Shown piece after piece: positions 1 through 64,000 of a stretch of DNA of 64,000 bases. The stretch is from Naumannella cuiyingiana (GTDB lineage: Bacteria > Actinomycetota > Actinomycetes > Propionibacteriales > Propionibacteriaceae): positions 868,001-932,000 of the forward strand of contig NZ_JACBZS010000001.1 of the NCBI RefSeq assembly GCF_013408305.1, in the 5' to 3' direction. A program made the translations under genes and the position numbers. The notes under the pieces were generated by a model. That model did not search any database and was not told the DNA's origin. It saw only the letters and a list, made by a program, of their open reading frames with translations. The stretch's first letter is position 1; every line of letters begins with the position of its first letter.

Positions 1-258
1 CTGCTGTCCTTCCCCCGGCCCGGCTGGACGTTCACCGTCGACCTGCCGATCAGGCGCGGCCTGGACCGGCTGGTGCACGCGCTCGACCAGGTCGTGCTGG
101 GGGCGGGTGGCCGGCTCTACCTGGCCAAGGACTCCCGGGTCGATGCCGCGACGTTCGCGCAGATGTATCCGCGACTGGACGAGTTCCGCGAGCTGCGCGC
201 GCGGCTCGACCCGCACGGGATCTTCGTCTCCGACCAGGCCCGGCGCCTCGGTATCTGA
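1..258 (+). CDS. dprE1: DprE1-type decaprenylphosphoryl-beta-D-ribose oxidase, C-terminal part
   Basis: This is the last 85 codons of a gene that enters from the left edge. DprE1 is the FAD-dependent oxidase that converts decaprenylphosphoryl-ribose to the 2-keto intermediate on the way to decaprenylphosphoryl-arabinose, the donor for cell-wall arabinan. The visible tail matches the family end: SFPRPGWTFTVDLP, GGRLYLAKDSR, MYPRLDEFRELR and a DPHGIFVSDQARRL finish typical of this FAD/ALO group. The next gene, 27 bp downstream on the same strand, is the reductase that completes the epimerisation, which supports this call over a generic sugar oxidase. The N-terminal FAD-binding half is outside the window. 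Confidence 0.88.
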   Translation: MLSFPRPGWTFTVDLPIRRGLDRLVHALDQVVLGAGGRLYLAKDSRVDAATFAQMYPRLDEFRELRARLDPHGIFVSDQARRLGI

Positions 259-285
259 TCATGACCACCAACCGCGAGGAGAACC

Positions 286-1041
286 ATGATCGACGCAGTC
301 GGTAACCCGAGGAACCTGTTGCTGGTCGGCGGCACGTCCGACATCGCGCTGGCGATCGCGCGCCGGTACGCCCAGACGTCGCGGCCGCGCGTGATCATGG
401 CCGCTCGGCCGGGCGAGCGGCGCGAGGCGGCCGCCGCGGATCTGCGCGGGGTTGGCCTGGAGGTCACCGAGATCGACTTCAACGCCGGCGACCCCGGCTC
501 GCCGGCGAAGGCGATCGCGGAGGCGTTCGCGCTGGGCGATGTCGACGTGGCGGTGGTGGCGTACGGTCTGCTCGGCGAGAACGAGCGCGACTGGACCGAC
601 CCGGGCTCCGCGCGGGAGCTGGCCGACGTGAACTACGGCTCGGCCGTCGAGGTGGGCGTGTTGTTGTCGAACGCCATGAAGGCCCAGGGGCACGGAACGA
701 TCGTGGCACTGTCGTCCGTCGCGGGCGAGCGCGCCCGGAGGTCGAACTTCGTCTACGGCTCGTCCAAGGCCGGGTTCGACGCCTTCTACACGGGACTGAC
801 CTATGCGCTGGCCGAGCACGGGATCAAGGTGCTCGTCGTGCGGCCGGGCTTCGTGAAGTCCAAGATGACCGCGGGTCTGAAGGAGGCGCCGCTCGCGACC
901 ACCCCGGAGGCGGTGGCCGAGCAGGTGGTCGACGGGGTGCGGGCCGGCAAGGAACAGATCTGGTCGCCGAAGCTGTTCCAGTTGGTGATGTTGGTGCTCA
1001 AGCTGGTGCCGAGGCCGATCTTCCGCAAGCTGCCGTTCTGA
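286..1041 (+). CDS. dprE2: DprE2-type decaprenylphosphoryl-2-keto-ribose reductase (SDR)
   Basis: A 251-aa short-chain dehydrogenase. With DprE1 it epimerises decaprenylphosphoryl-ribose to the arabinose form by reducing the 2-keto intermediate with NAD(P)H. The nucleotide-binding loop is LLVGGTSDIALA (residues 11-22), close to the family GGTSEIG variant rather than the standard TGxxxGIG. The catalytic part shows a serine stretch followed by YGSSKAG (YxxxK). The C-terminus ends in PRPIFRKLPF, the basic and hydrophobic tail usual for DprE2. The start at ATG 286 has GAGGAG just upstream (276-281). Order and 27-bp spacing from the preceding oxidase tail suggest one transcript. Confidence 0.9.
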   Translation: MIDAVGNPRNLLLVGGTSDIALAIARRYAQTSRPRVIMAARPGERREAAAADLRGVGLEVTEIDFNAGDPGSPAKAIAEAFALGDVDVAVVAYGLLGENERDWTDPGSARELADVNYGSAVEVGVLLSNAMKAQGHGTIVALSSVAGERARRSNFVYGSSKAGFDAFYTGLTYALAEHGIKVLVVRPGFVKSKMTAGLKEAPLATTPEAVAEQVVDGVRAGKEQIWSPKLFQLVMLVLKLVPRPIFRKLPF

Positions 1042-1052
1042 TCGTGATCTGT

Positions 1053-1075
1053 TGATCAGGGAAATTCCTTGATCA
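1053..1075. terminator. 23-bp near-perfect palindrome after dprE2
   Basis: TGATCAGGGAA and TTCCTTGATCA form 11-nt arms around one central base, with a single G:T-type mismatch, starting 12 bp after the dprE2 stop. It lies between dprE2 and an oppositely oriented hydrolase remnant, as expected of a shared terminator. There is no clear U-run, so termination is inferred. Confidence 0.45.
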
Positions 1076-1160
1076 GTTTCGCGAATCCGGCCGGATCCTC
1101 GAAGTGGAATCCGTGGCCGGTGCGCGGGGATCTGTTGGCCCGGGTGCGGGAGAGTGTGGT
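1056..1160 (-). pseudogene. Remnant of an alpha/beta-hydrolase C-terminus
   Basis: On the minus strand about 33 codons before a stop at 1056 read as the end of an alpha/beta hydrolase: GTGHGFHFEDP-like sequence (the catalytic-His region, here RTGHGFHFEDP) followed by AGFAKLIKEFP. Upstream in this frame the sequence loses any family resemblance, and no nearby frame continues it, so only the 3' stub seems to survive. The call rests on pattern recognition of a short stretch. Deletion or rearrangement next to the DUF222-HNH gene is the inferred cause. Confidence 0.4.
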
Positions 1161-1227
1161 GGGTGGCGACGCCGAGCGGTGAGCCGGGCGCCCGTGACGC
1201 CGCGCGCGGCGTCGATTCCCAGGACAG

Positions 1228-1267
1228 TTGTCCACAGGTGACGACATTGGGGATCCCTTGTGGAAAA
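1228..1267. other. Pair of inverted DnaA-box-like sites
   Basis: TTGTCCACA (1228-1236) and TGTGGAAAA (1259-1267, reverse of TTTTCCACA) face each other upstream of the DUF222-HNH gene. Both differ from TTATCCACA by one base. A third TTGTCCACA lies at 56461-56469 upstream of the DUF559 gene. Two isolated boxes do not make an origin. Their role is unknown. Confidence 0.35.
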
Positions 1268-1314
1268 GGGCATTGCGGGCGATCTGCGCGGAGGGGAATG
1301 TCGGTGGCCATCCC

Positions 1315-1320
1315 TAGGCT
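1315..1320 (+). promoter_or_regulatory. -10 box of the DUF222-HNH gene (leaderless)
   Basis: TAGGCT is followed by 7 nt and then ATG 1328. This places the likely transcription start at the initiation codon and decides for ATG 1328 over the in-frame ATG at 1298. Confidence 0.6.
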
Positions 1321-1327
1321 GAGTCCC

Positions 1328-2821
1328 ATGAAGCCGGATCCCCGCGAGGTCGTCAAACGGGCGCAACAGGTGCTCGCCGACGCGCTCGCCGGCGGCGCGG
1401 TGAGCGCCGACGAGCCGACCGAGCGGCTGGCGCAACTGGAGGGTTGGCTCGCGCTGCAGGCCCGACTCGAGGCGGTGATCGCCGCCGGCGTCCGGGCGGT
1501 CGACGAGGCGGGCGACACGATGCTCGCCCACGGCGTCTCGACGCGGACCTGGCTGGCGCAGACCGGGCGGATGACCGCGGGGCAGGCTGCGGGGTTGATC
1601 AAGGACGCCCACCGCCTCGGTCGATTCGCCGGGGTCGCCGAGGCGCTCGCGGAGGCCCGGGTCGGCCCGGCGCAGGCGGGCGCCATCACCGACACCCTGG
1701 ACCGGCTGCCCGCCGGGCTGTCGCCGGCCGAGCTGGTCGCCGGCGAGGCGACCATGATCGACCACGCGGCGACCCAGCGTTTCGACCCGGCCATGTTGCG
1801 CCGGCTCGGCAACCATCTGGTGGAGATCATCGCCCCCGACGTCGCCGACGCGCACGACAGCGCCGCGTTGGAGCGCGCGGAGCGGCGGGCCCAGCAGGCA
1901 CGCTCGCTCACGTTCGCCGACGACGGGCACGGCTCGATCAGGTTCCGCGGACGGTTGCCGCAACTCGACGGCGAGGCGCTGGTAGCCGTGGTCGACGCGT
2001 ACGCCACGCGCGACGCCTCCGTCGCGGCGCGCGATCCGCTCGCGGCCGAGCTCAGCTCACCCGAGCAACGGCGAGCGGACGGGCTGGCCGCGATGGTCCA
2101 GCACATCCAGGGCTGCGCCACCGCGCCGGGTGCCGGCGGCGATCGGCCGCGCCTGGTCGTGACCATCGCCCACGACGAGCTGCTGGCGCAGGTCCGGCAC
2201 GAGGTCGATGCACACGGTGTCGATGCGCACAGGGTCGATGCGCACAGGGTCGATGCGCACAGGGTCGATGCGCACAGGGTCGATGCGCACGGGGTCGATG
2301 CGCACGGGGTCGATGATCACAGGATCGGCGGCACGCGGGCGGAGTCGCTGCGCACCGGGGCCCGGATCTCGGCGGCCGCGCTACGCCGGCTCGCGTGCGA
2401 CTGCGATCTGCTGCCGGTGGTGCTCGGCGGCGCGGGTCAGCCTCTTGATGTCGGCCGCGAGCACCGGCTCGTCACCGGACCTGTCCGCGCGGCCCTCACG
2501 GTGCGCGACCGCGGCTGCGTGATGCCCGGCTGCGACCGGCCGCCGGAGCGCTGCGAGGCCCACCACATCGTTCCCTGGCAGGCCGGCGGGCCCACCAGCC
2601 TGGCCAACCTGGTGCTGCTGTGCCGACACCACCACGGCCTGATCGAGCCACGCCCGCAGGCCCCGCCGGGCGAGCAGTGGGTCGTGCGGATCGGCACCGA
2701 CGGTTTACCGGAACTACTGCCGCCGACTCGCGTCGACGCCGCGCGCCGACCGCTCCGGCACCCCCGGTTCCGTCCACGTGCCTTGGGTCGTAGGCGTGCG
2801 TCCGAATCGGACGACCCGTGA
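1328..2821 (+). CDS. DUF222 (13E12-repeat) HNH endonuclease-like protein with internal pentapeptide repeat
   Basis: A 497-aa member of the actinobacterial DUF222-HNH family. The first ~270 residues are the helical DUF222 region. The HNH nuclease fold follows near the C-terminus: CVMPGCDRPPERCEAHHIVPW with the paired His at 412-413, then LANLVLLCRHHHGLIE. Between the two domains sits an eight-unit VDAH(R/G) repeat (residues 293-332) that I do not know from the family. The start is chosen from a TAGGCT -10 box 7 nt before ATG 1328. An earlier in-frame ATG at 1298 has its GGAGGGG too close to act as a ribosome site. The biological role of the family is unsettled. Nuclease activity is inferred from the intact HNH residues. 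Confidence 0.85.
   Translation: MKPDPREVVKRAQQVLADALAGGAVSADEPTERLAQLEGWLALQARLEAVIAAGVRAVDEAGDTMLAHGVSTRTWLAQTGRMTAGQAAGLIKDAHRLGRFAGVAEALAEARVGPAQAGAITDTLDRLPAGLSPAELVAGEATMIDHAATQRFDPAMLRRLGNHLVEIIAPDVADAHDSAALERAERRAQQARSLTFADDGHGSIRFRGRLPQLDGEALVAVVDAYATRDASVAARDPLAAELSSPEQRRADGLAAMVQHIQGCATAPGAGGDRPRLVVTIAHDELLAQVRHEVDAHGVDAHRVDAHRVDAHRVDAHRVDAHGVDAHGVDDHRIGGTRAESLRTGARISAAALRRLACDCDLLPVVLGGAGQPLDVGREHRLVTGPVRAALTVRDRGCVMPGCDRPPERCEAHHIVPWQAGGPTSLANLVLLCRHHHGLIEPRPQAPPGEQWVVRIGTDGLPELLPPTRVDAARRPLRHPRFRPRALGRRRASESDDP
2204..2323 (+). repeat. Eight 15-bp in-frame tandem repeats (VDAHR)
   Basis: Units begin at 2204, 2219, 2234, 2249, 2264, 2279, 2294 and 2309. The commonest is GTCGATGCGCACAGG. 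Translation gives VDAHG, four VDAHR, two VDAHG and VDDHR. The near-identity of the central units suggests recent slippage or unequal crossover. It sits exactly between the DUF222 and HNH domains. Confidence 0.9.
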
Positions 2822-3162
2822 GAGTTCCCGGATCTCCCTGCGTGAGCCGGTGTCGGAGGTCCCGGCCCGCGGTCGATGTTCCGGCCGAACCACCTGCCCT
2901 ATCCGAGGGAATCGTCGGCACCCTGCGGCAGACGCTGCCCGGACTGGCGCGGGCGGCGTCCGATCGCCGCTACGACGCCGGCCAGGCCCGGCTCGACATG
3001 TGCCTCGCCTTCCTCGACAAGGTCGTCGTCGCCAGCACGGACCGCGGCATCGACCCGGCGCTGCCGGCCCTCGTCCGGGCCGCGTCCGCCCGCGCCGCCG
3101 ACACCCTCCCCGGCGACACCGACTGGGCCTGCGTGTTCGAGGGACTCCTCCCGCGCGGATGA
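2818..3162 (+). CDS. Small hypothetical protein overlapping the HNH gene
   Basis: A 114-aa reading frame I do not recognise. It starts with GTG overlapping the HNH stop (GTGA), so it may be translationally coupled. The first ~25 residues are Arg/Pro-rich and unconvincing. From about residue 30 the sequence looks like a real helical domain: GIVGTLRQTLPGLARAAS, DAGQARLDMCLAFLDKVV, then ALPALVRAASARAADTL and an ending DWACVFEGLLPRG. A GTG at 2842 is an alternative start. No motif indicates a function. Codon third positions are G/C-rich as in neighbouring genes. Confidence 0.5.
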   Translation: MRVPGSPCVSRCRRSRPAVDVPAEPPALSEGIVGTLRQTLPGLARAASDRRYDAGQARLDMCLAFLDKVVVASTDRGIDPALPALVRAASARAADTLPGDTDWACVFEGLLPRG

Positions 3163-3180
3163 TCGGCCTCCACCCGATCG

Positions 3181-3233
3181 CTTCCGCAGATCCGGCCGCT
3201 CTCCACGCGGGTTGGCGGCATCACCTGCGGAAG
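3181..3233. terminator. Inverted repeat between convergent genes
   Basis: CTTCCGCAG (3181-3189) and CTGCGGAAG (3225-3233) are perfect 9-nt complements separated by 35 nt, in the gap between the small plus-strand gene and the minus-strand MFS gene. The loop is long for a terminator, so this is only a candidate. Confidence 0.25.
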
Positions 3234-3252
3234 GGATGCTGAAGGATCCCGC

Positions 3253-4443
3253 TCAGCCGCGCAGCGCGACCTTTGCCCCGGCCCCGACGGCGAGCGCCAG
3301 ACCGGCCAGCGCGGCCAGCCCGACCCCGACGGTGCTGACCGCCGCGAGCCCGCCGACCAGCAGCGGGCCGCCGGCATCGCCCAGCTCGCGGCCCAGCTCG
3401 GCGCTGCCCATCGTCCGGCCCATCCGATCCTCCGGGGTCGCGGCGGCGATCGCCGCGAATCCCAGCGGGGTGACCACGCCGATGCCGATGCCGAGCAGCA
3501 CCGCGGCGAGGTACAGCGCGATCGCGGCCGCGACGGTCGGCAGCGGCACCGCCACCACCACCAGCCCGGCCGCCACCAACGCCAGCCCGATGATCATCCC
3601 GGTGCCCGTCGCCAGCCGGCCCGCATCGCGGCGCGCGCCGGCCCACGGCTGCACGGCGGTCAGCGTCAGCGCGAGCACCGTCACCGCGGCCACCGCGCCG
3701 AACTCCCCCAGGCCCAGCCGCGTGCCGAGCAGCGGCAGGAAGCCCACCCCGACGCCGAGCGCCCCGGTCGCCACCGCCATCGCCGCGACCGGAGCCAGGA
3801 ACGATCGCTGGGCGACCTCGCGGGCAAGATCGAGAACCGTCGCGCGCGAGCGCGGCAGCACACGCAGCGGGGGCACCGCCGCCACCACCCATCCGGCGAC
3901 GGCGAGGGCGAGCACCGCGAGCGCGGCGTACAGCGCCGGCAGGCCGCCGGCCCAGACCAGCGCCGCCCCCAGGATCGGGCCGAAGGCGTACCCCAGACCC
4001 TTCCAGGAGCCGTACCGGCCGAAGCGCCGACCCGTGGTCGCGCCGCCGCCGATCCGCGCCACCCCCGCCGAGGCCGCCGGCGAGAATGCCGCGGCGGCCA
4101 TCCCCTGCCCGAAGCGCGCCAGCGTCAGCCCGACCACCCCGGCCGCGAACACCCCGACCGCCGACGCGGCCGCGAAGGCCAGCAGACCGCCGATGATCAC
4201 GGGCCGGACGCCGACCCGATCGCTGAGCGCGCCGAAGACCGGCTTCAGCACCACCTCGGCGAGGTCGTACACGGCGAGCATCAGCCCGAAGCCCAACAAC
4301 CCGACCCCGAGCTCGCCCGACTCCACCCCGAGCGCCGCGGCCACGCCATGCGCGCCGAATGCGGTCGTGAACCCGGCCGCATACAGCGGGGCGAGCCCGT
4401 TGCGCGGCGGTGCATCCGGCGATTCGTGGCGGCCACGGCGCAC
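3253..4443 (-). CDS. MFS transporter
   Basis: A 396-aa major facilitator protein with about 12 hydrophobic segments. The cytoplasmic loop after helix 2 reads GALSDRVGVRPVI, a form of the GxxxDRxGRR/K signature, and a second-half equivalent GARRDAGRLAT is present. Typical of small drug or metabolite exporters, but no substrate can be named. The likely start is GTG 4443. A TAGCCT element abuts that codon, so the true start could be slightly downstream. It stands alone, convergent with the preceding small gene, with 31 bp between its start and the stop of the next minus-strand gene, which probably precedes it on the same transcript. Confidence 0.75.
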   Translation of the reverse strand: MRRGRHESPDAPPRNGLAPLYAAGFTTAFGAHGVAAALGVESGELGVGLLGFGLMLAVYDLAEVVLKPVFGALSDRVGVRPVIIGGLLAFAAASAVGVFAAGVVGLTLARFGQGMAAAAFSPAASAGVARIGGGATTGRRFGRYGSWKGLGYAFGPILGAALVWAGGLPALYAALAVLALAVAGWVVAAVPPLRVLPRSRATVLDLAREVAQRSFLAPVAAMAVATGALGVGVGFLPLLGTRLGLGEFGAVAAVTVLALTLTAVQPWAGARRDAGRLATGTGMIIGLALVAAGLVVVAVPLPTVAAAIALYLAAVLLGIGIGVVTPLGFAAIAAATPEDRMGRTMGSAELGRELGDAGGPLLVGGLAAVSTVGVGLAALAGLALAVGAGAKVALRG

Positions 4444-4474
4444 AGGCTAGGCCACCGCCGGACCGGCGACCCGC

Positions 4475-5056
4475 TCAGCGCGACCGGCGCCCCATGAAGT
4501 TCGCCAACCGCTCGGTCAGACCGGCAGCGGCCGCGGGCGGGACCGGCTCGTCGAACGGCAAGTCCTCACGCCCGCCGGGCAGCACCCGCTGCGCGCCCGC
4601 GAGGGCACCCTCGGCCAGATCGGCATCGGCCTCGGCGTCCTGCCCGGTCGCGACCGCGAGATCCCAGCCGTGCGTCAGCGTCTCGCCCACGAAGGCGCTG
4701 ATCATCACCGCCGCCGGCACCCGCCCGAACGGGGCTTCCACGATCGTGGCGAGCGAGGCGTCGTCGGCCCAGGCGGCGCTCGCCTGCTCGACCAGCCGGG
4801 CGTGGCCGCCGGCCAGGTCGTCGGCATCGGCCGGCACGGACGAGGGGAGGTCGACGGCGGCGTGACCCTGCGCCATCCCGATGGTCTTGCCCACCACCGC
4901 GTACAGATGCTCGATCAGCGCCCGCACGTCGTAGCCCGAACACGGCGTCGGGTCGCTGAGCTGGCCGGGCTCGACGTTGCCGAGCAGTTCGGTCACCCAG
5001 GCCCGGGCCCGGTTCAGGTTGTCGCGGTTGTCCACCAGTTGCTGTGTCTCGTTCAT
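4475..5056 (-). CDS. TIGR03086-like DinB-fold metal-binding protein (mycothiol-dependent maleylpyruvate isomerase family)
   Basis: A 193-aa four-helix DinB/MDMPI-like protein. The N-terminal half has the family features LLGNVEPGQLSDPTPCSGYDVRALIEHLYAVVG (shown here only to illustrate the P-T-PC-x-x-[WY]-x-V-x-x-L-x-x-H pattern with its metal-ligand His). The second half carries GETLTHGWDLAVATGQ, the HxWDLAxATG motif. Members use mycothiol as thiol cofactor or act in its metabolism. The actual reaction here is unknown. The start ATG 5056 gives MNETQQL. ATG 5068 is an in-frame alternative. It is divergent from the WYL regulator, 63 bp away, suggesting that regulator controls it. Confidence 0.75.
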   Translation of the reverse strand: MNETQQLVDNRDNLNRARAWVTELLGNVEPGQLSDPTPCSGYDVRALIEHLYAVVGKTIGMAQGHAAVDLPSSVPADADDLAGGHARLVEQASAAWADDASLATIVEAPFGRVPAAVMISAFVGETLTHGWDLAVATGQDAEADADLAEGALAGAQRVLPGGREDLPFDEPVPPAAAAGLTERLANFMGRRSR

Positions 5057-5070
5057 GTCCACGAGCATTC

Positions 5071-5082
5071 CGGGTATACCCG
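5071..5082. promoter_or_regulatory. 12-bp perfect palindrome in a divergent promoter region
   Basis: CGGGTATACCCG is a perfect palindrome in the gap between the DinB-fold gene (minus) and the WYL regulator (plus). Its position makes it a candidate operator for the WYL protein. No experimental consensus is claimed. Confidence 0.35.
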
Positions 5083-5119
5083 ACATCCTGTGTCGTGATT
5101 TCTGTGCTGAACTTGGGCC

Positions 5120-6127
5120 ATGCGCGCGGACCGTCTGCTCAGGCTGGTCGGCCTGCTGCGCCGGCACGGCAAGTTGACCGCCGCGCAGCTCGCGGATCGC
5201 CTCGAGGTCACCGAACGCACCGTGCTCCGTGACATCGAGGCGCTGTCGGCCTCGGGCGTACCGGTCTATGCCGAACGCGGACGGCACGGCGGGTACGCCC
5301 TGCTGCCCGGCTATCGCCCCGGCGTCGAGGATCTCACCCCCGACGAGGCACGCGCGCTCTTCCTGGCCGGCGGCGAGGGGGCGGCGTCGGCGCTCGGCGT
5401 TGAGGCCGAGATGACCTCGGCGCTGCGCAAGCTCGCCGCCCGGCTGCCGGAGGAGACCGACCGCGAGCTCGGCCGGCTGCAGGAGTTGATCATCGTCGAC
5501 GCCGAGGGCTTCGCCGGCGCGCCGCCGCGGTTGGCCGAGCTGCCCACCGTCCAGCTCGCCGTCCTGGAGCGCCGGCGTCTCGTCCTCGACTACACGCCGA
5601 TGGACCCGTCGCGGCGCGGCCGGCGTACCGTCGATCCGTACGGCCTGGTGCTCGCCGGCAACACCTGGTATCTGCTCGCCGCGCACCGCGGGCAGGTGAA
5701 GTCGTTCCGAGTCGAGCGGATCAACCGGGCCACCCTGCTCCCCCAGCGTGCCGCCCGACCCGACGGCATCGACCTGCGGGCGCTGTGGCGGCGGCTGCGC
5801 GAGAGCTACCGCGACCGGCCGGGGATCCGGATCGAGGTGGCCACCCGCCCGGACCGGGTCGCGCTGATCCGCCGGCTGATGGCGATGAACCTGACCGCGC
5901 CGATCGAGGAGACCACCCGCGGCGGGCGGACCGTGTTGATCATGCGCGTGCACGGGCTGCGCGAGGCGGTCGCCGTGCTGCTGGGCCTGGGCGACGGGGT
6001 CGAGGCGCTCGCCCCGCCCGCCCTGCGCGCGATGATGATCAGGATCGCCCGGGAGGCGACCGCGGTCTATCTGGCCGAGGATCCGGCCGGCAGCACCTCG
6101 GCCAGCAGCGGCTCGGCCGTCAGGTAG
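5120..6127 (+). CDS. HTH/WYL-domain transcriptional regulator
   Basis: A 335-aa regulator. Residues 1-60 form a DeoR-like winged helix-turn-helix (LLRRHGKLTAAQLADRLEV followed by TERTVLRDIEALSASGVPV and the wing ERGRHGGYALLPGY). The WYL domain lies at about 140-220 with LDYTPMDPSRRGRRTVDPYGLVLAGNTWYLLA and SFRVERI. A C-terminal WCX extension follows. WYL proteins sense small ligands or nucleic acids and often control a divergent gene, here the DinB-fold gene. Its last 61 bp overlap the 3' end of the convergent GH4 gene. Confidence 0.88.
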   Translation: MRADRLLRLVGLLRRHGKLTAAQLADRLEVTERTVLRDIEALSASGVPVYAERGRHGGYALLPGYRPGVEDLTPDEARALFLAGGEGAASALGVEAEMTSALRKLAARLPEETDRELGRLQELIIVDAEGFAGAPPRLAELPTVQLAVLERRRLVLDYTPMDPSRRGRRTVDPYGLVLAGNTWYLLAAHRGQVKSFRVERINRATLLPQRAARPDGIDLRALWRRLRESYRDRPGIRIEVATRPDRVALIRRLMAMNLTAPIEETTRGGRTVLIMRVHGLREAVAVLLGLGDGVEALAPPALRAMMIRIAREATAVYLAEDPAGSTSASSGSAVR

Positions 6128-7434
6128 CCGTCGAGCAGTCGGCGACCGAGCACCGGGGAGTCCACCAGCGGATGCAGCGCGAAGCCCTCCCAGGCCCGCT
6201 CCCGGCTACCGGTCAGGGCCGCCTCGGCGATCAGCCGCTCCGACCCGCGCAGCCGCGCCATCATCCCGAGCTGCGCCAGATCCGGCGCCGCCACCGGCTG
6301 CGGATGCACACCGGCCGAGTCGACGACACACGGCACCTCGACCACAAGATCATCGGGCAGCGCGGCGACCAGTCGTTGATCACCGGCACGGTTGCCGACA
6401 TCCAGGATCATCCGCTGCTCGGGCCCGCCGGCCAGCGCCGCCATCAACCGCATGGCGACCTCCTGGTAGCCGCCGCCGGCGATATCGGCTGCCTCGCGTT
6501 CCTCGTCGCGCGTCTCGGCCATGTAGCTCTCCTCACGCTCGCGCAGGACCCGCCGCCAGTCGGCCAGCCGATCCCTGCCGGCGCCGGCATAGAAGGCGTC
6601 CTGCTGCCGGACCAGGAACTCGCCGCGGGTCTCCCCCGCCTGCTCGATCCGGCGCCGCGCCTCGTCGGTGAAGAAGTAGTAGAAGAGGTACTCGTTCGGG
6701 ATCGACCCGAGCGCGCGCACCCAGTCGAAGCCGAACAGCCGAGCCTCCTCGATCCGCTCCAGCGCGTGATCATCGGCGAGCACGCCCGGCAGCCGATCGG
6801 TGCCGTCGACGGTGAACGAGCGCAGCCAGCCGAGGTGGTTGAGCCCGAGATAGTCATAACCGATTCGTCCCGCATCGGCGTCGAGATCAAGATCGAGCAC
6901 GCGGGCGAGCCGGCGGACCAGACCGATCGGGGTGTCGCAGATCCCGACGGCGCGCTCGCCCAGCACCCCGCGCATCACCTCGGTGACGATGCCTGCCGGA
7001 TTGGTGAAGTTGATCACCCAGGCACGCGGTGCGATCTCGGCGACCGCCTCGGCGATCCGTCGGGCGGGACCGATGGTGCGCAGCGCGTACGCCAGCCCGC
7101 CCGGGCCGATCGTCTCCTGCCCCAGCAGGCCGAGGTCGAGCGCGACCCGCTCGTCCACCGTGCGCGCGTGTGCGCCACCGACTCGGATCGCGCTGAACAC
7201 GAAGTCCGCGCCGCGCAGGGCGTCGGCCAGGTCGGTCGTGGTCCGGTACGCCGGGGCACTGCGCCCGTAGCCGTCGGCCAGCTCGCCCACGACGGCTCCG
7301 ATGGCCGCCAGCCGGCCCGGGTCGGAATCATGCAGGACGATCTCGTCGACCGCGACGCCGCCGGCGCGCGCCGCCGCCGCCTCGTAGACGAGCGGTACGC
7401 GGAATCCGCCCCCGCCCAGGATCACCAGCCTCAT
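6067..7434 (-). CDS. GH4-family 6-phospho-beta-glucosidase/alpha-glycosidase
   Basis: A 455-aa family 4 glycoside hydrolase, which cleaves glycosides (usually 6-phosphorylated) by an NAD+ and Mn2+ dependent oxidation-elimination mechanism. Seen: N-terminal Rossmann strand LVILGGGGFRVPLV, the NAD loop IRVGG, NFTNPAGIVTE, the metal-ligand Cys in VGICDTPIG and the metal-ligand His in LGLNHLGW. These features fit the 6-phospho-beta-glucosidase branch better than the alpha-galactosidase (MelA) branch. The substrate is unproven. ATG 7434 overlaps the stop of the upstream DeoR gene by 4 bp, so regulator and enzyme share a transcript divergent from the sugar ABC importer. Confidence 0.88.
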   Translation of the reverse strand: MRLVILGGGGFRVPLVYEAAAARAGGVAVDEIVLHDSDPGRLAAIGAVVGELADGYGRSAPAYRTTTDLADALRGADFVFSAIRVGGAHARTVDERVALDLGLLGQETIGPGGLAYALRTIGPARRIAEAVAEIAPRAWVINFTNPAGIVTEVMRGVLGERAVGICDTPIGLVRRLARVLDLDLDADAGRIGYDYLGLNHLGWLRSFTVDGTDRLPGVLADDHALERIEEARLFGFDWVRALGSIPNEYLFYYFFTDEARRRIEQAGETRGEFLVRQQDAFYAGAGRDRLADWRRVLREREESYMAETRDEEREAADIAGGGYQEVAMRLMAALAGGPEQRMILDVGNRAGDQRLVAALPDDLVVEVPCVVDSAGVHPQPVAAPDLAQLGMMARLRGSERLIAEAALTGSRERAWEGFALHPLVDSPVLGRRLLDGYLTAEPLLAEVLPAGSSAR

Positions 7435-8195
7435 GCCACGATCACCTCCACGTCGAGTTCTGGGTCAAGCACCGTCCGGGCCGGTTTCGCGTCCGTGATC
7501 AACCCGGCGAAGGCATCGAGCCGCGCCACCTCCAGGAAGCCGCTGCCGGGCAACTTCTCCGCATCGGCGAGCAGGTACGCCTGCGCGGCCACCTCCAGCG
7601 CCGCGCGCTTGACGGGAACCTCGCTCGGGGTGGTGTCGAGCACCGCCCCGTCGGGCCGGATCCCCGACGCGCCGAGGAACGCGAGCCCGGCCCGCACCTG
7701 GCGCAGATTGGCCTCCGTCATCGCACCCACCAACGACGCGTAGTTCGGACGCAACATGCCGCCCAGGACGAGCAGATCGACGGCCGGTGCGTCGGCCAGC
7801 GCATTCACGACGGCCAGCGACGAGGTGATCACCGTGACGTCGCGGTCCCGGAGGAACGGACACATCGCCGCCACCGACGTCCCGATGTCCATGATCAACA
7901 CGTCGCCGTCGTCGACCAGCCCCGCGGCCCGTTCGGCGATGGCACGCCGGGCCGGCTCGCCGCGTGCCGCGACCTCGGCGAAGGGCTGCGAATCCGCCTC
8001 CGGCCGGATGGAGACCCGCGGGTCGCTCGCGCCCCCGCGTACCCGCCGGATCGCTCCGTCGGCGGCAAGTTGATCAAGATCGCGCCGCACGGTGGCCTCG
8101 GAGACCCCCAGCTCCCGGCACAGATCCGCGATGGAGCACGATCCGTGCCGGCGCACGCCGACCACGATCCGGCGGCGTCGCTCATCGGTCAGCAC
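7431..8195 (-). CDS. DeoR-family sugar-responsive repressor
   Basis: A 254-aa DeoR regulator. The N-terminal HTH has RRRIVVGVRRHGSCSIADLC and LGVSEATVRRDLDQLAADGAIRRVRGGAS, and the DeoRC effector domain follows with ADGDVLIMDIGTS-like VDDGDVLIMDIGTS and VITSSLAVVNAL. Such proteins sense phosphorylated sugars. It begins with GTG 8195 preceded by a TAACGT -10 box at 6 nt spacing, so the transcript is probably leaderless. It is the first gene of a regulator-GH4 transcript and lies 136 bp from the divergent importer operon, its likely second target. Confidence 0.9.
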   Translation of the reverse strand: MLTDERRRRIVVGVRRHGSCSIADLCRELGVSEATVRRDLDQLAADGAIRRVRGGASDPRVSIRPEADSQPFAEVAARGEPARRAIAERAAGLVDDGDVLIMDIGTSVAAMCPFLRDRDVTVITSSLAVVNALADAPAVDLLVLGGMLRPNYASLVGAMTEANLRQVRAGLAFLGASGIRPDGAVLDTTPSEVPVKRAALEVAAQAYLLADAEKLPGSGFLEVARLDAFAGLITDAKPARTVLDPELDVEVIVA

Positions 8196-8201
8196 GGCGT
8201 C

Positions 8202-8207
8202 ACGTTA
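8202..8207 (-). promoter_or_regulatory. -10 box of the DeoR gene (leaderless)
   Basis: On the minus strand TAACGT is followed by 6 nt and GTG 8195. Confidence 0.55.
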
Positions 8208-8233
8208 GCACCAAGGGATCAGATTCCGTCACC

Positions 8234-8261
8234 TTCGTTCATGGGCTATCACTTTCCTTCA
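8234..8261. promoter_or_regulatory. Direct repeats TTCSTTCA, candidate DeoR operator
   Basis: TTCGTTCA (8234-8241) and TTCCTTCA (8254-8261) are direct repeats with a 20-bp period, about two helical turns, within the AT-richer part of the divergent DeoR/ABC-importer intergenic region. DeoR proteins commonly bind spaced direct repeats. The assignment is inferred from position. Confidence 0.4.
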
Positions 8262-8331
8262 GAACATGTCAGACTGCGACTCCGGGCGGGGTTCACGCGG
8301 ATCCCGCGGCAATGACGCTTGAGGAGATGAC

Positions 8332-9690
8332 GTGATCGATCGTCGAACCTTCCTGACGGGATCGCTGGCCGCCGGGGCGCTCGCGGGATTCACCGCCTGC
8401 GCACCGGGCTCGGGGCAGGCTCCCGCACCCGCCGGTCCGGCACCGGACGCCGTCGTCACCGACCCCGCGGCCGCGGGCACCGTGACGATCCGGGTCTGGG
8501 ACCAGGAGGTCCGCGGCGGCTCCAAGGCCGCGCTCGACGAACTCAACTCCCGGTTCATGGCGAAGTACCCCAATGTGACGATCGAACGGAAGTCGGAGTC
8601 CTTCGACGACCTGAAGAAGACCGTCGCGCTCGCCCTGTCCGGCAACGACGTGCCCGACGTGGTCCAGGTCAACAACGCGCGCGCCGACATGGGCGAGTTC
8701 GTCAAGGCCGGACAGTTGACCGACCTCACGCCGTACGCCGCGGCGTACGGCTGGGCCGAGCGCTACCCCGCCGATGTCTTGGCCAAGTCCAGCTACAGCG
8801 CCGACGCGGTGACCTTCGGCTCGGGGAATCTGTACGGCCTGCCACAGACCGGCGAGGTCGTTGGCATCTTCTACTCGGCCAAGCGACTCGCCGAGCTCGG
8901 GATCGCGGTGCCGCAGACCTGGGACGAGTACCTGGCGGCACTGGATGCCGCCTCGGCCAAGGGCACCCAGCCGATGATCCTGGGCAACATCGAGAAGTGG
9001 CCCGCGCTGCACGTCTTCGGCCCCCTGCAGGGCGCCTATGTGCCGGCCGATCAGATCATCGCGCTCGGGATGGGCAATGCCGGCGCCGACTGGAACAGCC
9101 CGGAGAATGCCCAGGCGATGCAGGCATTCGCCGACTGGTCGACCAAGAAGTACTTCGGCGATTCGCCGAACGGCCTGGACTACGACGCCGCCTGGACCGA
9201 CTTCACCAAGGGGAAGGGGGCCTTCCTGCCCGGCGGCTCCTGGCTGGCGGCCGACATGATCAAGGTGCTCGGCGATGACCTGCACTTCATGGTCCCGCCG
9301 CCGCGCGAGGCCGGCGGGGCGCCGGTCAGCACGGGCGGCACCGGCCTGCCGTTCACCGTGCCCGCCCGAGCGGCCCAGCGCGACGTCGCGGCGGCGTACA
9401 TCGATTTCATCACCAGCGACGAGGCCATGTCCCTGATCGCGGAGAACGACGGCCTGCCGGTACGCAACGCCGCCCAACTGGCGCCCGCCTCCGGTGCGAG
9501 CGCGGAGATCTTCCGGGCATTCGACGAGGTCTCGACCAAGGGCTCCCTGCTGCCCTATCTCGACTATGCGACCCCGACGTTCGCCGACACCGCGGGCAAC
9601 AACCTGCAGGAGCTGATCGCCGGGCGCGAGGATCCGCAGCAGGTGCTGGCCGCCTTCTCCGACGACTACGGCGCCTTCGTCGGCGGCTGA
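8332..9690 (+). CDS. Sugar ABC transporter substrate-binding lipoprotein
   Basis: A 452-aa family 1 extracellular solute-binding protein. The N-terminus DRRTFLTGSLAAGALAGFTAC combines a twin-arginine-like RRTFL, a hydrophobic core and a lipobox ending in Cys (about residue 23), so it is expected to be a lipid-anchored protein facing outside. The mature part has the usual NSRFMAKYPNVTIE, DVVQVNN and PMILGNIEKWPALHVFG features of CUT1 sugar binders. GTG 8332 has GAGGAG 5 bp upstream. It is the first gene of a four-gene operon with two permeases and a PfkB kinase. The ligand is unknown but probably an oligosaccharide or glycoside handled with the divergent GH4 enzyme. Confidence 0.9.
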   Translation: MIDRRTFLTGSLAAGALAGFTACAPGSGQAPAPAGPAPDAVVTDPAAAGTVTIRVWDQEVRGGSKAALDELNSRFMAKYPNVTIERKSESFDDLKKTVALALSGNDVPDVVQVNNARADMGEFVKAGQLTDLTPYAAAYGWAERYPADVLAKSSYSADAVTFGSGNLYGLPQTGEVVGIFYSAKRLAELGIAVPQTWDEYLAALDAASAKGTQPMILGNIEKWPALHVFGPLQGAYVPADQIIALGMGNAGADWNSPENAQAMQAFADWSTKKYFGDSPNGLDYDAAWTDFTKGKGAFLPGGSWLAADMIKVLGDDLHFMVPPPREAGGAPVSTGGTGLPFTVPARAAQRDVAAAYIDFITSDEAMSLIAENDGLPVRNAAQLAPASGASAEIFRAFDEVSTKGSLLPYLDYATPTFADTAGNNLQELIAGREDPQQVLAAFSDDYGAFVGG

Positions 9691-9697
9691 GTCGTCG

Positions 9698-10651
9698 ATG
9701 ATCGCTCGCCAAGCCGTCGCCGACCGGGTCCCGACCGAGCATCGGCGAGGACCCGGCGACCGGCGCCCGCGCTCGGCGCCGTCGGCCGTGGTCCGCTCGC
9801 CGCTGGTGCCCTATCTCCTGGTCGCGCCCGCGCTGCTGGTATTCGCGGGCTTCACCCTGTTCCCGCTGTTCCGCGCCGCGCAGTACTCGCTCTACTCCTG
9901 GAGCGGGATCGGTCCGTCGACCTTCGTGGGGCTCGCCAACTACGTGGACCTGGCCGGCGACAAACGGTTCCGCGAGGCGATGCTGCATGCCTTCGTGCTG
10001 ATCATCTTCTATGCGCTCATTCCCCTTGTCCTGGGCCTGCTGTTGGCTGCGATCCAGCGCCGTGGCTCGATCCTCGGCCAACCGGTGTTCCGCACGCTGC
10101 TGTTCCTGCCCCAGGTCGTGGCGCTGGTGGTGGTCGCGGTGGCCTGGCGCCAGATCTTCGCGCCGGACGGTGCGCTGAACACGCTGCTCCGGGCCGTCGG
10201 GCTGGACGCGCTGGCGCGGGGCTGGCTCGGCGAGCCCGTCTGGGCGCTGGTTGCCATCGGGGTGATCGGCACCTGGCTGCAGACCGGTCTGGTGATGCTG
10301 TTGCTGCTCGCCGGGATGAACCGCATCCCCGACGAGCTCTACGAATCCGCCCGCCTGGACGGCGCGGGTCCGGTGCAGGAGTTCTTCGCGATCACGCTGC
10401 CCGCCGTCCGCGGAGAGATCGTGGTTTCGCTGGTGCTGACGATCATCGCGGCGCTGAAGACCTTCGATCTGGTCTATGTGATCACCAGCGGCGGCCCGGG
10501 CACCGCCACCACCGTGCCGAGCTTCGAGGTCTACCGTCGCGCCATCGAGCTGAAGGACGTGGGCTCGGCGTGCGCGGTCGCGGTGGTCCTCGCGTTGCTG
10601 ATCTTCGCCATCAATCTGCTGGTCACCCGGATCGGGGAGGCCGAGCGATGA
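9698..10651 (+). CDS. Sugar ABC transporter permease (MalF/UgpA-like)
   Basis: A 317-aa CUT1-family permease. A ~30-residue basic N-terminus precedes six transmembrane segments beginning with YLLVAPALLVFAGFTLFPLF. The EAA loop that contacts the ATPase reads DELYESARLDGAGPVQEF with the conserved G. It starts 7 bp after the binding-protein stop and overlaps the next permease by ATGA. The expected ATP-binding subunit is not in this window. In actinobacteria such importers often share an MsiK-type ATPase encoded elsewhere. Confidence 0.9.
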   Translation: MIARQAVADRVPTEHRRGPGDRRPRSAPSAVVRSPLVPYLLVAPALLVFAGFTLFPLFRAAQYSLYSWSGIGPSTFVGLANYVDLAGDKRFREAMLHAFVLIIFYALIPLVLGLLLAAIQRRGSILGQPVFRTLLFLPQVVALVVVAVAWRQIFAPDGALNTLLRAVGLDALARGWLGEPVWALVAIGVIGTWLQTGLVMLLLLAGMNRIPDELYESARLDGAGPVQEFFAITLPAVRGEIVVSLVLTIIAALKTFDLVYVITSGGPGTATTVPSFEVYRRAIELKDVGSACAVAVVLALLIFAINLLVTRIGEAER

Positions 10652-11454
10652 GGATCTCTGCCGGCGAGCGGCTCGCCAATCATCTGATCCTGCTGGGCTT
10701 CGCGGTGCTCGCGTTCGCACCGATCGCCTCCATCGTGATCACCGCGCTGTCCCCGCGCACCGGTCAGGTCCCGGGCCCGCACCCGGAGAACTTCGTCGAG
10801 GCATGGCGGATCGGCGAGTTCGCCCGCTATCTGCAGACCTCGGCGCTGGTTGCGGTCATCGTGGTGGTGTGTGCGCTGATCGCCTCGGTACTTGCCGGGT
10901 ACGCCTTCGGCACGATGCGGTTCAAGGGCGCGACAGTCATCTACTACCTGTTCCTGTTCGGGCTGATGGTGCCGACCGAGGCGATCGTCATCCCCCTGTT
11001 CTTCGACCTGCGCACACTGGGGCTGACCGACACGCTGGCCGCGATCGCCTTGCCGCAGATCGCCCAGTCGGTGGCCTTCGGCGTGTTCTGGATGCGTACC
11101 CAGTTCCGCGCCCTTCCGCGTTCGCTCACCGAGGCGGCGGCGATCGACGGGGCGGGCCCGTTGCGCACCCTGTGGCGGGTGTTGCTACCTGCCTCCCTGC
11201 CGGCGCTGGCCACGCTCGCCGTGCTGGTGTTCATGTGGACGTGGAACGAGTTCTTGATCCCGCTGCTGATGGCGCCGGCGGGCGAGTTGCGTACCGCGCC
11301 GCTCAGCCTGGCAATCTTCAAGGGCCAGTACACGGCCGAGAATGCGCTGCTCGCCGCGGCCGCGATCATCGTCGCCGCCCCGATCGTGATCGTCTTCCTG
11401 GTTCTCCAGCGCCACTTCATCCGCGGGATGCTGGAAGGAGCGAGCAAGGAATGA
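10648..11454 (+). CDS. Sugar ABC transporter permease (MalG/UgpE-like)
   Basis: A 268-aa second permease. It has six predicted membrane helices, the extracytoplasmic NFVEAWRIGEFARYLQTS stretch typical of MalG-like subunits, and the EAA loop LTEAAAIDGAGPLRTLWRVLLP. ATG 10648 overlaps the preceding stop (ATGA) and gives MRISAGERL. A longer in-frame start at 10570 would run through the first permease and is rejected. It overlaps the following kinase start by 4 bp, so translation of the three genes is probably coupled. Confidence 0.9.
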   Translation: MRISAGERLANHLILLGFAVLAFAPIASIVITALSPRTGQVPGPHPENFVEAWRIGEFARYLQTSALVAVIVVVCALIASVLAGYAFGTMRFKGATVIYYLFLFGLMVPTEAIVIPLFFDLRTLGLTDTLAAIALPQIAQSVAFGVFWMRTQFRALPRSLTEAAAIDGAGPLRTLWRVLLPASLPALATLAVLVFMWTWNEFLIPLLMAPAGELRTAPLSLAIFKGQYTAENALLAAAAIIVAAPIVIVFLVLQRHFIRGMLEGASKE

Positions 11455-12626
11455 ACACGCCCCAGCCCGACGATGTCGACGCTCACGACCACGAGCAGCA
11501 TGATCACGCCGAGGAGTTCTGCCCGACCTGCTGGGCCTGGGATCCGCTCGCCGCCGGCCGGCGGCCGAGCGACCCGCCGCTGGACGTGCTGTTGTCCGGG
11601 ACCGTGTTCTTCGACCTGATCTTCACCGGGCTGTCCCGGATGCCCCAGCCCGGCGAGGAGCTGTGGACCAGTGGTCTGGGGTCGGGGCCGGGCGGCATCG
11701 CGAACCTGGCGGTGGCGGCCTCCCGGCTCGGCCTGCGCACCGGGCTGGTGGCGGGTTTCGGCGACGACGCGTATGCCGACTGGATGTGGGACACCCTGTC
11801 CGGGCAGGAGCGGATCGATCTGTCGGCCTCGCGTCGCTTCGCCGACTTCCACTCCTCGGTGACGGTGTCCATCGCGCACGGCGGCGACCGCTCGATGATC
11901 ACCCACGGGCACCCGCTGCCCGAGCCGCTCGGGCCGCAGATCGCGGCCGCACCGGCGGCCAGGGCCGCGTTGGTCGACCTCGCCGGTGAGGTGGCGTGGT
12001 GGCGCGATCTCGCCGCACGAGGGACGAAGATCTTCGCCGACATCGGCTTCGATCCGTCCGGGCGTTGGGATCCGGCAACCCTGGCCCCGCTCGCACACTG
12101 CTACGCCTTCGTGCCGAATGCGACCGAGGCGATGGGCTACACGCGTACCGACTCCGCCGAGCACGCGGTGCGGGCGCTCGCCGAACTGGTTCCGCTCGCC
12201 ATCGTCACCGACGGTGCGGCGGGGGCGTACGCGATCGACTCCAGCACCGGGGAACAGGCCCACTGTCCGGCGCTGCGGGTGGAGGCCATCGACCCGACCG
12301 GTGCCGGCGACGTGTTCGCCGCCGCGTCGCTGCTCGGCGCGCTGGCCGGCTGGCCGCTGCTGGACCGGTTGCGCTTCGCCTCGCTGTGCTCCGCACTCGC
12401 GGTGCAACAGTTCGGCGGATCGCTGGCGGCGCCCGGCTGGGGCGACATCTCCGACTGGTGGTCACAGACCCGCGAGCACGCCGACGCCGGGGATCCGGCC
12501 GCCGCCCGGACCCGCGACGACTATGCCTTCCTGGCCGACCTGCTGCCCCGGCACCGGGTCCAGGGGGTACGCCGGGCCCAGGGCACCTTCGCCCTCGCCT
12601 CCGATGCCGAGCGCGGCGCCGGTTGA
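11451..12626 (+). CDS. PfkB-family carbohydrate kinase with His/Cys-rich N-terminal extension
   Basis: A 391-aa ribokinase/PfkB-family kinase. The core starts near residue 45 (DVLLSGTVFFDLIFTGL), has the G-G-x-x-x-N motif GPGGIANLAVAASRLG, and ends with the catalytic signature DPTGAGDVFAAASLLGAL containing the base Asp. The first ~40 residues are unusual: a His/Asp/Glu-rich stretch (DDVDAHDHEQHDHAEE) followed by FCPTCWAWDP with a CxxC pair, which could bind a metal. ATG 11451 overlaps the permease stop. As the last gene of the importer operon it probably phosphorylates the imported sugar or its cleavage product. Confidence 0.85.
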   Translation: MNTPQPDDVDAHDHEQHDHAEEFCPTCWAWDPLAAGRRPSDPPLDVLLSGTVFFDLIFTGLSRMPQPGEELWTSGLGSGPGGIANLAVAASRLGLRTGLVAGFGDDAYADWMWDTLSGQERIDLSASRRFADFHSSVTVSIAHGGDRSMITHGHPLPEPLGPQIAAAPAARAALVDLAGEVAWWRDLAARGTKIFADIGFDPSGRWDPATLAPLAHCYAFVPNATEAMGYTRTDSAEHAVRALAELVPLAIVTDGAAGAYAIDSSTGEQAHCPALRVEAIDPTGAGDVFAAASLLGALAGWPLLDRLRFASLCSALAVQQFGGSLAAPGWGDISDWWSQTREHADAGDPAAARTRDDYAFLADLLPRHRVQGVRRAQGTFALASDAERGAG

Positions 12627-12689
12627 GCAGGTGATCATCGGCGGGTCAGCAAGCAGAGTGCCACGCCGGGCGCAATACCGGATCGGTCC

Positions 12690-14087
12690 ATGATCGACTG
12701 GCAGGATCGCGTCATGGACCGGATCCGGGGCCGCCGCTTCCTCATCACCCATTCGATCATCCGAGACATCATGGGTTCCACCGTCGTCGCGCTGGAGCTT
12801 GCCGAGCATCTTCTCGCCTCCGGCGCGGACGTCACGGTCTATGCCAGTCATGTCGCAGCACCCATGGCCGACGAGTTCGCCGCGCGGGGTCTCCCGGTGC
12901 TCGACGAAGTCTCGGCAAAGTCGTTGTCGCTGGACGATTTCGATGTGATCTGGGTGCACAGCCAGGTGCTCCCGGCCTCGCTGATCGATGATCTCAACAG
13001 CCAGGACGCCCGGCACCGGGCGAACCTGCCGATCTTCGTCTTCCTGCACATGTCCGCGCTGGACTTTGCCGCCGACGAGCATCCCTACATGGCGGGCCTG
13101 GAGGACCGGTTGGCCGGCATCTCGTTGTTCGTCTCGGCGGAAGCGCGGCGGACGTTGACCCCCTTCCTGGATCCGGAGACCCCAACCGCGCTCTTCCCCA
13201 ATCCCGTGCCGGACGGTTTCTCCGCAGCGATACCCCGCGACCGGGACTCACCCGAGCGAATCCTGGTCGTCTCGAATCACCCGCCGGCAGAGGTTCTGAC
13301 CGCGGCGACGCTACTCACCGAGCGCGGCCACGAGGTGGAGGTGTTCGGCCAGGGCCAGACCAACTACCGCCTGCTCACTGCCGAGTTGATCACCGAGTTC
13401 GATGTGGTGATCACGATCGGCAAGACAGTGCAGTATGCGCTGGTCGCCGGCGTTCCGGTGTTCGTCTACGATCATTTCGGCGGATTCGGCTATCTGGACC
13501 AGGCAAACCTGGCCGCCGCGGCCGACCGCAACTTCTCCGGGCGCGGCGGCGAACGGCTGGCGGCGCGAACGATCGCCGAGCGCGTGCTCACCGGGTACGC
13601 GGCCGCACGCGACTTCCAGTCGGCGAACCGACCCGCGTTCCGCTCCGCGTACGCGCTGGGCCCGGTACTTGATCAGGTACTGCGCGAGGCCGGGACCGAT
13701 CGCCCGGCACTCGCCTGGCCGCCCGCGTTCGGTCTCGCCACCCGCAGCGCACAGCGTTTTGCCGCACGCTTCTACCAGTTCTGGGGTGAACGCGATCAGG
13801 CCCGCGCCGAGATCCATGTGCTCAGCCAGGAGCTGGCGACGCAGCGCGATCGGTCGGCCCGGCTCGAGGCAGAGTTGTCCTCGGCCCGTGCCCGCGAGAC
13901 CGACCTGATCGCCGACGGCCATCGTCTGGCCGTCGAGGTCGAGGCGCTCCGAGAGTCCTGGAGCTACCGGATCGGCAATCAGATGGTGCGACCATTCTCG
14001 ATGATCCGCGGCACGTTCACGCCGCGGCCACGCGAGGTGGAGGAGTCCCAGGATCCGGAGCTCGGCTTCCGGGCCGATGCCGGTTGA
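12690..14087 (+). CDS. Glycosyltransferase-like protein with C-terminal coiled coil
   Basis: A 465-aa protein resembling GT-B glycosyltransferases used in polysaccharide assembly. The N-terminal domain opens with GRRFLITHSIIRDIMGSTVVALELAEHLL and DVTVYASH. The second domain contains RILVVSNHPPAEVL, EVEVFGQGQ and DVVITIGKTVQYALVAGVPVFVYDHFGGFGYLD. Residues about 370-440 form a Glu/Arg/Ala-rich coiled coil ending in RESWSYRIGNQMVRPF, a tail seen on rhamnan/O-antigen transferases. ATG 12690 is used, but ATG 12714 (MDRIRGRRFL) is equally plausible. It is 63 bp after the kinase and may be independently transcribed. Donor and acceptor are unknown. Confidence 0.7.
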   Translation: MIDWQDRVMDRIRGRRFLITHSIIRDIMGSTVVALELAEHLLASGADVTVYASHVAAPMADEFAARGLPVLDEVSAKSLSLDDFDVIWVHSQVLPASLIDDLNSQDARHRANLPIFVFLHMSALDFAADEHPYMAGLEDRLAGISLFVSAEARRTLTPFLDPETPTALFPNPVPDGFSAAIPRDRDSPERILVVSNHPPAEVLTAATLLTERGHEVEVFGQGQTNYRLLTAELITEFDVVITIGKTVQYALVAGVPVFVYDHFGGFGYLDQANLAAAADRNFSGRGGERLAARTIAERVLTGYAAARDFQSANRPAFRSAYALGPVLDQVLREAGTDRPALAWPPAFGLATRSAQRFAARFYQFWGERDQARAEIHVLSQELATQRDRSARLEAELSSARARETDLIADGHRLAVEVEALRESWSYRIGNQMVRPFSMIRGTFTPRPREVEESQDPELGFRADAG

Positions 14088-14120
14088 GCCGAATTCGGCG
14101 TACCGGCCGTCGAATTGGCC

Positions 14121-14126
14121 TAGGTT
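14121..14126 (+). promoter_or_regulatory. -10 box upstream of the S37 peptidase gene
   Basis: TAGGTT lies 57 nt before ATG 14184. A leader of about 50 nt with GAAAGGG as the ribosome site is implied. Confidence 0.45.
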
Positions 14127-14183
14127 GAACGGCAGTGGTCCGCAGACCACGACGACGACGTCTGACCGAAAGGGCCCCCCATC

Positions 14184-15617
14184 ATGCCTCGTCGCCTGCT
14201 CAGCGGCATCGCCGCGCTCGCCATCGCGCTGACGACCTGGTTGGCGCTGGTCCCGGCCGCGCGTTCGGCGCCGACCGATCTCGCCGACCGGATCGCCGCG
14301 CTGCCGGGGGTCGCCTCCGTCGAGGAGCGCCCGGTGGCCGAGGGCTTCCGGTTCTTCGTGATCGGCTTCACCCAGCGCGTCGATCATGACGACCCGGGCA
14401 AGGGCACGTTCACCCAGCGGCTGACACTGCTGCATCGGTCGGAGGACCGCCCGATGATCATGTACACCAGCGGTTACAACGTCTCCACCAATCCCGGCCG
14501 CAGCGAGCCGGCCCGGATCGTGGACGGCAACCAGCTCAGCATGGAGTACCGCTTCTTCACCCCCTCCCGCCCGAGCAACCCGGACTGGGAAGACGAGCTG
14601 ACCATCAAGCAGGCCGCGACCGACCAGCACGTGATCATCGAGTCCTTCAAGCAGCTCTACGACCAGAACTGGCTGACCACCGGCGGCTCCAAGGGCGGCA
14701 TGACGGCCACCTATCATCGGCGCTTCTTCCCCGACGATGTCAACGGCTCGGTACCCTATGTCGCCCCGAACGACGTGCTCGACAGCCGCGACGAGGCCTA
14801 CGACAGCTTCCTCGCCGGCGTCGGCACCGATCCCGCCTGCCGCGACCGGCTGGTCGGGCTGCAGCGCCGCGTCCTGTCCGATCGCGACACCTGGGACGCG
14901 CGCGTGGCCGACGCGTCGGCGCAGGCCGGCCTGACCTATCGGATCGTCGGCAACCGCTGGCAGGCGATCGAGTCGGGCGTGATCGACCTCTACTTCGCGT
15001 TCTGGCAGTACACCCCGCAGTCGGAATGCGGTTCGGTGCCCGATCCGGACACCGCCACCGATGATCAGGTGTGGGACTTCTACGAGGCGACGTCACCGCT
15101 GACCGGGTACGCCGACCAGAACCTCGAGCGCTATGTGCCCTACTACTTCCAGGCCGCCTACCAGCTCGGCTCGCCGAAACCGTACGAGGACCGGATCGGC
15201 GATCTCCTGCAATACCCCGGCACCAACATCGCCCGGAACTTCGTGCCGCGCTCGGTACGCCCGAACCGCTTCGACTGGCCGGCGATGCGCGACATCGACC
15301 GCTGGGTGCGTACCTCCTCGGAACGGATGCTCTACGTCTACGGCGGCAACGACCCGTGGAGCGCCGAGCCGTTCACCTGCGGAACGTCCGGCGCGAGCCG
15401 CGAGTGCTTCCGGTTCTTCGTCGACGGCGGTACGCACGGCTCGAACATCGAGCAACTGCCCCCGGCCGAGCGCGACCGGGCGGTGGCGCTGGTCCGCTCC
15501 TGGGCGGGCCTGGACGACACCATCTCCGCGCGCCGTACCGGCCTGCCGCCCAAGATCGACGGCCTCGACCGCGAGCCGGACTACCTGGAGGCGCCGCGCG
15601 CCGTCCCGCTGCGCTGA
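14184..15617 (+). CDS. Secreted S37 (PS-10) family tripeptidyl aminopeptidase
   Basis: A 477-aa secreted serine peptidase. A Sec signal peptide is clear: MPRRLLSG, a hydrophobic core through LALVPAARSA, with cleavage expected after ARSA near residue 29. The nucleophile is Ser169 in TTGGSKGGM, the motif of the Streptomyces PS-10 family. Late in the protein YVYGGNDPWSAEPF supplies the Asp region and VDGGTHGSNI the His. S37 enzymes release N-terminal tripeptides from extracellular proteins. Length fits the family. It follows a TAGGTT promoter and is monocistronic as far as can be seen. Paired intergenic repeats lie directly downstream. Confidence 0.88.
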   Translation: MPRRLLSGIAALAIALTTWLALVPAARSAPTDLADRIAALPGVASVEERPVAEGFRFFVIGFTQRVDHDDPGKGTFTQRLTLLHRSEDRPMIMYTSGYNVSTNPGRSEPARIVDGNQLSMEYRFFTPSRPSNPDWEDELTIKQAATDQHVIIESFKQLYDQNWLTTGGSKGGMTATYHRRFFPDDVNGSVPYVAPNDVLDSRDEAYDSFLAGVGTDPACRDRLVGLQRRVLSDRDTWDARVADASAQAGLTYRIVGNRWQAIESGVIDLYFAFWQYTPQSECGSVPDPDTATDDQVWDFYEATSPLTGYADQNLERYVPYYFQAAYQLGSPKPYEDRIGDLLQYPGTNIARNFVPRSVRPNRFDWPAMRDIDRWVRTSSERMLYVYGGNDPWSAEPFTCGTSGASRECFRFFVDGGTHGSNIEQLPPAERDRAVALVRSWAGLDDTISARRTGLPPKIDGLDREPDYLEAPRAVPLR

Positions 15618-15620
15618 CCA

Positions 15621-15703
15621 AACCCGCGCGAGCGGTCGCCAACGGCGCGGGAACTCACCGAACCGCCGCCGGAATCCCGGCGAGTGGTCGGTAACGGCGG
15701 CGC
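15621..15703 (+). repeat. Two copies of a GAGTGGTCG-type intergenic repeat
   Basis: Copy 1 (15621-15647) and copy 2 (15672-15698) match at about 21 of 27 positions and share the core GAGYGGTCGSYAACGGCG. Copy 1 is enclosed by CCCGCGC/GCGCGGG arms and copy 2 by GCCGCC/GGCGGC, so each can fold as a stem-loop. Related copies occur at 49155-49243. The stretch lies between the S37 peptidase and the helicase. Confidence 0.7.
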
Positions 15704-15753
15704 GGGCGGGCCGGTCGCCCACGCGAGACCCCTGTGAGAGGCTGGCCAGCGCC

Positions 15754-18294
15754 ATGGCCGCCACACTGACCGACCTGATCCCGACCGACCCCACACCCGA
15801 GGCGCTCTACGACGCGTTCGCGGACTGGGCGGCGCAGCGGGGTACGCCGCTCTACCCGCACCAGGAGGAGGCGCTGCTGGCGCTGGTGTCGGGCGAGAAC
15901 GTGATCATCTCCACGCCCACCGGCTCGGGGAAGTCGATGGTCGCCCTCGCCGCGCACTTCGCCGCCCTGGCCCGTGACGAGGTCAGCTTCTACACCGCCC
16001 CGATCAAAGCGCTGGTCAGCGAGAAGTTCTTCGACCTGGTGGCCGCCTTCGGCGCCGACAATGTCGGGATGGTCACCGGCGACGGCTCGGTCAACGCCGA
16101 CGCGCCGATCATCTGCTGCACCGCCGAGATCCTCGCCAACATCGCGCTGCGCGAGGGCGTGCTGGCCGATGCCGGCTGCGTGATCGCCGACGAGTTCCAC
16201 TTCTACGCCGAGCCGGACCGCGGCTGGGCCTGGCAGGTCCCGCTGCTGGAGCTGCCGCAGGCCCAGTTCGTGCTGATGTCGGCGACGCTGGGCGAGGTCG
16301 ACGGCTTCGCGGCCGACCTGGACCGGCGTACCGGCCGCGGGACCACGGTGATCACCGGCACCGAACGGCCCGTGCCGCTGGACTACGAATGGTCCGAGGA
16401 ACCGATCGGCGAACAGCTCACCGCGCTGCTGGACGCCGACCGCGCACCCGTCTACGTCGTCCATTTCTCCCAGGCCGCCGCGCTGGAGGGCGCGCAGTCC
16501 CTGGTCGGCCTGAACCTGGTCTCCCGCGCCGACCGCGACGCCATCGCGGACAAGATCGGCAACTTCCGCTTCGCCGCCGGCTTCGGCCGGACCCTGAGCC
16601 GCCTCGTCCGCGCCGGCATCGGGGTGCATCACGCCGGCATGCTGCCCAAGTACCGTCGCCTGGTCGAACAACTCGCCCAGGCCGGGCTGCTCAAGATCAT
16701 CTGCGGCACCGACACGCTCGGGGTCGGGATCAACGTGCCGATCCGCACCGTGCTGCTGACCGGGCTGACCAAGTTCGACGGCACGAAGATGCGCCTGCTG
16801 CGGGCCCGCGAGTTCCACCAGATCGCCGGCCGGGCGGGCCGGGCCGGCTTCGATGTCCGCGGCTGGGTGGTGGCCCAGGCACCGGAGCACGTGATCGAGA
16901 ACAAGCGCGCGCTGGCCAAGGCGGGCGACGACCGCGCCAAGCAGAAGAAGATCAAGCGCAAGCAGCCCGCTGAGGGACAGATCAGTTGGACCGAGGAGAC
17001 CTTCACCCGGCTGATCGCGGCGCCGCCCGAGCCACTGCAGCCGCGCCTGCGGATGTCGCACGCGATGCTGGTCAACCTGCTCGCCCGGCAGGGCAATCCG
17101 GTGGCCGCGGCGTACCGGCTGATCACCGACAATCATCATGACGACGCCGGCCGACGGCGGCTGCGCAGACACGCGCTGGTGCTGGCCCGCGAGTTGATCA
17201 ACTCCGGTGTGGTCGAACGCCTGCCCACAGCGCGCGAGGACGGGCGCCGCTATGCCCTGACCGTGGACCTGCAACGCGATTTCGCCGTGAACCAACCGCT
17301 CGCCCCGTTCGCGCTGGCGGCCCTCGACACCCTCGATGCCGATTCGCCCGATCATGCCCGCGATGTGGTCTCGGTGATCGAATCCATCCTGGAGGACCCG
17401 AAGCCCGTGTTGTTCGCCCAGCAGCGGCGGGCGCGCGGCGAGGCCATCGGCGCCATGAAGGCCGAGGGACTCGACTACACCGAGCGGATGGAGCTGGCCG
17501 AGGAGATCACCTGGCCGCAGCCGCTTGCCGACCTGCTGGAGACGGCGCTCGAGGCGTACCGGGAAACCCATCCGTGGATCGCGCCCGAGGCGTTGTCGCC
17601 GAAATCGATCGTCCGCGAGATGTATGAGACCGCGATGACCTTCGCCGAGTACGTCTCCGTCTACGGGCTCGCGCGCAGCGAGGGCGTACTGCTGCGCTAC
17701 CTGACCGATGCCTACCGCACCCTGCGGCACACGGTGCCCGAGCGGGCCCGCAACGACGAGTTCGACGATCTCGTCGAGTGGTTGGGCGAGGTGATCCGGC
17801 AGACCGACTCCAGCCTGCTGGACGAGTGGGAGGCCCTGACGAATCCCGATCCGGTACGCCCGGATGCCGCCGAGCCGCGGCCCGAGCGCCCCTTCACGGC
17901 GAACCAGCGCGCCCTCACCGTGGCGGTGCGCAATGCCATGTTCCACCGCGTCGAGCTCGCCCGGCGCGACGACCCGGACGCGCTCGGCGCGGTCGAGGAG
18001 CGCGTGGCTGCGCTGACCGACCCGCCGGGCACGGTGATCATGGACGCCGACGCGTGGGCCGATGCGCTGGACGACTACTACGACGATCACGACGAGATCG
18101 GCATCGACGCCGCGGCTCGGGCCCCCGGGATGTTGCAGATCGACCGACAGCCGGGTCGCTGGGACCTGCGCCAGGTACTGGCCGATCCCGCCGGCGATCA
18201 CGACTGGGCGATCACCGCGACCCTCGATCTCGCCGCCAGCGATGCCGCCGGCGCCGCGATCGTACTGGCCACCGGCCTCACCCGGCTGGACTGA
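15754..18294 (+). CDS. DUF3516 DEAD/DEAH-box RNA helicase (Ski2/HelY-like)
   Basis: An 846-aa superfamily 2 helicase. Motif I is TPTGSGKS (54-61), motif II DEFH (146-149), motif III SATL, then a helicase-C domain with GTDTLGVGINVPIRTVLLTGL and the motif VI segment HQIAGRAGRAGF. After about residue 430 comes the Lys-rich linker KQKKIKRKQ and the long DUF3516 region found in actinobacteria. Ski2-like enzymes unwind structured RNA. The precise RNA target is unknown. The start ATG 15754 yields MAATLTDLIP and a good helicase N-terminus. The much longer upstream frame overlaps the peptidase gene and is discarded. Confidence 0.88.
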   Translation: MAATLTDLIPTDPTPEALYDAFADWAAQRGTPLYPHQEEALLALVSGENVIISTPTGSGKSMVALAAHFAALARDEVSFYTAPIKALVSEKFFDLVAAFGADNVGMVTGDGSVNADAPIICCTAEILANIALREGVLADAGCVIADEFHFYAEPDRGWAWQVPLLELPQAQFVLMSATLGEVDGFAADLDRRTGRGTTVITGTERPVPLDYEWSEEPIGEQLTALLDADRAPVYVVHFSQAAALEGAQSLVGLNLVSRADRDAIADKIGNFRFAAGFGRTLSRLVRAGIGVHHAGMLPKYRRLVEQLAQAGLLKIICGTDTLGVGINVPIRTVLLTGLTKFDGTKMRLLRAREFHQIAGRAGRAGFDVRGWVVAQAPEHVIENKRALAKAGDDRAKQKKIKRKQPAEGQISWTEETFTRLIAAPPEPLQPRLRMSHAMLVNLLARQGNPVAAAYRLITDNHHDDAGRRRLRRHALVLARELINSGVVERLPTAREDGRRYALTVDLQRDFAVNQPLAPFALAALDTLDADSPDHARDVVSVIESILEDPKPVLFAQQRRARGEAIGAMKAEGLDYTERMELAEEITWPQPLADLLETALEAYRETHPWIAPEALSPKSIVREMYETAMTFAEYVSVYGLARSEGVLLRYLTDAYRTLRHTVPERARNDEFDDLVEWLGEVIRQTDSSLLDEWEALTNPDPVRPDAAEPRPERPFTANQRALTVAVRNAMFHRVELARRDDPDALGAVEERVAALTDPPGTVIMDADAWADALDDYYDDHDEIGIDAAARAPGMLQIDRQPGRWDLRQVLADPAGDHDWAITATLDLAASDAAGAAIVLATGLTRLD

Positions 18295-18343
18295 CCGGCC
18301 GCGCCGGCGGAACGGCGGCACTCGCTCGGCGAGCAGTGGTCGC

Positions 18344-18349
18344 TAGGCT
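18344..18349 (+). promoter_or_regulatory. -10 box, leaderless NTF2-like gene
   Basis: TAGGCT, 7 nt, then ATG 18357. A degenerate GGCGAGCAGTGGTCGCTAGG stretch overlaps it and resembles the GAGTGGTCG repeats. Confidence 0.6.
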
Positions 18350-18356
18350 GCCGAAC

Positions 18357-18749
18357 ATGTCCGATGCCCAGCAGACGCCGCAACCCGACCAGCGGGCGCG
18401 AGACCTGTTGATCGAGCACCACCGCCTGCTCCAGGCCTGGCTGACCCGAGCCGACCGGACGTCGTTGGAGGCGTTCCTCGCGGCGCACAGCCCCGACTTC
18501 CGGTTGCAGACCCTCGACGGGCGCGAGCTCGAGCTGGCCGGGCTCGCCGCCGAGCTGGACCGCGCGGGCGGCGTCGCGCCGGAGCTGATGATCGAGATCT
18601 CCGAGGTCGAGGTGCTGGACGACGCCGAGGCCTCGCTGCGCGTGCTGTTCCTCGAACGACACCGCACGCCCGGCTCGTCCGTCGCGCGGCGGGTGGACGC
18701 CACGCTCCGGGACGGGCGCTGGCGCCAGGTGATCGAGTCACCCGCCTGA
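18357..18749 (+). CDS. SnoaL/DUF4440-like (NTF2 fold) small protein
   Basis: A 130-aa protein with the pattern of small NTF2-fold proteins: an N-terminal helix RARDLLIEHHRLLQAWLTRADRTSLEAFLAAHSPDF, an LQTLDGREL hairpin, then alternating strands EISEVEVLDDAEASLRVLFLER and a C-terminal VDATLRDGRWRQVIES. It has no obvious catalytic residues and may bind a small molecule. A TAGGCT box 7 nt before ATG indicates a leaderless transcript. It is convergent with the next gene, 13 bp between stops. Confidence 0.65.
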   Translation: MSDAQQTPQPDQRARDLLIEHHRLLQAWLTRADRTSLEAFLAAHSPDFRLQTLDGRELELAGLAAELDRAGGVAPELMIEISEVEVLDDAEASLRVLFLERHRTPGSSVARRVDATLRDGRWRQVIESPA

Positions 18750-18762
18750 GCCTCGCCGGCAC

Positions 18763-19137
18763 TCAGGCGGGGCGCAGCCGATCGGTCGGCACCGCCAGCT
18801 CGATCGGCTCGCCGACGTTCGCGCCGACCGCCAGGGCGAAGGCGTAGTCGGCGCCGCTGACGACCACCCGCTCCGGGCTGGCCTCGATGATCGCGACCCT
18901 GCGCTCGGATCCGTCGGCCGCGCGCAGCAACCACGGCTCGGCCAGATAGGACAGACCGCGCGAATCCAGCGTCTCGGCCGCGCCGTCGCGGTCGCCCCGC
19001 TCGCCCAGCGGATACCCGAACACGGTGACCGGCACGAACCCGTCATCCTCCGGGCGCAGGTAGCCCAGCAGCTCGTCGTCGTCGGCGCGGTGATGGGCGA
19101 TCCAGTCGGGCGGAATCATGCCGCGAGTCAACGGCAT
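18763..19137 (-). CDS. Conserved hypothetical protein (WIAHxRADD family)
   Basis: A 124-aa protein of a small actinobacterial family without an assigned function. The N-terminus has IPPDWIAHHRADDDELLGYLRPEDDGFVPVTVFGYPL. The middle has LDSRGLSYLAEPWLL, and the end RVVVSGADYAFALAVGANVGEPIELAVPTDRL reads as a beta-rich fold. ATG 19137 is used. ATG 19119 (MIPPDW) is an alternative. There is no clear Shine-Dalgarno for either. It is divergent from the alpha-galactosidase gene with 46 bp between starts. Confidence 0.6.
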   Translation of the reverse strand: MPLTRGMIPPDWIAHHRADDDELLGYLRPEDDGFVPVTVFGYPLGERGDRDGAAETLDSRGLSYLAEPWLLRAADGSERRVAIIEASPERVVVSGADYAFALAVGANVGEPIELAVPTDRLRPA

Positions 19138-19169
19138 CGCGCGATCGCCCGGCAACCGGTTATCCGCCC

Positions 19170-19175
19170 TATGCT
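19170..19175 (+). promoter_or_regulatory. -10 box of the alpha-galactosidase gene (leaderless)
   Basis: TATGCT, 8 nt, then ATG 19184. This supports ATG 19184 over the longer in-frame start at 19118. Confidence 0.5.
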
Positions 19176-19183
19176 CGGTTGCG

Positions 19184-21322
19184 ATGAACGCCTCATTCCC
19201 CGGTCTCGCCCACCTGCGCTCGGGCGGCGTCTCGGTGCTGGTGGACCTGACCGCCGACCTGCCCCGGATCACCCACTGGGGCGCCGAGCTGCCGGGCGAC
19301 CTTGCTCCCGCGGAGGCCGCGGAGCTGGTCCGGACCACCGAGCCGCCGGTCGCACAGAACAATGTCGATCTTCCCGTCACGCCGTCGCTGGTCCCCGGGC
19401 ACTGGACCGGCTGGACGGGGCGCCCGGGCCTGGTCGGCCACCGCACGGGCGGGCGCGACTGGTCGCCCAGATTCGCGATCATCGGCGCCCGGCTGGATCC
19501 GGACAAGACCACCCTGGAGGTCGACGCCCGCGACGAGAGCGCCGGCCTGGCCCTCGCGCTCACCGTCGCACTTGCCCCGTCCGGGTTGCTCCGGACCGCG
19601 GCCCGGCTCACCAATACCGGCACCGACGACTACTTCCTCGACGAGCTCGGCCTCACCCTGCCGGTCCCCGACCGGGCCGCCGAGGTCCTGGACTTCGCCG
19701 GCCACTGGGGCAACGAGCGCGTGCCCCAGCGCGCGCCGCTGGGGGTGGGCGTGCATCTGCGGGAGGGCCGCAAGGGCCGGACCGGCCCCGATGCGGCGTA
19801 CCTGCTGAGCGCCGGCGAACCGGGCTTCGGATTCGCCACCGGGCAGGTGTGGGGCGTTCACCTCGGCTGGTCGGGCAACCATCGGCACTGGGCGGAGCGG
19901 CTGTTCAACGGGCACCGCACGATCGGGGCGGCGGAACTGCTGTTGCCGGGCGAGATGGTGCTGGGGCCGGGCGAGAGCTACGCGACGCCGTGGCTGTACG
20001 CCAGCTACGGCGACGGGCTCGATGACCAGGCCGCGCGCCTGCACGCCTTCCTCCGTGAGCGCGCCGAGCATCCCCGGCGCCCGCGGCCGGTGACGATCAA
20101 CGTCTGGGAGGCCGTCTATTTCGATCATGACCTGACGAAGCTGCGCGCGCTCGCCGATGCCGCGGCTGCCGCCGGCGCCGAGCGCTATGTGCTGGACGAC
20201 GGCTGGTTCGGTGCGCGCCGCGACGATCGCGCCGGGCTGGGCGACTGGGTGGTCTCCCCCGACGTCTGGCCCGACGGGCTCGGACCGCTGGTTGATCATG
20301 TGCGCGGGCTGGGGATGGAGTTCGGTCTCTGGGTCGAGCCGGAGATGATCAATGCCGATTCCGACGTGGCGCGCGCCCACCCGGAGTGGATCATGGCGAC
20401 CGGTGACCGGCTGCCGGTGGAGTCGCGTCACCAGCAGGTGATCAATCTCGGCATCGACCAGGCCTACGCCCACGTCCGCGACCAGCTCGTCGCGGTGCTC
20501 GAGGCGTACCCCATCGCCTATCTGAAGTGGGATCACAATCGCGACCTGATCGACGCCGGCACGGCGCCGAGCGGCCGCCCGGGAGTGCACGAGCAGACGC
20601 TCGCCGCGTACCGGCTGATGGCCGAGCTGAAGGATCGCTTCCCCGGCCTCGAGATCGAGTCCTGCTCCTCCGGCGGTGCCCGGGTCGATCTGGGCGTACT
20701 GGCCCACACCGACCGGGTCTGGGCCAGCGACTGCATCGACCCGCTGGAACGCCAACAGATCCACCGCTGGACCACCCAGTTGATCACCCCGGAGCTGATG
20801 GGCGCCCACATCGCCTCGGGGCACTCGCACACCACGAGGCGTCGGCACACGTTGCACTTCCGGGCGGGCACCGCGTTCTGGGGGCACCTCGGCATCGAAT
20901 GGGACCTGACCGGGGCGACCGACGGCGAGTTGGCCGAACTGAGCGCGTGGGTCGCCCTGCACAAGGAGCACCGCGCGCTCCTGCACCGCGGACGCGTCGT
21001 CCGCCTGGACCCGCACACCGACAACCTCGACGTGCACGGCGTCGTCGCGCCCGATCGATCGGAGGCGCTGTTCGCGGTGGTCAGCACCGGATCGCGCGCC
21101 ACCGAGCCCGCCGGCCGGATCCGGTTGCGCGGCCTGGATCCGGATCGCCGCTACCTGGTCCGCGACATCACACCGCCGCCGGGTCCCGACCTCGCCGGCT
21201 ACCCGGCCGGCTGGCCGGGCGCCGGCGTGACGCTCGCCGGTGCAGCACTGACGTCCGTCGGCATCGCGGCACCGGTGCTGCACCCCGACCAACTGGTGCT
21301 GCTGCACCTGGCGGCGCACTGA
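19184..21322 (+). CDS. GH36 alpha-galactosidase
   Basis: A 712-aa family 36 glycoside hydrolase with no signal peptide, so probably cytoplasmic. The N-terminal beta-sandwich runs to about residue 300, followed by the catalytic barrel: RYVLDDGWFGARRDD, FGLWVEPEM, the nucleophile Asp450 in YLKWDHNR, ESCSSGGARVDLG, and acid/base Asp516 in WASDCIDPLERQQ. The C-terminal beta domain follows. It hydrolyses terminal alpha-1,6-galactosides such as melibiose or raffinose sugars. No transporter is adjacent, so its substrate probably enters by another system, for example the importer near 9 kb. It is convergent with the LuxR gene, only 6 bp between stops. Confidence 0.92.
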   Translation: MNASFPGLAHLRSGGVSVLVDLTADLPRITHWGAELPGDLAPAEAAELVRTTEPPVAQNNVDLPVTPSLVPGHWTGWTGRPGLVGHRTGGRDWSPRFAIIGARLDPDKTTLEVDARDESAGLALALTVALAPSGLLRTAARLTNTGTDDYFLDELGLTLPVPDRAAEVLDFAGHWGNERVPQRAPLGVGVHLREGRKGRTGPDAAYLLSAGEPGFGFATGQVWGVHLGWSGNHRHWAERLFNGHRTIGAAELLLPGEMVLGPGESYATPWLYASYGDGLDDQAARLHAFLRERAEHPRRPRPVTINVWEAVYFDHDLTKLRALADAAAAAGAERYVLDDGWFGARRDDRAGLGDWVVSPDVWPDGLGPLVDHVRGLGMEFGLWVEPEMINADSDVARAHPEWIMATGDRLPVESRHQQVINLGIDQAYAHVRDQLVAVLEAYPIAYLKWDHNRDLIDAGTAPSGRPGVHEQTLAAYRLMAELKDRFPGLEIESCSSGGARVDLGVLAHTDRVWASDCIDPLERQQIHRWTTQLITPELMGAHIASGHSHTTRRRHTLHFRAGTAFWGHLGIEWDLTGATDGELAELSAWVALHKEHRALLHRGRVVRLDPHTDNLDVHGVVAPDRSEALFAVVSTGSRATEPAGRIRLRGLDPDRRYLVRDITPPPGPDLAGYPAGWPGAGVTLAGAALTSVGIAAPVLHPDQLVLLHLAAH

Positions 21323-21328
21323 CCGGAG

Positions 21329-23818
21329 CTAGCTGTGCAGCACCGGCCGCACGGCCGCGCGGGAGGAGACGTCGAGCTTGCGCAGCACCTTCGAGACGTG
21401 CTCCTCGACGGTGCGTCGACTGATCACCAGCCGGTCCGCGATCTGCTGATTGGACAGCCCGTCGGCGACCAGGCGGGCGATCTCCAGCTCGCGGCGGGTC
21501 AGCGTGCCCGCGGGCGAGGCCGCGGCATCGCGCGTGATCTCTGCCGCCGTCTGCCGGGCAAGTCGCAGGTGGCAGGACATGCCGAGAGCCGAGAATTCGT
21601 CAACGGCCTGCTCGGCCAGCTCGGCTGCCCGCGGCCAGTCCCGGGCGGGCCGGGCGACCAGCATGGCCGTCAGCAGGCGCAGCAGCGCACCCTGGCTGCG
21701 TAGCCGGTGCCGCTCGGCGTGGTCGAGACCGGCGGCCAGCAGGTGTTGGGCGGTGGCCTGGTCACCGCCGAGTGCAGCGACCGTGGCGGCGTCGGCATGC
21801 CGCAGTCCGGCGGCCACATCGGGCGGGGGCAGCAGCACGGCGTACGGCTCCGGCTCGCCGAGCACGGCAGCGATGCGCGCGCGGGTCGACCGGGTCGCGC
21901 GCCGCCACCACTCCACGCCCGGCGACGGTGCGGCCCGGAGCTGATCGAACCGCCGGCGCAGCAGCGCCGGGTCGTCGGCCCAGAATGCCGCAAGCACCTG
22001 GGCGTGCCGGGCCATCGGGATCGGATCGGGGGTCTGGTAGCGCTCGGCATCCGCGACGGCCTGCTCGCCGAGCTCGTCGGTCTCGGACAGCCGACCGACG
22101 CTGGCCAGGGCATGGGCCGTCGCGGCGCCGAGATTGGCCAGCACGTGCCCGCGCCCGTGACGTTGGGCGACCCACAGCGCGCGTTCACCGAGAGCGATCG
22201 CGGCATGGAAGTCATCCAGCAGGTACGCGCTCCACACCGCGGCAGCACAGGCGTCCAGGATGTCGCGCAACCGGTCGTCGCCCAGCGCACGCAACGCGTC
22301 GGGCACACCGGCCAGCGCCCGCCGCGCGGCCGCGATGTCGCCGGATCCGAGCAGCGCGACCGCGCGCAGTGCCCGGCCGGCGAGCTGAAACTGCGGCGGG
22401 GAGCCGGCCAGCCGGTCGACGGTGTCCCGCACGGTGTCGATCTCGCCCGCCAGCGCCGCCAGCGCGGCAGCGTCGATCAGGGTGGCCGGTTCGGTGAGCG
22501 GGGCCTCGGCGAGCAGCCGGTGTGCCTCGGCGGTCCGCCCGGAGGCGCGCCAGGCCTGGGCGAGCAGGCTGCGCGCCTCGGCAGCGTCGGCCGCGCTGTC
22601 GGTCAGCAGCGGCTCGAGCAGGCCGGCCGCGTCGTCGGGGCGCCCGTCGAGCACGAGCGCCCGGGCCAGCAGCAGATCGCGTCGCGGGCTGACCCGGTGA
22701 TGCCGGGTGGGTTCGAGCCAGCGTCGCACGGCGCCCGGGTCGGTGCCGATGGCGGGCTCGGCAAGCTCGACCAGGCGGTCGATCTCCGCGGCGGAGGCGT
22801 GTTCGCGCAACATCGCGAGGTGTTCTGCCCGCTGGTAGGGGGCGAGGCCGGGCAGCGCCGCGGCGCGGCGGTGTGCGCGTACCGCACGGTCGGGCGGGAT
22901 GGCGTGATAGACGCTGGACCTGATCACCGGATGGATCGCCTCGCCCGGGTTCTGGGACAACAACTGGAGCGAACGCAGCCGGCCGAGCTGGGCGCTCACC
23001 CGCTCCTCCTCGCGATCGGCGATCACCGCCAGCGCGGCCACGTCCAGCGAGTCCAGCACGGCCACGGCCTCGAGGGCGGCCGTCTCGTCGGCGTCGAGTT
23101 GGGCCAGATCGGCCGCCACCGCCCGGTACAGCGCCGCGCCGGCATCGGCCGGCTCGGCGCGCAGCGCCTCGGCCGTGGTCGCCAGCTCGGGTCGGCGGCG
23201 AAACAGCGCGCTGAGGACGCTCGCGAACAGCGGATTGCCGCGCGCGCCCGCGACCACCTCGGCGCCCTGCCACGCCGGCAGATCGGCCGCGATCGCCGCG
23301 ATGTCCTCGTCGGGCAACGGCTCGAGCTGCAGATGTTCCACGTCCGCGCCGACCCGGTGGGCGATGTCGATGATCGACAGCGGCGGCCGGCCGGTGCGAT
23401 GGGCCAGAACCAGGGTGCGCCAGGTCGTGACCCGGCCGAGCAACAGGCCCTGCAGAAACTCCGCCGATGCGGGATCCAGCCACTGGGCGTCATCGACGAC
23501 GATCGGCACCGGTCGCGCGTCGAGCACCCGCGCGGCCCGCCGAGCAAGATCCCGGACCGATTCCTCGGCCCCGACCGCCACGTCGGGGTCCAGATGTTCG
23601 AGCACGGACCGCGCGACCGACAGGGGCGACCCCCCGGTCAGTCGATCCGCCCGGGCGAGCACCACGTCGAAGCCCGCCGCGGCGGCCGTGGTCAACAGTG
23701 AGGTCTTGCCGATGCCCATGCCGCCCTCGACGAGCAACACCCGTGACGACCCGGGCGTGCGCCCGGTCGCATCCAGCGCGGCCCGCAGCCGTGACGCCTG
23801 TGCCTGCCGCCTGGCCAT
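21329..23818 (-). CDS. LuxR-family ATP-binding (LAL/AAA) transcriptional regulator
   Basis: An 829-aa large LuxR-type (LAL) regulator. The Walker A is GGMGIGKTS (32-40) and Walker [12 protein letters not shown] near residue 110. A long TPR/helical middle region follows. The last ~60 residues are a GerE/LuxR helix-turn-helix: [25 protein letters not shown] then [25 protein letters not shown] 23818 gives [11 protein letters not shown] and is preceded by AGGA 5 nt upstream. The frame extends further upstream but without family resemblance. It is divergent from the wall-anchored repeat protein, 192 bp apart, which makes that gene a candidate target. Confidence 0.88.
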
Positions 23819-23951
23819 CGTTTTCCTGCTCGCTTCCGTCCGGCACGGGCGCGCGCCCGTAACGCGCCCATCATGGCCGAAGCCGGGGCGAGACCTCGCG
23901 CCGGGCCAAGACCCGTAGTACCACGGGTACCCCGGGCACACATCTGGCTCA

Positions 23952-23957
23952 TAGGTT
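23952..23957 (+). promoter_or_regulatory. -10 box of the wall-protein gene
   Basis: TAGGTT lies 59 nt before ATG 24011. GAAGGA at 23995-24000 serves as ribosome site, so this transcript has a leader. The 192-bp divergent region would be where the LuxR protein acts. Confidence 0.45.
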
Positions 23958-24010
23958 GGCCGGGCGCCCGTCGGCGCCACCTGTCGAGCACGAGCGAAGG
24001 ACCCTCGCCC

Positions 24011-25471
24011 ATGTCATCCAGCGCCCATCGGCGTCGCCAGCGCAAGAGTTGGCTGCTGTTCCTCGGAGCCATCACCGCGCTGCTCGGACTGACGGTCCTG
24101 GCACAACCGGTGGCATTCGCGAAGGCGGCGCCGCCGGCCGGCACCTACACGGGCCCGAGCTCGGCGTACAACGGCGCAGTGGTGGAGTTCAAGGTCGACT
24201 CCGCGGGCGTGCTGACGGACTTCTTCACCGAGAGCTACATCCAGTGCGGCCTGTACCCGACGGCCATGCAGTGGGCGGGGATTCCGCCCACGACGATGGA
24301 GGCCGGCGTGCGGCAGAAGGTGATCTGGGAGCTCGGCGACCCGGGCGCCATCGTCCGCTACGAGATGGACTTCCTGCTGAACGCGGACGGTTCCGCCAGC
24401 GGCGAAGGGTACGCCAGCATGCCGGAACTGGGCTGCCAGGGTTACCGCTTCACCTGGACCGCACAGGTGAGCGCGCAGCCCACGCCGACCCCGACGCCCA
24501 GCCCCACGCCGTCGCCCACGCCCAGCCCGACGCCCACACCCACGCCGAGCCCGACCCCGACGCCGACTCCGAGCCCGACCCCGACGCCGACTCCGAGCCC
24601 GACACCGACGCCGACTCCGACCCCCACACCGACGCCGACGCCGACGCCCACACCGACGCCGACTCCGACCCCCACACCGACACCCACACCGACACCCACA
24701 CCGACCCCGTCGCCCACACCGACCCCGTCGCCCACACCGACCCCGTCGCCCACACCGACGCCGAGCCCGACCGCGAGCCCGACCCCGTCGCCCACGCCGA
24801 CCGCGACCCCGAGCCCGACCGCTACGCCCACGCCCAGCCCGACCCCGTCACCGACGCCCAGCCCGGCAGTGACGCCCAGCCCGACGACGACCCCGGGGGA
24901 CACGATCCCGGCGACGCCGCCCAGCGCGGACGAGCTGACCGACGACACCGAGGGCGGGATCACCGCTCCGGACAGCGCGGTTGCCGGCAGCACCATCACC
25001 ATCACCATCACGAACGGGACCCCCGGCGACCGGGTCGGCGTCTGGCTGTTCAGCCAGCCGAGCTACCTCGGCACCGCGACCGTGGGCCCGGACTCGACGA
25101 TCGCGGTCACGCTGCCGGCGAACACCACCGGCGAGCACCGGATCGCCGTGTACGCCGAGGACGAGAGCCTGATCGGCTGGGCACCGATCACGATCACGGC
25201 GGCAAACCCCGAGCCGACCGGCCCGTCCACGGAGCCGACCGGCCCGTCCACCGAGCCGTCCGGTACGCCCGGACCGGCGCGCCCGTCGAGCACCTCGTCG
25301 GCACCACCGTCGAGCGTGTCCCCGGGCGGTCCCCGCGGCGACGGCACCGGATCCGGCGCGGGCGGCAGCCCGCTCGCCGACACCGGCGCGGCCACCGGCC
25401 TGGGCGCGCTCGTCGCCGCGACGGCGCTGCTCGCGACCGGCACCGCGCTCATCCGCCGGCGCCGCGACTGA
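24011..25471 (+). CDS. Pro-Thr-rich wall-anchored surface protein with LAxTG sorting signal
   Basis: A 486-aa secreted protein. Residues 1-39 are a signal peptide (basic RRRQRKSW, hydrophobic [17 protein letters not shown], cleavage near AFAKA). Residues 40-155 form a compact domain with [20 protein letters not shown] and two Cys (QCGLYP, LGCQGY) that could form a disulphide. Residues 157-295 are almost pure (P-T/S) dipeptides, a stiff wall-spanning stalk. A small beta domain follows ([22 protein letters not shown]). The end has LADTG (455-459), a hydrophobic helix and RRRRD: an LAxTG signal of the kind used by class E sortases. The ligand is unknown. Confidence 0.88.
24479..24894 (+). repeat. 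Degenerate hexanucleotide repeat encoding (Pro-Thr/Ser)n
   Basis: About 415 bp of CCSACS-type hexamers encode a Pro-Thr/Pro-Ser stalk. Longer internal blocks recur, e.g. successive copies of CACACCGACCCCGTCGCC. The opposite strand therefore stays open as a Gly-Val frame (24442-25011), which is an artefact. Length polymorphism by slippage is likely. Confidence 0.9.
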
Positions 25472-25497
25472 TCGGCACCCGTCAAGGCCCAGCGCCC

Positions 25498-25526
25498 TTG
25501 GTGCTCGCGGGCGGGATGGTTACCTT
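25498..25526 (+). promoter_or_regulatory. Promoter of the methyltransferase gene (leaderless)
   Basis: TTGGTG (25498-25503), 17-bp spacer, TACCTT (25521-25526), then 6 nt to ATG 25533. Confidence 0.5.
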
Positions 25527-25532
25527 TGCCGA

Positions 25533-26399
25533 ATGGCCAGCGCAGACGATGAGGAGTCTCCGGTTCAGGTAGCCGCCCCGCCCGGCGGGCGCCTGCTCGC
25601 CATCGCGAAACGCGTCGCGGAGCATGCGCTCTGGGCCCGCGTCGCCCTGCAGCGGCGGGCCGAGGCGCGACAGGGCACCGCGGTGCGCCGACCGGTCCCG
25701 CGCAGCGTTGGCCCGACGGGTGTGCTGCCCAGCGACGCCGAGTGGCAGCGGGCGGTCGAGGAGGCCAAGCGGCTCCGGCTGCCGCTGCACCGCGATCTGC
25801 CCAAGAACTGGGACGCCCTCGGCGCCGTCGCGGCGGTGCTCCGCCTCGCCGACGACGGCACGCGCACGGCGCGGGTGATGGACGCGGGCAGCGCGCGATA
25901 CTCGCCGGTGCTGCCCTGGTTGCGACTGTACGGACTCGGGACCCAGCGGGACTCGCTGCTCGGGATCAATCTCGAGTTCGGCCTCGAGGTACGCCACGAC
26001 GGGGTGACCTTCCGACACGGTGACGTCACCGCCACGGAGCTGCCCGACGCATCGCTCGACGCCATCACCTGCATGTCCGTGATCGAGCACGGCGTACCGC
26101 TCGAGGCGTTCCTCCACGAGTCCGCGCGGGTTCTGCGCCCCGGCGGCATCCTCGTCGTGTCCACCGACTACGACGAGGTGCCCCCGGACACCACCGGGCG
26201 GACCGCGTACGGCGCAGAGGTCCGGATCTTCGGACCGGACGACATCGCAGACCTGGTCCTGCTGGCCGATGCGGCGGGTCTGGAGCTGGTGGGCGACCTG
26301 TCGAGCCCGGACTCGCTGACCCACCCCGAGCGCCCGGTGCACTGGACCCGGGTCGGCCTCGACTACACCTTCATCCTGCTCACCTTCCGCCGCCGCTGA
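25533..26399 (+). CDS. Class I SAM-dependent methyltransferase-like protein
   Basis: A 288-aa protein. After a basic and Ala-rich N-terminal ~75 residues, the Rossmann-like methyltransferase core is visible: RVMDAGSARYSPVLPWL (motif I region, with G-S rather than the common GxGxG), FRHGDVTATELPDASLDAITCMSVIEHG (motifs II-III), LHESARVLRPGGILVVSTDY (post-motif) and a C-terminal EVRIFGPDDIADLVLLADAAGL. The substrate is unknown. The VIEHG and LRPGG phrases resemble methyltransferases from glycan or glycopeptidolipid clusters. The atypical motif I lowers confidence in catalysis. A leaderless promoter precedes it. Confidence 0.7.
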   Translation: MASADDEESPVQVAAPPGGRLLAIAKRVAEHALWARVALQRRAEARQGTAVRRPVPRSVGPTGVLPSDAEWQRAVEEAKRLRLPLHRDLPKNWDALGAVAAVLRLADDGTRTARVMDAGSARYSPVLPWLRLYGLGTQRDSLLGINLEFGLEVRHDGVTFRHGDVTATELPDASLDAITCMSVIEHGVPLEAFLHESARVLRPGGILVVSTDYDEVPPDTTGRTAYGAEVRIFGPDDIADLVLLADAAGLELVGDLSSPDSLTHPERPVHWTRVGLDYTFILLTFRRR

Positions 26400-26472
26400 C
26401 GAATCCGCCGCCCGCCTGACGAGGCCCGCGGTCGAGCGCACGGCGGCCGCGCGGTCGCGGGACGTTCTTCGG

Positions 26473-26478
26473 TAGCCT
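26473..26478 (+). promoter_or_regulatory. -10 box of the mrp operon
   Basis: TAGCCT about 70 nt before the mrpA start. A leader with GAGAGGG as ribosome site is implied. Confidence 0.4.
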
Positions 26479-26548
26479 GTGCGCTCCCGAGGCCGGTCGT
26501 CACGCGATCCCCGGGGGCGTCCGAGAACCCGTCGACGAGAGGGCATCC

Positions 26549-29500
26549 GTGGCAGCGCTCATCGCCGTGCAGTTCGCGCTGGCCGCGCTCGCCCCCGCCC
26601 TCGTCCGAGTCCTGGGGCGGCGGGCGTACCTGCTGCTCGCGCTCGGCCCGCTCGTCGCATTCGTCTGGCTGGTCGCCCAGGCGCCCACCGTGCTGGCCGG
26701 AGGCTCGGTCGTCGAGTCTCTGCCGTGGATCCCGGCGCTCGCGATCGAGCTGTCGTTCCGGATGGGAACGCTGCAGTGGGTGCTCGCCCTGCTGGTCTCC
26801 GGCGTCGGCGCGCTGATCCTGGCGTACTGCCGGTGGTACTTCACCACCGCGGATCCCGCGGCACGCACCGGTGCCGTGCTCACCGCGTTCGCCGGCGCCA
26901 TGCTGGGTCTGGTTCTGGCCGACGACCTGATCGTGTTCTACATCTTCTGGGAGTTGACGACGGTCTTCTCCTACCTGCTGGTCGGGGGTCACAATCCCGG
27001 CCGCAGCGCGAACCGGCTGGCCGCCCTGACCGCGCTGATCGTGACCACCTTCGGTGGGCTGGCGATGCTGGTCGGGATCGTCATGCTCGGCGTCACCGCC
27101 GGCACGTTCCGGCTGTCCGGGGTGCTCGCATCCCCCGTCGTCCGCGCGGCCATCGACGATCCGGCCACGGCCTCGCCGATCGTGATCATCGCGGTGTTGT
27201 TGCTCCTGCTCGGCGCGCTGACCAAGTCCGCGCAGGTGCCCTTCCACTTCTGGCTGCCGGGCGCGATGGCGGCCCCGACGCCCGTCAGCGCGTACCTGCA
27301 CGCGGCAGCGATGGTCAAGGCCGGCGTCTATCTGGTGGCGCTGTTGTCGCCGTTCTTCGCGGGTCTGCCCGGCTGGCGGGAGATCCTGCTCACGCTCGGC
27401 GCCGTGACCATGGTCCTCGGCGCGTTGCGCGCCCTGCGGCAACACGACATCAAGGTGCTGCTCGCCTACGGCACCGTCAGTCAGCTCGGCTTCCTGATGT
27501 TCATGAATGGCCTCGGCACCCGCTCGGCCATGCTGGCCGGCGTGGGCATGATCATCTCCCACGCCTTGTTCAAGTCGGCGCTGTTCCTGATCGTCGGGGT
27601 CGTCGACCGCAGCGCCGGCAGCCGCGACATCCGCGAGCTGTCCGGCGTCGGGCGGGCGATGCCCGTGGTGTTGGTGGCGTCGGTGCTCGCCGGAGCGTCG
27701 ATGGCCGGCGTACCGCCGCTGATCGGCTTCACCACCAAGGAGAGCGCATTCGAGTCGTTGAGCTATCTGGTCGCGGGCTCGGACGGTACGCGGGTGCCGC
27801 CGCTGCCCGCGCTGGCGCTGACGGGCGCCCTGCTGTTCGGCTCGGCGCTCACGGTGGCGTACACGCTGCGGTTCCTCTGGGGCACCTTCGCCACCAAGAG
27901 CGCGGGCGAGGACGACTCCCCCGCCGACGGCCGCACCACCGCCTGCGCACCCCGCCCCGGCGGCTTCGTGGCGGCACCGTTGCTGCTGGCCGTCCTGTCG
28001 CTCGTCGGCGGCTTTCTCGGACCCCAACTGACCGCGGCACTCGAACCGTATGTCGCGCTGGGCCGGGTCGGCGAGCCGGGCCACGGGATCGCGCTCTGGC
28101 ACGGATTCGGCGCGCCGCTGGCGATGTCGGCCGCCGTGCTGGTGGTCGGCGGCCTGTTGTTCTGGACCCGGGGACGCGTCGAGCAGATGCACGGCTCGCT
28201 GCCCCGGGTGCCGGAGGCCGCCGACGTCTACCGGCTGATCATGCGCGGCGTGGACCGGATCGCGGTCGAGACGACCGCGCTCACCCAGCGCGGCTCGCTG
28301 CCCAACTACCTCGGCACGATCCTCGTGGTGGTCATCGCCGGACCAGGCCTGGTGCTGGCCACCACCCAGGTCTTTCCCGACCGGTTCGTGATCGCCACCT
28401 CGGCCGCCCAGGTCGTGGTCGGCGCGCTGACCATCGCGGCCGCGGTGATCGCCGCGAATGCACGCGGCCGGATGAAGGCGGTGGTCGCGGTCGGCGTGGT
28501 CGGCTACGGGGCGGCGCTGCTGTTCCTGCTGCACGGCGCCCCGGATCTGGCGCTGACCCAGGTCCTGGTGGAGACCGTGACGCTCGTCGTGCTGGTCCTG
28601 GTGATGCGCAAGTTGCCCCGCTCCTTCACCCATCGCCCGCGCAGCTCGGCTCGCTGGTGGCGAATCGCGGTGGCCGGCACGGCGGGCGTGGTGGTCGGCG
28701 GAATCGCCTTCTATGCCGCCGGTTCCCGGACCGCGGCGCCCGTCTCGGAGACCTACCCGACCTATGCCTACGAGTTCGGCTACGGCGACAACATCGTCAA
28801 CATCACCCTGGTCGACATCCGCTCCTGGGACACCCTCGGCGAGATCGCCGTGCTCGCGGTGGCCGCCACGGGCGTGGCCAGCCTGATCTTCCTGCGTACC
28901 CGCAATGCGCGGCTGACCACACCGGACCGGACCCGGGCGACTCGGCGCGAGCGGCGTCGGCGCGCCGCACAGGGGCCGACGGTCTGGCTGCGCGGCGGCG
29001 TCGCCTTGTCGCCGGCCAACCGATCGGTCGTCTTCGAGGTCGTCACCCGGCTGCTGTTCGGGGTGATGATGGTCGTCTCGATCTACTTCCTGATCGCGGG
29101 CCACAACGACCCCGGCGGCGGGTTCGCGGGCGGCCTGGTCGCCGGCCTGGCCCTGGCGATCCGCTACCTGGCGGGCGGCCGCGACGAGCTGGACGAGGCC
29201 GCGCCGGTGAACGCGGGCACGGTCCTCGGGAGCGGCCTGCTGCTCGCCGGGGCGAGCGTGTTGGCGCCGGCGCTGTGGGGCGGCCGGATCGGCCAGTCCT
29301 ACAAGATCGACCTGACCATCGAGCCGCTGATCTCGGTGGCCACCCCGTTCGGGCAGTTGCCGATCCTCGGCGAGCCCTATCTGGTCACGTCGATGATCTT
29401 CGACATCGGCGTCTACCTGGTGGTGGTCGGCGTGATGCTGGATCTGATCCGCAGCCTCGGCTCGGGGATCGACCAGCACGAGGCCGAGGACAACACCCCC

Positions 29501-29557
29501 GGCCCGCGCACCACCGGGCCGCGGGCCTATGCGGCCAGTCTGGAGGGTGATCGATGA
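26549..29557 (+). CDS. mrpA: Na+/H+ antiporter subunit MrpA with fused MrpB domain
   Basis: A 1002-aa polytopic protein, first gene of a six-gene Mrp operon that exchanges cytoplasmic Na+ (or K+/Ca2+) for protons. The NuoL-like part has VFYIFWELTTVFSYLLVG with the key Glu, the antiporter-family Lys/His helices (TKSAQVPFHFWLPGAMAAPTPVSAYLHAAAMVKAGVYL) and a C-terminal MrpA extension. From about residue 830 an MrpB-like module begins: VVFEVVTRLLFGVMMVVSIYFLIAGHNDPGGGFAGGLVAG. No separate mrpB exists, so A and B are fused as in many actinobacteria. GTG 26549 follows GAGAGGG. The mrpC start overlaps its stop by 4 bp. Confidence 0.93.
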   Translation: MAALIAVQFALAALAPALVRVLGRRAYLLLALGPLVAFVWLVAQAPTVLAGGSVVESLPWIPALAIELSFRMGTLQWVLALLVSGVGALILAYCRWYFTTADPAARTGAVLTAFAGAMLGLVLADDLIVFYIFWELTTVFSYLLVGGHNPGRSANRLAALTALIVTTFGGLAMLVGIVMLGVTAGTFRLSGVLASPVVRAAIDDPATASPIVIIAVLLLLLGALTKSAQVPFHFWLPGAMAAPTPVSAYLHAAAMVKAGVYLVALLSPFFAGLPGWREILLTLGAVTMVLGALRALRQHDIKVLLAYGTVSQLGFLMFMNGLGTRSAMLAGVGMIISHALFKSALFLIVGVVDRSAGSRDIRELSGVGRAMPVVLVASVLAGASMAGVPPLIGFTTKESAFESLSYLVAGSDGTRVPPLPALALTGALLFGSALTVAYTLRFLWGTFATKSAGEDDSPADGRTTACAPRPGGFVAAPLLLAVLSLVGGFLGPQLTAALEPYVALGRVGEPGHGIALWHGFGAPLAMSAAVLVVGGLLFWTRGRVEQMHGSLPRVPEAADVYRLIMRGVDRIAVETTALTQRGSLPNYLGTILVVVIAGPGLVLATTQVFPDRFVIATSAAQVVVGALTIAAAVIAANARGRMKAVVAVGVVGYGAALLFLLHGAPDLALTQVLVETVTLVVLVLVMRKLPRSFTHRPRSSARWWRIAVAGTAGVVVGGIAFYAAGSRTAAPVSETYPTYAYEFGYGDNIVNITLVDIRSWDTLGEIAVLAVAATGVASLIFLRTRNARLTTPDRTRATRRERRRRAAQGPTVWLRGGVALSPANRSVVFEVVTRLLFGVMMVVSIYFLIAGHNDPGGGFAGGLVAGLALAIRYLAGGRDELDEAAPVNAGTVLGSGLLLAGASVLAPALWGGRIGQSYKIDLTIEPLISVATPFGQLPILGEPYLVTSMIFDIGVYLVVVGVMLDLIRSLGSGIDQHEAEDNTPGPRTTGPRAYAASLEGDR

Positions 29558-30129
29558 TCAATCCCGACATGGCGCCCAACCTGACCCTGGTCATCTGTGG
29601 CGCCGCGCTGTTCGCGGCCGGCGCCTATCTGATGCTGGAGCGGTCGCTGACCCGGATCCTGATCGGCCTGCTGATCGCCGGCAACGGGATCAATCTGTTG
29701 TTCCTGGTGGCCTCCGGGCGAGGCGGCGGCGCGCCGCTGATCGGGCGTACCCCGGCGGAGGAGATGAGCGATCCGCTGCCGCAGGCGATGGTGCTGACCG
29801 CGATCGTGATCACCCTCGGTACGGCCGCGTTCGTGCTCACCCTGGCCTACCGCAGCTTCCAGCTCGACGGCAATGACGACGTGCCCGACGATGTCGAGGA
29901 CGCCCAGATCCGGCGCCTGGCCCGGGCCGATCTTGCTTCCCAGTCCTTCGACGAGCCCGACTCCTCGCTGCCCTCGGAGGACGAGCGGGTGATCGTCTCC
30001 GAGGAGCCGCCCCCCGAGGACGATGAGCCCGAGAACGATGAGCCCGAGAACGACGAGCCCGAGAACGACGAGCCCGAGAACGACGAGCCCGAGAACGACG
30101 AGGACCCGGCGAAGGAGGACGAGCGGTGA
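29554..30129 (+). CDS. mrpC: Na+/H+ antiporter subunit MrpC with acidic repeat tail
   Basis: A 191-aa NuoK-like subunit. Residues 1-105 are the family core with three helices (LVICGAALFAAGAYLMLERSLTRILIGLLIAGNGINLLF and DPLPQAMVLTAIVITLGTAAFVL, containing the conserved Pro-Gln-Ala-x-x-LTAIVI motif). Normal MrpC ends at about 115-125 residues. Here an extra ~70-residue acidic cytoplasmic tail follows, containing five DEPEN units (residues 157-181) and ending in AKEDER. The tail should be disordered and strongly negative. It overlaps mrpA and mrpD by 4 bp each. Confidence 0.9.
   Translation: MINPDMAPNLTLVICGAALFAAGAYLMLERSLTRILIGLLIAGNGINLLFLVASGRGGGAPLIGRTPAEEMSDPLPQAMVLTAIVITLGTAAFVLTLAYRSFQLDGNDDVPDDVEDAQIRRLARADLASQSFDEPDSSLPSEDERVIVSEEPPPEDDEPENDEPENDEPENDEPENDEPENDEDPAKEDER
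30022..30096 (+). repeat. Five 15-bp in-frame tandem repeats (DEPEN)
   Basis: Units at 30022, 30037, 30052, 30067 and 30082 follow GAYGAGCCCGAGAAC. They encode the acidic tail of MrpC. The only differences are GAT versus GAC, pointing to recent expansion. Confidence 0.9.
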
Positions 30130-31658
30130 ACAATCTGCTTCCGCTGCCGGTCCTGCTGCCGCTGCTGGGCGCCGGCCTGGCGCTGGCGCTGAGCCGCTGG
30201 CCGCGGGCCCAGCGCGCCGTCTCCGTGGTGGTCCTGCTGGCCGTGCTGATCATCGAGGGATTCCTGATCGGGATCACCGACCGGACCGGACCGATGTCGC
30301 TGTGGATCGGCGCCTGGCCCGAGCCGCTCGGCCTGGCCCTGGTGATCGACCGGTTCTCGGCGCTGATGTTGTTCGTCTCCTCGCTGGTCGCGTTCACCGT
30401 GCTGGTGTTCTCGATCGGCACCGACCTCGAGGCCCGCAAGCGCGAGACGCCGGTCTCGATCTACCACCCGACCTTCCTGGTGCTCGCGGCGGGCGTCTCG
30501 GCCGCGTTCAGTTCCGGCGACCTGTTCAACCTGTTCGTCGGGTTCGAGATCTTGCTGTTCGCTTCCTACGTGCTGCTCACCCTCGGCGGCACCGGCGAGC
30601 GGGTCCGCGCCGGCAGCACCTATGTCGTGGTCAACCTGATGTCCTCGTTGCTCTTCCTGATCGCGATCGCGGTCGTCTATGCCGCGACCGGCACGGTCAA
30701 CTTCGCGCAGTTGTCGCTGCGCTTCGCCGAGCTGCCGGGACCGCTGCAACTGATCCTGCAGTTGCTGTTGCTGGTGGTGTTCTCGATCAAGGCCGCGGTC
30801 TTCCCGCTCTCGGCGTGGCTGCCGGACTCCTACCCGACCGCGCCCGCGCCGGTCACCGCCGTCTTCGCGGGATTGCTGACCAAGGTCGGCGTGTACGCCA
30901 TCATCCGTACCCAGACCACGCTGTTCCCCGACTCGCCGCTGACCGTGCCGCTGATGTGGGCGGCGCTGCTGACGATGATCGTCGGCATCCTCGGGGCGGT
31001 CGCCCAGTCCGAGATCAAACGAATGCTGTCCTTCACCCTGGTCAGCCACATCGGCTACATGATCTTCGGGGTCGCGCTCGCCTCCGTGGCCGGGTACGCC
31101 GGCGCGATCTTCTACACCGCCCACCACATCACCATCCAGACCACCCTGTTCCTGGTCACCGGGCTGATCGAGCGGCGCGGCGGCAGCACCTCGCTGAACC
31201 GGCTCGGCGGCCTCGCCGCCCTGTCGCCGGTGCTCGGGGTGTTGTTCTTCGTGCCGGCGATGAACCTCGCCGGCATCCCGCCGTTGTCGGGCTTCGTCGG
31301 CAAGGTGGGCCTGCTCGGCGCCGGAGTGGCCAACGGCACGCCGTTGGCGTACCTGCTCGTCGCCGGAGGCGTCCTGACCAGCCTGCTCACCCTGTACGCG
31401 ATGGCCAAGGTCTGGAATCGCGCGTTCTGGCGCGAGGTGCCCGAGGAGGTCCGCACCGGCGGGGCGTCGCTGACGATCCGGCGCCGCGGGGTACGCCTGC
31501 CGCTCGGGATGGTGGTGACCGCGGGCTTCCTGGTGCTGGTCGGCCTCGGGATCACCTTCATCGCGGGACCCCTCTACGGCTACTCCGAGCGCGCCGCACA
31601 GGACCTGCTCGCGGTCACGCCGTACCTGGAGTCCGTCCTCCCCCCGGGGGTGCGCTGA
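30126..31658 (+). CDS. mrpD: Na+/H+ antiporter subunit MrpD
   Basis: A 510-aa NuoM/NuoL-like membrane subunit with about 14 helices. Recognisable segments are SAAFSSGDLFNLFVGFEILLFASYVLL (conserved Glu of the proton path), SIKAAVFPLSAWLPDSYPTAPAPVTAVFAGLLTKVGVYAI (Lys/Pro-broken helix and catalytic Lys region) and SEIKRMLSFTLVSHIGYMIFG. ATG or GTG overlap: it begins with GTG 30126 within the mrpC stop (GTGA). The following mrpE shares one base with its stop (TGATG). Confidence 0.93.
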   Translation: MNNLLPLPVLLPLLGAGLALALSRWPRAQRAVSVVVLLAVLIIEGFLIGITDRTGPMSLWIGAWPEPLGLALVIDRFSALMLFVSSLVAFTVLVFSIGTDLEARKRETPVSIYHPTFLVLAAGVSAAFSSGDLFNLFVGFEILLFASYVLLTLGGTGERVRAGSTYVVVNLMSSLLFLIAIAVVYAATGTVNFAQLSLRFAELPGPLQLILQLLLLVVFSIKAAVFPLSAWLPDSYPTAPAPVTAVFAGLLTKVGVYAIIRTQTTLFPDSPLTVPLMWAALLTMIVGILGAVAQSEIKRMLSFTLVSHIGYMIFGVALASVAGYAGAIFYTAHHITIQTTLFLVTGLIERRGGSTSLNRLGGLAALSPVLGVLFFVPAMNLAGIPPLSGFVGKVGLLGAGVANGTPLAYLLVAGGVLTSLLTLYAMAKVWNRAFWREVPEEVRTGGASLTIRRRGVRLPLGMVVTAGFLVLVGLGITFIAGPLYGYSERAAQDLLAVTPYLESVLPPGVR

Positions 31659-32254
31659 TGAGCGAACGGGAGCCGAACACCGACCCGGCGAACCCGGCGC
31701 TGCCGCCGCGGCGCAGCGGATTGCAGTGGCGCACGATTCTGGCGCTGGCGATCGTCTGGATGGTGCTGTGGGGCGACCTGTCGATCTTCGCCGCGCTGAT
31801 GGGCCTGCTGGTCGGCCTGATCATCACGCTGGCATTCCCGATGCCACCGGTACGCTTCGCCGGCCGCTTCCGGCCGTTTCGGGTGGCGTGGCTGCTGGTG
31901 CGGCTGCTCGGATCGCTGACCGTGGCCAGCATCGACGTGATCCGCGCGATCCTGCGACCCGGACCCCCGTTGCACAGCGGCATCATCCGGGTGCCGCTGC
32001 GCGTCGATGACGACCTGTACGAGGCGCTGGTCAGCGAGCTGGCCTCGTTGGTCCCCGGGTCGTTGGTGATCGAGGCCCGGCGGTCGAACCGCACCCTCTA
32101 TCTGCACGTGCTCGAGGCCACGTCGGCAGACGACCTGGCACAGGCGCGGCTCCAGGTGCGGCGCGCCGAGGATGCGGTGCTGGCGGCATTCGGCAGCCGC
32201 GAGGAGCAGGCCGCGATCCGGCAATCGCCCGGCGACGAGGAGGAGGCCCCATGA
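31658..32254 (+). CDS. mrpE: Na+/H+ antiporter subunit MrpE
   Basis: A 198-aa MrpE. Two or three N-terminal helices (ILALAIVWMVLWGDLSIFAALMGLLVGLIITLAFP) are followed by the family cytoplasmic domain with VRLLGSLTVASIDVIRAILRP, LVSELASLVPGSLVIEA and LYLHVLEA. It is required for assembly or activity of the Mrp complex rather than ion conduction itself. The start ATG 31658 shares one base with the mrpD stop. The stop overlaps the mrpF start by 4 bp. Confidence 0.92.
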   Translation: MSEREPNTDPANPALPPRRSGLQWRTILALAIVWMVLWGDLSIFAALMGLLVGLIITLAFPMPPVRFAGRFRPFRVAWLLVRLLGSLTVASIDVIRAILRPGPPLHSGIIRVPLRVDDDLYEALVSELASLVPGSLVIEARRSNRTLYLHVLEATSADDLAQARLQVRRAEDAVLAAFGSREEQAAIRQSPGDEEEAP

Positions 32255-32577
32255 TCGTCACGGTGATCATCGCGGTGGCCGCCGCGATGCTGAGCGCCGC
32301 CGCCGTGCTCACCCTGTTCCGGCTGGCCCGGGGACCGAGCACCCTCGACCGGGTGGTCGCCGGCGATGTGGTGATCGCGATCCTGATCTGTGGCCTCGCG
32401 CTGGAAGCGGCGCTGAATCGGCACGTCACCACGCTGCCCGTCATCCTCGTGCTCGCGCTGCTCGGCTTCGCCGGCTCGCTGAGCGTCGCCCGGTTCGCCG
32501 CCGACCGTGACCAGGCGATCTCCTGGCGCGATCCCGACGGTGGCAACGAGGGCCGCGGCTGGGAGGACCAGCGATGA
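32251..32577 (+). CDS. mrpF: Na+/H+ antiporter subunit MrpF
   Basis: A 108-aa, three-helix subunit. The core matches the family: RLARGPSTLDRVVAGDVVIAILICGLAL with the conserved R-G-P-(S/T)-x-x-D-R-V-x-x-x-D. The ~20-residue tail DQAISWRDPDGGNEGRGWEDQR is hydrophilic and longer than usual. It overlaps mrpE and mrpG by 4 bp each. Confidence 0.92.
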   Translation: MIVTVIIAVAAAMLSAAAVLTLFRLARGPSTLDRVVAGDVVIAILICGLALEAALNRHVTTLPVILVLALLGFAGSLSVARFAADRDQAISWRDPDGGNEGRGWEDQR

Positions 32578-33047
32578 ACGCCGTCCTCGACATCGCCGGC
32601 GCCCTGCTGTTGCTCGCCGGTTCCTTCCTCTGCCTGACCGCGGCCATCGGGCTGGTCCGGCTACCGGACGTGCTGACCCGGATGCACGCGGCCACCAAGC
32701 CCCAGACCCTCGGCCTGCTGTGCGTGCTCGCCGGGCTCGGCCTGACCTTGCGCGAACCGCGGGTGATCGGCGTGATGGTGCTGGCGATGCTGCTGCAACT
32801 GGCGACCGCGCCGGTGGCGGCGCACATGGTCGGGCGGACCGCGTACCGCACCCATCAGTTCCGCGACGATCTGCTGGACGTCGACGACCTGGCCGAGGAC
32901 CTGTCCCGGGCCGGCTTCGAGCTGGTGGAAACGCCCGTCGACGAGCCCGCCGGGGACGGCGAGACCGCGCCCACCCACGATCCCGAGCGGCATCGCACCC
33001 GTTGGCGCCCCGCGGGCCGTGACGGCGCCGACGACCCGGCCGGTTAG
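32574..33047 (+). CDS. mrpG: Na+/H+ antiporter subunit MrpG
   Basis: A 157-aa MrpG, last gene of the operon. The three-helix core has LLLLAGSFLCLTAAIGLVRLPDVLTRMHAATKPQTLGLL, containing the family G-x-x-R-x-P-D-x-x-x-R-x-H-A-x-x-K motif. After the third helix (VMVLAMLLQLATAPVAAHMVGRTAY) comes a ~60-residue acidic and polar tail (DDLLDVDDLAEDL, then PTHDPERHRT). As in mrpC and mrpF, the tails of the small subunits are extended. A leaderless SDR promoter overlaps its stop. Confidence 0.9.
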   Translation: MNAVLDIAGALLLLAGSFLCLTAAIGLVRLPDVLTRMHAATKPQTLGLLCVLAGLGLTLREPRVIGVMVLAMLLQLATAPVAAHMVGRTAYRTHQFRDDLLDVDDLAEDLSRAGFELVETPVDEPAGDGETAPTHDPERHRTRWRPAGRDGADDPAG

Positions 33048-33050
33048 GTT
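33045..33050 (+). promoter_or_regulatory. -10 box of the SDR gene (leaderless)
   Basis: TAGGTT overlaps the mrpG stop codon. Six nt then ATG 33057. The SDR can therefore be transcribed independently of mrp. Confidence 0.6.
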
Positions 33051-33056
33051 GGAACC

Positions 33057-33767
33057 ATGACTGCGACGGCACGCGACACGTCTCGACCCACCGCGCTCGT
33101 CACCGGGGGCACCCGCGGCATCGGGCTGGCCATTGCCCGCGATCTGGGCCGCGATCACCGCGTGCTGATCGGCGGGCGCGACCCCGAGGCGGCGGCACGG
33201 GTCGCCGCCGAGCTGCCCGATGCCGGCGTCTTCGTCGCCGACCTGGCCGACGAGGAGTCCACGCGGCAAGCTGCTGCCGGGATCGACCGGCTCGACGTGC
33301 TGGTGCACTCGGCCGGAATCTCGAACCTGGCGATCGTCGAGGACGCCAGCCGCGAGGACTGGCGGACGATCATGGAGTTGAACGTGATCGCGGTCGCCGA
33401 CCTGACCCGCGACCTGCTGCCGGCCCTGCGGGCCGCGGGCGGCCAGGTAATCATGATCAACTCGGGGTCCGGGCTGATGGCCGGCCGCGGCGGGGCGATG
33501 TACTCGGCCTCGAAGTTCGCGCTGACGGCACTGACCGACTCGCTGCGCGAACAGGTCCGCGGCGAGGTGCGGGTGGCGAGCATCCATCCGGGGCGGGTCG
33601 ACACCGACATGCAACGAGAGATCCAGCACCAGCGAGGAAATACCGGCTACCGGGGCGATGAGTACCTGCGCCCGGAGTCCGTCGCGGCCGCCGTCCGGGC
33701 CGCGGTCGATGCCTCTCCCGACGCGATGGTCGAGTCGGTCTCGATCCGCCCGGTATACACCGGCTGA
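33057..33767 (+). CDS. Short-chain dehydrogenase/reductase
   Basis: A 236-aa classical SDR. The cofactor loop is TGGTRGIG (16-23), the NNAG-equivalent is HSAGIS, and the catalytic set is IMINSGSG (Ser) with YSASK (Tyr, Lys). An Arg after the second strand (IGGRDPEA) suggests NADP(H) preference. The C-terminal substrate loop HPGRVDTDMQREIQHQ is typical of uncharacterised actinobacterial SDRs. The substrate is not evident. Ends next to a tandem duplication that copies its last codons and stop. Confidence 0.85.
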   Translation: MTATARDTSRPTALVTGGTRGIGLAIARDLGRDHRVLIGGRDPEAAARVAAELPDAGVFVADLADEESTRQAAAGIDRLDVLVHSAGISNLAIVEDASREDWRTIMELNVIAVADLTRDLLPALRAAGGQVIMINSGSGLMAGRGGAMYSASKFALTALTDSLREQVRGEVRVASIHPGRVDTDMQREIQHQRGNTGYRGDEYLRPESVAAAVRAAVDASPDAMVESVSIRPVYTG

Positions 33768-33814
33768 GCCGGGTCGGCCGCCCGGTCCACACCGGCTGAG
33801 CCGGGTCGGCCGCC
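33751..33814 (+). repeat. 32-bp tandem duplication spanning the SDR stop codon
   Basis: Unit 1 (33751-33782) and unit 2 (33783-33814) differ at two bases. Each contains CACCGGCTGAGCCGG, i.e. the final Thr-Gly codons, the TGA stop and a 5-bp hairpin around it, followed by CCGGG and CCCGG arms. It may double as the terminator between the SDR and the convergent carboxylase gene. Confidence 0.85.
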
Positions 33815-33818
33815 CGGA

Positions 33819-35369
33819 TCAGACGGGGGGTACGCCGTGCCGGCGCTGGGAGAAGTGCCGGTCCTTGCCGGCCGCGGCGGCGAACCGCGCCACCAGCTCG
33901 GCGCGTACCTCCGCCGGCTCGATGATCGCGTCGATCACCAGGTCGCTGGCCAGCCGGAGGATGTCGATATCGGCCTCATACTCGGTGCGCAGCCGTTCGA
34001 CATAGGCCTCGCGCTCGGCATCGTCGGCGATCGCGTTGATCTTGTTGGCATAAACGGCATTGATCGCCGCCTCCGGGCCCATCACGGCGATCTTCGCGGT
34101 TGGCAGCGCCAGCGTGGCATCCGGGCCGAAACCGGGTCCGCTCATGGCGTACAGCCCGGCCCCGTAGGCCTTGCGGACGATCAGCGAGACGGTCGGCACC
34201 GTTGCCTCGGAGACGGCGGTGATCATCTTTGCGCCGTGCCGGATGATGCCCTGGCGCTCGACGGCCGAGCCGATCATGAAACCGGGCACATCGGCGAGAT
34301 AGAGCAACGGCACGTTGAAGGCGTCGCACTCGAGAATGAACCGTGCGGCCTTGTCGGCGGAGTCGACGAACAGCACGCCACCCTTCACCGCGGGCTGGTT
34401 GGCGACGATGCCGATCACGCGACCCTCCAGCAGCCCGAATCCGACCACCAGCTCGGGCGCGAACAGCGGCTTCACCTCGAAGAAGCTGTCGGCATCGACG
34501 ATCGCCTCGATCACGGTGTGCACGTCATAGCCGGCCGACTCCTCGGCCGGCACCAGATCGGCGGCGAACTCCCGCGCCGGCGGCTCGGGCGCATAGACCG
34601 GCGGCTCGGCGCGCCAGTTCTCCGGCAGATAGGAGAAGTACGCCTTCGCCTGCTCGATCGCATCGGCGTCGTCGGTGGCGAGCTGGTCGCCGCAGCCGGA
34701 CACCGAGGCGTGCATCCGCGCGCCGCCCATCTCCTCCAGCGTCACCTTCTCCCCGACCACCATCTCGGCCATCCGGGGCGAGCCGAGATACATCGACGCA
34801 TTGCCCTCGACCATGATCACCAGATCGCAGAACGACGGGATGTAGGCACCGCCGGCCGCCGACGGGCCGAACAGGCAGCAGATCTGTGGCACCTTGCCCG
34901 ACAGGGCGACCTGGTTGTGGAAGATCCGGCCCGCACCGCGGCGGCCCGGGAACAGCTCCACCTGATCGGTGATCCGGGCACCCGCGGAATCGATGAACCA
35001 GAACACCGGGAGTTCGTCGCGCAGCGCGGTCTCGGTCACCCGGATGATCTTCTCCACCGTCCGGGCGCCCCACGAGCCCGCCTTCACCGACGGGTCGTTG
35101 GCCACCACGAGCGCGGGGCGGCCGGCGACCAGGCCGCGGCCGGTGACGACGCCGTCGGCCGGCAGGTTGCCCGCCGCCGCATTCGCGAGCTGGCCGTCCT
35201 CGACGAAGGTTCCGTCGTCGAACAACAGCGCGAGCCGGTCGCGGACGAAGAGCTTGTTCTGGTCGGCGAGCTTGGCGGCGGCCTTCTCCGACGGGGCAAG
35301 GGTGGCCTCCCGCGCCGACCGGATCATCGCGTCGTCGCTGATCACCGGGGACTGACTGTCCTCACTCAT
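33819..35369 (-). CDS. Acyl-CoA carboxylase carboxyltransferase (beta) subunit
   Basis: A 516-aa biotin-dependent carboxyltransferase (AccD/PccB/MccB superfamily) that moves CO2 from carboxybiotin to an acyl-CoA. Seen: N-terminal half with GGAYIPSFCDLVIMVEG and GSPRMAEMVVGEKVTLEEMGGA, C-terminal half with PLLYLADVPGFMIGSAVERQGIIRHGAKMI and SLIVRKAYGAGLYAMSGPGFGPDATLALPTAKIAVMGPE. The substrate class is not decided by these motifs. The operon with an acyl-CoA dehydrogenase and a divergent MerR points to branched-chain or short-chain acyl-CoA breakdown rather than fatty acid synthesis. AAGGAT precedes ATG 35369. No biotin subunit is adjacent. The one at 39.4 kb may serve it. Confidence 0.88.
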   Translation of the reverse strand: MSEDSQSPVISDDAMIRSAREATLAPSEKAAAKLADQNKLFVRDRLALLFDDGTFVEDGQLANAAAGNLPADGVVTGRGLVAGRPALVVANDPSVKAGSWGARTVEKIIRVTETALRDELPVFWFIDSAGARITDQVELFPGRRGAGRIFHNQVALSGKVPQICCLFGPSAAGGAYIPSFCDLVIMVEGNASMYLGSPRMAEMVVGEKVTLEEMGGARMHASVSGCGDQLATDDADAIEQAKAYFSYLPENWRAEPPVYAPEPPAREFAADLVPAEESAGYDVHTVIEAIVDADSFFEVKPLFAPELVVGFGLLEGRVIGIVANQPAVKGGVLFVDSADKAARFILECDAFNVPLLYLADVPGFMIGSAVERQGIIRHGAKMITAVSEATVPTVSLIVRKAYGAGLYAMSGPGFGPDATLALPTAKIAVMGPEAAINAVYANKINAIADDAEREAYVERLRTEYEADIDILRLASDLVIDAIIEPAEVRAELVARFAAAAGKDRHFSQRRHGVPPV

Positions 35370-35391
35370 GCGCTCATCCTTCCACCCGGCA

Positions 35392-36561
35392 TCACTCGAC
35401 GGGCAGCCCGAGGCCGCGGGCGATCAGCAGCCGCTGCACCTCCGACGTGCCCTCGCCGATCTCCAGGATCTTGGCATCGCGGTAGAACCGGGCGACCGGA
35501 TACTCCTCCATGAACCCGTAGCCGCCGAAGACCTGGGTCGCGATCCGGGTCGCCGTGACGGCCATCTCCGTGGTCTGCAGCTTGGTGATCGCGGCGGCCC
35601 GCTTGAATGCCGCGGCGTCGGCCCCGGCGTCCTTCATCCGGGCCGCGGAATAGACCAGCGTGTGCGCGGTGTGGGCCATCGCGTCAAGATCGGCGAGCTG
35701 GAAGGCCACCCCCTGCTTCGCCCCGATCGGTACACCGAAGGTCGTGCGCTGCCCCGCATGGGCCACGGCAAGATCGCGACAGGCCCGGATGCAGCCGAGC
35801 GCCAGCGCGCTGATCGCCACCCGGCCGTCGTCGAGCGTCGCCAGGAACTGCGCGAAGCCGCGTCCCCGGGTGCCGAGCAGATGATCTTCGCTGACCCGGG
35901 CGTCGGTGAAGGTCAGCGGATGGGTGTCCGAGGCATACCACCCCAGCTTGCGGTACGCCGGCTCGACGGTGAAGCCGGGCGTACCCGACGGGACCATGAT
36001 CGTCGACAGCTCCGCCCGGCCGTCCTCACGGGTGCCGGTACGCGCGGTCACCGTCACCACCGACGTGATCGGCGTACCCGAATTGGTGATGAACTGCTTG
36101 CCGCCGTTGATCACCCATTCGCCGTCGACCAGCTCGGCCCTGGTACGCGTGGCGCCGGCATCGGAGCCGGCCTCGGCCTCGGTCAGCCCGAAGCCGGCGA
36201 GCGCGCGGCCGGCGATCAGGTCGGGCAGCCAGCGCGCCTTCTGCTCGTCGGTGCCGAAGGCCGCGATCGGATTGATGCCCAGGCCGACGCCCGCCTCCAG
36301 GGTGATCCCGACCGATTGGTCGGCGCGGCCCAGCTCCTCGATGGCGATGCACAGGCTGGTGAAGTCGCCCGAGCCGCCGTAGGCCTCGGGCGCGTTCAGC
36401 CCGAACAGGCCCATGGCGCCCATCTTGCGCACGGCCTCCAGCGGGAAGTGGTGCTCGCGGTCCCAGCGTTCGGCATGGGGGGCGATCTCGGCGTCGGCGA
36501 AGGCGGCGACCGCGGCGCGGAACTCGCGGTGCTCGGCAGATTGCAGCAGGTCGGACGACAT
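35392..36561 (-). CDS. Acyl-CoA dehydrogenase
   Basis: A 389-aa flavin-dependent acyl-CoA dehydrogenase. It has FGLTEAEAGSDAGATRTRA, the FAD-binding NGGKQFITNSG, FGVPIGAKQGVAFQLADL and QVFGGYGFMEEYPVARFYRDAKILEIGEGTSEVQRLLIAR. The Glu in IGEGTSE is at the catalytic-base position of short/medium-chain enzymes. Isovaleryl-CoA dehydrogenases usually lack it there, so a butyryl- or branched-chain-type substrate is as likely. ATG 36561 has GAGGAG at 5-nt spacing and is preferred to GTG 36567. It is followed at 22 bp by the carboxylase gene and starts 60 bp from the divergent MerR gene. Confidence 0.9.
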   Translation of the reverse strand: MSSDLLQSAEHREFRAAVAAFADAEIAPHAERWDREHHFPLEAVRKMGAMGLFGLNAPEAYGGSGDFTSLCIAIEELGRADQSVGITLEAGVGLGINPIAAFGTDEQKARWLPDLIAGRALAGFGLTEAEAGSDAGATRTRAELVDGEWVINGGKQFITNSGTPITSVVTVTARTGTREDGRAELSTIMVPSGTPGFTVEPAYRKLGWYASDTHPLTFTDARVSEDHLLGTRGRGFAQFLATLDDGRVAISALALGCIRACRDLAVAHAGQRTTFGVPIGAKQGVAFQLADLDAMAHTAHTLVYSAARMKDAGADAAAFKRAAAITKLQTTEMAVTATRIATQVFGGYGFMEEYPVARFYRDAKILEIGEGTSEVQRLLIARGLGLPVE

Positions 36562-36601
36562 CGTCACTCCTCGTGGGCCGGCTCGGCGGTTGCTCGGTGA
36601 C

Positions 36602-36619
36602 GCTTACGTTAACGTAAGC
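36602..36619. promoter_or_regulatory. 18-bp perfect palindrome overlapping divergent promoters
   Basis: GCTTACGTTAACGTAAGC lies between the acyl-CoA dehydrogenase and MerR genes. It contains TAACGT on both strands. On the plus strand this -10 ends 6 nt before the MerR ATG (leaderless), on the minus strand it would start a ~35-nt leader for the dehydrogenase. It is a strong candidate MerR operator, reminiscent of LiuR-type sites. Confidence 0.7.
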
Positions 36620-36621
36620 CC

Positions 36622-37068
36622 ATGGCCGCGCGCACCTGGAGCATCTCCGAGCTCGCCGAGGAGTTCGACACGACGCTGCGGACCATCCGGTTCTACGAGG
36701 ACAAGGGCCTGCTCGCCCCGCGCCGCGAGGGGCAGCGGCGGATCTACGGCGAGCGGGAGCGGGTACGCCTGCGCCTGGTCCTGCGCGGCAAGCGGCTGGG
36801 CTTCGCCCTCGACGAGATTGCCCGGATCGTCGACATGTACGACTCCGCGCCGGGCGAGGCGGGCCAGTTGCGCTACCTGCTGGCCGAGATCGCCGAGCGG
36901 CGCGCCGAGCTGGAGTCCCGGCGCGCCGACATCGACACCACGCTGGCCGAGTTGGCCGAGGTGGAGGCGCGCTGCCGCGCCGATCTCGCCGAGCTGGGTC
37001 GCTCCGGCGCCGAGGTCAGGAGAGTTCGCCCAGCAGCTCGGTCAGGGCCGCCTCGCCGGACTCGGTGA
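36622..37068 (+). CDS. MerR-family regulator of acyl-CoA catabolism (LiuR-like)
   Basis: A 148-aa MerR regulator. The DNA-binding domain spans residues 5-75: WSISELAEEFDTTLRTIRFYEDKGLLAP, RREGQRRIYGERERVRLRLVLRGKRLGFALDEIARIVDMYD. A coiled-coil dimerisation helix follows (RYLLAEIAERRAELESRRADIDTTLAELAEVEARC). There are no Cys ligands for a metal, in line with acyl-CoA-type effectors. Its position, divergent from the dehydrogenase/carboxylase operon over an 18-bp palindrome, resembles LiuR regulation of branched-chain acid use in other bacteria. The last 53 bp overlap the 3' end of the convergent ArsR gene. Confidence 0.85.
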   Translation: MAARTWSISELAEEFDTTLRTIRFYEDKGLLAPRREGQRRIYGERERVRLRLVLRGKRLGFALDEIARIVDMYDSAPGEAGQLRYLLAEIAERRAELESRRADIDTTLAELAEVEARCRADLAELGRSGAEVRRVRPAARSGPPRRTR

Positions 37069-37777
37069 TCACGACCTCCCGGGGTCGGGGGCCGGAGGCG
37101 ATCCAGCCCCGGCCACGGACGGCGTCCAGCAGCGCGGCACCGAGGCCGCCGCCGAGGTGGTGGCGCTGTTCGGTCCAGTCCAGGCAACTCCGGATCGGCT
37201 CCCGCCTGGCCGCGCAGACCACGGGAAGATCGACGCCCCAGCGCCGGAAGCCCTGCTCCGCGCGGGGGCCGAGCGCCCACGGCGCCTTCGCCACCACCGC
37301 GGACAACCGCTCGCCCGGCGCCCGCTCCAGTCCGTCGGTCCCGTCGGTGCGAACCAGGGCGCCGTCACGGACCAGCGCGGCGAGCACCGCCGTGCCGAGC
37401 CGTCCCGCGAGATGGTCATAGCAGGTACGCGCGGCGCGCAGCCGGGCCGCCCGGGTGTGACCGCGCAACGAGGCCACGGGCGGCAGGCCGGCGAGCACCG
37501 AGAGCGACTCGATGACCCGGGCCACCTCGGGCCCGGCGAGCCGATAGAACCGGAAGCGGCCCGAGGCCTCGACCTCGACCACGCCCGCGGCGGTCAGCCT
37601 GGCCAGATGTCCGCTCACCGTGGAGGCCGACACCCCGGCCTCGGCGGCCAGTCGCGAGGCCGGCAATCGCCGCCCGTCGAGCAGCGCCGACAACAACCTG
37701 GCCCGGGAGCGGTCGGCGAACAGCGCGGCGATCGGCGCAATGTCGGGGCTCAACGGGTCCGGGGCTGGTGCACTCAC
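37016..37777 (-). CDS. ArsR-family transcriptional regulator
   Basis: A 253-aa winged-helix protein. The HTH at residues 15-85 reads [69 protein letters not shown], a standard ArsR layout. The C-terminal ~150 residues ([52 protein letters not shown]) form the extended domain of a known ArsR subgroup. GTG 37777 follows CACAAT at 6 nt. It is divergent from a DHA2-like MFS gene, 65 bp away, which it probably represses. Confidence 0.85.
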
Positions 37778-37783
37778 CCCGCC

Positions 37784-37809
37784 ATTGTGCTGCGCCGACG
37801 CTTCGGCGC
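37784..37809. promoter_or_regulatory. ArsR/MFS divergent control region
   Basis: Minus strand CACAAT (37784-37789) is a weak -10 six nt before GTG 37777. GCGCCG (37792-37797) and CGGCGC (37804-37809) are inverted arms around 6 nt and form a candidate operator for the ArsR protein. Confidence 0.35.
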
Positions 37810-37842
37810 CCGGCGAAGACTCCGCCCGATGGACTGGGCCAC

Positions 37843-39045
37843 ATGCCGTCCCCCACCACCGCGCCGCCTGGCGCCCGACGCGGCCTCACGCTGGCCACGA
37901 TCTGCGTACCGATGTTCCTCGTGCTGCTCGACGTGACGATCGTCAATGTCGCGCTGCCGGAGCTGGGCGCCGACCTCGCGCTCGCCCAGCCGGCGCTGGC
38001 CATCGACGCCTACACCCTGCCGCTCGCCGCGGCCCTGCTGCCGGCCGGCTGGGCCAGCGACCGGCTGGGTCCGCGCCGGCCGCTGGTCGCCGGGCTGGCG
38101 GTCTTCGGCGCGGCGTCGCTGGCGTGCGCGCTGGCTCCCGGCGCCGCGGTGCTGCTGGCGGGGCGCGTCGGTCAGGGGCTCGGCGCGGCCGCGATGCTGC
38201 CCGCCGGGCTCGCGGTGCTGCAGCACGACTGGGCCGGGCCCGCCCGGGCGCGGGCGCTCGGCATCTGGTCGGGCGTCTCGGCCGCCGGCACCGCCCTCGG
38301 CCCGGGCCTGGGCGGGCTGCTCACGGGCCTGGCCGGCTGGCGGATGATCTTCTTGATCAACCTGGCGCCGCTCGCGCTCGCGCTGGTCGGTGCGGTCGTC
38401 CTGGTCCGCGATCCGCGCGGGGGCGAGGAGCCGGCCGGCCGGCGCGTGCTGCCCGGCCGGCTCGCGGCGGCCAGCGTTGCCGCGTTCGCCATGAACACCG
38501 TCGGCAACGGCACCTTGCTGACGATCACCTGGCTCGCCCAGCGCGCGTACCGGCTGCCGGTCGCGGCCGGTGGCGCGCTGCTGCTCGTCGCGACGGTGCC
38601 GTTCGCGGCGCTCTCCCCGCTCGGCGGCCGGGCGCTCGCCCGGTTCGGGCCGCGGGTGATGATCATGGTCGGATTCGTGACCGGAGCGGCGATGCTGGCC
38701 AGCCTGTACGCAGCCACCCCGGGCGCGGACTGGCCCGCGCTGGTGCCTCCCCTGCTCGGGGTGGGCGTGGCGCTGGCGGCACTGACGCCGGCGATCGTCG
38801 CCGCCGGGCTCGCTGCGCTGCCCGGGCGCCCCGGCCTGGCCGGCGGCATCGGCAACACCTGCCGCCAGCTCGGCACCTCGTTCGGGGTGGCGCTCGCGGG
38901 CGTGCTGGTCGCCTCCGCCGACACCCCCGGGGCGATCGCCGCGGGCGCGCACCGCTTCGCCACCGTGGCGATCGTCGCGTGGCTGCTCGGTGCGGCGGTC
39001 GTCGCGGTCGGCCTGCGCGCGCCGGGCGTACCCGCACCGGAATAG
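37843..39045 (+). CDS. DHA2-like MFS efflux transporter
   Basis: A 400-aa MFS protein. The first helix has [18 protein letters not shown], the D1 signature of drug-H+ antiporters. Motif A is [14 protein letters not shown], and motif C is found as [17 protein letters not shown] in helix 5. A second-half [19 protein letters not shown] matches 14-helix family members, although only about 12 segments fit the length, so it is a shortened relative. ATG 37843 is used. The longer in-frame start at 37768 would enter the operator region. Regulation by the divergent ArsR is inferred. Confidence 0.82.
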
Positions 39046-39092
39046 CCGCGCCCCGCCCGGCGTTGATCAACTCAGAACCGCGAGGAGGAACC

Positions 39093-39260
39093 ATGGCCAA
39101 GCGAAACGAACTACGCCCGGTGATCAAGCTGCGCTCGACCGCCGGCACCGGCTACACCTACGTGACGCGCAAGAACCGGCGCAACGACCCCGACCGGCTG
39201 CGGATTCGCAAGTTCGATCCGGTCGCCGGGCGGCACGTGGAGTTCGCGGAGCAGCGCTGA
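39093..39260 (+). CDS. rpmG: 50S ribosomal protein L33, cysteine-free type
   Basis: A 55-aa ribosomal protein L33. The sequence ([30 protein letters not shown], then [15 protein letters not shown]) is typical. It lacks the CxxC pairs of the zinc-binding form, so it is the C-minus paralogue usually induced under zinc starvation by loss of Zur repression. GAGGAGG precedes ATG 39093. No rpmB, rpsN or rpsR partner and no convincing Zur box is visible here, unlike the common zinc-responsive ribosomal operon. Its stop codon lies in a tandem duplication. Confidence 0.95.
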
Positions 39261-39323
39261 CGCGCTGACGGAATTCGCGGAGCAGCGCTGACGCGCTGAC
39301 GGAATTCGCGGAGCAGCGCTGAC
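39239..39323 (+). repeat. 31-bp tandem repeat (2.7 copies) spanning the rpmG stop
   Basis: Units 39239-39269, 39270-39300 and partial 39301-39323 share TTCGCGGAGCAGCGCTGACG. Each full copy has the last codons of rpmG, its TGA and the hairpin CAGCGC-TGAC-GCGCTG. The unit length is not a multiple of three. The hairpins may terminate rpmG transcription. Confidence 0.9.
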
Positions 39324-39390
39324 CGATGCTCGACGCGCAGCGTCCGGCCGGGCCCGCCCGGCCGGACGTGACCCGGGCCATGACCGGCCA

Positions 39391-39396
39391 TAGACT
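39391..39396 (+). promoter_or_regulatory. -10 box of the biotin carboxylase gene
   Basis: TAGACT lies 41 nt before ATG 39438. AGGAGG at 39425-39430 is the ribosome site. Confidence 0.45.
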
Positions 39397-39437
39397 CCCC
39401 CACTGGGCACGGACGCCCGATCACAGGAGGAGTGCAC

Positions 39438-41210
39438 ATGGCCATCAGCAAGGTCCTCGTCGCCAACCGGGGTGAGATCGCCGTCCGGGTGATCCGGGCG
39501 GCCCGCGATGCCGGACTGGCCAGTGTCGCCGTCTATGCCGAGCCCGATGCCGACGGCCTGTTCGTCCAGCTCGCCGACGAGGCGTACGCCCTCGGGGGTG
39601 CGACCCCCGGCGACTCCTACCTCGACATCACCAAGATCCTCGACGCCGCGCAGAAGTCCGGCGCCGATGCCGTGCACCCCGGCTACGGATTCCTCGCCGA
39701 GAATGCCGACTTCGCCCAGGCGGTGATCGATGCGGGGCTGACCTGGATCGGCCCGCCGCCGGCCGCCATCGACTCCCTCGGCGACAAGGTCAAGGCCCGC
39801 CACATCGCCGAGAAGGTCGGCGCGCCCCTGGTTCCCGGCACGCCGGACCCGGTCGCCGATGCCGACGAGGTCGTCGCCTTCGCCGAGCAGCACGGTCTGC
39901 CGATCGCGATCAAGGCCGCCTACGGCGGTGGCGGCCGCGGCATGAAGGTGGCCCGCCGGCCCGAGGAGATCCGCGAGCTGTTCGAGTCCGCGACCCGCGA
40001 GGCCACCGCGGCGTTCGGGCGCGGCGAGTGCTTCGTCGAGCGCTATCTCGACCGGCCCCGGCACGTGGAGACCCAGTGTTTGGCCGATTCGCACGGCAAT
40101 GTGGTCGTCGTCTCCACCCGCGACTGCTCGCTGCAACGCCGCTACCAGAAGCTGGTCGAGGAAGCACCCGCGCCGTTCCTCAGCGATGATCAACTTGCCA
40201 CGCTCTACGACTCGTCGAAGGCGATCCTGCGCGAGGCCGGTTATGTCGGCGCCGGCACCTGCGAGTTCCTGGTCGGCACCGACGGCACCATCTCCTTCCT
40301 GGAGGTGAACACGCGCCTGCAGGTCGAGCATCCCGTCTCCGAGCAGGTGACCGGGCTCGATCTGGTCCGCGAGATGTTCCGGATCGCCGACGGCGAGGAG
40401 CTCGGCTACGACGACCCGGCATCGACCGGCCACTCGATCGAGTTCCGGATCAACGCAGAGGAACCCGCCAACAACTTCATGCCCGCTCCCGGCACCCTGA
40501 CCGACTGGCGCGCCCCCGGCGGGCCCGGGGTCCGGGTCGACGAGGGCTATGTCGCGGGAATGACGGTGCCCGGCGCCTTCGACTCGCTGGTCGCCAAGCT
40601 GATCGTCACGGGCGCCGATCGCGAGCAGGCGCTGGCCCGTTCCCGCCGGGCGCTGGACGAGATTGTGGTTGCCGGCATGCCCACGGTGGTGCCCTTCCAC
40701 CGCGCCGTCCTCGACGACCCGGCGTTCACCGCCGCCGACGGCGACTTCGCCGTGCACACCCGCTGGATCGAGACGGAGTGGGACAACCAGCTCGATGCCT
40801 ATGCCGGGCCGAGCGGCGAGGCCCCCGAGGCCGAGGAGAAGACGGCCGTGCTGGTCGAGGTCAACGGCAAGCGGATCGAGGTACGCCTGCCGGCCGGTCT
40901 GTCCGTCGGCACTGCCGGTGGCGGCGGGGCCGCCGCCCGCCGACCCACCCGCCGGCGCGGTGGCGGGGCGGCGGCCGCCTCGTCCTCCAGCGAGGCGCTG
41001 GCCAGCCCGATGCAGGGCACGATCGTCAAGGTGAACGTCGCCGACGGCGACACGGTGAACCAGGGCGATCCCGTGGTCGTGCTCGAGGCGATGAAGATGG
41101 AGCAACCCCTGGCCGCGCATCGCGATGGCGTGATCCGCAAGCTGGCGGCCGAGGTCGGCCAGACCGTGAGCAGCGGCGCCGTCGTGTGCGAAATCGTCGA
41201 CCCCGAGTGA
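39438..41210 (+). CDS. accA: Acyl-CoA carboxylase alpha subunit (biotin carboxylase + BCCP)
   Basis: A 590-aa AccA3/PccA-type subunit that carboxylates its own biotin with bicarbonate and ATP. The biotin carboxylase domain covers residues 1-450: [32 protein letters not shown], the ATP-grasp loop [34 protein letters not shown] Gly/Arg/Ser linker around 500-520 leads to the BCCP domain with biotinylated Lys553 in EAMKME. Actinobacterial subunits of this type pair with several AccD proteins for acetyl-, propionyl- or longer acyl-CoA carboxylation, so it could serve the beta subunit at 33.8 kb. Strong AGGAGG ribosome site. Monocistronic. Confidence 0.93.
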
Positions 41211-41274
41211 CGTCAACCACTCAGTCTCACACAAGCATCCGGCCGAGAACACAAAGAATGTGCTGAAAATGCCT

Positions 41275-41296
41275 GCCCGGTGTGTTGTCGCCGGGC
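41275..41296 (+). terminator. Hairpin downstream of the acyl-CoA carboxylase gene
   Basis: GCCCGG and CCGGGC arms enclose a 10-nt loop, 65 bp after the carboxylase stop and 10 bp before the next start. It could terminate the former or act in the leader of the latter. Confidence 0.35.
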
Positions 41297-41306
41297 GGCG
41301 TCGCAC

Positions 41307-42137
41307 ATGATGGACCACGTGGAATTCCTCTTGCCCGTGATCCTGATCGCGGCGGTCGCGGCGGTGATCGCCGTGATCCTGCGCCGACGGGCCCTCGAAC
41401 AGGACCGTGCGCGGCGCGCCGAGCTCGAGTCCCAACTGACCGCCTCTCGCCGCGTCGCGGACGAGGACGTGACCCGCTTCGGCGAGGAGCTGCAGACGCT
41501 CGACACCGACGTCGCCGGGCACCCGCTGGACGAGCCGATGCAGCAGGACTACCAGCGCGCGCTCGATGCCTACGAAGACGCCAAGACCTCTCTCGCCGCT
41601 GTCCAGCAGCCCAACGAGATCCGCAATGTCACCGAGATCCTCGAGGACGGGCGGTACGCCATCGCCTGCGTGAAGGCCCGGATCGCGGGCGAGCCGCTGC
41701 CGCAGAAGCGACCGCCGTGCTTCTTCAACCCCGCCCACGGTCCGTCGGTGAAGAACGTGAGCTGGGCCCCGCCCGGCGGCGCCGCCCGCGACATCCCGGC
41801 CTGCGCAGCGGACGCCGAGCGCGTCGAGGCGGGCGCGGATCCCTACGTGCGCACGGTTCCGGTCGGTTCGCGCCGCGTGCCCTACTGGGAGGGCGGGAAG
41901 GCCTACGCACCGTGGGCACAGGGGTACTACAACTCCTGGCGCGGCTCCGATCTGGTGTCCGGCATGCTGATCGGCAGCCTGCTGTTCGGTGGCGGCGGCA
42001 ACATCTTCGGCGGTATCGGCGAGGGGATCGGCGCCATCGGCGAAGGGATCGGCGAGGGCTTCGAGGGCATCGGCGAGGGCTTCGGCAACATCGGCGAGGG
42101 GATCGGCGACATGTTCGGGGACATCTTCGGCGACTGA
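41307..42137 (+). CDS. Hypothetical single-pass membrane protein with Gly-rich C-terminus
   Basis: A 276-aa protein. Residues 5-25 (VEFLLPVILIAAVAAVIAVIL) form one membrane helix, followed by a charged coiled-coil-like region (RRRALEQDRARRAELESQL). The central domain has IACVKARIAGEPLPQKRPPCFFNPAHGPSVKNVSWAPPGGAARDIPACAADAERV and VPYWEGGKAYAPWAQGYY (shown in parts: conserved CFFNPxHGPS and PACAAD Cys sites). I recall similar unnamed actinobacterial proteins with this Cys pattern. The last ~45 residues are GIGEG/GEGFEG repeats resembling an amphipathic helix. Function unknown. Start ATG 41307 or 41310. Confidence 0.65.
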   Translation: MMDHVEFLLPVILIAAVAAVIAVILRRRALEQDRARRAELESQLTASRRVADEDVTRFGEELQTLDTDVAGHPLDEPMQQDYQRALDAYEDAKTSLAAVQQPNEIRNVTEILEDGRYAIACVKARIAGEPLPQKRPPCFFNPAHGPSVKNVSWAPPGGAARDIPACAADAERVEAGADPYVRTVPVGSRRVPYWEGGKAYAPWAQGYYNSWRGSDLVSGMLIGSLLFGGGGNIFGGIGEGIGAIGEGIGEGFEGIGEGFGNIGEGIGDMFGDIFGD

Positions 42138-42146
42138 GGCCGCGTA

Positions 42147-42200
42147 CGACAGACGGGCGTACCGAACAGCCGGGCGTACCGACAGACGGGCGGAGCGACA
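42147..42200 (+). repeat. Degenerate 16-17-bp tandem repeats
   Basis: CGACAGACGGGCGTAC (42147-42162), a 17-bp variant (42163-42179), CGACAGACGGGCGGAG (42180-42195) and a fourth partial copy running into the terminator stem. Non-coding, between convergent genes. Confidence 0.7.
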
Positions 42201-42244
42201 GACGAACGGGCGGCCCCGGACGAACCCGGGGCCGCCCGTTCGTC
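42201..42244. terminator. 19-bp perfect stem, bidirectional terminator
   Basis: Arms 42201-42219 and 42226-42244 are perfectly complementary, with a 6-nt loop ACGAAC. It lies between the stops of the hypothetical membrane-protein gene and the convergent GH109-type gene, so it can serve both. There is no long U-tract. Confidence 0.85.
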
Positions 42245-42249
42245 GCGTC

Positions 42250-43644
42250 TCAGCCGGGCATGTCGGACTCCGCCGAGTCCAGCCCGCCGCGCGACGAGTC
42301 GTCCCAGTCGCCGCGGGTGAAGTCGGGCACCGCCACGGCCCTCTCCTTCTTCAGCGACTCCGCCGACAGCGGCACCGACGAGCACCAGACCGCGGAATCG
42401 TAGACATCGATGTCGGGCACCTGGCCGGTACGTATCTGCTGCACGATCCGCCACTGCATGATCCAGTCCATGCCGCCGTGCCCGCCGCCCTCGGCGTCCT
42501 CGCGCAGCTTGCGCCACAGCCAGTGCTCGTGCTTGTCGCGATAGGGGCCGAAGTCGGCCCAGGCGTGGCCCTTGTGGTCGGGTTCGACATAGATCCGCTC
42601 CGGATAGTCCTCGACGATCCCGCGACTGCCCTGGAGCGAGTTGATCCGGCTGTAGGGGCGCGGCGAGGACACCGAGTGCACGGCGCGGCACATCTTGCCG
42701 CTATTGGTCGTCAGCAGCACCGTCTGCACGTCCCCGTGCACGTACTCCTCCTGCCAGGACGGATGATCGCGCGGGACGAACCGCTCGCGGTAATCGGCGA
42801 GGCCCTCGGCCGGGGTGTCGATGGCGACCAGCGACACGTAGCGTTCGCCGCGGTTGATGTCCAGGCAGGCAGACATCGGGCCCAGGCCGTGCATGGTGTA
42901 GAAGGCGGCCCGGGAGCGGGTGTGCCACTTCCGCCGCCAGGCATCGGTGTAGTAGGTGTCGCTGAACAACAGCTCGCGCAGATCGTGCAGATAGCCGCCG
43001 TGGGCGTCGGTGATCTCGCCGAACAGCCCGGCGCGGGCCATCTTCAGCATCGCCAGTTCGTTGCGGCCGTAGTTGCAGTTCTCGGCCAGCATCAGGTGGC
43101 GGCGGGACTGTTCGCTGGCATCGACCAGCTCCCACAGCTCGTCCAGCTCCATCGCGATCGGCAGCTCGACCGCCGCGTCCTTGTCGTGGCGCAGCGCGTC
43201 GCGGCCCTGGCTGAAGTGGAACTCCCACGGCGTGGCGATGTAGACGTAGTCGACGTCGTCGCGGCGCAACAGCTCCAGATAGGAGCTCTCGCTGCCGCCG
43301 ATGGTCGCGGGGCGATCGTGACCGGCCGCCTGCAAGCGATCAGCGACGCGGTTCGCGCGATCGGCCCGGATGTCGCAGACCGCGGTCACCTCGCCGCCGG
43401 GGATGGATGCCCAGCCCAGCGCCATGCCCGAGCCGCGGTTGCCGAGCCCGATCACGCCCACCCGCACGGTGTCGCGCTGGGCGTACGGGACGCCGATCAT
43501 CGACTTCTGTCCCTTGCGGCGCGGTCGCCTGCGCTCGACCGGCGCGGCCTGGGCCCGTTGCGCGCCCAGCCCCGCGACGGCACCGACCGCCAGCGCACCG
43601 CCCAGCACCATCCGCCTGCTCGTGGTCCCGAGGTCCTCATCCAT
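42250..43644 (-). CDS. Tat-exported Gfo/Idh/MocA protein, GH109-type alpha-N-acetylgalactosaminidase candidate
   Basis: A 464-aa oxidoreductase-fold protein. The N-terminus TTSRRMVLGGALAVGAVAGL with AQAAP is a twin-arginine signal, so it folds with its NAD inside and is exported. The Rossmann motif is VGVIGLGNRGSGMA. Further on are YVYIATPWEFHF, the PIAMELDE stretch in place of the usual EKP, ENCNYGRNEL and a C-terminal GGGHGGMDWIM. This combination is characteristic of GH109 enzymes, which remove alpha-GalNAc by an NAD-dependent redox mechanism. Activity on GalNAc is inferred from the family. ATG 43644 follows GGAGAG. Confidence 0.8.
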   Translation of the reverse strand: MDEDLGTTSRRMVLGGALAVGAVAGLGAQRAQAAPVERRRPRRKGQKSMIGVPYAQRDTVRVGVIGLGNRGSGMALGWASIPGGEVTAVCDIRADRANRVADRLQAAGHDRPATIGGSESSYLELLRRDDVDYVYIATPWEFHFSQGRDALRHDKDAAVELPIAMELDELWELVDASEQSRRHLMLAENCNYGRNELAMLKMARAGLFGEITDAHGGYLHDLRELLFSDTYYTDAWRRKWHTRSRAAFYTMHGLGPMSACLDINRGERYVSLVAIDTPAEGLADYRERFVPRDHPSWQEEYVHGDVQTVLLTTNSGKMCRAVHSVSSPRPYSRINSLQGSRGIVEDYPERIYVEPDHKGHAWADFGPYRDKHEHWLWRKLREDAEGGGHGGMDWIMQWRIVQQIRTGQVPDIDVYDSAVWCSSVPLSAESLKKERAVAVPDFTRGDWDDSSRGGLDSAESDMPG

Positions 43645-43734
43645 GTCTGCTCTCCGTCGAGTTCGTCCGAATGATTGGATCTTTCGGGACGAGCCCACCA
43701 GCGACGCAGATGCGCGTCAAGCGATTCGACGAGA

Positions 43735-44568
43735 TCAGGCCGGCGCGGACAAGGCGGCGGCGAGCGCGCCGAGGGTCTCCGAGGTCCCGGCGGCCAGGCG
43801 TACCGTCGCCAGCTCGTCGCCCCGGGTGGCGCCGCGGTTGACGATCGCCACCGACCGCCCGGTGCGGACCAGATGCCGCGGGAACCGCAGGCCGGACATC
43901 ACGGCCAGCGAGGACCCGAGCACGACCAGTACCTCCGCGCCGTCGACCAGTGCATAGGCCCGCGTCACTCGCTCCCGCGGCACGGACTCGCCGAAGAAGA
44001 CCACATGCGGTTTCAGTACGCCACCGCAGGTTTCACAGTCCGGCACCACGAACGAGCGGTGATCATCGACCTCGAGGTCGCCGTCGGGACGCAGCTCCGC
44101 CTGTCCGGGAGCGATGTCGAGTCCGGCCGCGTCGGGATTGGCGGCCGCCAGGCGTACCTGAAGATCGGCGCGGTCGCTGACCTCGCCGCAGGCCAGGCAG
44201 ATCACCTCGGCCAGCCTCCCGTGCAGATCGATCACGTCCGGGCTGCCGGCGGCGGTGTGCAGGCCGTCGACGTTCTGGGTGAGCACTCCCGCCAGGCCCG
44301 CCCCCGCGAGCGAGGCGAGCGCGACGTGGCCCGCATTCGGCCGCGCCCGCAGCATCCGCGGCCAGCCACGGAAGGATCGCGCCCAGTAGCGCCGCCGGTT
44401 GTCGGCCGATCGCACGAAGTCGGCGTACAACATGGGGTTGGCCGGCGGCGACGTCGGCCCGCGATAGTCCGGAATACCCGAATCGGTCGACATCCCGGCG
44501 CCGGTGAGCGCGACCCAGCGGCGGCCCGCGATCAGCTCCGCGAGCTCGGCGACGCCACCGGGCTCCAT
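43735..44568 (-). CDS. Sir2-family NAD-dependent protein deacylase
   Basis: A 277-aa sirtuin that removes acyl groups from lysine using NAD+. It has GAGMSTDSGIPDYRG, the NAD pocket TQNVDGLH, the catalytic His in DLHG, a zinc ribbon with CLACG and CETCG, and GSSLAV for the C-terminal NAD contact. It belongs to the class II-like bacterial group by the DYRG and HTAAGS pattern. ATG 44568 is just 3 bp past the upstream lpdA stop (TGATCATG), so the two are co-transcribed. TTG 44574 is less likely. Confidence 0.9.
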   Translation of the reverse strand: MEPGGVAELAELIAGRRWVALTGAGMSTDSGIPDYRGPTSPPANPMLYADFVRSADNRRRYWARSFRGWPRMLRARPNAGHVALASLAGAGLAGVLTQNVDGLHTAAGSPDVIDLHGRLAEVICLACGEVSDRADLQVRLAAANPDAAGLDIAPGQAELRPDGDLEVDDHRSFVVPDCETCGGVLKPHVVFFGESVPRERVTRAYALVDGAEVLVVLGSSLAVMSGLRFPRHLVRTGRSVAIVNRGATRGDELATVRLAAGTSETLGALAAALSAPA

Positions 44569-44570
44569 GA

Positions 44571-45986
44571 TCAACTACCGACCTGGCCCCGCCGGTGCAA
44601 CTGCCGCGCGGCCTCGGCGAGCGACCCGGTGAGCGAGGGATAGACGGTGAAGGCGCTCATGAAGTCGTCGACGGTCATCCGCGCCGACACCGCGAGCGAG
44701 ATCGGGTGGATCAGCTCGCTCGCCTTCGGCGCGACCACGACACCGCCCACGATGATCCCGGTCAGCGGCAGCACGAAGAGCTTGATCAGACCATCGTCGA
44801 TGGCCTGCATCTTGGCGCGCGGGTTCCTGGCCAGCGGCAAGATCACCCGCTCGGCCGGCAGCGCCCCCTCGTCGAACTGCTTCTGGGTGAAGCCGACCGT
44901 TGCGATCTCCGGTGCGGTGAACACGTTCGAGGCGACCTTGGCCAGATCGAGCGGGGTGACGGCATCGCCGAGCGCGTGCCACATCGCCTTGCGGCCCTGC
45001 ATCGCCGCGACCGAGGCGAGCATCAGCACGCCGGTGCAGTCACCCGCGGCGTACACCCCGGGCGCGGTGGTGCGCGAGACCTTGTCCACGACGACGAAGC
45101 CGTTGTCGTCGAGCTCCACACCGGCCTCGACGAGCCCGATGCCCGAGGTGTTCGGGATCGAGCCGACCGCGATCAGGCAGTGGCTGCCGCGGACCTCGCG
45201 GCCGTCGGTGAGCGTCACCACGACCTCGTCGCCGTCGCGCGTGACCGACTCGGCACGCGAACGCGACATCACCTCCATCCCGCGCCGCTCGAAGACGTCC
45301 TGCAGCACCTTGGCGGCATCGGAGTCCTCCCCGGGCAGCACGGTGTCGCGGGAGGAGACCAGCACGACATCGCTGCCGAGCGCGTCGTAGGCGCTCGCGA
45401 ACTCCGCCCCGGTGACCCCCGATCCCACCACGATCAGCCGCTCGGGCAGCTCGTCGAGGTGGTAGAGCTGGGTCCAGGTCAGGATCCGCTCGCCGTCCGG
45501 CTGGGCCGTCGGCAGGATCCTCGGGTGCGTACCCGTCGCGATCAGGATCACGTCGGCGGGCAGCTCCAGCTCGTCGTCCTCGGTCCGTACCTGCACGGTG
45601 TGCGCGTCGGCCAGCCGGCCGCGGCCCGCGATCACCGTCACCCCCGCGGCGCCCAGCGAGCGCGCGATGTCGCGGGACTGGGCCCTGGCCAGCTCGCGGA
45701 CGCGGGTGTTCACCCGGTCCAGGTCGACCTCGACGGCCTCCAGCGGGGAGTCGCCCTCGGCGGCCGCGTCCTCGCGGACCCGGATGCCGAGCGTGCCCGC
45801 GGTGCGCACCATGTCCATCACATCGGAGGTGGCGATCAGCGTCTTCGACGGGACCGCGTCCGTCAGCACCGAGGATCCGCCCGGAGCGACCTCCTCGACC
45901 AGGGTCACCTCACCGCCGAGCTGGCTGGCCACCAGCGCAGCCTCGTACCCACCCGGTCCACCACCGACGATCACCACGCGCGTCAC
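44571..45986 (-). CDS. lpdA: LpdA-type NAD(P)H quinone reductase (pyridine nucleotide-disulphide family without redox cysteines)
   Basis: A 471-aa flavoprotein. FAD-binding VVIVGGGPGGYEAALVA opens it, ATGTHPRI and the NAD-binding VVGSGVTGAEFASAY follow, then the second FAD motif VYAAGDCTG and the dimerisation domain. The redox-active CxxxxC of lipoamide dehydrogenases is replaced (GGSSVLTDAVPSKTLIATS), as in Mycobacterium LpdA (Rv3303c), which reduces quinones. GTG 45986 gives MTRVVIVGG. A 17-bp imperfect tandem repeat (45995-46028) lies directly upstream. It probably forms a transcript with the sirtuin, linking NAD(H) redox with NAD-dependent deacylation. Confidence 0.88.
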   Translation of the reverse strand: MTRVVIVGGGPGGYEAALVASQLGGEVTLVEEVAPGGSSVLTDAVPSKTLIATSDVMDMVRTAGTLGIRVREDAAAEGDSPLEAVEVDLDRVNTRVRELARAQSRDIARSLGAAGVTVIAGRGRLADAHTVQVRTEDDELELPADVILIATGTHPRILPTAQPDGERILTWTQLYHLDELPERLIVVGSGVTGAEFASAYDALGSDVVLVSSRDTVLPGEDSDAAKVLQDVFERRGMEVMSRSRAESVTRDGDEVVVTLTDGREVRGSHCLIAVGSIPNTSGIGLVEAGVELDDNGFVVVDKVSRTTAPGVYAAGDCTGVLMLASVAAMQGRKAMWHALGDAVTPLDLAKVASNVFTAPEIATVGFTQKQFDEGALPAERVILPLARNPRAKMQAIDDGLIKLFVLPLTGIIVGGVVVAPKASELIHPISLAVSARMTVDDFMSAFTVYPSLTGSLAEAARQLHRRGQVGS

Positions 45987-46071
45987 GCCTGCATTCTTCC
46001 AGCACGCGCAATCTTCCAGCACGTGCCCCGGACGCCGAACCTCGGTGGTCGGGGCGTGCCATAGTGCGGGG

Positions 46072-46881
46072 GTGAACGACGCATTCGACGATCCCTCCGC
46101 GCTCGCGAACGCCGCGGCCGACGCCGTCCGGACCGGGGCCGGCATCGACGGTCTGGACCTCGCTCTGGTGCTCGGCTCGGGCTGGTCGGCCGCCGCCGAT
46201 GATCTTGGCGAGCAACTGCACAGCTTCGACCTCGGCGAGCTGCCCGGGTTCAGCAAGCCCGTGGTCGCGGGCCACGGCGGACAGTTGCGTATCGTCCGCA
46301 CGCCGGCCGGGAAGGTGGCGGGGGTCTTCACCGGGCGTACCCACTTCTACGAGGGCCGGGGCGCCGAACCGGTGGTGCACGGGGTACGCACGGCGGCCGC
46401 CGCGGGCGCCCGGACGCTCGTGCTGACCAACGGTTGCGGCAGCCTCAATGCCGACTGGGGACCCGGTACGCCGGTGCTGATCAGCGACCACATCAACCTG
46501 ACGGGCGCGACGCCGCTGCGCGGGGCGACCTTCGTCGATCTCACCGCGGCCTATGCGCCACGGCTGCGCGAGCTGGCCCGCGAGGTCGACCCGGGCCTGC
46601 CGGACGGCGTCTATGTGCAGTTCCGGGGCCCGCAGTACGAGACGCCGGCCGAGGTGGCGATGGCCGCGACCATCGGTGGCGATCTGGTCGGCATGTCGAC
46701 GGCGCTGGAGACGATCGCGGCGCGCGAGGCCGGGCTGGAGGTGCTCGGCATCTCCCTGGTCACGAACCTGGCGGCGGGCATCTCGCCGGAGCCGCTCGAC
46801 CACGCCGAGGTGATCGAGGCCGGCAATGCCGCGGCGCCGAAGCTGCGCGCCCTGCTCCGCGGGCTGGCGGAGAAGCTGTGA
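46072..46881 (+). CDS. Purine-nucleoside phosphorylase
   Basis: A 269-aa trimeric-type PNP that splits inosine or guanosine with phosphate into base and ribose-1-phosphate. Seen: LVLGSGWSAAAD (phosphate loop), VAGHGGQLRIV, FTGRTHFYEG, TLVLTNGCGSLN, the purine-site segment QFRGPQYETPAEVAM and VGMSTALETIAAREAGLEVLGISLVTNLAAG. GTG 46072 is chosen. CATAGT 6 nt earlier could be a leaderless -10. Its stop overlaps the next gene (GTGA), coupling it to a phosphomutase that can use the released pentose phosphate. Confidence 0.92.
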   Translation: MNDAFDDPSALANAAADAVRTGAGIDGLDLALVLGSGWSAAADDLGEQLHSFDLGELPGFSKPVVAGHGGQLRIVRTPAGKVAGVFTGRTHFYEGRGAEPVVHGVRTAAAAGARTLVLTNGCGSLNADWGPGTPVLISDHINLTGATPLRGATFVDLTAAYAPRLRELAREVDPGLPDGVYVQFRGPQYETPAEVAMAATIGGDLVGMSTALETIAAREAGLEVLGISLVTNLAAGISPEPLDHAEVIEAGNAAAPKLRALLRGLAEKL

Positions 46882-48533
46882 GCGCCGAGCTGCTGAGCGC
46901 GGCCGATGCCTGGCAGCGCGCCGACCCGGATCCGGCGACGGCCGCCGAGCTGGCGAAGGTGATCACCGCCGCGCAGGCCGGGGACGCCGGCGCGGTGGCC
47001 GAGCTCGCCGACGCCTTCGCGGGCCCGCTGGAATTCGGCACGGCCGGCCTGCGCGGGCGCCTCGGCCCCGGGCCGAACCGGATGAACCGGGTCGTCGTGA
47101 CGCGCGCCGCGGCGGGCCTGGCGAAGTATCTGCGCGACAACGGCCTGACCGGCGGGCCGGTGATCATCGGTCACGACGCACGACACAATTCGGACCGCTT
47201 CGCCCGCGACACCGCAGAGATCATGGCCGGCGCCGGGTTCGAGGTGCTGCTCTCCCCCGGCCCCGTGCCGACACCGCTGGCGGCCTGGGGGATCCGGGCG
47301 CTCGGCGCCGTCGCCGCGGTCGTGGTGACGGCCTCGCACAACCCGCCTGCCGACAACGGCTACAAGGTCTACCTCGGCGACGGCTCGCAGATCGTGCCGC
47401 CGGCCGATGTCGAGATCGCCGCGGCGATCGAGGAGGTCTCGCGCCTGCCGCTGGCCGATCTTCCCCGCGCCGACTCCTGGCGTACCTGGGATCCGCGGCT
47501 GCGCGATGGCTACATCGCCCGCGCCGCCGAACTGGGCGAACGCGCCCGCGGCGCGGACCTGCGCTGGGTGCACACCGCGCTGCACGGCGTCGGCACCGAG
47601 ATCGTCCGGGCGGTCGTCGAGCGTGCCGGGATCCCGGCGCCGGTCGAGGTCGCCGAGCAGGCGTCCCCGGATCCCGACTTCCCGACCGTCGCCTTCCCCA
47701 ACCCCGAGGAGCCCGGCGCGATCGATCTTGCGCTGGCCGCTGCCCGCGAGGCGGGTCGTGGCGGTGAGCCGGTCGACCTGGTGGTCGCCAACGATCCGGA
47801 CGCCGACCGGTGCGCGGTGGCGATCCCCGCCCCCGAGGCGGCCGGCGGCTGGCGGATGCTGAGCGGCAACGAGCTGGGTTGGCTGCTCGCCGACGATGCG
47901 CTGCGCCGCGGGGTGCAGGGCGCCTACGCCTGCTCGGTGGTGTCCAGCGTGCTGCTGGCCGAGCTGGCCGCGGCCCATGATCAACCGTTCGTGCCGACGC
48001 TGACCGGCTTCAAGTGGATCGGCCGGGTGCCGGGGCTGGCGTTCGGCTACGAGGAGGCGATCGGCTACTGCTGCGATCCCGCGCACGTGCCGGACAAGGA
48101 CGGCATCACCGCACTCGTCACCGTGCTCGCGATGGCCGCGGAGCTGAAGTCGCGTGGGGAAACCCTGGCGGGCCGGCTGGCCGAGCTGGCCCGGGTCTTC
48201 GGCCCGCACCTGACCGACCAGTTGTCCGTCCGTGTCGAGGACCAGTCGATCATCGCCGAGGCGATGACCCGGCTGCGATCCGCGCCGCCCGCGGAGCTGA
48301 CGGGCCGGCCGGTGCGGGTGACCGATCTGGCGGAGGGTACGCCCGAGCTGCCGCCGACCGACGGCGTGCTGCTGGCCGGCGACGGCGTGCGAGCGGTCGT
48401 CCGGCCGTCCGGCACCGAGCCGAAGCTGAAGTGCTATCTGGAGGTCTGGGATGCCCCCGGCGCCGATGCCGGTGCCGCCGCCGGTCGGCTGCTACGGCTG
48501 CGCGACGAGATGGCCGCGGCGCTCGGGCTGTGA
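46878..48533 (+). CDS. Phospho-sugar mutase (phosphomannomutase/phosphopentomutase-like)
   Basis: A 551-aa alpha-D-phosphohexomutase. The catalytic phosphoserine is Ser153 in VVTASHNPPADNGYKVY, the Mg2+ loop is NDPDADR, the sugar-specificity loop is GYEEAIGY, and the phosphate-binding loop near the end is RPSGTEPKLK. The FGTAGLRG start motif is typical of the PGM2-like group, which includes phosphopentomutase activities. Placed immediately after PNP, it may convert ribose-1-phosphate to ribose-5-phosphate. Glucose or mannose phosphates are alternatives. GTG 46878 overlaps the PNP stop. Confidence 0.9.
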   Translation: MSAELLSAADAWQRADPDPATAAELAKVITAAQAGDAGAVAELADAFAGPLEFGTAGLRGRLGPGPNRMNRVVVTRAAAGLAKYLRDNGLTGGPVIIGHDARHNSDRFARDTAEIMAGAGFEVLLSPGPVPTPLAAWGIRALGAVAAVVVTASHNPPADNGYKVYLGDGSQIVPPADVEIAAAIEEVSRLPLADLPRADSWRTWDPRLRDGYIARAAELGERARGADLRWVHTALHGVGTEIVRAVVERAGIPAPVEVAEQASPDPDFPTVAFPNPEEPGAIDLALAAAREAGRGGEPVDLVVANDPDADRCAVAIPAPEAAGGWRMLSGNELGWLLADDALRRGVQGAYACSVVSSVLLAELAAAHDQPFVPTLTGFKWIGRVPGLAFGYEEAIGYCCDPAHVPDKDGITALVTVLAMAAELKSRGETLAGRLAELARVFGPHLTDQLSVRVEDQSIIAEAMTRLRSAPPAELTGRPVRVTDLAEGTPELPPTDGVLLAGDGVRAVVRPSGTEPKLKCYLEVWDAPGADAGAAAGRLLRLRDEMAAALGL

Positions 48534-49132
48534 GCGCGTCGGCGACGGTCGTGCTGGTCGCGGGCCCCTCCGGCAGCGGCAAGTCCAGGCTCGCGGCCCT
48601 GTCGGGCGTACCGCACGTCAGCCTGGACGACTTCTATCTCGACGGTGATCATCCGGCGCTGCCGGTCACCGAGCTCGGCGGCGAGCGGGTGATCGACTGG
48701 GACGATCCGCGCAGTTGGAACTGCCCGGCGGCGGTCGCCGCGATCGAGAAGTTGATCAGGACCGGCGGGGTGCGCGCGCCCGTCTACCGGTTGGCCGCCA
48801 ATGCCGCGGTGGGTGAGCGCGCGATCGAGCTCGGCGACGCCTCGGCGGTGGTCGCGGAGGGGGTCTTCGCCCCGCAGGCGCTCGGCCCCCTGCGCGCCGC
48901 GGGCCTGCGGGTCGTTCCCCTGTGGCTGGACAGGTCGCGAACGCTGAACGGGGTACGCCGGTTGGCGCGCGATCTGGCCGAGCGCCGCAAACCCGCCCAC
49001 GTGTTGATCTTTCGCGGGATCGCGCTGTGGCGAGACGAGGGCCGCCGCCGGCGCGAGGCCCTGGCGCTCGGCTTTCGTCCGGTGGGGATGGCCTCGGCGC
49101 GCCGCCTGGTCGCCGGGCTCGCGCGGCGCTGA
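48530..49132 (+). CDS. Uridine kinase-like P-loop kinase
   Basis: A 200-aa P-loop kinase. Walker A is GPSGSGKS (12-19), then SLDDFYLDGDHPALP, the substrate/Mg DDFY motif of uridine kinases, followed by IDWDDPRSWNCPAAVAAI and VVAEGVFAPQAL. The lid has RSRTLNGVRRLARDLAERRKP. It likely phosphorylates a nucleoside or related sugar and completes the salvage theme of the operon. GTG 48530 overlaps the mutase stop by 4 bp. Downstream lies the second pair of GAGTGGTCG repeats. Confidence 0.85.
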   Translation: MSASATVVLVAGPSGSGKSRLAALSGVPHVSLDDFYLDGDHPALPVTELGGERVIDWDDPRSWNCPAAVAAIEKLIRTGGVRAPVYRLAANAAVGERAIELGDASAVVAEGVFAPQALGPLRAAGLRVVPLWLDRSRTLNGVRRLARDLAERRKPAHVLIFRGIALWRDEGRRRREALALGFRPVGMASARRLVAGLARR

Positions 49133-49154
49133 CCGCGGCGGGCGCCGTCACGCC

Positions 49155-49243
49155 GTGCCGCCGTTATCGACCACTCGCCAGGGTTCTGGCCACCATCTCG
49201 CCCCCGAGGCGGCCGAAACCCGGACGAGTGGTCGCTTTCGGCG
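49155..49243. repeat. Inverted pair of GAGTGGTCG-type intergenic repeats
   Basis: Minus-strand copy (49155-49185) contains GAGTGGTCGATAACGGCGG. Plus-strand copy (49216-49243) contains GAGTGGTCGCTTTCGGCGG. Both are preceded by AACCCNGG or AACCCGGA. Same family as 15621-15703. The stretch lies between convergent genes (uridine kinase-like and FAD oxidoreductase). Confidence 0.7.
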
Positions 49244-49282
49244 GGAGGCTCCGCGTACCCCAGCCCGCGTGCTCGACCGGGG

Positions 49283-50965
49283 TCAGCCGCGGTCGATGCC
49301 CGCGAGGAAACCGTGCACCAGCGGGACGACCGATGACCCCTCGCCGCTGGCGGCCGCCACCCGCTTCATCGAGCCGGCGCGCACGTCGCCCACGGCGAAC
49401 ACCCCGGCCGCGGTGGTGGCCAGCGAAGCGGGCGGTACGCCGTCGCGCCAGTAGCCCTTCGGCACGTCCCGCCCGGTGAGCACGAAGCCGTGCTCGTCCA
49501 GCAGGATCTCCGGAGGCAGCCAGCCGCAGTGCGGGTTGGCGCCGAGCAGCAGGAACAGCCCGCCCGCGGCGACCTTGGACACCGCATCGGCCGCGTTGTC
49601 GCGGATCATCAGCCACTCCAGCCGGCCGTTCCCGCCACCGTCGATCACCTCGGACTCGCCGCGCACGGTGATCCGCGCGTTCGCCACGATCTCGCGGATC
49701 AGGTAGTCCGACATGGTTGCCGTCAGGTCGGGGCGGCGGATCACGATGGTCACCGAGCGGGCGTACCTCGACAGGTGCATCGCCGCCTGACCGGCGGAAT
49801 TGCCACCACCGACGACATGGACATCGAGCCCCGCCAGGTCGCGCGCCGCCGAGGTCGCCGCGCCGTAGTGCACGCCGAGACCGACCAGGTCCTCCAGGGC
49901 CGGTACGCCGAGCCGGCGATACTTCACCCCGGTGGCGATGATCACGCTGCGCGCGCGAATCTCGCCGGCCGGGGTCTGCAGCACGTGCCCGTTGCCGGCG
50001 GGATCGCCGAGCCGCAGCTCCTGCACCGGCCGCGCCGCCTGCAGCTTCGCGCCGAACCGCAGCGCCTGGAACCTCGCGCGCTGGGTCAGCCGCATCCCCG
50101 AGATGCCGTTCGGGAAGCCGAGATAGTTCCTGATCATGGAACTCGATCCGGCCTGGCCACCGATCGCATCGGCGTCGATCACGACCGTCTCCAACCCCTC
50201 CGATGCGCCGTAGACCGCCGCACCGAGCCCGGCGGGACCGCCGCCGACGATGGCGACATCGAAGACCCGGTCGCCGAGCGTCTCGGGGTTGTAGATCGCC
50301 GCGCCGATCTCGGCCATCGTCGGCCGAACCATCGGCGGGGCATCATGCATCCGCACCACCGGGTACGCCTGATCGGGCCCGCCGGCATCCTCCCCCAGCT
50401 CGTCCAGCACCTCGCGCCCCGGCGGGCTTTCCGGCGACCACATCCCGTGCGGCATGCCGAGCCGGTCGAGGAAGTCGTGGATCCGGGCGGCGTCGGGATT
50501 GTTGGCCGGCGCGACCACCCGCAGGGCCTCGACCACGGGGCGCCCGGAACTCCAGCCCCAGTCCGACAACAGATCGGTCAACGCGGCGTGCAACTCCTCA
50601 TCGCGCGGCCCGCGCGGCGCGACGCCGGCCAGATCGAGACGCCCCTCCGACATCGCCGTCCGCAACTGCCCGATCGTGGCCAGGTAGTCCCCGACGGTGG
50701 TGAACACGACCCGCTTGCTGGTCGGGCTGAGCGCCTGCAGGCAGTCCATGGTGATCAACCCGGAAGCGTCGGGCAGCGTGCTCTCCACGATCAGCATCGC
50801 GATCGGCACCCCGCCCGCGAGCAGCCGTTGCACCAGCGGCAGCGAGCTGGCGAGACTGTCCGCCGATTCGACGCGGTACTCCCCGGCGTACCGCTGCAGG
50901 GCCTGCCGCAGCGGCTCCGACGACGTATCGGCGACCAGGACGATCGCGGGATCCGGCTTCTTCAC
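49283..50965 (-). CDS. Degenerate receiver fused to a thioredoxin-reductase-like flavoprotein
   Basis: A 560-aa fusion. Residues 1-125 resemble a response-regulator receiver (AIVLVADTSSEPLRQAL, then AMLIVESTLPDASGL), but the phosphoacceptor position carries Glu in IVESTLPD. A thioredoxin-fold-like linker region with PVVEALRVVAPANNPDAARIHDFL follows. From about 236 the reductase part has FDVAIVGGGPAGLGAAVYGASEGL, IGGQAGSSSMIRNYLGFP and a GVFAVGDVRAGSMKRVAAASGEGS ending. The CxxC of thioredoxin reductase is replaced by AATSAARD. So FAD and NAD(P)H binding are kept but disulphide reduction is not expected. The partner is unknown. GTG 50965 has a leaderless promoter. Confidence 0.82.
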   Translation of the reverse strand: MKKPDPAIVLVADTSSEPLRQALQRYAGEYRVESADSLASSLPLVQRLLAGGVPIAMLIVESTLPDASGLITMDCLQALSPTSKRVVFTTVGDYLATIGQLRTAMSEGRLDLAGVAPRGPRDEELHAALTDLLSDWGWSSGRPVVEALRVVAPANNPDAARIHDFLDRLGMPHGMWSPESPPGREVLDELGEDAGGPDQAYPVVRMHDAPPMVRPTMAEIGAAIYNPETLGDRVFDVAIVGGGPAGLGAAVYGASEGLETVVIDADAIGGQAGSSSMIRNYLGFPNGISGMRLTQRARFQALRFGAKLQAARPVQELRLGDPAGNGHVLQTPAGEIRARSVIIATGVKYRRLGVPALEDLVGLGVHYGAATSAARDLAGLDVHVVGGGNSAGQAAMHLSRYARSVTIVIRRPDLTATMSDYLIREIVANARITVRGESEVIDGGGNGRLEWLMIRDNAADAVSKVAAGGLFLLLGANPHCGWLPPEILLDEHGFVLTGRDVPKGYWRDGVPPASLATTAAGVFAVGDVRAGSMKRVAAASGEGSSVVPLVHGFLAGIDRG

Positions 50966-50971
50966 CTGCTC

Positions 50972-50977
50972 AGCCTA
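50972..50977 (-). promoter_or_regulatory. -10 box of the receiver-flavoprotein gene (leaderless)
   Basis: Minus strand TAGGCT, 6 nt, then GTG 50965. This confirms the GTG start. Confidence 0.6.
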
Positions 50978-50999
50978 GGCGTCGATCACGGCGCGGGCA

Positions 51000-51030
51000 T
51001 TGACTCTCCCCCGCGGGGAGGGTTCAGACT
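51000..51030 (+). promoter_or_regulatory. MerR/BmrR-type promoter with 19-bp spacer and central dyad
   Basis: TTGACT (51000-51005) and CAGACT (51025-51030) are separated by 19 bp holding the dyad CTCCCC-CGC-GGGGAG (51006-51020). Long spacers with this type of CTCCCC/GGGGAG dyad are the hallmark of BmrR-like MerR regulation. GTG 51038 follows 7 nt after the -10, so the transcript is leaderless and autoregulated. Confidence 0.75.
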
Positions 51031-51037
51031 CGGCACC

Positions 51038-51853
51038 GTGTTGATCCCGATCGGCGAGTTCTCCAAGATGACGCACCTGAGCGTGCGGCAGCTGCGCAAC
51101 TACCACGAGGCCGGGCTGCTGCAGCCGGCCGCGGTCGATCCGGTCACCGGCTACCGCAGCTATGCGCTGGACCAGGTGGAGCGGGCGCGGACGATCCGAA
51201 TGCTGCGCGCGGTCGAGATGCCGGTGGCGATGGTCGCCGAGACGCTGGACGGCGATCGGACGGCGGCCATCGAGCGGCACCTCGCCGAGCTGGAGCGGAC
51301 CGTGCGCGATCACGGGGCAGCGATCGCGGAGCTGCGCGAGGAGCTCGCCGGTACGCCCGCGCCCGCCGTCGAGTTGCGCGCGGCGCCCGCACAGCGGGTG
51401 CTGGCGGCACGGGCGCGGGTCGCGCGCGACGACATCGACGCCTGGTGCGCGGCGACCTATCCGGAGCTGACGGAGCGGGCCGCGCGCGCCGGCGCGTGGC
51501 CGTCCGGGCCGGCCGGCGCGGACTACGCCGAACCGTTCTTCGCCGACAATGCGGGCGCGGTGACCGCGTGGCTGCCGGTCGCCGAGCCGACGCGCGCGGG
51601 CCGTGCCGCGACCCAGGAGCTGCCCGGCGGACGGTACGCCGTGGCGGTGCACCGCGGCGCGTACAGCTTCGACCGGACGTACGCCGCGCTCGGCCGCGCC
51701 CTGCACGACGACTCCCACCCGCTCGGCGTCGAGCCGGCGGCCGGCGCGGTCCGCGAGATCTATCTCGTCGGTCCGGACAAGACCCACGACCCCACCCAAT
51801 GGATCACCGAGGTGTGCTGGCCCGTCCGGCCCCGCACCGACGAAAGGAAATGA
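51038..51853 (+). CDS. BmrR-like MerR regulator with GyrI-like effector domain
   Basis: A 271-aa MerR activator. Residues 1-75 are the winged helix (LIPIGEFSKMTHLSVRQLRNYHEAGLLQPA, then DPVTGYRSYALDQVERARTIRMLRAVEMP), a coiled coil follows (AAIERHLAELERTVRDHGAAIAELREEL), and residues 115-268 form a GyrI/SOUL-like ligand pocket (ELPGGRYAVAVHRGAYSFDRTYAALGRAL, REIYLVGPDKTHDPTQWITEVCWPV). Such proteins bind lipophilic drugs. GTG 51038 is fixed by the promoter and the canonical MLIPIGEFSKM start. The VOC gene begins 2 bp after its stop, so it is the likely regulated partner. Confidence 0.88.
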   Translation: MLIPIGEFSKMTHLSVRQLRNYHEAGLLQPAAVDPVTGYRSYALDQVERARTIRMLRAVEMPVAMVAETLDGDRTAAIERHLAELERTVRDHGAAIAELREELAGTPAPAVELRAAPAQRVLAARARVARDDIDAWCAATYPELTERAARAGAWPSGPAGADYAEPFFADNAGAVTAWLPVAEPTRAGRAATQELPGGRYAVAVHRGAYSFDRTYAALGRALHDDSHPLGVEPAAGAVREIYLVGPDKTHDPTQWITEVCWPVRPRTDERK

Positions 51854-51855
51854 TC

Positions 51856-52209
51856 ATGACCAGCAGACTAGCCGCCGTCACCTTCGACTGCCTGGATGTG
51901 GCCCGCACGTCCGCCTTCTGGTCCGCCGTGACCAAGATCGACATCGACGACGGGGCCAACGAGTGGTTCGCCACCCTGGGCCGCAGTTCGGCCGGGCCTG
52001 CATGGTTCTTCGCCCGGGTCGACGAGCACACCGCCGACAAGACCCCGATCCACGTCGATCTCGCCGCGGAGGGCGACTGGCTGGCGGAGGTGGACCGGAT
52101 CGTCGGGCTGGGCGCGGAGTTCGTCCGGCGGGTGGACGAACACGGCTTCAACTGGGTGACCCTGCGCGACCCCGAGGGCAACCTGTTCGACGTGGCGGCC
52201 GCCCACTGA
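51856..52209 (+). CDS. VOC-family (glyoxalase/bleomycin-resistance fold) protein
   Basis: A 117-aa single-domain VOC protein. It has RLAAVTFDCLDVARTSAFWSAVT, ANEWFATLG, IHVDLAAEGDWLAEVDRIVGLGAEFV and WVTLRDPEGNLFDVAAAH, the usual beta-alpha-beta-beta-beta pair with an H/D/E metal set partly visible. ATG 51856 has AAGGAA 6 nt upstream. ATG 51850 is too close to it. Co-transcription with the BmrR-like gene suggests a role in handling a toxic small molecule, by inference only. Confidence 0.8.
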   Translation: MTSRLAAVTFDCLDVARTSAFWSAVTKIDIDDGANEWFATLGRSSAGPAWFFARVDEHTADKTPIHVDLAAEGDWLAEVDRIVGLGAEFVRRVDEHGFNWVTLRDPEGNLFDVAAAH

Positions 52210-52218
52210 GGAGGATCG

Positions 52219-52246
52219 GCGCGGCCGTCAGCCCAGGCGGCCGCGC
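52219..52246. terminator. 9-bp perfect stem between convergent VOC and gntK genes
   Basis: GCGCGGCCG (52219-52227) and CGGCCGCGC (52238-52246) enclose 10 nt. The right arm lies within the last codons of gntK. Likely a shared terminator. Confidence 0.6.
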
Positions 52247-52734
52247 AGGGCGTCGAGCGCTTGGTCCAGCTCCTCTTCCGGGGTGCCGCCGATCCGCACG
52301 ACGATCCCGTCCTCGTCCGGGCCGAGCGGCTCCAGGGTGGCGAGCTGGGAGTCCAGCAGCGACGGCGGCATGTAGTGGCCGCGGCGGCGGCCGAGCCGGT
52401 CGGCCAGCACCGCGCGGTCGCCGTCGAGGTGGACGAAGACCACTCCGGGCGCGCGCAGCACGTCGCGGTAGCTGCGCTTCAGCGCCGAACAGGTGATCAC
52501 GCCCGGCTCGCCGGACTCGAGCCGGGAATCGATCCACGCGCGGATCCGGCGCAGCCACGGCCAGCGATCGGCGTCGGTCAAGGGGATTCCGGCGGCCATC
52601 TTCGCCCGGTTGGCGTCGGAGTGAAGATCATCTCCCTCCGCCATCGGCCAGCCCAGCGTGCGGGACAGGTTCTGCGCGAGGGTGGTCTTGCCGGTGCCGG
52701 AGACCCCCATCACCACCAGCACCTGCACGCTCAT
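52228..52734 (-). CDS. gntK: Gluconokinase
   Basis: A 168-aa kinase of the GntK family, which makes 6-phosphogluconate from gluconate and ATP. Walker A is GVSGTGKT (10-17). [31 protein letters not shown] is the family substrate region, followed by [15 protein letters not shown] and [31 protein letters not shown] 52734 overlaps the metG stop by 4 bp, an unusual functional pairing that only indicates shared transcription. Its 3' end overlaps a terminator stem. Confidence 0.92.
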
Positions 52735-54545
52735 GCGTCCGCACCCGCGATCGGCGCCCACACGGGCCCGGTGCGGCCGAGTTCGGCGTCCAGCTTGGCG
52801 AACAGCGGCACGGGCTTCGCCAACGGCGTACCCGCCTTGATCGGCCGCGACTCCCAGACCGCCTGCTCGTCGGCGTAGTCGCCCATCAGCACCGGGTAGT
52901 CGGGGCCGCCGTCCTCGCCGACGGTGCGGATCTGCGGCTGCGCCGCCCACACCCCGTCGCCGCCCAGCGCCTCGTGCACCTTCTGCGCGGCGTGCGGCAG
53001 GAACGGCGTGAGCAGCGCGTTCGCATCGCTGACCACCTGCAGCGCGACGTGCAGCACGGTGTCGCGGCGTGCGGCGTTCTCCGGGTGATCTTGGTCGTCC
53101 TTGAGCTTCCACGGCTCGGTCTCGGACAGGTACGCGTTCGCCTGCCCGACCAGCCGCATCGCCTCGCCCAGCGCGTTCTTGAACCGGCGCCGGCCCAGCA
53201 GGTCACCGACGGTGCCGAAGGCGTCGCGCGAGGCGGTCAGCAGTCGTTGATCAAGCTCGGTCAGCTCGCCTGCCTCCGGGATCGCGCCGTTGTTCTTGTG
53301 CGCCATCGAGATCGACCGGTTGACCAGGTTGCCCCACTCGTTGGCCAGCTCGGAGTTGTTGCGGCGAACGAACTCCTCCCAGGTGAAGTCGGCATCCGCG
53401 TTCTCCGGACCGGCGGCGGCGATGTAGTAGCGCAGCGCATCCGGCCCGAACTCGGCGAGGAAATCGCGGACATAGATCACGATGCCGCGCGACGTCGCGA
53501 ACTTCGCGCCGCTCATGGTCAGGAACTCACTCGAGACCACCTCGTCGGGAAGATCGAGTACGCCGAACGGGCCGGGCTGCCCGCCGCGGTCGCCCTGCCC
53601 GTTCTGGCCGAGCAGCAGCGACGGCCAGATCACCGAGTGGAAGACGATGTTGTCCTTGCCCATGAAGTAGAAGCCGCGCGCGTCGGGATTGGTCCACCAC
53701 CTGCGCCAGGCCTCCGGATCGCCGGTGCGCCGCGCCCACTCGATCGAGGCCGACAGGTAGCCGATCACCGCGTCGAACCACACATAGAGCCGCTTCATCG
53801 GCTGATCGCGCCAGCCTTCCAGCGGAACCGGTACGCCCCAGTCCAGGTCGCGGGTGATCGCGCGCGGCTTGAGATCGTCGATGAAGTTCTGCGAGAACTT
53901 GAGCACGTTCGGGCGCCAGTCGGCGCGCGTGGACAGCCACTGCGACAGCGCGTTCGCGAACGCCGGCAGGTCGAGGAAGAAGTGCTCGGTCTCGACGAAC
54001 TCCGGCGTCTCGCCGTTGATCCGCGAGCGCGGGTCGATCAGGTCGGCCGGGTCGAGCTGGTTGCCGCAGTTGTCGCACTGGTCGCCGCGCGCGCCGGCGT
54101 ACCCGCAGATCGGGCAGGTGCCCTCGATGAAGCGATCCGGCAGGGTACGCCCGGTGCTCGGGCTGACCGCGCCGAGGGACTTGCGCGCGACCACGTAGCC
54201 GTTGTCGTGCAGCGCGGTGAAGATCTGCTGGACCACCGCGTAGTGGTTGGCCGTGGTGGTGCGGGTGAACAGGTCATAGGACAGGCCGAGGCCGGCCAGG
54301 TCCTCGACGATCACCCGGTTGTACTTGTCCGCGAGCTCCCGCGTGCTCAGCCCCTCCGACTCGGCCTGCACCTGGATCGGCGTGCCGTGCTCGTCGGTGC
54401 CGGAGACCATCAGCACGTCGTTGCCGATCATCCGCTGGTAGCGGGCGAAGACGTCGGCGGGTACGCCGAAACCGGACACGTGTCCGATGTGGCGCGGGCC
54501 GTTGGCGTACGGCCACGCCACGGCGGTCAGCACGGGAGAACTCAT
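52731..54545 (-). CDS. metG: Methionyl-tRNA synthetase
   Basis: A 604-aa class I synthetase charging tRNA-Met. The ATP site HIGH motif is in [16 protein letters not shown]. The zinc knuckle is [18 protein letters not shown]. The KMSKS equivalent is GAKFATSRG in [17 protein letters not shown], the variant seen in actinobacterial enzymes. The anticodon-binding helical domain follows ([19 protein letters not shown]). There is no C-terminal tRNA-binding (Arc1p-like) domain. ATG 54545 is set by a leaderless TAGGGT promoter. The longer start at 54563 is rejected. No T-box or SAM riboswitch is visible upstream. Confidence 0.95.
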
Positions 54546-54552
54546 GCCCCGC

Positions 54553-54558
54553 ACCCTA
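54553..54558 (-). promoter_or_regulatory. -10 box of metG (leaderless)
   Basis: Minus strand TAGGGT, 7 nt, then ATG 54545. Confidence 0.6.
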
Positions 54559-54609
54559 CTCATCGATCGCGCGGCGGCCCGTCGCGAGCCGCCGCGCGAT
54601 CGGCACCGC

Positions 54610-55392
54610 TCAGGCGCCCCCGGCCACCGGGCCGGAGACGGTGAACCGCTCGCCGTCGGGGCCGGTCAGGGTCGCGATCCGGCCGTACTCGGTGTCGGTC
54701 GGCTCGCGGAACACCTCGCCGCCCAGCTCGGCCGCCTTCGCGCAGGCGGCGTCGGTGTCGGCGACCGACCAGTACACGTGCCAGTGCGAGGGCACCTCGG
54801 CCGGCGTCTCGGGGCCGAGCTTGCCGAGGCCGCCGGCGGGCTCGGTGCCGTCGGGGGTGGTGTAGACGTAGTACTCGTAGTCGCCCATCGGCAACTGCTG
54901 GAACGTCCAGCCGAACACCTTGCCGTAGAAGTCCTGGCTGGCCGCCGGGTCGCGGGTCATCCCGTCGTCCCAGGCGAAGCCGCCGGGCTCACCGACCACG
55001 CCGAAGCCGGTATGGGTGCCGGACTGCCACCAGCCGAAGAACGCGCCGGTCGGGTCGGTGCCGAGCGCCATGGTGCCGAAGTCGGCGACCTGCATCGGCT
55101 CGACGATCACCTGACCGCCGGCGTCGCGCACGGCCTGGGCCGTCGCCGCGGCGTCGTCGGTGGCGAAGTAGAGGACCCAGTGGTGCTGGTCGTCGTCGCT
55201 CATCGGCGGCGACATCCCGGCCATCGTGAGGCCGTCGAGGCGGGCATTGGTGTAGTTGCCGAACTCGGGCTGCGGCGCGTCGAACGTCCAGCCGAGCAGC
55301 TCGGAATAGAACTTCATCGACCGGTCGAGGTCGCTGGCGGTCAAATCTGCCCAGCAGGGCGTACCCGCGGGCCAGGGTTTGTCGTTTCGCAT
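54610..55392 (-). CDS. Two-domain VOC family protein
   Basis: A 260-aa protein with two tandem VOC domains: residues 8-125 ([27 protein letters not shown], ending [13 protein letters not shown]) and 135-258 ([27 protein letters not shown], ending [16 protein letters not shown]). The layout matches 27-kDa antigen Cfp30B-like hydroxylase/glyoxalase-fold proteins of actinobacteria. The substrate is unknown. Leaderless promoter TAGCGT sits 6 nt before ATG 55392. It is 64 bp downstream-facing to metG's start region on the same strand and is probably transcribed on its own. Confidence 0.82.
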
Positions 55393-55398
55393 GCCTTC

Positions 55399-55404
55399 AC
55401 GCTA
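55399..55404 (-). promoter_or_regulatory. -10 box of the two-domain VOC gene (leaderless)
   Basis: Minus strand TAGCGT, 6 nt, then ATG 55392. Confidence 0.6.
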
Positions 55405-55455
55405 GGCCCGGGCGCCGACGCCGCGCTTCTCCGATCTTGCGACGGCCGGCAGGAT

Positions 55456-55503
55456 GTGCGGTTTGTCGTCGATCGGGCCACGAAGACGGCGACAGTCCGC
55501 ACA
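55456..55503. repeat. Palindromic element A flanking the DUF559 gene
   Basis: About 48 bp, opening with TGTGCGGTTTGTCGTC (55456-55471) and closing with an imperfect complement ending CCGCACA. Its left arm is the exact reverse complement of the right arm of element B (56540-56555). It lies between the VOC gene start and the DUF559 stop. Confidence 0.75.
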
Positions 55504-55512
55504 TTCTGCCGC

Positions 55513-56412
55513 TCACAGCTCTGTCACCGGCACCTCGGACAGCGCGGCGCCGGACGGCCGCGCGAAGGTCGCGGCCCACGCGTCGCCGAGCAGGGGTGGC
55601 GGCCCGTCGTATCCGCGTTCGGCGATGGCCCGATAGACATCCACGGCAACGTTGTTCGCGCGGCTGAGATGGCTGGCCGTGACCCGAACAGTGTGTACGC
55701 CGAGCCGGCCGAGCTCGGCGTAGCGCTCGATGTCGCGGTTCCACTGGCGGCGCTCGGTGCGGTGATGATCACCCTCGTACTCGATCGCAACCCGCCACCG
55801 GGGGTAGTACAGATCGACCCGGGCGACCCGGGTGGCGCCGTCGCGGATCCAGACATTGCACTGCGGTTCCGGCAGCCCGGCCAACACCAGGGCGAGCCGG
55901 AGCAGTGTCTCCCGCGGCGATTCCGCACCGGCGCGCACCAGCGGCACGCCGGCCAGTTCCTCGGGTGTGGCGAGGCCGAGGTGCAACAACCGATCGCCGA
56001 TGATCACCGTGTCCGTTGCGCTGTGGTCGGCCCCGACCCTGGCGAACGCATCGGCGACGACCGCAACGTCACCATCGGCCTCGGGCAGCCGGACCACGCG
56101 ACGCGCGACGATCCCGCGACGCCGGATGACCCGAGCGGGTGGCACCGCGAGCCGGACGGGCAGGGGTCGGCCGAGGTCGAGTCCCCGCAACTGCAGGGCG
56201 GTCAGCCCGTCGAACAGCACCGGCGAGCGGAGCAGGCCGCGGATCGCAGCCGCCAGGCCGGTTGCCTCGACCGTCGTGCCGACGGCCACGTGCACGCCCG
56301 GGAGCACACCGGCGTACCGCGCGGAATCGAGCATCGTCCGGCTGACGCCATGCGCGGCCGCCTCGGCAACCGTGAAGGGCCGATTCAGCGCGGCCAGCTC
56401 GCCGTGTCCCAC
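55513..56412 (-). CDS. DUF559-domain (Vsr-like endonuclease fold) protein
   Basis: A 299-aa protein. The N-terminal ~50 residues (LAALNRPFTVAEAAAHGVSRTMLDSARYAGVLPGVHV) look like the AbiEi-type winged-helix found on many actinobacterial DUF559 proteins. The C-terminal DUF559 region has VDLYYPRWRVAIEYEGDHHRTERRQWNRDIERYAELGRLGVHTVRVTASHL, where Asp-x(n)-Glu-Tyr-Glu-Gly-x-x-His and the later Arg-Asp match the nuclease-like core. No toxin partner is beside it. GTG 56412 with GAGGAT upstream is preferred. The frame runs on into the DhaKL region without meaning. Both flanks carry related palindromes. Role unknown, possibly DNA processing or defence. Confidence 0.75.
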   Translation of the reverse strand: MGHGELAALNRPFTVAEAAAHGVSRTMLDSARYAGVLPGVHVAVGTTVEATGLAAAIRGLLRSPVLFDGLTALQLRGLDLGRPLPVRLAVPPARVIRRRGIVARRVVRLPEADGDVAVVADAFARVGADHSATDTVIIGDRLLHLGLATPEELAGVPLVRAGAESPRETLLRLALVLAGLPEPQCNVWIRDGATRVARVDLYYPRWRVAIEYEGDHHRTERRQWNRDIERYAELGRLGVHTVRVTASHLSRANNVAVDVYRAIAERGYDGPPPLLGDAWAATFARPSGAALSEVPVTEL

Positions 56413-56506
56413 CCAACGATCCTCGCGCGGCGGGCGGCACGAACGGGCCGCGGACGGAGGTTGTCCACAGGAAGTTCCTGCCCGCAGCCCGACACCGGTC
56501 CGCCTC

Positions 56507-56555
56507 TGTGCGCTTTGTCGTCTTCCGGCCGACGGAAGTGACGACAAACCGCACA
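56507..56555. repeat. Palindromic element B flanking the DUF559 gene
   Basis: 49 bp with outer arms TGTGCGCTTTGTCGTC (56507-56522) and GACGACAAACCGCACA (56540-56555), complementary except one position, and an inner TTCCG/CGGAA. It lies between the DUF559 start and the DhaKL stop. Same family as element A. Confidence 0.8.
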
Positions 56556-56564
56556 TCCCACAGC

Positions 56565-58211
56565 TCAGCCCCGCAGGGCCTCCAGCCAGATGACCACGGC
56601 GACGGCGCCGGGGTCGGGGTGCCCGTGCACCCGCTCGCCGAGGTAGCTGGACCGGCCGCGGCGCGCGGTCTGCTCGGCGGTGCCCGCCGCGCCGGTCCGC
56701 GCGGCCTCGATCGCCGCGTCCAGGCCGCGGCGCGAGGCCTCGGCGGCGGGGACCAGGGCATCCACCATGGTCCGGTCGCCCACCTGCGCGCCGCCGAGCT
56801 CGATCACGCCGTCCACCCCGGCGGAGAACGCGTCCGGCCAGCCGGCGCCCTCGGCCAGGGCCTCGCCGGCGCGCAACAACCCGGCGGCATACAGCGGCCC
56901 CGACGTGCCGCCGATCTCGCGGCGGGCGATCGCGGAGAGGGTACGCAGGATCGCCGCGGCCGAACCGTCCACCGGCTCCGCCTGCCACGCCCGCGCGCCG
57001 CGGGCGAGCGCCTGGCCGAGGTCGCCGTCGCCGACCTCGGCGTCCAGCCGGGTCAACTCGGCCTCCGCGGCCAGCAGGGCCTCGGTCGCCCGATCGACGG
57101 CGGCCCGTACGCCGGCATCCGGTTCGCCCAGCTCGGCCCCGGCCTCGCCCGCCTGCGGCACGGGCACGTACACCTCGTCGGCTCCGGCCGGCTCGCTCCC
57201 GCCGCCGCCCGGCCAGGCGGGCGCCGCGGTCGGGGCATCCAGCGCCCCGAGCTGTTCGTCGTCGACCGGCAGCACGCTCAGCGAGGCACCGGGCATGTCG
57301 ATGCTGGTCAGCACCGGCCCCTGCCAGACCCGGGCGACCTCGATCCCCCGCTCGCGCAGCGCCCGTGCCGCCGCGCGTACCATGATCATCAGCTCCATCG
57401 TCGGCGTCGCGCCGGCATTGCCCGCCAGCAACACGACACGGTCACCGGCCGACAGGCCGCGATCGGCAACGATCCGGTCGATCATGGTCGCCGCCAGCTC
57501 GTCCGCCGCGGGCAGCTTCTCCCGCGACACCCCCGGCTCGCCGTGGATGCCCAGCCCGAGCTCGATCTCGTCGCCGCCCAGCTCGAATCCCGCCGCCCCT
57601 CCGGGCACCGTCGCCGGGCCGAGCCCGACGCCCATCGTGCCGACCGTCTCGGCGACTCGGCGGGCCGCGGCCGCAACCTCGGCCAGACCGGCCCCGCGCT
57701 CGGCCAGCGCGCCGGCGATCTTGTGCACCAGGATCGTGCCGGCCAGCCCGCGGCGGCCCGCGTTGCCGTCGTCATCGGTGAGCGCGACATCGTCGGCGAC
57801 CACCACCATCTCGACCGCCAGCCCGTCGGCGCGGGCCAGCTCGGCCGCCAGCCCGAAGTTCAGCCGGTCCCCGGTGTAGGACTTCACGATCAGCAGGGCA
57901 CCGGCGTCCCCGGTGACGGCCCGGATGCCGTCACAGATCGCGTCGACGCTCGGCGAGGCGAAGACGGCCCCGGAGACCGCGGCGGTCAGCATGCCCGGCG
58001 CCACATAGCCGGCATGGGCGGGCTCGTGGCCCGCGCCGCCACCGGAGATCAGGGCGACGGGCAGCTCCGCGCGGTTGTCGTCGGTGACCAGCCGGTCGCG
58101 GCGGACCGCGATCGTCCGGCCGGCCAGCAGCGCCAGCCACGGTTGGGTCAGCGCGGTGCCCTCCAGCGCCTCGGTCACCACGTCGTCGGGGTTGTTGAGC
58201 AGCTTCTTCAC
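56565..58211 (-). CDS. ATP-dependent dihydroxyacetone kinase, DhaK-DhaL fusion
   Basis: A 548-aa glycerone kinase phosphorylating dihydroxyacetone (or related trioses) with ATP. The DhaK part (1-330) has IVKKLLNNPDDVV-type start, PVALISGGGAGHEPAHAGYVAPGMLTAAVSG with substrate-binding His, and GLGPATVPG. The DhaL part (about 345-548) has the nucleotide-binding acidic loop DAEVGDGDLGQALARGA and GGTSGPLYAAGLL, GDRTMVDALVPA, RRGRSSYLGERVHGHPDPGAVAV. Fusion in one chain indicates the ATP-using rather than PTS-dependent form. GTG 58211 has AGGAGAAATC ahead. It follows the APH(6)-like gene by 26 bp and is probably its operon partner. Confidence 0.9.
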   Translation of the reverse strand: MKKLLNNPDDVVTEALEGTALTQPWLALLAGRTIAVRRDRLVTDDNRAELPVALISGGGAGHEPAHAGYVAPGMLTAAVSGAVFASPSVDAICDGIRAVTGDAGALLIVKSYTGDRLNFGLAAELARADGLAVEMVVVADDVALTDDDGNAGRRGLAGTILVHKIAGALAERGAGLAEVAAAARRVAETVGTMGVGLGPATVPGGAAGFELGGDEIELGLGIHGEPGVSREKLPAADELAATMIDRIVADRGLSAGDRVVLLAGNAGATPTMELMIMVRAAARALRERGIEVARVWQGPVLTSIDMPGASLSVLPVDDEQLGALDAPTAAPAWPGGGGSEPAGADEVYVPVPQAGEAGAELGEPDAGVRAAVDRATEALLAAEAELTRLDAEVGDGDLGQALARGARAWQAEPVDGSAAAILRTLSAIARREIGGTSGPLYAAGLLRAGEALAEGAGWPDAFSAGVDGVIELGGAQVGDRTMVDALVPAAEASRRGLDAAIEAARTGAAGTAEQTARRGRSSYLGERVHGHPDPGAVAVVIWLEALRG

Positions 58212-58237
58212 GATTTCTCCTGGGTCCGCAGGTGCCC

Positions 58238-59188
58238 TCAATCCTGCACCGACTTGGCGATCGTGATGCACCGGGTGATCCATTCCCGCTCCTCGGCGTT
58301 CAGCGACCGCCCCGCCCGCTCGGCATCCTGGATCGACCAGTGGGCGTTGATGATCATCCGGACGATCACCCAGTCGCGGGCACGATCATGGTCCAGCCCG
58401 GCGGCATCGACCAAGGTCTCCAGCCGGGTACGCAGCCCGTACCGCAGCGCCGCCCCGGTGCCCAGCTCGTCGAACCGGTTCCACAGCATCGGCGCCGGCT
58501 CGTAGTGCGGATCGCCGGACATCGGCTTCGGGTCGATCGCCAGCCAGGGCGCCCGGTCGGCCGCCAGCACGTTGGCGTAGTGCAGGTCGCCGTGGATGAT
58601 CACCCCGGTGCTCGCCGGGTCCGCGACCAGCTCGCGGCCCAGCGCGAGCGCCTGCTCGACGTGGCGGCGCGGGATCGGCGCATCGCGCGGCAGCCGAGCA
58701 AGATCGTCCAGCCAGCGGGCGACGTGATCGGTGATCAACTGCAGCGGGGCGCCGGCGGGGACGTGCAGTTTGGCATAGAGACCCGCGACGATCTCGCACG
58801 CCTCGACGTCCCACAGCTCGCCGAGATCGCGTCGGTGCAGTCGCTCCAGCAGCAGCGCGCGGCGGCGTGGGTCGGCCCGCAACAGGCGTACCGCCCCGTT
58901 GCCAGCCCAACGTTGCAGGCCGAGCGCCTCGTGCAGCCCCTCGTCGTCGCCGTCGTAGGCGATCTTGAACACGCCGGGTACGCCGTCGCGGTCGCGCACC
59001 GGAAGGACCAGCGAGCCGAAGCCGTGCCAGACCTCGGCGCCGTCGCGGGTCAGCTCCCACTCGGCCAGCAGGTCGGCGGCAAGCCGGGGCAACCGGTCCA
59101 GCCAGTCCGGCCAGCCCTCCCCCAGCTCGCGATGCCCGGCCAGGTCGCGCGGGACCTCGGCCGCGGCGAAACTCCCGGGCCCACTCAC
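58238..59188 (-). CDS. APH(6)/hydroxyurea-resistance family phosphotransferase
   Basis: A 316-aa kinase of the streptomycin 6-phosphotransferase family (APH_6_hur). It contains LVLPVRDRDGVPGVFKI (Lys for ATP), ALLLERL, the catalytic loop IIHGDLHYANVLAA and the metal loop in AIDPKPMSGDPHYEPAPMLWNR, all typical. Chromosomal homologues exist without known antibiotic and could phosphorylate sugars. GTG 59188 overlaps the PIG-L gene stop by 4 bp, so it is the middle gene of a PIG-L/APH/DhaKL transcript. Whether it gives aminoglycoside resistance cannot be told from sequence. Confidence 0.85.
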   Translation of the reverse strand: MSGPGSFAAAEVPRDLAGHRELGEGWPDWLDRLPRLAADLLAEWELTRDGAEVWHGFGSLVLPVRDRDGVPGVFKIAYDGDDEGLHEALGLQRWAGNGAVRLLRADPRRRALLLERLHRRDLGELWDVEACEIVAGLYAKLHVPAGAPLQLITDHVARWLDDLARLPRDAPIPRRHVEQALALGRELVADPASTGVIIHGDLHYANVLAADRAPWLAIDPKPMSGDPHYEPAPMLWNRFDELGTGAALRYGLRTRLETLVDAAGLDHDRARDWVIVRMIINAHWSIQDAERAGRSLNAEEREWITRCITIAKSVQD

Positions 59189-59916
59189 TTCAGCGAGAAC
59201 ACCTCGAAGGTGGCCGCGTACCGGGTGCCGAGCCGTTCGCCCGCCGCCGCTGCCAGATCGCGCAGGAAGGCATCGGGATCGAAGTCGGCCGAGCCGAGCC
59301 CGTCGAGATAGGCGCGATGCTCCCGCAACGAGGCCACCCCCGCGTCGAGCGACTCGGTGACGTCGACCGCGTGACCGGCTTCGGGCGAGCCGGCGGCCCA
59401 GACCTGGCGTACCCCGTCCCAGCGCTCCAGGCCGTCGGTCAGTTGCTCGGTGAAGATCCAGCGGTTGCCCGCATCGCGGCCGGCGTCCAGGGTGGCGCGA
59501 CCGGTGGCGATGTGATCGGCCTGGTTGGTGATCCCGCCGGGCCAGGTGAGGCGGAAGCTGTTGGTGATCACGATCTCCGGCCGCTTCTCGCGGATCACCC
59601 GGGCGATGGCGCCGCGCAGCGCGAGCCCGTACTCCAAGGCCCCGTCCCGCAGCCCGAGGAAGGTCACGTCGTCCACCCCGACCGCCGCACAGGAGGCGCG
59701 CTGCTCGGTCTCCCGGACTCCCCTCGCCTCGTCGGGGTCCATCCCGTCGATGCCCGCCTCGCCCCTGGTCACCAGGCAGTAGGCGATCTCCTTGCCCTGC
59801 CCCGTCCAGCGCGCCACCGCCGACGCCGAGCCGTACTCCATGTCGTCGGGGTGGGCGACGACCGCCAGCGCCCGTTGCCAGTCCTCGTCCACGGCCTGCA
59901 GCATCGCCTCGCTCAT
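59185..59916 (-). CDS. PIG-L/LmbE-family deacetylase
   Basis: A 243-aa zinc-dependent deacetylase-fold protein. The metal motif is VVAHPDDMEYG (AHPDDxE), with ITNSFRL and NQADHIATGRATLDA (HxxT metal and catalytic His region) later. The family includes MshB and mycothiol conjugate amidase, and enzymes acting on N-acetyl-sugars. The short length and lack of other mycothiol genes nearby leave the substrate open. ATG 59916 follows TAGCGT by 7 nt, so the operon transcript is leaderless. Confidence 0.85.
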   Translation of the reverse strand: MSEAMLQAVDEDWQRALAVVAHPDDMEYGSASAVARWTGQGKEIAYCLVTRGEAGIDGMDPDEARGVRETEQRASCAAVGVDDVTFLGLRDGALEYGLALRGAIARVIREKRPEIVITNSFRLTWPGGITNQADHIATGRATLDAGRDAGNRWIFTEQLTDGLERWDGVRQVWAAGSPEAGHAVDVTESLDAGVASLREHRAYLDGLGSADFDPDAFLRDLAAAAGERLGTRYAATFEVFSLK

Positions 59917-59923
59917 GCCGAAC

Positions 59924-59929
59924 ACGCTA
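59924..59929 (-). promoter_or_regulatory. -10 box of the PIG-L operon (leaderless)
   Basis: Minus strand TAGCGT, 7 nt, then ATG 59916. Confidence 0.6.
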
Positions 59930-59950
59930 ACCCGCGCCCCGGCCGGCTGG

Positions 59951-59956
59951 TAGACA
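59951..59956 (+). promoter_or_regulatory. -10 box of the tyrosine phosphatase gene (leaderless)
   Basis: TAGACA, 7 nt, then ATG 59964. It is divergent from the PIG-L promoter, with -10 boxes only 21 bp apart. Confidence 0.55.
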
Positions 59957-59963
59957 CGGGCCC

Positions 59964-60695
59964 ATGAACGTTCCGATCGAGCCGGGCCACGGTGTCCACA
60001 ACCTTCGCGATGTCGGACCGCAGCACGCCGACGGCGGCGACCTACCGGCGGGCCGGCTCTATCGTTCCGATGCCCTGCACGCCCTGAGCGAGTCCGGCGG
60101 CGACGCCGTGCGCCGCCTCGGGCTCGAGTTGATCATCGACCTGCGTGCCGACTGGGAGCGCACCGTCGACCCCAGCATCGACGGCCTCGCCGCGCGGACC
60201 GAGACGATCGACCTCGACGGCGGCGAACTGGCCGCGGCCGCGGAGCAGCACGGCATCGAGGGAATCGAACTGCTCGACGTCAACCACACGCTGCTGGAAC
60301 GGCGCGGTGCCGAGCTGGCGCAGGCGGTACGCCTGATCGCCGGCGCGGCGCCCGGCACCGTGCTCGTGCACTGCTCGGCCGGCAAGGACCGCACCGGCCT
60401 GGTGATCGGCACGGTGCTGGCCGCGCTCGGGGTCGATGCCGAGGCGATCGCCGCCGACTACGCACGCTCGGAGGAGGGTCTGGTGGGCGAATGGGCCGAG
60501 ACGACGCTCGGCCGGCTCGCGCCGCTCGGGGTGCCCGACACGCCGCGGGTGCGAGCCCTGCTCGCCGGCAGTCCGGCCGCGGTGATGATCGGTACGCTGC
60601 GCCGCCTCGACGAGCTCGGCGGCGCGCGGGCGTACCTGACGGCCAACGGGGTCAGCGCCGGCGAGCTTGCGGCGCTGCGCCGACTGCTGGACTGA
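59964..60695 (+). CDS. Tyrosine-protein phosphatase (PtpB/Y_phosphatase3-like)
   Basis: A 243-aa phosphatase. The P-loop is VHCSAGKDRTG with nucleophile Cys137 and Arg143. The N-terminus has HNLRDVG and LYRSDALHALSESGGDAVRRLGLELIIDLRAD, the layout of the bacterial PtpB/IphP-like family. There is no signal peptide evident, so it is probably cytoplasmic, although some relatives are secreted. Substrates could be phosphotyrosine or phosphoinositides. The convergent adenosine deaminase stop is 12 bp away. Confidence 0.88.
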   Translation: MNVPIEPGHGVHNLRDVGPQHADGGDLPAGRLYRSDALHALSESGGDAVRRLGLELIIDLRADWERTVDPSIDGLAARTETIDLDGGELAAAAEQHGIEGIELLDVNHTLLERRGAELAQAVRLIAGAAPGTVLVHCSAGKDRTGLVIGTVLAALGVDAEAIAADYARSEEGLVGEWAETTLGRLAPLGVPDTPRVRALLAGSPAAVMIGTLRRLDELGGARAYLTANGVSAGELAALRRLLD

Positions 60696-60707
60696 TCGCC
60701 GCGGCGG

Positions 60708-61778
60708 TCAGCGCAGGGCGGCGTACCCCGGGATGATCACGTCATCGATCAGGGCACGCCGCTCCGCCTCGGGCAGGAAGGCCTCCTCCGCGCCGTTGAT
60801 CGTGAACCGTTCGACATCGTCGAGCCCGTAGCCGAAGGCATCGGCCAACAGCGCGAACTCCCGGCTCAGGGTGGTCCGGCTCATCAGTCGGTTGTCACAA
60901 CTGATGGTGATCTTGAGGCCGGCCCGGTCGAGGGTGCGCACCGGGTGCTCGGCGATGGTCGCCGCGATGCCGGTCTGCAGATTCGACGACGGGCAGACCT
61001 CCAGCAGGATCTGTTCGTCGCGCAGGTGGCTGGCGACCTCGCCGAGCCGCAGCTCGTCGCCGTCGACCTCGATGTCCTCGATGATCCGCACTCCGTGGCC
61101 GATCCGCTGCGCGCCACACTCGCGGACGGCCTCGCGGATCGAATCCACCCCGGCGGCCTCGCCGGCGTGGATCGTGTAGCGGGCATGTGCCCGGTTCAGC
61201 AGCTCGTACGCCGCGCTGTGCCGACTCGGCGGGAAACCGTCCTCCGGGCCGGCGACATCGAAGCCGGCGACCGAGTCGTCCCGGTAGGCCACCGCCAGCT
61301 CGGCGATGGAGAGCGCGTCATCGTGGTGGCGCAGTCCGGTGATCAACTGGCGCGCGATGATCGGGCTACCCCCGGCGGCCGCGGCCGCCATCCCCTCGGC
61401 GAGGCCGTCGCGGACGGCGATCACCGCGTCCTCCTCGCTGAGCGCGCCGCGGGTGTGCTGGGCCGGCGCCCAGCGCGCCTCGGCATACACCACACCGTCC
61501 GCGGCCTGGTCGGCCACGAACTCCCGGGCGACACGCCGCAGGGCCTGCGCGGTCTGGGTCACCGCAACCGTGTGCTCGAACGTCTCCAGGTAGCGCACCA
61601 GCGATCCCGAGTCGGCCGCTGCGAAGAACCAGTCGCCGAGCGCCTCCGCGTCGCCGCCCACCGGCAGTTCGTGACCGACCTCGGCCGCGAGCTCGATCAC
61701 CGTCCCGGGCCGCAGGCCGCCGTCGAGATGATCATGTAGGGCAACCTTGGGCGCGGCGCGCAGAACGGAATCGATCAC
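60708..61778 (-). CDS. add: Adenosine deaminase
   Basis: A 356-aa zinc hydrolase converting adenosine to inosine. Metal and active-site motifs are all present: LHDHLDGGLRPGT (HxH), TIHAGEAAG (His and catalytic Glu), QRIGHGVRI (His), EVCPSSNLQTG and ISCDNRLMSRTTL, where SDDP/SDN-type Asp is found as CDNR. The length fits bacterial ADA. GTG 61778 is confirmed by TAGGCT at 6 nt. Together with the PNP operon at 46 kb, this supplies purine salvage. Confidence 0.93.
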   Translation of the reverse strand: MIDSVLRAAPKVALHDHLDGGLRPGTVIELAAEVGHELPVGGDAEALGDWFFAAADSGSLVRYLETFEHTVAVTQTAQALRRVAREFVADQAADGVVYAEARWAPAQHTRGALSEEDAVIAVRDGLAEGMAAAAAGGSPIIARQLITGLRHHDDALSIAELAVAYRDDSVAGFDVAGPEDGFPPSRHSAAYELLNRAHARYTIHAGEAAGVDSIREAVRECGAQRIGHGVRIIEDIEVDGDELRLGEVASHLRDEQILLEVCPSSNLQTGIAATIAEHPVRTLDRAGLKITISCDNRLMSRTTLSREFALLADAFGYGLDDVERFTINGAEEAFLPEAERRALIDDVIIPGYAALR

Positions 61779-61784
61779 AGCGGC

Positions 61785-61790
61785 AGCCTA
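61785..61790 (-). promoter_or_regulatory. -10 box of the adenosine deaminase gene (leaderless)
   Basis: Minus strand TAGGCT, 6 nt, then GTG 61778. Confidence 0.6.
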
Positions 61791-61936
61791 CTCGCCGCGC
61801 CGCGGCTCGGGGCGGCCTTGGCGGGTGAACCGACAACCGGGCGACCACGGGGGTGTCGCACATTGCCCCTTTGCCAGCAATTCCTACCCAGCGTGCGTAT
61901 GCTGCGCGAGGATCAGTTGGCGCAAGGAGGCACATG

Positions 61937-63484
61937 ATGGGTTTTCTCGACCGGGCACACACCATCGCCCCGGCCGGCTACAACCGCTGGCTCATTCCCC
62001 CGGCGGCGCTCGCCGTGCACCTGTGCATCGGCCAGGCGTACGCCACCAGCGTCTACAAGACCTCGCTGGTCGAACACTTCGGCTCGACCCAGACCGCGGT
62101 CGGCATCGTCTTCTCGATTGCCATCGTGATGCTCGGCCTGTCCGCGGCCGTGCTGGGCACCTGGGTCGACCGGGTCGGCCCGCGCGCGGCGATGTTCGCG
62201 GCCGCCTGTTGTTGGTCGGCGGGCTTCCTGGTCGGCGCACTCGGCATCGCGACCTCGCAGTTGTGGCTGCTCTACCTGGGCTACGGCGTGATCGGCGGCA
62301 TCGGGCTGGGTATCGGCTACATCTCGCCGGTGTCCACGCTGATCAAGTGGTTCCCCGACCGCCCGGGCCTGGCCACCGGCATGGCGATCATGGGCTTCGG
62401 CGGCGGCGCGCTGGTCGCCAGCCCGGCCGAGCGGCAGTTGATGAGCCTGTACGACCCGAACTACGACCCGACGGTGTCCGGCTCGATCGCCAACGGGTAC
62501 GCCCTGACGATGCTCTTCGTCACCCTCGGCATCGCCTACTTCGTGATCATGATGTTCGGGGTCCGGACGATCCGCGTCCCGGCGCCGGGCTGGGCGCCGG
62601 CGGGCTTCGACCCGTCGACCGTCGCCGCCAAGCCGCTTGTCTCGCGGGGCAACGTGTCGGCGACCAATGCCATCAAGACACCGCAGTTCTGGCTGCTGTG
62701 GATCGTGCTGTTCTGCAATGTCACCGCAGGCATCGGCATCCTGGAGCAGGCCAGCCCGATGATCACCGACTTCTTCCGCCAGCCGACCGGTGTCTCGTTG
62801 GTCGCCTCGGGCGCGGCCGCCGGCTTCGTCGGCCTGTTGTCGCTGTTCAACATGGCGGGCCGGTTCGGCTGGTCGACCGCCTCGGACAAGATCGGCCGCA
62901 AGCCGATCTACATGATCTATCTCGGCGTGGGCATGGTGCTGTACGCCCTGCTCGCCATGACCGGCAATCTCGCCGTCGCCTGGTTCGTGCTACTCGCCGC
63001 CATCGCGATCTCCTTCTACGGCGGCGGTTTCGCGACCATCCCGGCGTACCTGCGTGACCTGTTCGGCGTGTTCCAGGTCGGCGCGATCCACGGCCGCCTG
63101 CTCACCGCCTGGTCCGCCGCCGGCGTGGTCGGGCCGCTGATCATCAACGGCTTCCTCGACGCGCAGGGTACGCCGGGCGAGCTGACCGCCGCGGCGTACC
63201 GCCCGGCCCTGCTGACGATGGTCGGCCTGCTCGCGATCGGGTTCATCGCCAACCTGCTGGTCCGCCCGGTCAACGAACGATTCCACGAGCCCGAGGCGGC
63301 GCCGCAGACAGCGGGCGCGGCGGCCCGGGCGTCGGCCGGGCCGCAGGCAGCGGGCGCGCCCGCCGCCGCGGGGACCGGCGGCGGCACCGTGTCGCTGGTC
63401 ATCGGCTGGGGCCTGGCGATCATCCTGCTCGGCTACGGCGTGTCCCAGACCCTGATCACGGCCGCCCGGCTGTTCCTGCCCTGA
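61937..63484 (+). CDS. OFA-family MFS transporter (oxalate/formate antiporter-like)
   Basis: A 515-aa MFS protein. Twelve helices are visible. HLCIGQAYATSVYKTSL near the start and YLGYGVIGGIGLGIGYISPVSTLIKWFPDRPGLATGMAIMGFGGGAL in the first half are the OFA signature. The second half contains GRFGWSTASDKIGRKPIYMIYL. A ~40-residue Ala/Gly-rich loop (about 455-485) precedes an extra C-terminal helix. Members carry monocarboxylates such as oxalate, formate or lactate. The substrate here is unknown. AAGGAGG (61924-61930) is 6 nt before ATG 61937. ATG 61934 is an alternative. Confidence 0.88.
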   Translation: MGFLDRAHTIAPAGYNRWLIPPAALAVHLCIGQAYATSVYKTSLVEHFGSTQTAVGIVFSIAIVMLGLSAAVLGTWVDRVGPRAAMFAAACCWSAGFLVGALGIATSQLWLLYLGYGVIGGIGLGIGYISPVSTLIKWFPDRPGLATGMAIMGFGGGALVASPAERQLMSLYDPNYDPTVSGSIANGYALTMLFVTLGIAYFVIMMFGVRTIRVPAPGWAPAGFDPSTVAAKPLVSRGNVSATNAIKTPQFWLLWIVLFCNVTAGIGILEQASPMITDFFRQPTGVSLVASGAAAGFVGLLSLFNMAGRFGWSTASDKIGRKPIYMIYLGVGMVLYALLAMTGNLAVAWFVLLAAIAISFYGGGFATIPAYLRDLFGVFQVGAIHGRLLTAWSAAGVVGPLIINGFLDAQGTPGELTAAAYRPALLTMVGLLAIGFIANLLVRPVNERFHEPEAAPQTAGAAARASAGPQAAGAPAAAGTGGGTVSLVIGWGLAIILLGYGVSQTLITAARLFLP

Positions 63485-63485
63485 C

Positions 63486-63500
63486 CGGGCGCTCCGCCCG
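63486..63500. terminator. Hairpin between convergent OFA and MerR genes
   Basis: CGGGCG-CTC-CGCCCG, 6-bp perfect stem, directly after the OFA stop. Short but correctly placed. Confidence 0.5.
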
Positions 63501-63518
63501 CAAGGCCGTGCGCCGGCG

Positions 63519-63926
63519 TCAGCGGGGGTTGTCCCAGAGCCGATCGGCGGCGCCGTGCGCGAGCTGCTCGGCGTAGCTGTCGATCTTGGACCGGATCACG
63601 GCGCGGGCGGCGATCAGCTCGTCGATGTCGTGGCTGACGGCTGCCTCGTGTTCGCGCAGCAGCGCCAGCCGCTCGGCATGGTTGTCGCCGCCGTCGCGGA
63701 CCAGCGCGGCGTAGCGCCGGATCTTCTCGATCGGCATCCCCGTGTCCCGGAGCCGGGTGCACACGCCCAGCCACGACACGTCACGCTCGGCATAGCGACG
63801 CCGGCCGGCCGCGTCGCGGACGACCGGGCCGATCAGCAGGCCCTCGCGCTCGTAGAAGCGCAGCGCATCGGCGCTCAGGCCGAGCTGTTCGGCCACCTCT
63901 CCGATCGCCCGGGTCGCATCGTTCAT
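63519..63926 (-). CDS. MerR-family transcriptional regulator
   Basis: A 135-aa MerR protein. The N-terminal domain reads AIGEVAEQLGLSADALRFYEREGLL and RRRYAERDVSWLGVCTRLRDTGMPIEKIRRYAALVRDG, followed by a dimerisation helix (HAERLALLREHEAAVSHDIDELIAARAVIRSKIDSYAEQL). One Cys is present in the DNA-binding half but no metal-binding cluster. It belongs to the group often placed beside aldo/keto reductase or SDR genes. Leaderless promoter TAGTCT is 8 nt before ATG 63926. The next gene on the same strand ends just upstream. Confidence 0.88.
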   Translation of the reverse strand: MNDATRAIGEVAEQLGLSADALRFYEREGLLIGPVVRDAAGRRRYAERDVSWLGVCTRLRDTGMPIEKIRRYAALVRDGGDNHAERLALLREHEAAVSHDIDELIAARAVIRSKIDSYAEQLAHGAADRLWDNPR

Positions 63927-63934
63927 CGCCGGCC

Positions 63935-63940
63935 AGACTA
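63935..63940 (-). promoter_or_regulatory. -10 box of the MerR gene (leaderless)
   Basis: Minus strand TAGTCT, 8 nt, then ATG 63926. Confidence 0.5.
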
Positions 63941-63950
63941 GTCGCCGGGC

Positions 63951-64000
63951 TCAGGCGACGGCCGAGATCCACGGGCGGGCACGCAGGGCGGCGAAGTCGC
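63951..64000 (-). CDS. C-terminal end of a gene entering from the right edge
   Basis: On the minus strand the final 15 codons read DFAALRARPWISAVA and then TGA. The composition and codon use look coding and the stop sits 10 bp before the MerR -10 box. Too short to identify. It could be the enzyme gene accompanying the MerR regulator. Confidence 0.4.
   Translation of the reverse strand, partial: DFAALRARPWISAVA

Follow-up and report, generated by a model that had tools for sequence, protein, structure and literature searches.

The flavoprotein gene described here (Table 1) lies in a 64-kb window, which is the whole stretch of DNA that we analyzed (64,000 nucleotides). Its product belongs to a widespread family of receiver-fused flavoproteins that have the fold of thioredoxin reductase (TrxR) and lack its CxxC motif. 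Judging from sequence comparisons, we tentatively propose (probability around 0.43) that the protein works with NAD(P)H and FAD, independently of thiols, to regulate proteins with a UBP zinc-finger tail, chiefly a CPA1 Na+/H+ antiporter, with a logic like that of KefF and KefC. Because the reductase cysteines are absent from all aligned family members, the receiver is degenerate, and the gene is in an operon with the antiporter in some relatives, we regard the protein as a probable flavin-based regulator rather than a reductase.

The flavoprotein and its family

The reading frame starts with GTG, and the product of 560 amino acids has three modules, in the order receiver, glutaredoxin-fold domain, and FAD/NAD(P)H reductase core. 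The AlphaFold (AF2) model of the protein has a mean pLDDT of 91.2 and a pTM of 0.88. Pfam recognizes Pyr_redox-type and other Rossmann FAD families in it and nothing else. All three modules are under purifying selection in a same-genus protein pair (NG86 dN/dS of 0.36 for the receiver, 0.48 for the middle domain, and 0.23 for the reductase). As its unusual features are also common to relatives, they are not due to chance. A sigma-70 scan upstream of the gene found no promoter pair, and a terminator scan at the locus found no terminator.

Table 1. Features of the flavoprotein gene, with positions in the 64-kb window
Feature	Position	Strand	Basis
Gene for the 560-aa pseudo-receiver / glutaredoxin-fold / CxxC-less TrxR-like flavoprotein	49283..50965	-	ORF, AF2 model, trees
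Predicted pseudo-receiver domain, residues 1-125, (beta-alpha)5	50591..50965	-	AF2 model and alignment
Glu61, phosphoacceptor position	50783..50785	-	Alignment; E in 24 and D in 8 of 32 clade members
Cys-less glutaredoxin-fold domain, residues ~141-229	50279..50545	-	AF2 pLDDT 90.8 and structure matches
TrxR-like FAD/NAD(P)H domain, residues 234-556	49298..50266	-	Pfam Pyr_redox_2 4e-26; VIA Z up to 35.5 against TrxR structures
FAD-binding motif GGGPAG, residues 241-246	50228..50245	-	Sequence motif
AATS in place of TrxR CxxC, residues 369-372	49850..49861	-	Alignment
NAD(P)-binding motif GGGNSA, residues 386-391	49793..49810	-	Sequence motif
Cys480, clade-specific	49526..49528	-	Alignment; 30/32 in clade, 0/59 outside
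TAGGCT hexamer, possible -10 of a leaderless promoter	50972..50977	-	By eye only; ends 6 nt before GTG

A tree of the reductase domain, built without the CxxC columns, places the protein in a clade of 32 actinobacterial proteins (SH-aLRT 100). By this placement and by full-length homology it belongs to the CxxC-less REC-TrxR family; the 45 other rows in one alignment of the family are 36-55% identical to it over their full length. The wider family occurs in Actinomycetota, Bacteroidota, Cyanobacteriota, and other phyla, and in 97 of the 156 genomes of the window's order. (We used the best 80 of at least 588 relatives, so counts outside the clade describe the relatives nearest to it. The 92-row tree and the column counts leave out L006 and L010, which are from the same genomes as L023 and L026, and L015, whose gene is broken over two frames. 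A second tree has 50 rows: 31 clade rows of the first tree, 6 from new loci, and 13 others. G162, G163, G164, G165, G178, G180, and G033 are outside the trees, and for G033 and most of the other G handles, membership in the branch is based on E-value or motif rather than on a tree.) These fusions have the RefSeq-type name "fused response regulator/thioredoxin-disulfide reductase". The combination of REC with thioredoxin reductase is called "Mycobacterium-like" in an excerpt of one paper (PMC5847659). Among the matches listed in open-licence PubMed Central, we found no function for the family and no relevant paper on the trio of kinase, UBP protein, and flavoprotein or on the UBP-antiporter.

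An earlier note on this DNA had described a reductase with AATSAARD instead of CxxC and with intact FAD and NAD(P)H motifs, and both statements hold. Residues 369-372 occupy the position where the TrxB of the same genome has C-A-T-C, and the FAD and NAD(P) motifs are present (as they are in 31/32 and 32/32 clade members, respectively). The note had further taken both catalytic signatures to be lost in this protein. The window protein does lack the receiver aspartate, and glutamate takes its place in 24 of the 32 clade members. A loss of CxxC in this protein is not supported: none of the 91 aligned family members, which come from several phyla and include the window protein, has a cysteine in either column. 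By sequence, the protein is not a thioredoxin reductase; it is a candidate for a flavin-based sensor, as the note suggested, or for a flavin-based regulator. The genome encodes a separate TrxB with CATC, adjoined by a thioredoxin with WCTPC. The excerpt of PMC9025218 that we used gives GR/KG and FF as the thioredoxin-binding motifs of TrxR; the window protein has GLG and RD, and its own genome's TrxB has GKG and FF.

Could the protein still be a genuine disulfide reductase of the thioredoxin type, with its cysteines relocated? It has the TrxR fold, and one relative (L004) carries CVGC at 375-378. However, this motif is absent from the window protein, whose only cysteines are C75 and C480. C480 is conserved in the clade, as the idea of a disulfide elsewhere in the protein would require, but C75 is present in just 2 of the 32 members, so there is no conserved cysteine pair. 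Also, the NCBIfam TrxR model TIGR01292 gives the protein 177.9 bits against a cut-off of 343.45, and the genome has a normal TrxB-TrxA pair. We rejected the relocated disulfide, and a reductase of this kind is extremely unlikely.

A second possibility is that a single cysteine suffices: Cys480 would be oxidized, to a sulfenate or a mixed disulfide, and its state would be read out through the flavin. In favor of this are the clade-specific conservation of C480, where the relatives nearest to the clade have threonine (58/59), and the fact that those relatives keep a different single cysteine, Cys377, in 46 of 59 cases. But C480 is missing from two clade members, including L012/L103, which belongs to the antiporter operon and has threonine at this position. 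We consider a single-cysteine enzyme or sensor quite unlikely.

Third, the protein could be a stand-alone NAD(P)H-dependent flavoenzyme (an oxidase or a quinone or ferredoxin/flavodoxin reductase) with its N-terminal domains as inert scaffolds; the antiporter operon would then reflect shared stress regulation only. The FAD and NAD(P) motifs are intact, and the structural neighbors of the reductase core (residues 229-560 in the VIA comparison) include ferredoxin/flavodoxin NADP reductases (8c16, Z 29.1; 6gar, Z 26.6), which are enzymes that work without CxxC. The model also fits 5mh4, which is titled as the FR (flavin-reducing) conformation, with an rmsd of 2.0. On the other hand, both N-terminal domains persist across the clade, their dN/dS in the single pair compared is 0.36 (receiver) and 0.48 (glutaredoxin fold), and the gene linkage to a kinase and a UBP protein in the wider family, described below, points to signaling. 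We think that a stand-alone enzyme is unlikely.

The middle domain was absent from the earlier note's account. The best PDB matches of residues 141-229 are glutaredoxin and NrdH (lowest Foldseek E 2.4e-3; highest VIA Z 9.7, with an rmsd of 2.1 over 72 residues). Pfam's Glutaredoxin family matches two relatives, L093 (2.2e-4) and L071 (2.6e-4), both below the curated cut-off. The window protein has no glutaredoxin CxxC or CxxS site, and among the 91 family members a cysteine at residues 146-170 occurs in just 4.

The receiver and the kinase

Pfam's Response_reg does not match the window protein at E ≤ 0.01. The receiver was recognized from the AlphaFold model and by alignment to relatives that do match Pfam (L041, Response_reg 1.2e-14). 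In this alignment Glu61, in the stretch IVESTLPD, falls in the phosphoacceptor aspartate column of canonical relatives, just as the earlier note had it. The five active-site columns read A12, D13, E61, T89, and A116. Thus, the window protein keeps two of the five canonical letters, D13 (the second metal-binding acid) and T89, and it lacks the first metal-binding acid, the phosphoacceptor aspartate, and the lysine. It does not have the receiver set of the CxxC-less REC-TrxR family (Asp, acidic pair, Thr, and Lys); it has a receiver fold, as taken from the AF2 model, without key phosphotransfer residues, which is what defines a pseudo-receiver. The pattern extends to its clade. The first metal-binding acid is present in 0/32 clade members and in 51/59 relatives outside (those nearest to the clade), the lysine in 0/32 and 54/59 of the same rows, and the threonine is kept in just 3 of the 32. 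Having kept D13 and T89, the window protein has a receiver that has decayed less than those of most clade members. From these alignments, the receiver of the window's branch is a pseudo-receiver that probably takes no phosphate. That it serves as an interaction module, as the earlier note proposed, is plausible.

The note had also proposed that the glutamate can mimic permanent phosphorylation, which would make the receiver a constitutive switch that keeps the protein on. According to an excerpt of PMC12632262, glutamate is the commonest replacement at the phosphoacceptor position of aspartate-less receivers and can mimic phosphorylation in many response regulators. Most of the clade has glutamate there, and T89 and D13 are still in place in the window protein. 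However, the same excerpt proposes that the mimic acts through the conserved threonine and lysine of the receiver. The lysine is A116 here and is missing from all 32 clade members, and most of them have lost the threonine as well. Furthermore, 8 of the 32 have aspartate at the phosphoacceptor position, including 4 of the 6 antiporter-linked members in the tree, and there were at least 6 interchanges of D and E within the clade. Because neither the lysine nor the first acid is present and D and E have replaced each other repeatedly in the clade, mimicry is not our main account. Permanent phospho-mimicry by Glu61 is unlikely, and a protein held on by it is very unlikely; the retained T89 and D13 speak for the idea.

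At the named loci, degenerate receivers and the kinase do not occur together. A full-length histidine kinase with a cNMP-binding domain is encoded near 40/56 named relatives outside the clade and near 0/24 inside it. Across these 80 named loci, 40 have an intact receiver and the kinase, 11 have an intact receiver only, 29 have neither, and none has the kinase with a degenerate receiver (Fisher test, P = 4e-13, kinship ignored). Here, "intact" means that D and K are present, and the kinase must be full-length and within the flanks (about 5 kb, or shorter at contig ends); kinase and UBP genes in these neighborhoods were found by HMM searches. The 64-kb window contains neither the kinase gene nor a UBP gene, and the window's own genome has only ATPase-domain matches and no full-length cNMP-histidine kinase.

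In the canonical family, the receiver is presumably phosphorylated by the kinase whose gene lies close by, and a UBP zinc-finger protein recurs as the third member of the set. On the branch of the window protein, a pseudo-receiver has taken the place of the receiver, the kinase has disappeared from the neighborhood, and the flavin site has changed as well: Glu373 was lost, Cys377 was mostly lost, and Cys480 and Arg411 became fixed or nearly so.

The antiporter-UBP gene

In 11 of the 55 genomes that have this branch, the flavoprotein gene lies 19-152 bp downstream (match-to-match gaps), on the same strand, of a CPA1 Na+/H+ antiporter gene whose product carries a UBP zinc finger at its C terminus. 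(These are G082, G092, G350, G397, G036, G162, G163, G164, G165, G178, and G180.) The antiporter-UBP gene is likewise directly upstream on the same strand at the named locus L036, and in G033 the two genes are convergent. All three antiporter proteins tested, including that of the window's genome, are Na_H_Exchanger plus zf-UBP by Pfam. The operon members included in the tree group together in a single subclade of 6 rows (SH-aLRT 95), and the window protein is outside it. The operon may therefore be a single event. Beyond this subclade, the only independent link to the antiporter-UBP is at L128, where the antiporter-UBP gene and a canonical kinase-REC-TrxR pair are arranged divergently.

An antiporter-UBP is encoded in 49/55 branch genomes, and 6/55 lack it; in G004, a relative from the same genus, the antiporter is absent and UBP appears only as a short frame. 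In the window's own genome the antiporter-UBP gene (C1:1873315-1875153) is the sole strong match and is unlinked, about 0.95 Mb away. Because of this, the window protein's partner is inferred from its relatives. In the class sample, a full-length antiporter-UBP is found in 23/27 genomes with the branch versus 22/318 without (Fisher test, P = 1e-19), or, counted by genus, in 9/10 versus 16/117 (P = 1e-6). Within the window's taxonomic family, UBP is present in 13/13 genomes with any family protein and in 9/44 without. Part of this co-occurrence is genome background, because the presence of UBP also correlates with that of SIR2, which we took from the window as a control (P = 1.6e-4); within SIR2-positive genomes the UBP link is 12/12 versus 9/26 (P = 1.1e-4). 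In the class sample, 22 genomes encode the full antiporter-UBP but no close homolog of the flavoprotein; we read the antiporter loci in 20 of them, and a family member adjoins in 1/20.

The earlier note had asked for conserved partner genes. They exist for relatives (the kinase and the antiporter-UBP), but none is found beside the window gene. The divergent MerR-type neighbor was also considered as a partner and was rejected: tblastn had no match to it at E ≤ 1e-5 in 33 clade loci (flanks of 1.5 or 5 kb at most, with L006 and L010 duplicating L023 and L026), and the positive control matched itself.

We propose that the flavoprotein would bind NAD(P)H and FAD, would do no thiol chemistry through CxxC, and would be a redox- or nucleotide-responsive regulatory partner of UBP-zinc-finger proteins. 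Its cofactor state may set the activity of the CPA1 antiporter with the C-terminal UBP finger, by way of an interaction with the UBP tail; this link to the antiporter comes mostly from the one subclade. In a more specific history, a two-component output protein would have become the regulatory subunit of an antiporter: its receiver would have degenerated, its kinase been given up, and its flavin site altered, while part of the branch joined the UBP-antiporter in an operon, with the UBP finger as the docking site for the flavoprotein. This full history is less likely than not.

Comparison with known systems and implications

Other REC-thioredoxin reductase fusions resemble the window protein in domain order, in full-length homology, and, in the aligned rows, in the missing CxxC. 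In contrast, the window protein has a degenerate receiver and no kinase nearby, has A and L in place of E373 and C377, and has C480 and R411; also, some of its relatives have the antiporter-UBP operon. Low-Mr TrxB shares the fold of the C-terminal domain and the FAD and NAD(P)H motifs, but the window protein is without CxxC or thioredoxin-binding motifs and has two extra N-terminal domains. AhpF, which is the first Foldseek match (4xvg), similarly has a TrxR-like core preceded by a unit with a thioredoxin fold. The match spans 547 columns with an rmsd of 26.9 and a TM of 0.39, so there is no overall superposition. AhpF has catalytic cysteines in the core and two more in its N-terminal extension (PMC8945050, in part), whereas the window protein has no catalytic cysteine and has a receiver in addition.

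A parallel for the proposed role is KefF, an oxidoreductase that is the ancillary subunit of the K+/H+ antiporter KefC (PMC10224563, from an excerpt). As described there, oxidoreductase and antiporter share one operon, as in some relatives (11/55 genomes) and not for the window gene, and in both systems the cytosolic tail of the transporter is the proposed docking site. The systems differ in that KefF is a protein of about 20 kDa and ours is a TrxR-like protein of three domains, in that KefC has a KTN domain and the antiporter here is Na_H_Exchanger plus UBP, and in that regulation here is inferred. The bacterial pseudo-receivers in the excerpt of PMC12632262 also have a receiver fold without phosphotransfer residues and no nearby kinase, but the window's is fused to a flavoprotein; the word "thioredoxin" does not occur in the main text of that paper.

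If our proposal is correct, then the name thioredoxin reductase is misleading for this family, and the signatures of receiver, glutaredoxin, and reductase can all be missing while the FAD/NAD(P)H core stays. UBP zinc fingers are mainly familiar from ubiquitin biology. They would have a bacterial role that is tied to this flavoprotein. Under the more specific history, prokaryotic UBP fingers would serve as adaptors, and the flavoprotein would be an NAD(P)H or redox gauge for pH and Na+ homeostasis. The antiporter operon leads to a testable prediction of how ion exchange could be set by redox state.

Domain anatomy and the missing CxxC

In Pfam, the window protein matches only FAD/NAD(P)H core families: Pyr_redox_2 (4e-26) over residues 235-543, plus others of the related Rossmann type. 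It has no receiver match at E ≤ 0.01, and it falls far under the cut-off of the NCBIfam thioredoxin reductase (TrxR) model (177.9 bits vs. 343.45). The AlphaFold model (46 sequences; mean pLDDT 91.2, pTM 0.88, no residue below 50) has three domains (see table). The reductase domain has the TrxR fold (Z up to 35.5). The model lies at an rmsd of 2.0 from 5mh4, the sole top row whose title names the flavin-reducing conformer, and at 7.3 and 5.5 from 5mjk and 5w4c, which are titled flavin-oxidizing (the titles of the remaining top rows do not name a conformer). In this single prediction, the closer fit to the flavin-reducing conformer suits a protein lacking a CxxC that could swing toward the flavin.

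Features of the window and of contig C1 of the same genome
Feature	Position	Strand	Remarks
Flavoprotein gene	49283-50965	-	560 aa, GTG start
Receiver, (beta-alpha)5	residues 1-120		AlphaFold model
Small alpha/beta domain	residues 148-225		AlphaFold model
Reductase core	from residue 234		AlphaFold model
MerR-family regulator gene and promoter region	51000-51853 (gene ~51038 to 51853)	+	divergent from flavoprotein gene
Antiporter gene	C1:1873315-1875153		unlinked to window flavoprotein gene
Lone UBP gene (locus L109)	C1:753553, within C1:747000-761000		between ABC-F-type ATPase and GMC-type oxidoreductase (by resemblance)

Folded separately (43 sequences; pLDDT 90.8), residues 141-229 resemble glutaredoxins, NrdH, and the N-terminal domains of glutathione transferases. 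The top Foldseek match is a glutaredoxin (E = 2.4e-3; none at 0.001 or better), and realignment puts the top-ranked structure at Z = 9.7 (rmsd 2.1 over 72 residues). The Pfam Glutaredoxin model gave 2.2e-4 and 2.6e-4 (slightly short of the curated cut-off) for the middle domains of two of five relatives, 0.092 for a third, and no match for the other two; the window protein's own middle domain has no Pfam match. That domain contains no cysteine, and residues 146-170 hold at least one in only 4 of 91 aligned family members.

The earlier note had taken AATSAARD in place of CxxC as a loss in this protein. This is not borne out: CxxC is missing from all 91 aligned members, from Actinomycetota, Bacteroidota, Cyanobacteriota, Chloroflexota, Acidobacteriota, and other phyla, so its lack is common to the family as sampled and does not set the window protein apart. 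(Outside the clade described below, the alignment was drawn from the best 80 of at least 588 relatives, that is, those nearest to the clade.) As the middle and reductase domains lack these cysteines and the receiver is partly degenerate, the glutaredoxin and reductase modules are wholly, and the receiver partly, without the usual catalytic residues, while the cofactor motifs are intact. In one same-genus pair, dN/dS is below 0.5 for each of the three domains, so the pseudo-receiver is maintained rather than decaying.

The genome also encodes an ordinary TrxB (CATC), adjoining a thioredoxin (WCTPC), and a third TrxR-fold protein, by resemblance of the ferredoxin-NADP reductase type. The same-genus homolog L004 has CVGC at residues 375-378, shortly after where CxxC would stand, a stretch in which the window protein is free of cysteine. 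By eye, TTGACT and CAGACT stand ahead of the divergent MerR-family gene, separated by a 19-bp spacer that contains the dyad CTCCCCCGCGGGGAG; a long spacer of this kind is typical of promoters under MerR control. This neighbor was not found beside relatives' genes in 33 loci searched.

Receiver state and the kinase

In a tree of the reductase domain alone, with the CxxC columns removed, the window protein belongs to a 32-protein actinobacterial clade (SH-aLRT 100, quick method). All 32 have lost the receiver's first metal-binding acid and its lysine, which are present in 51 (with 5 gaps) and 54 of the 59 members outside. The threonine is kept in 3 of 32 (50 of 59 outside), and 5 of 32 still have an acid (D or E) at the second acid position. 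The phosphoacceptor column stays acidic (E in 24, D in 8), and D and E have interchanged at least six times on the tree. With A12, D13, E61, T89, and A116, the window protein has one of the better-preserved receivers of the clade. Its glutamate had been proposed to mimic permanent phosphorylation. A review ties phospho-mimicry to the threonine and lysine (PMC12632262), and an acid that interchanges between D and E in a clade where every lysine is gone points to a structural role more than to phospho-mimicry. For the window protein, which keeps its threonine, the mimic is unlikely. Flavin-side residues changed on the same branch: E373 (58/59 outside) is missing from 32/32, Cys377 (46/59) remains in 3/32, and Cys480 (30/32 vs. 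0/59) and Arg411 (32/32 vs. 9/59) mark the clade. Position 373 directly follows the second CxxC cysteine and is the place of the acid-base aspartate of E. coli TrxR.

Among 80 neighborhoods of named relatives (56 outside, 24 in the clade; flanks of ~5 kb, less where some contigs end), the genes outside the clade have a full-length kinase (histidine kinase plus cyclic-nucleotide-binding domain) nearby in 40 of 56 cases and those in the clade in 0 of 24; a UBP zinc finger is nearby in 24 of 56 and 2 of 24. (For loci L041 and L128, the kinase and UBP domains were assigned by Pfam.) An intact receiver occurs with the kinase at 40 loci and alone at 11, neither is found at 29, and the kinase never accompanies a degenerate receiver. 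Of the arguments that the branch receiver has probably ceased to accept phosphate from that kinase, this joint loss carries the most weight. The window's genome has no kinase of this type. Five outside members (L067, L072, L045, L082, and L091) have lost both the receiver aspartate (to Gly or Ala) and the lysine, with no kinase in their flanks (for L045 and L072, one side offers hardly any sequence). Three canonical loci (L093, L077, and L084) carry two to three kinase copies around one REC-TrxR gene. Genomes of genus g30 (G150, G075, G101, and others) have up to five family members, and in several a long-frame UBP gene lies ~30-40 kb from one of them.

The UBP finger and the antiporter

Within the window organism's taxonomic family, UBP is in 13/13 genomes with a member of the protein family vs. 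9/44 without (p = 2e-7, kinship ignored), and at the order level it is in 94/97 vs. 12/59 genomes (kinship ignored). A SIR2 gene taken from the window as a control correlates with UBP too (p = 1.6e-4, kinship ignored), so this co-occurrence is partly background; within SIR2-positive genomes the link persists (12/12 vs. 9/26, p = 1.1e-4, kinship ignored). By eye, the lone UBP protein of our genome resembles the UBP of a Streptomyces kinase operon.

At locus L036, a Na+/H+ exchanger encoded directly upstream of the flavoprotein gene carries the UBP finger as its tail. This antiporter-UBP is found in 23/27 branch-bearing genomes of the class sample and 26/28 further ones (49/55), while 22/318 class-sample genomes that lack the branch carry it at full length (Fisher, 1e-19, kinship ignored); by genus, the counts are 9/10 vs. 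16/117 (1e-6, kinship ignored). The conserved partner genes that the earlier note thought worth seeking exist for relatives: the antiporter gene is immediately upstream, on the same strand, in 11/55 branch genomes (match-to-match gaps of 19-152 bp; 13 bp from antiporter stop to flavoprotein ATG at L101), and the 64-kb window holds no UBP or kinase gene of this kind. In genome G033 (L104, 5531-7070), the antiporter gene is convergent and looks intact, and the adjoining flavoprotein gene is broken over two frames. Among antiporter-UBP loci of genomes without the branch, 1 of 20 examined has an adjoining family member. At L128 (genome G207, 1334-6439), a canonical kinase and REC-TrxR pair is divergent from an antiporter-UBP gene, which is a second, independent flavoprotein-antiporter link.

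In a 50-row tree, the placed operon members form one subclade (6 rows, SH-aLRT 95), so the operon can be a single event kept over several taxonomic families. The window protein is separate from them and groups with that of genome G004, which lacks this antiporter.

Precedents and a proposed role

REC-TrxR fusions have been published and termed Mycobacterium-like (PMC5847659). Among the matches listed in open-licence PubMed Central, no paper covers the CxxC-less state, the middle domain of glutaredoxin fold, the trio with kinase and UBP, or the antiporter operon. The closest parallel in logic is KefF-KefC, in which an oxidoreductase subunit from the antiporter operon binds the antiporter's cytosolic domain (excerpts of PMC10224563), although the domains differ between the two systems. 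Control of a CPA1 antiporter by a soluble signaling protein has a precedent too, PtsN-YcgO (PMC11808508). The anatomy, the missing signatures, the clade, and the gene linkage are observed; beyond these, we propose that the flavoprotein would bind FAD and NAD(P)H, act without thiol chemistry, contact the UBP finger, and control transport.
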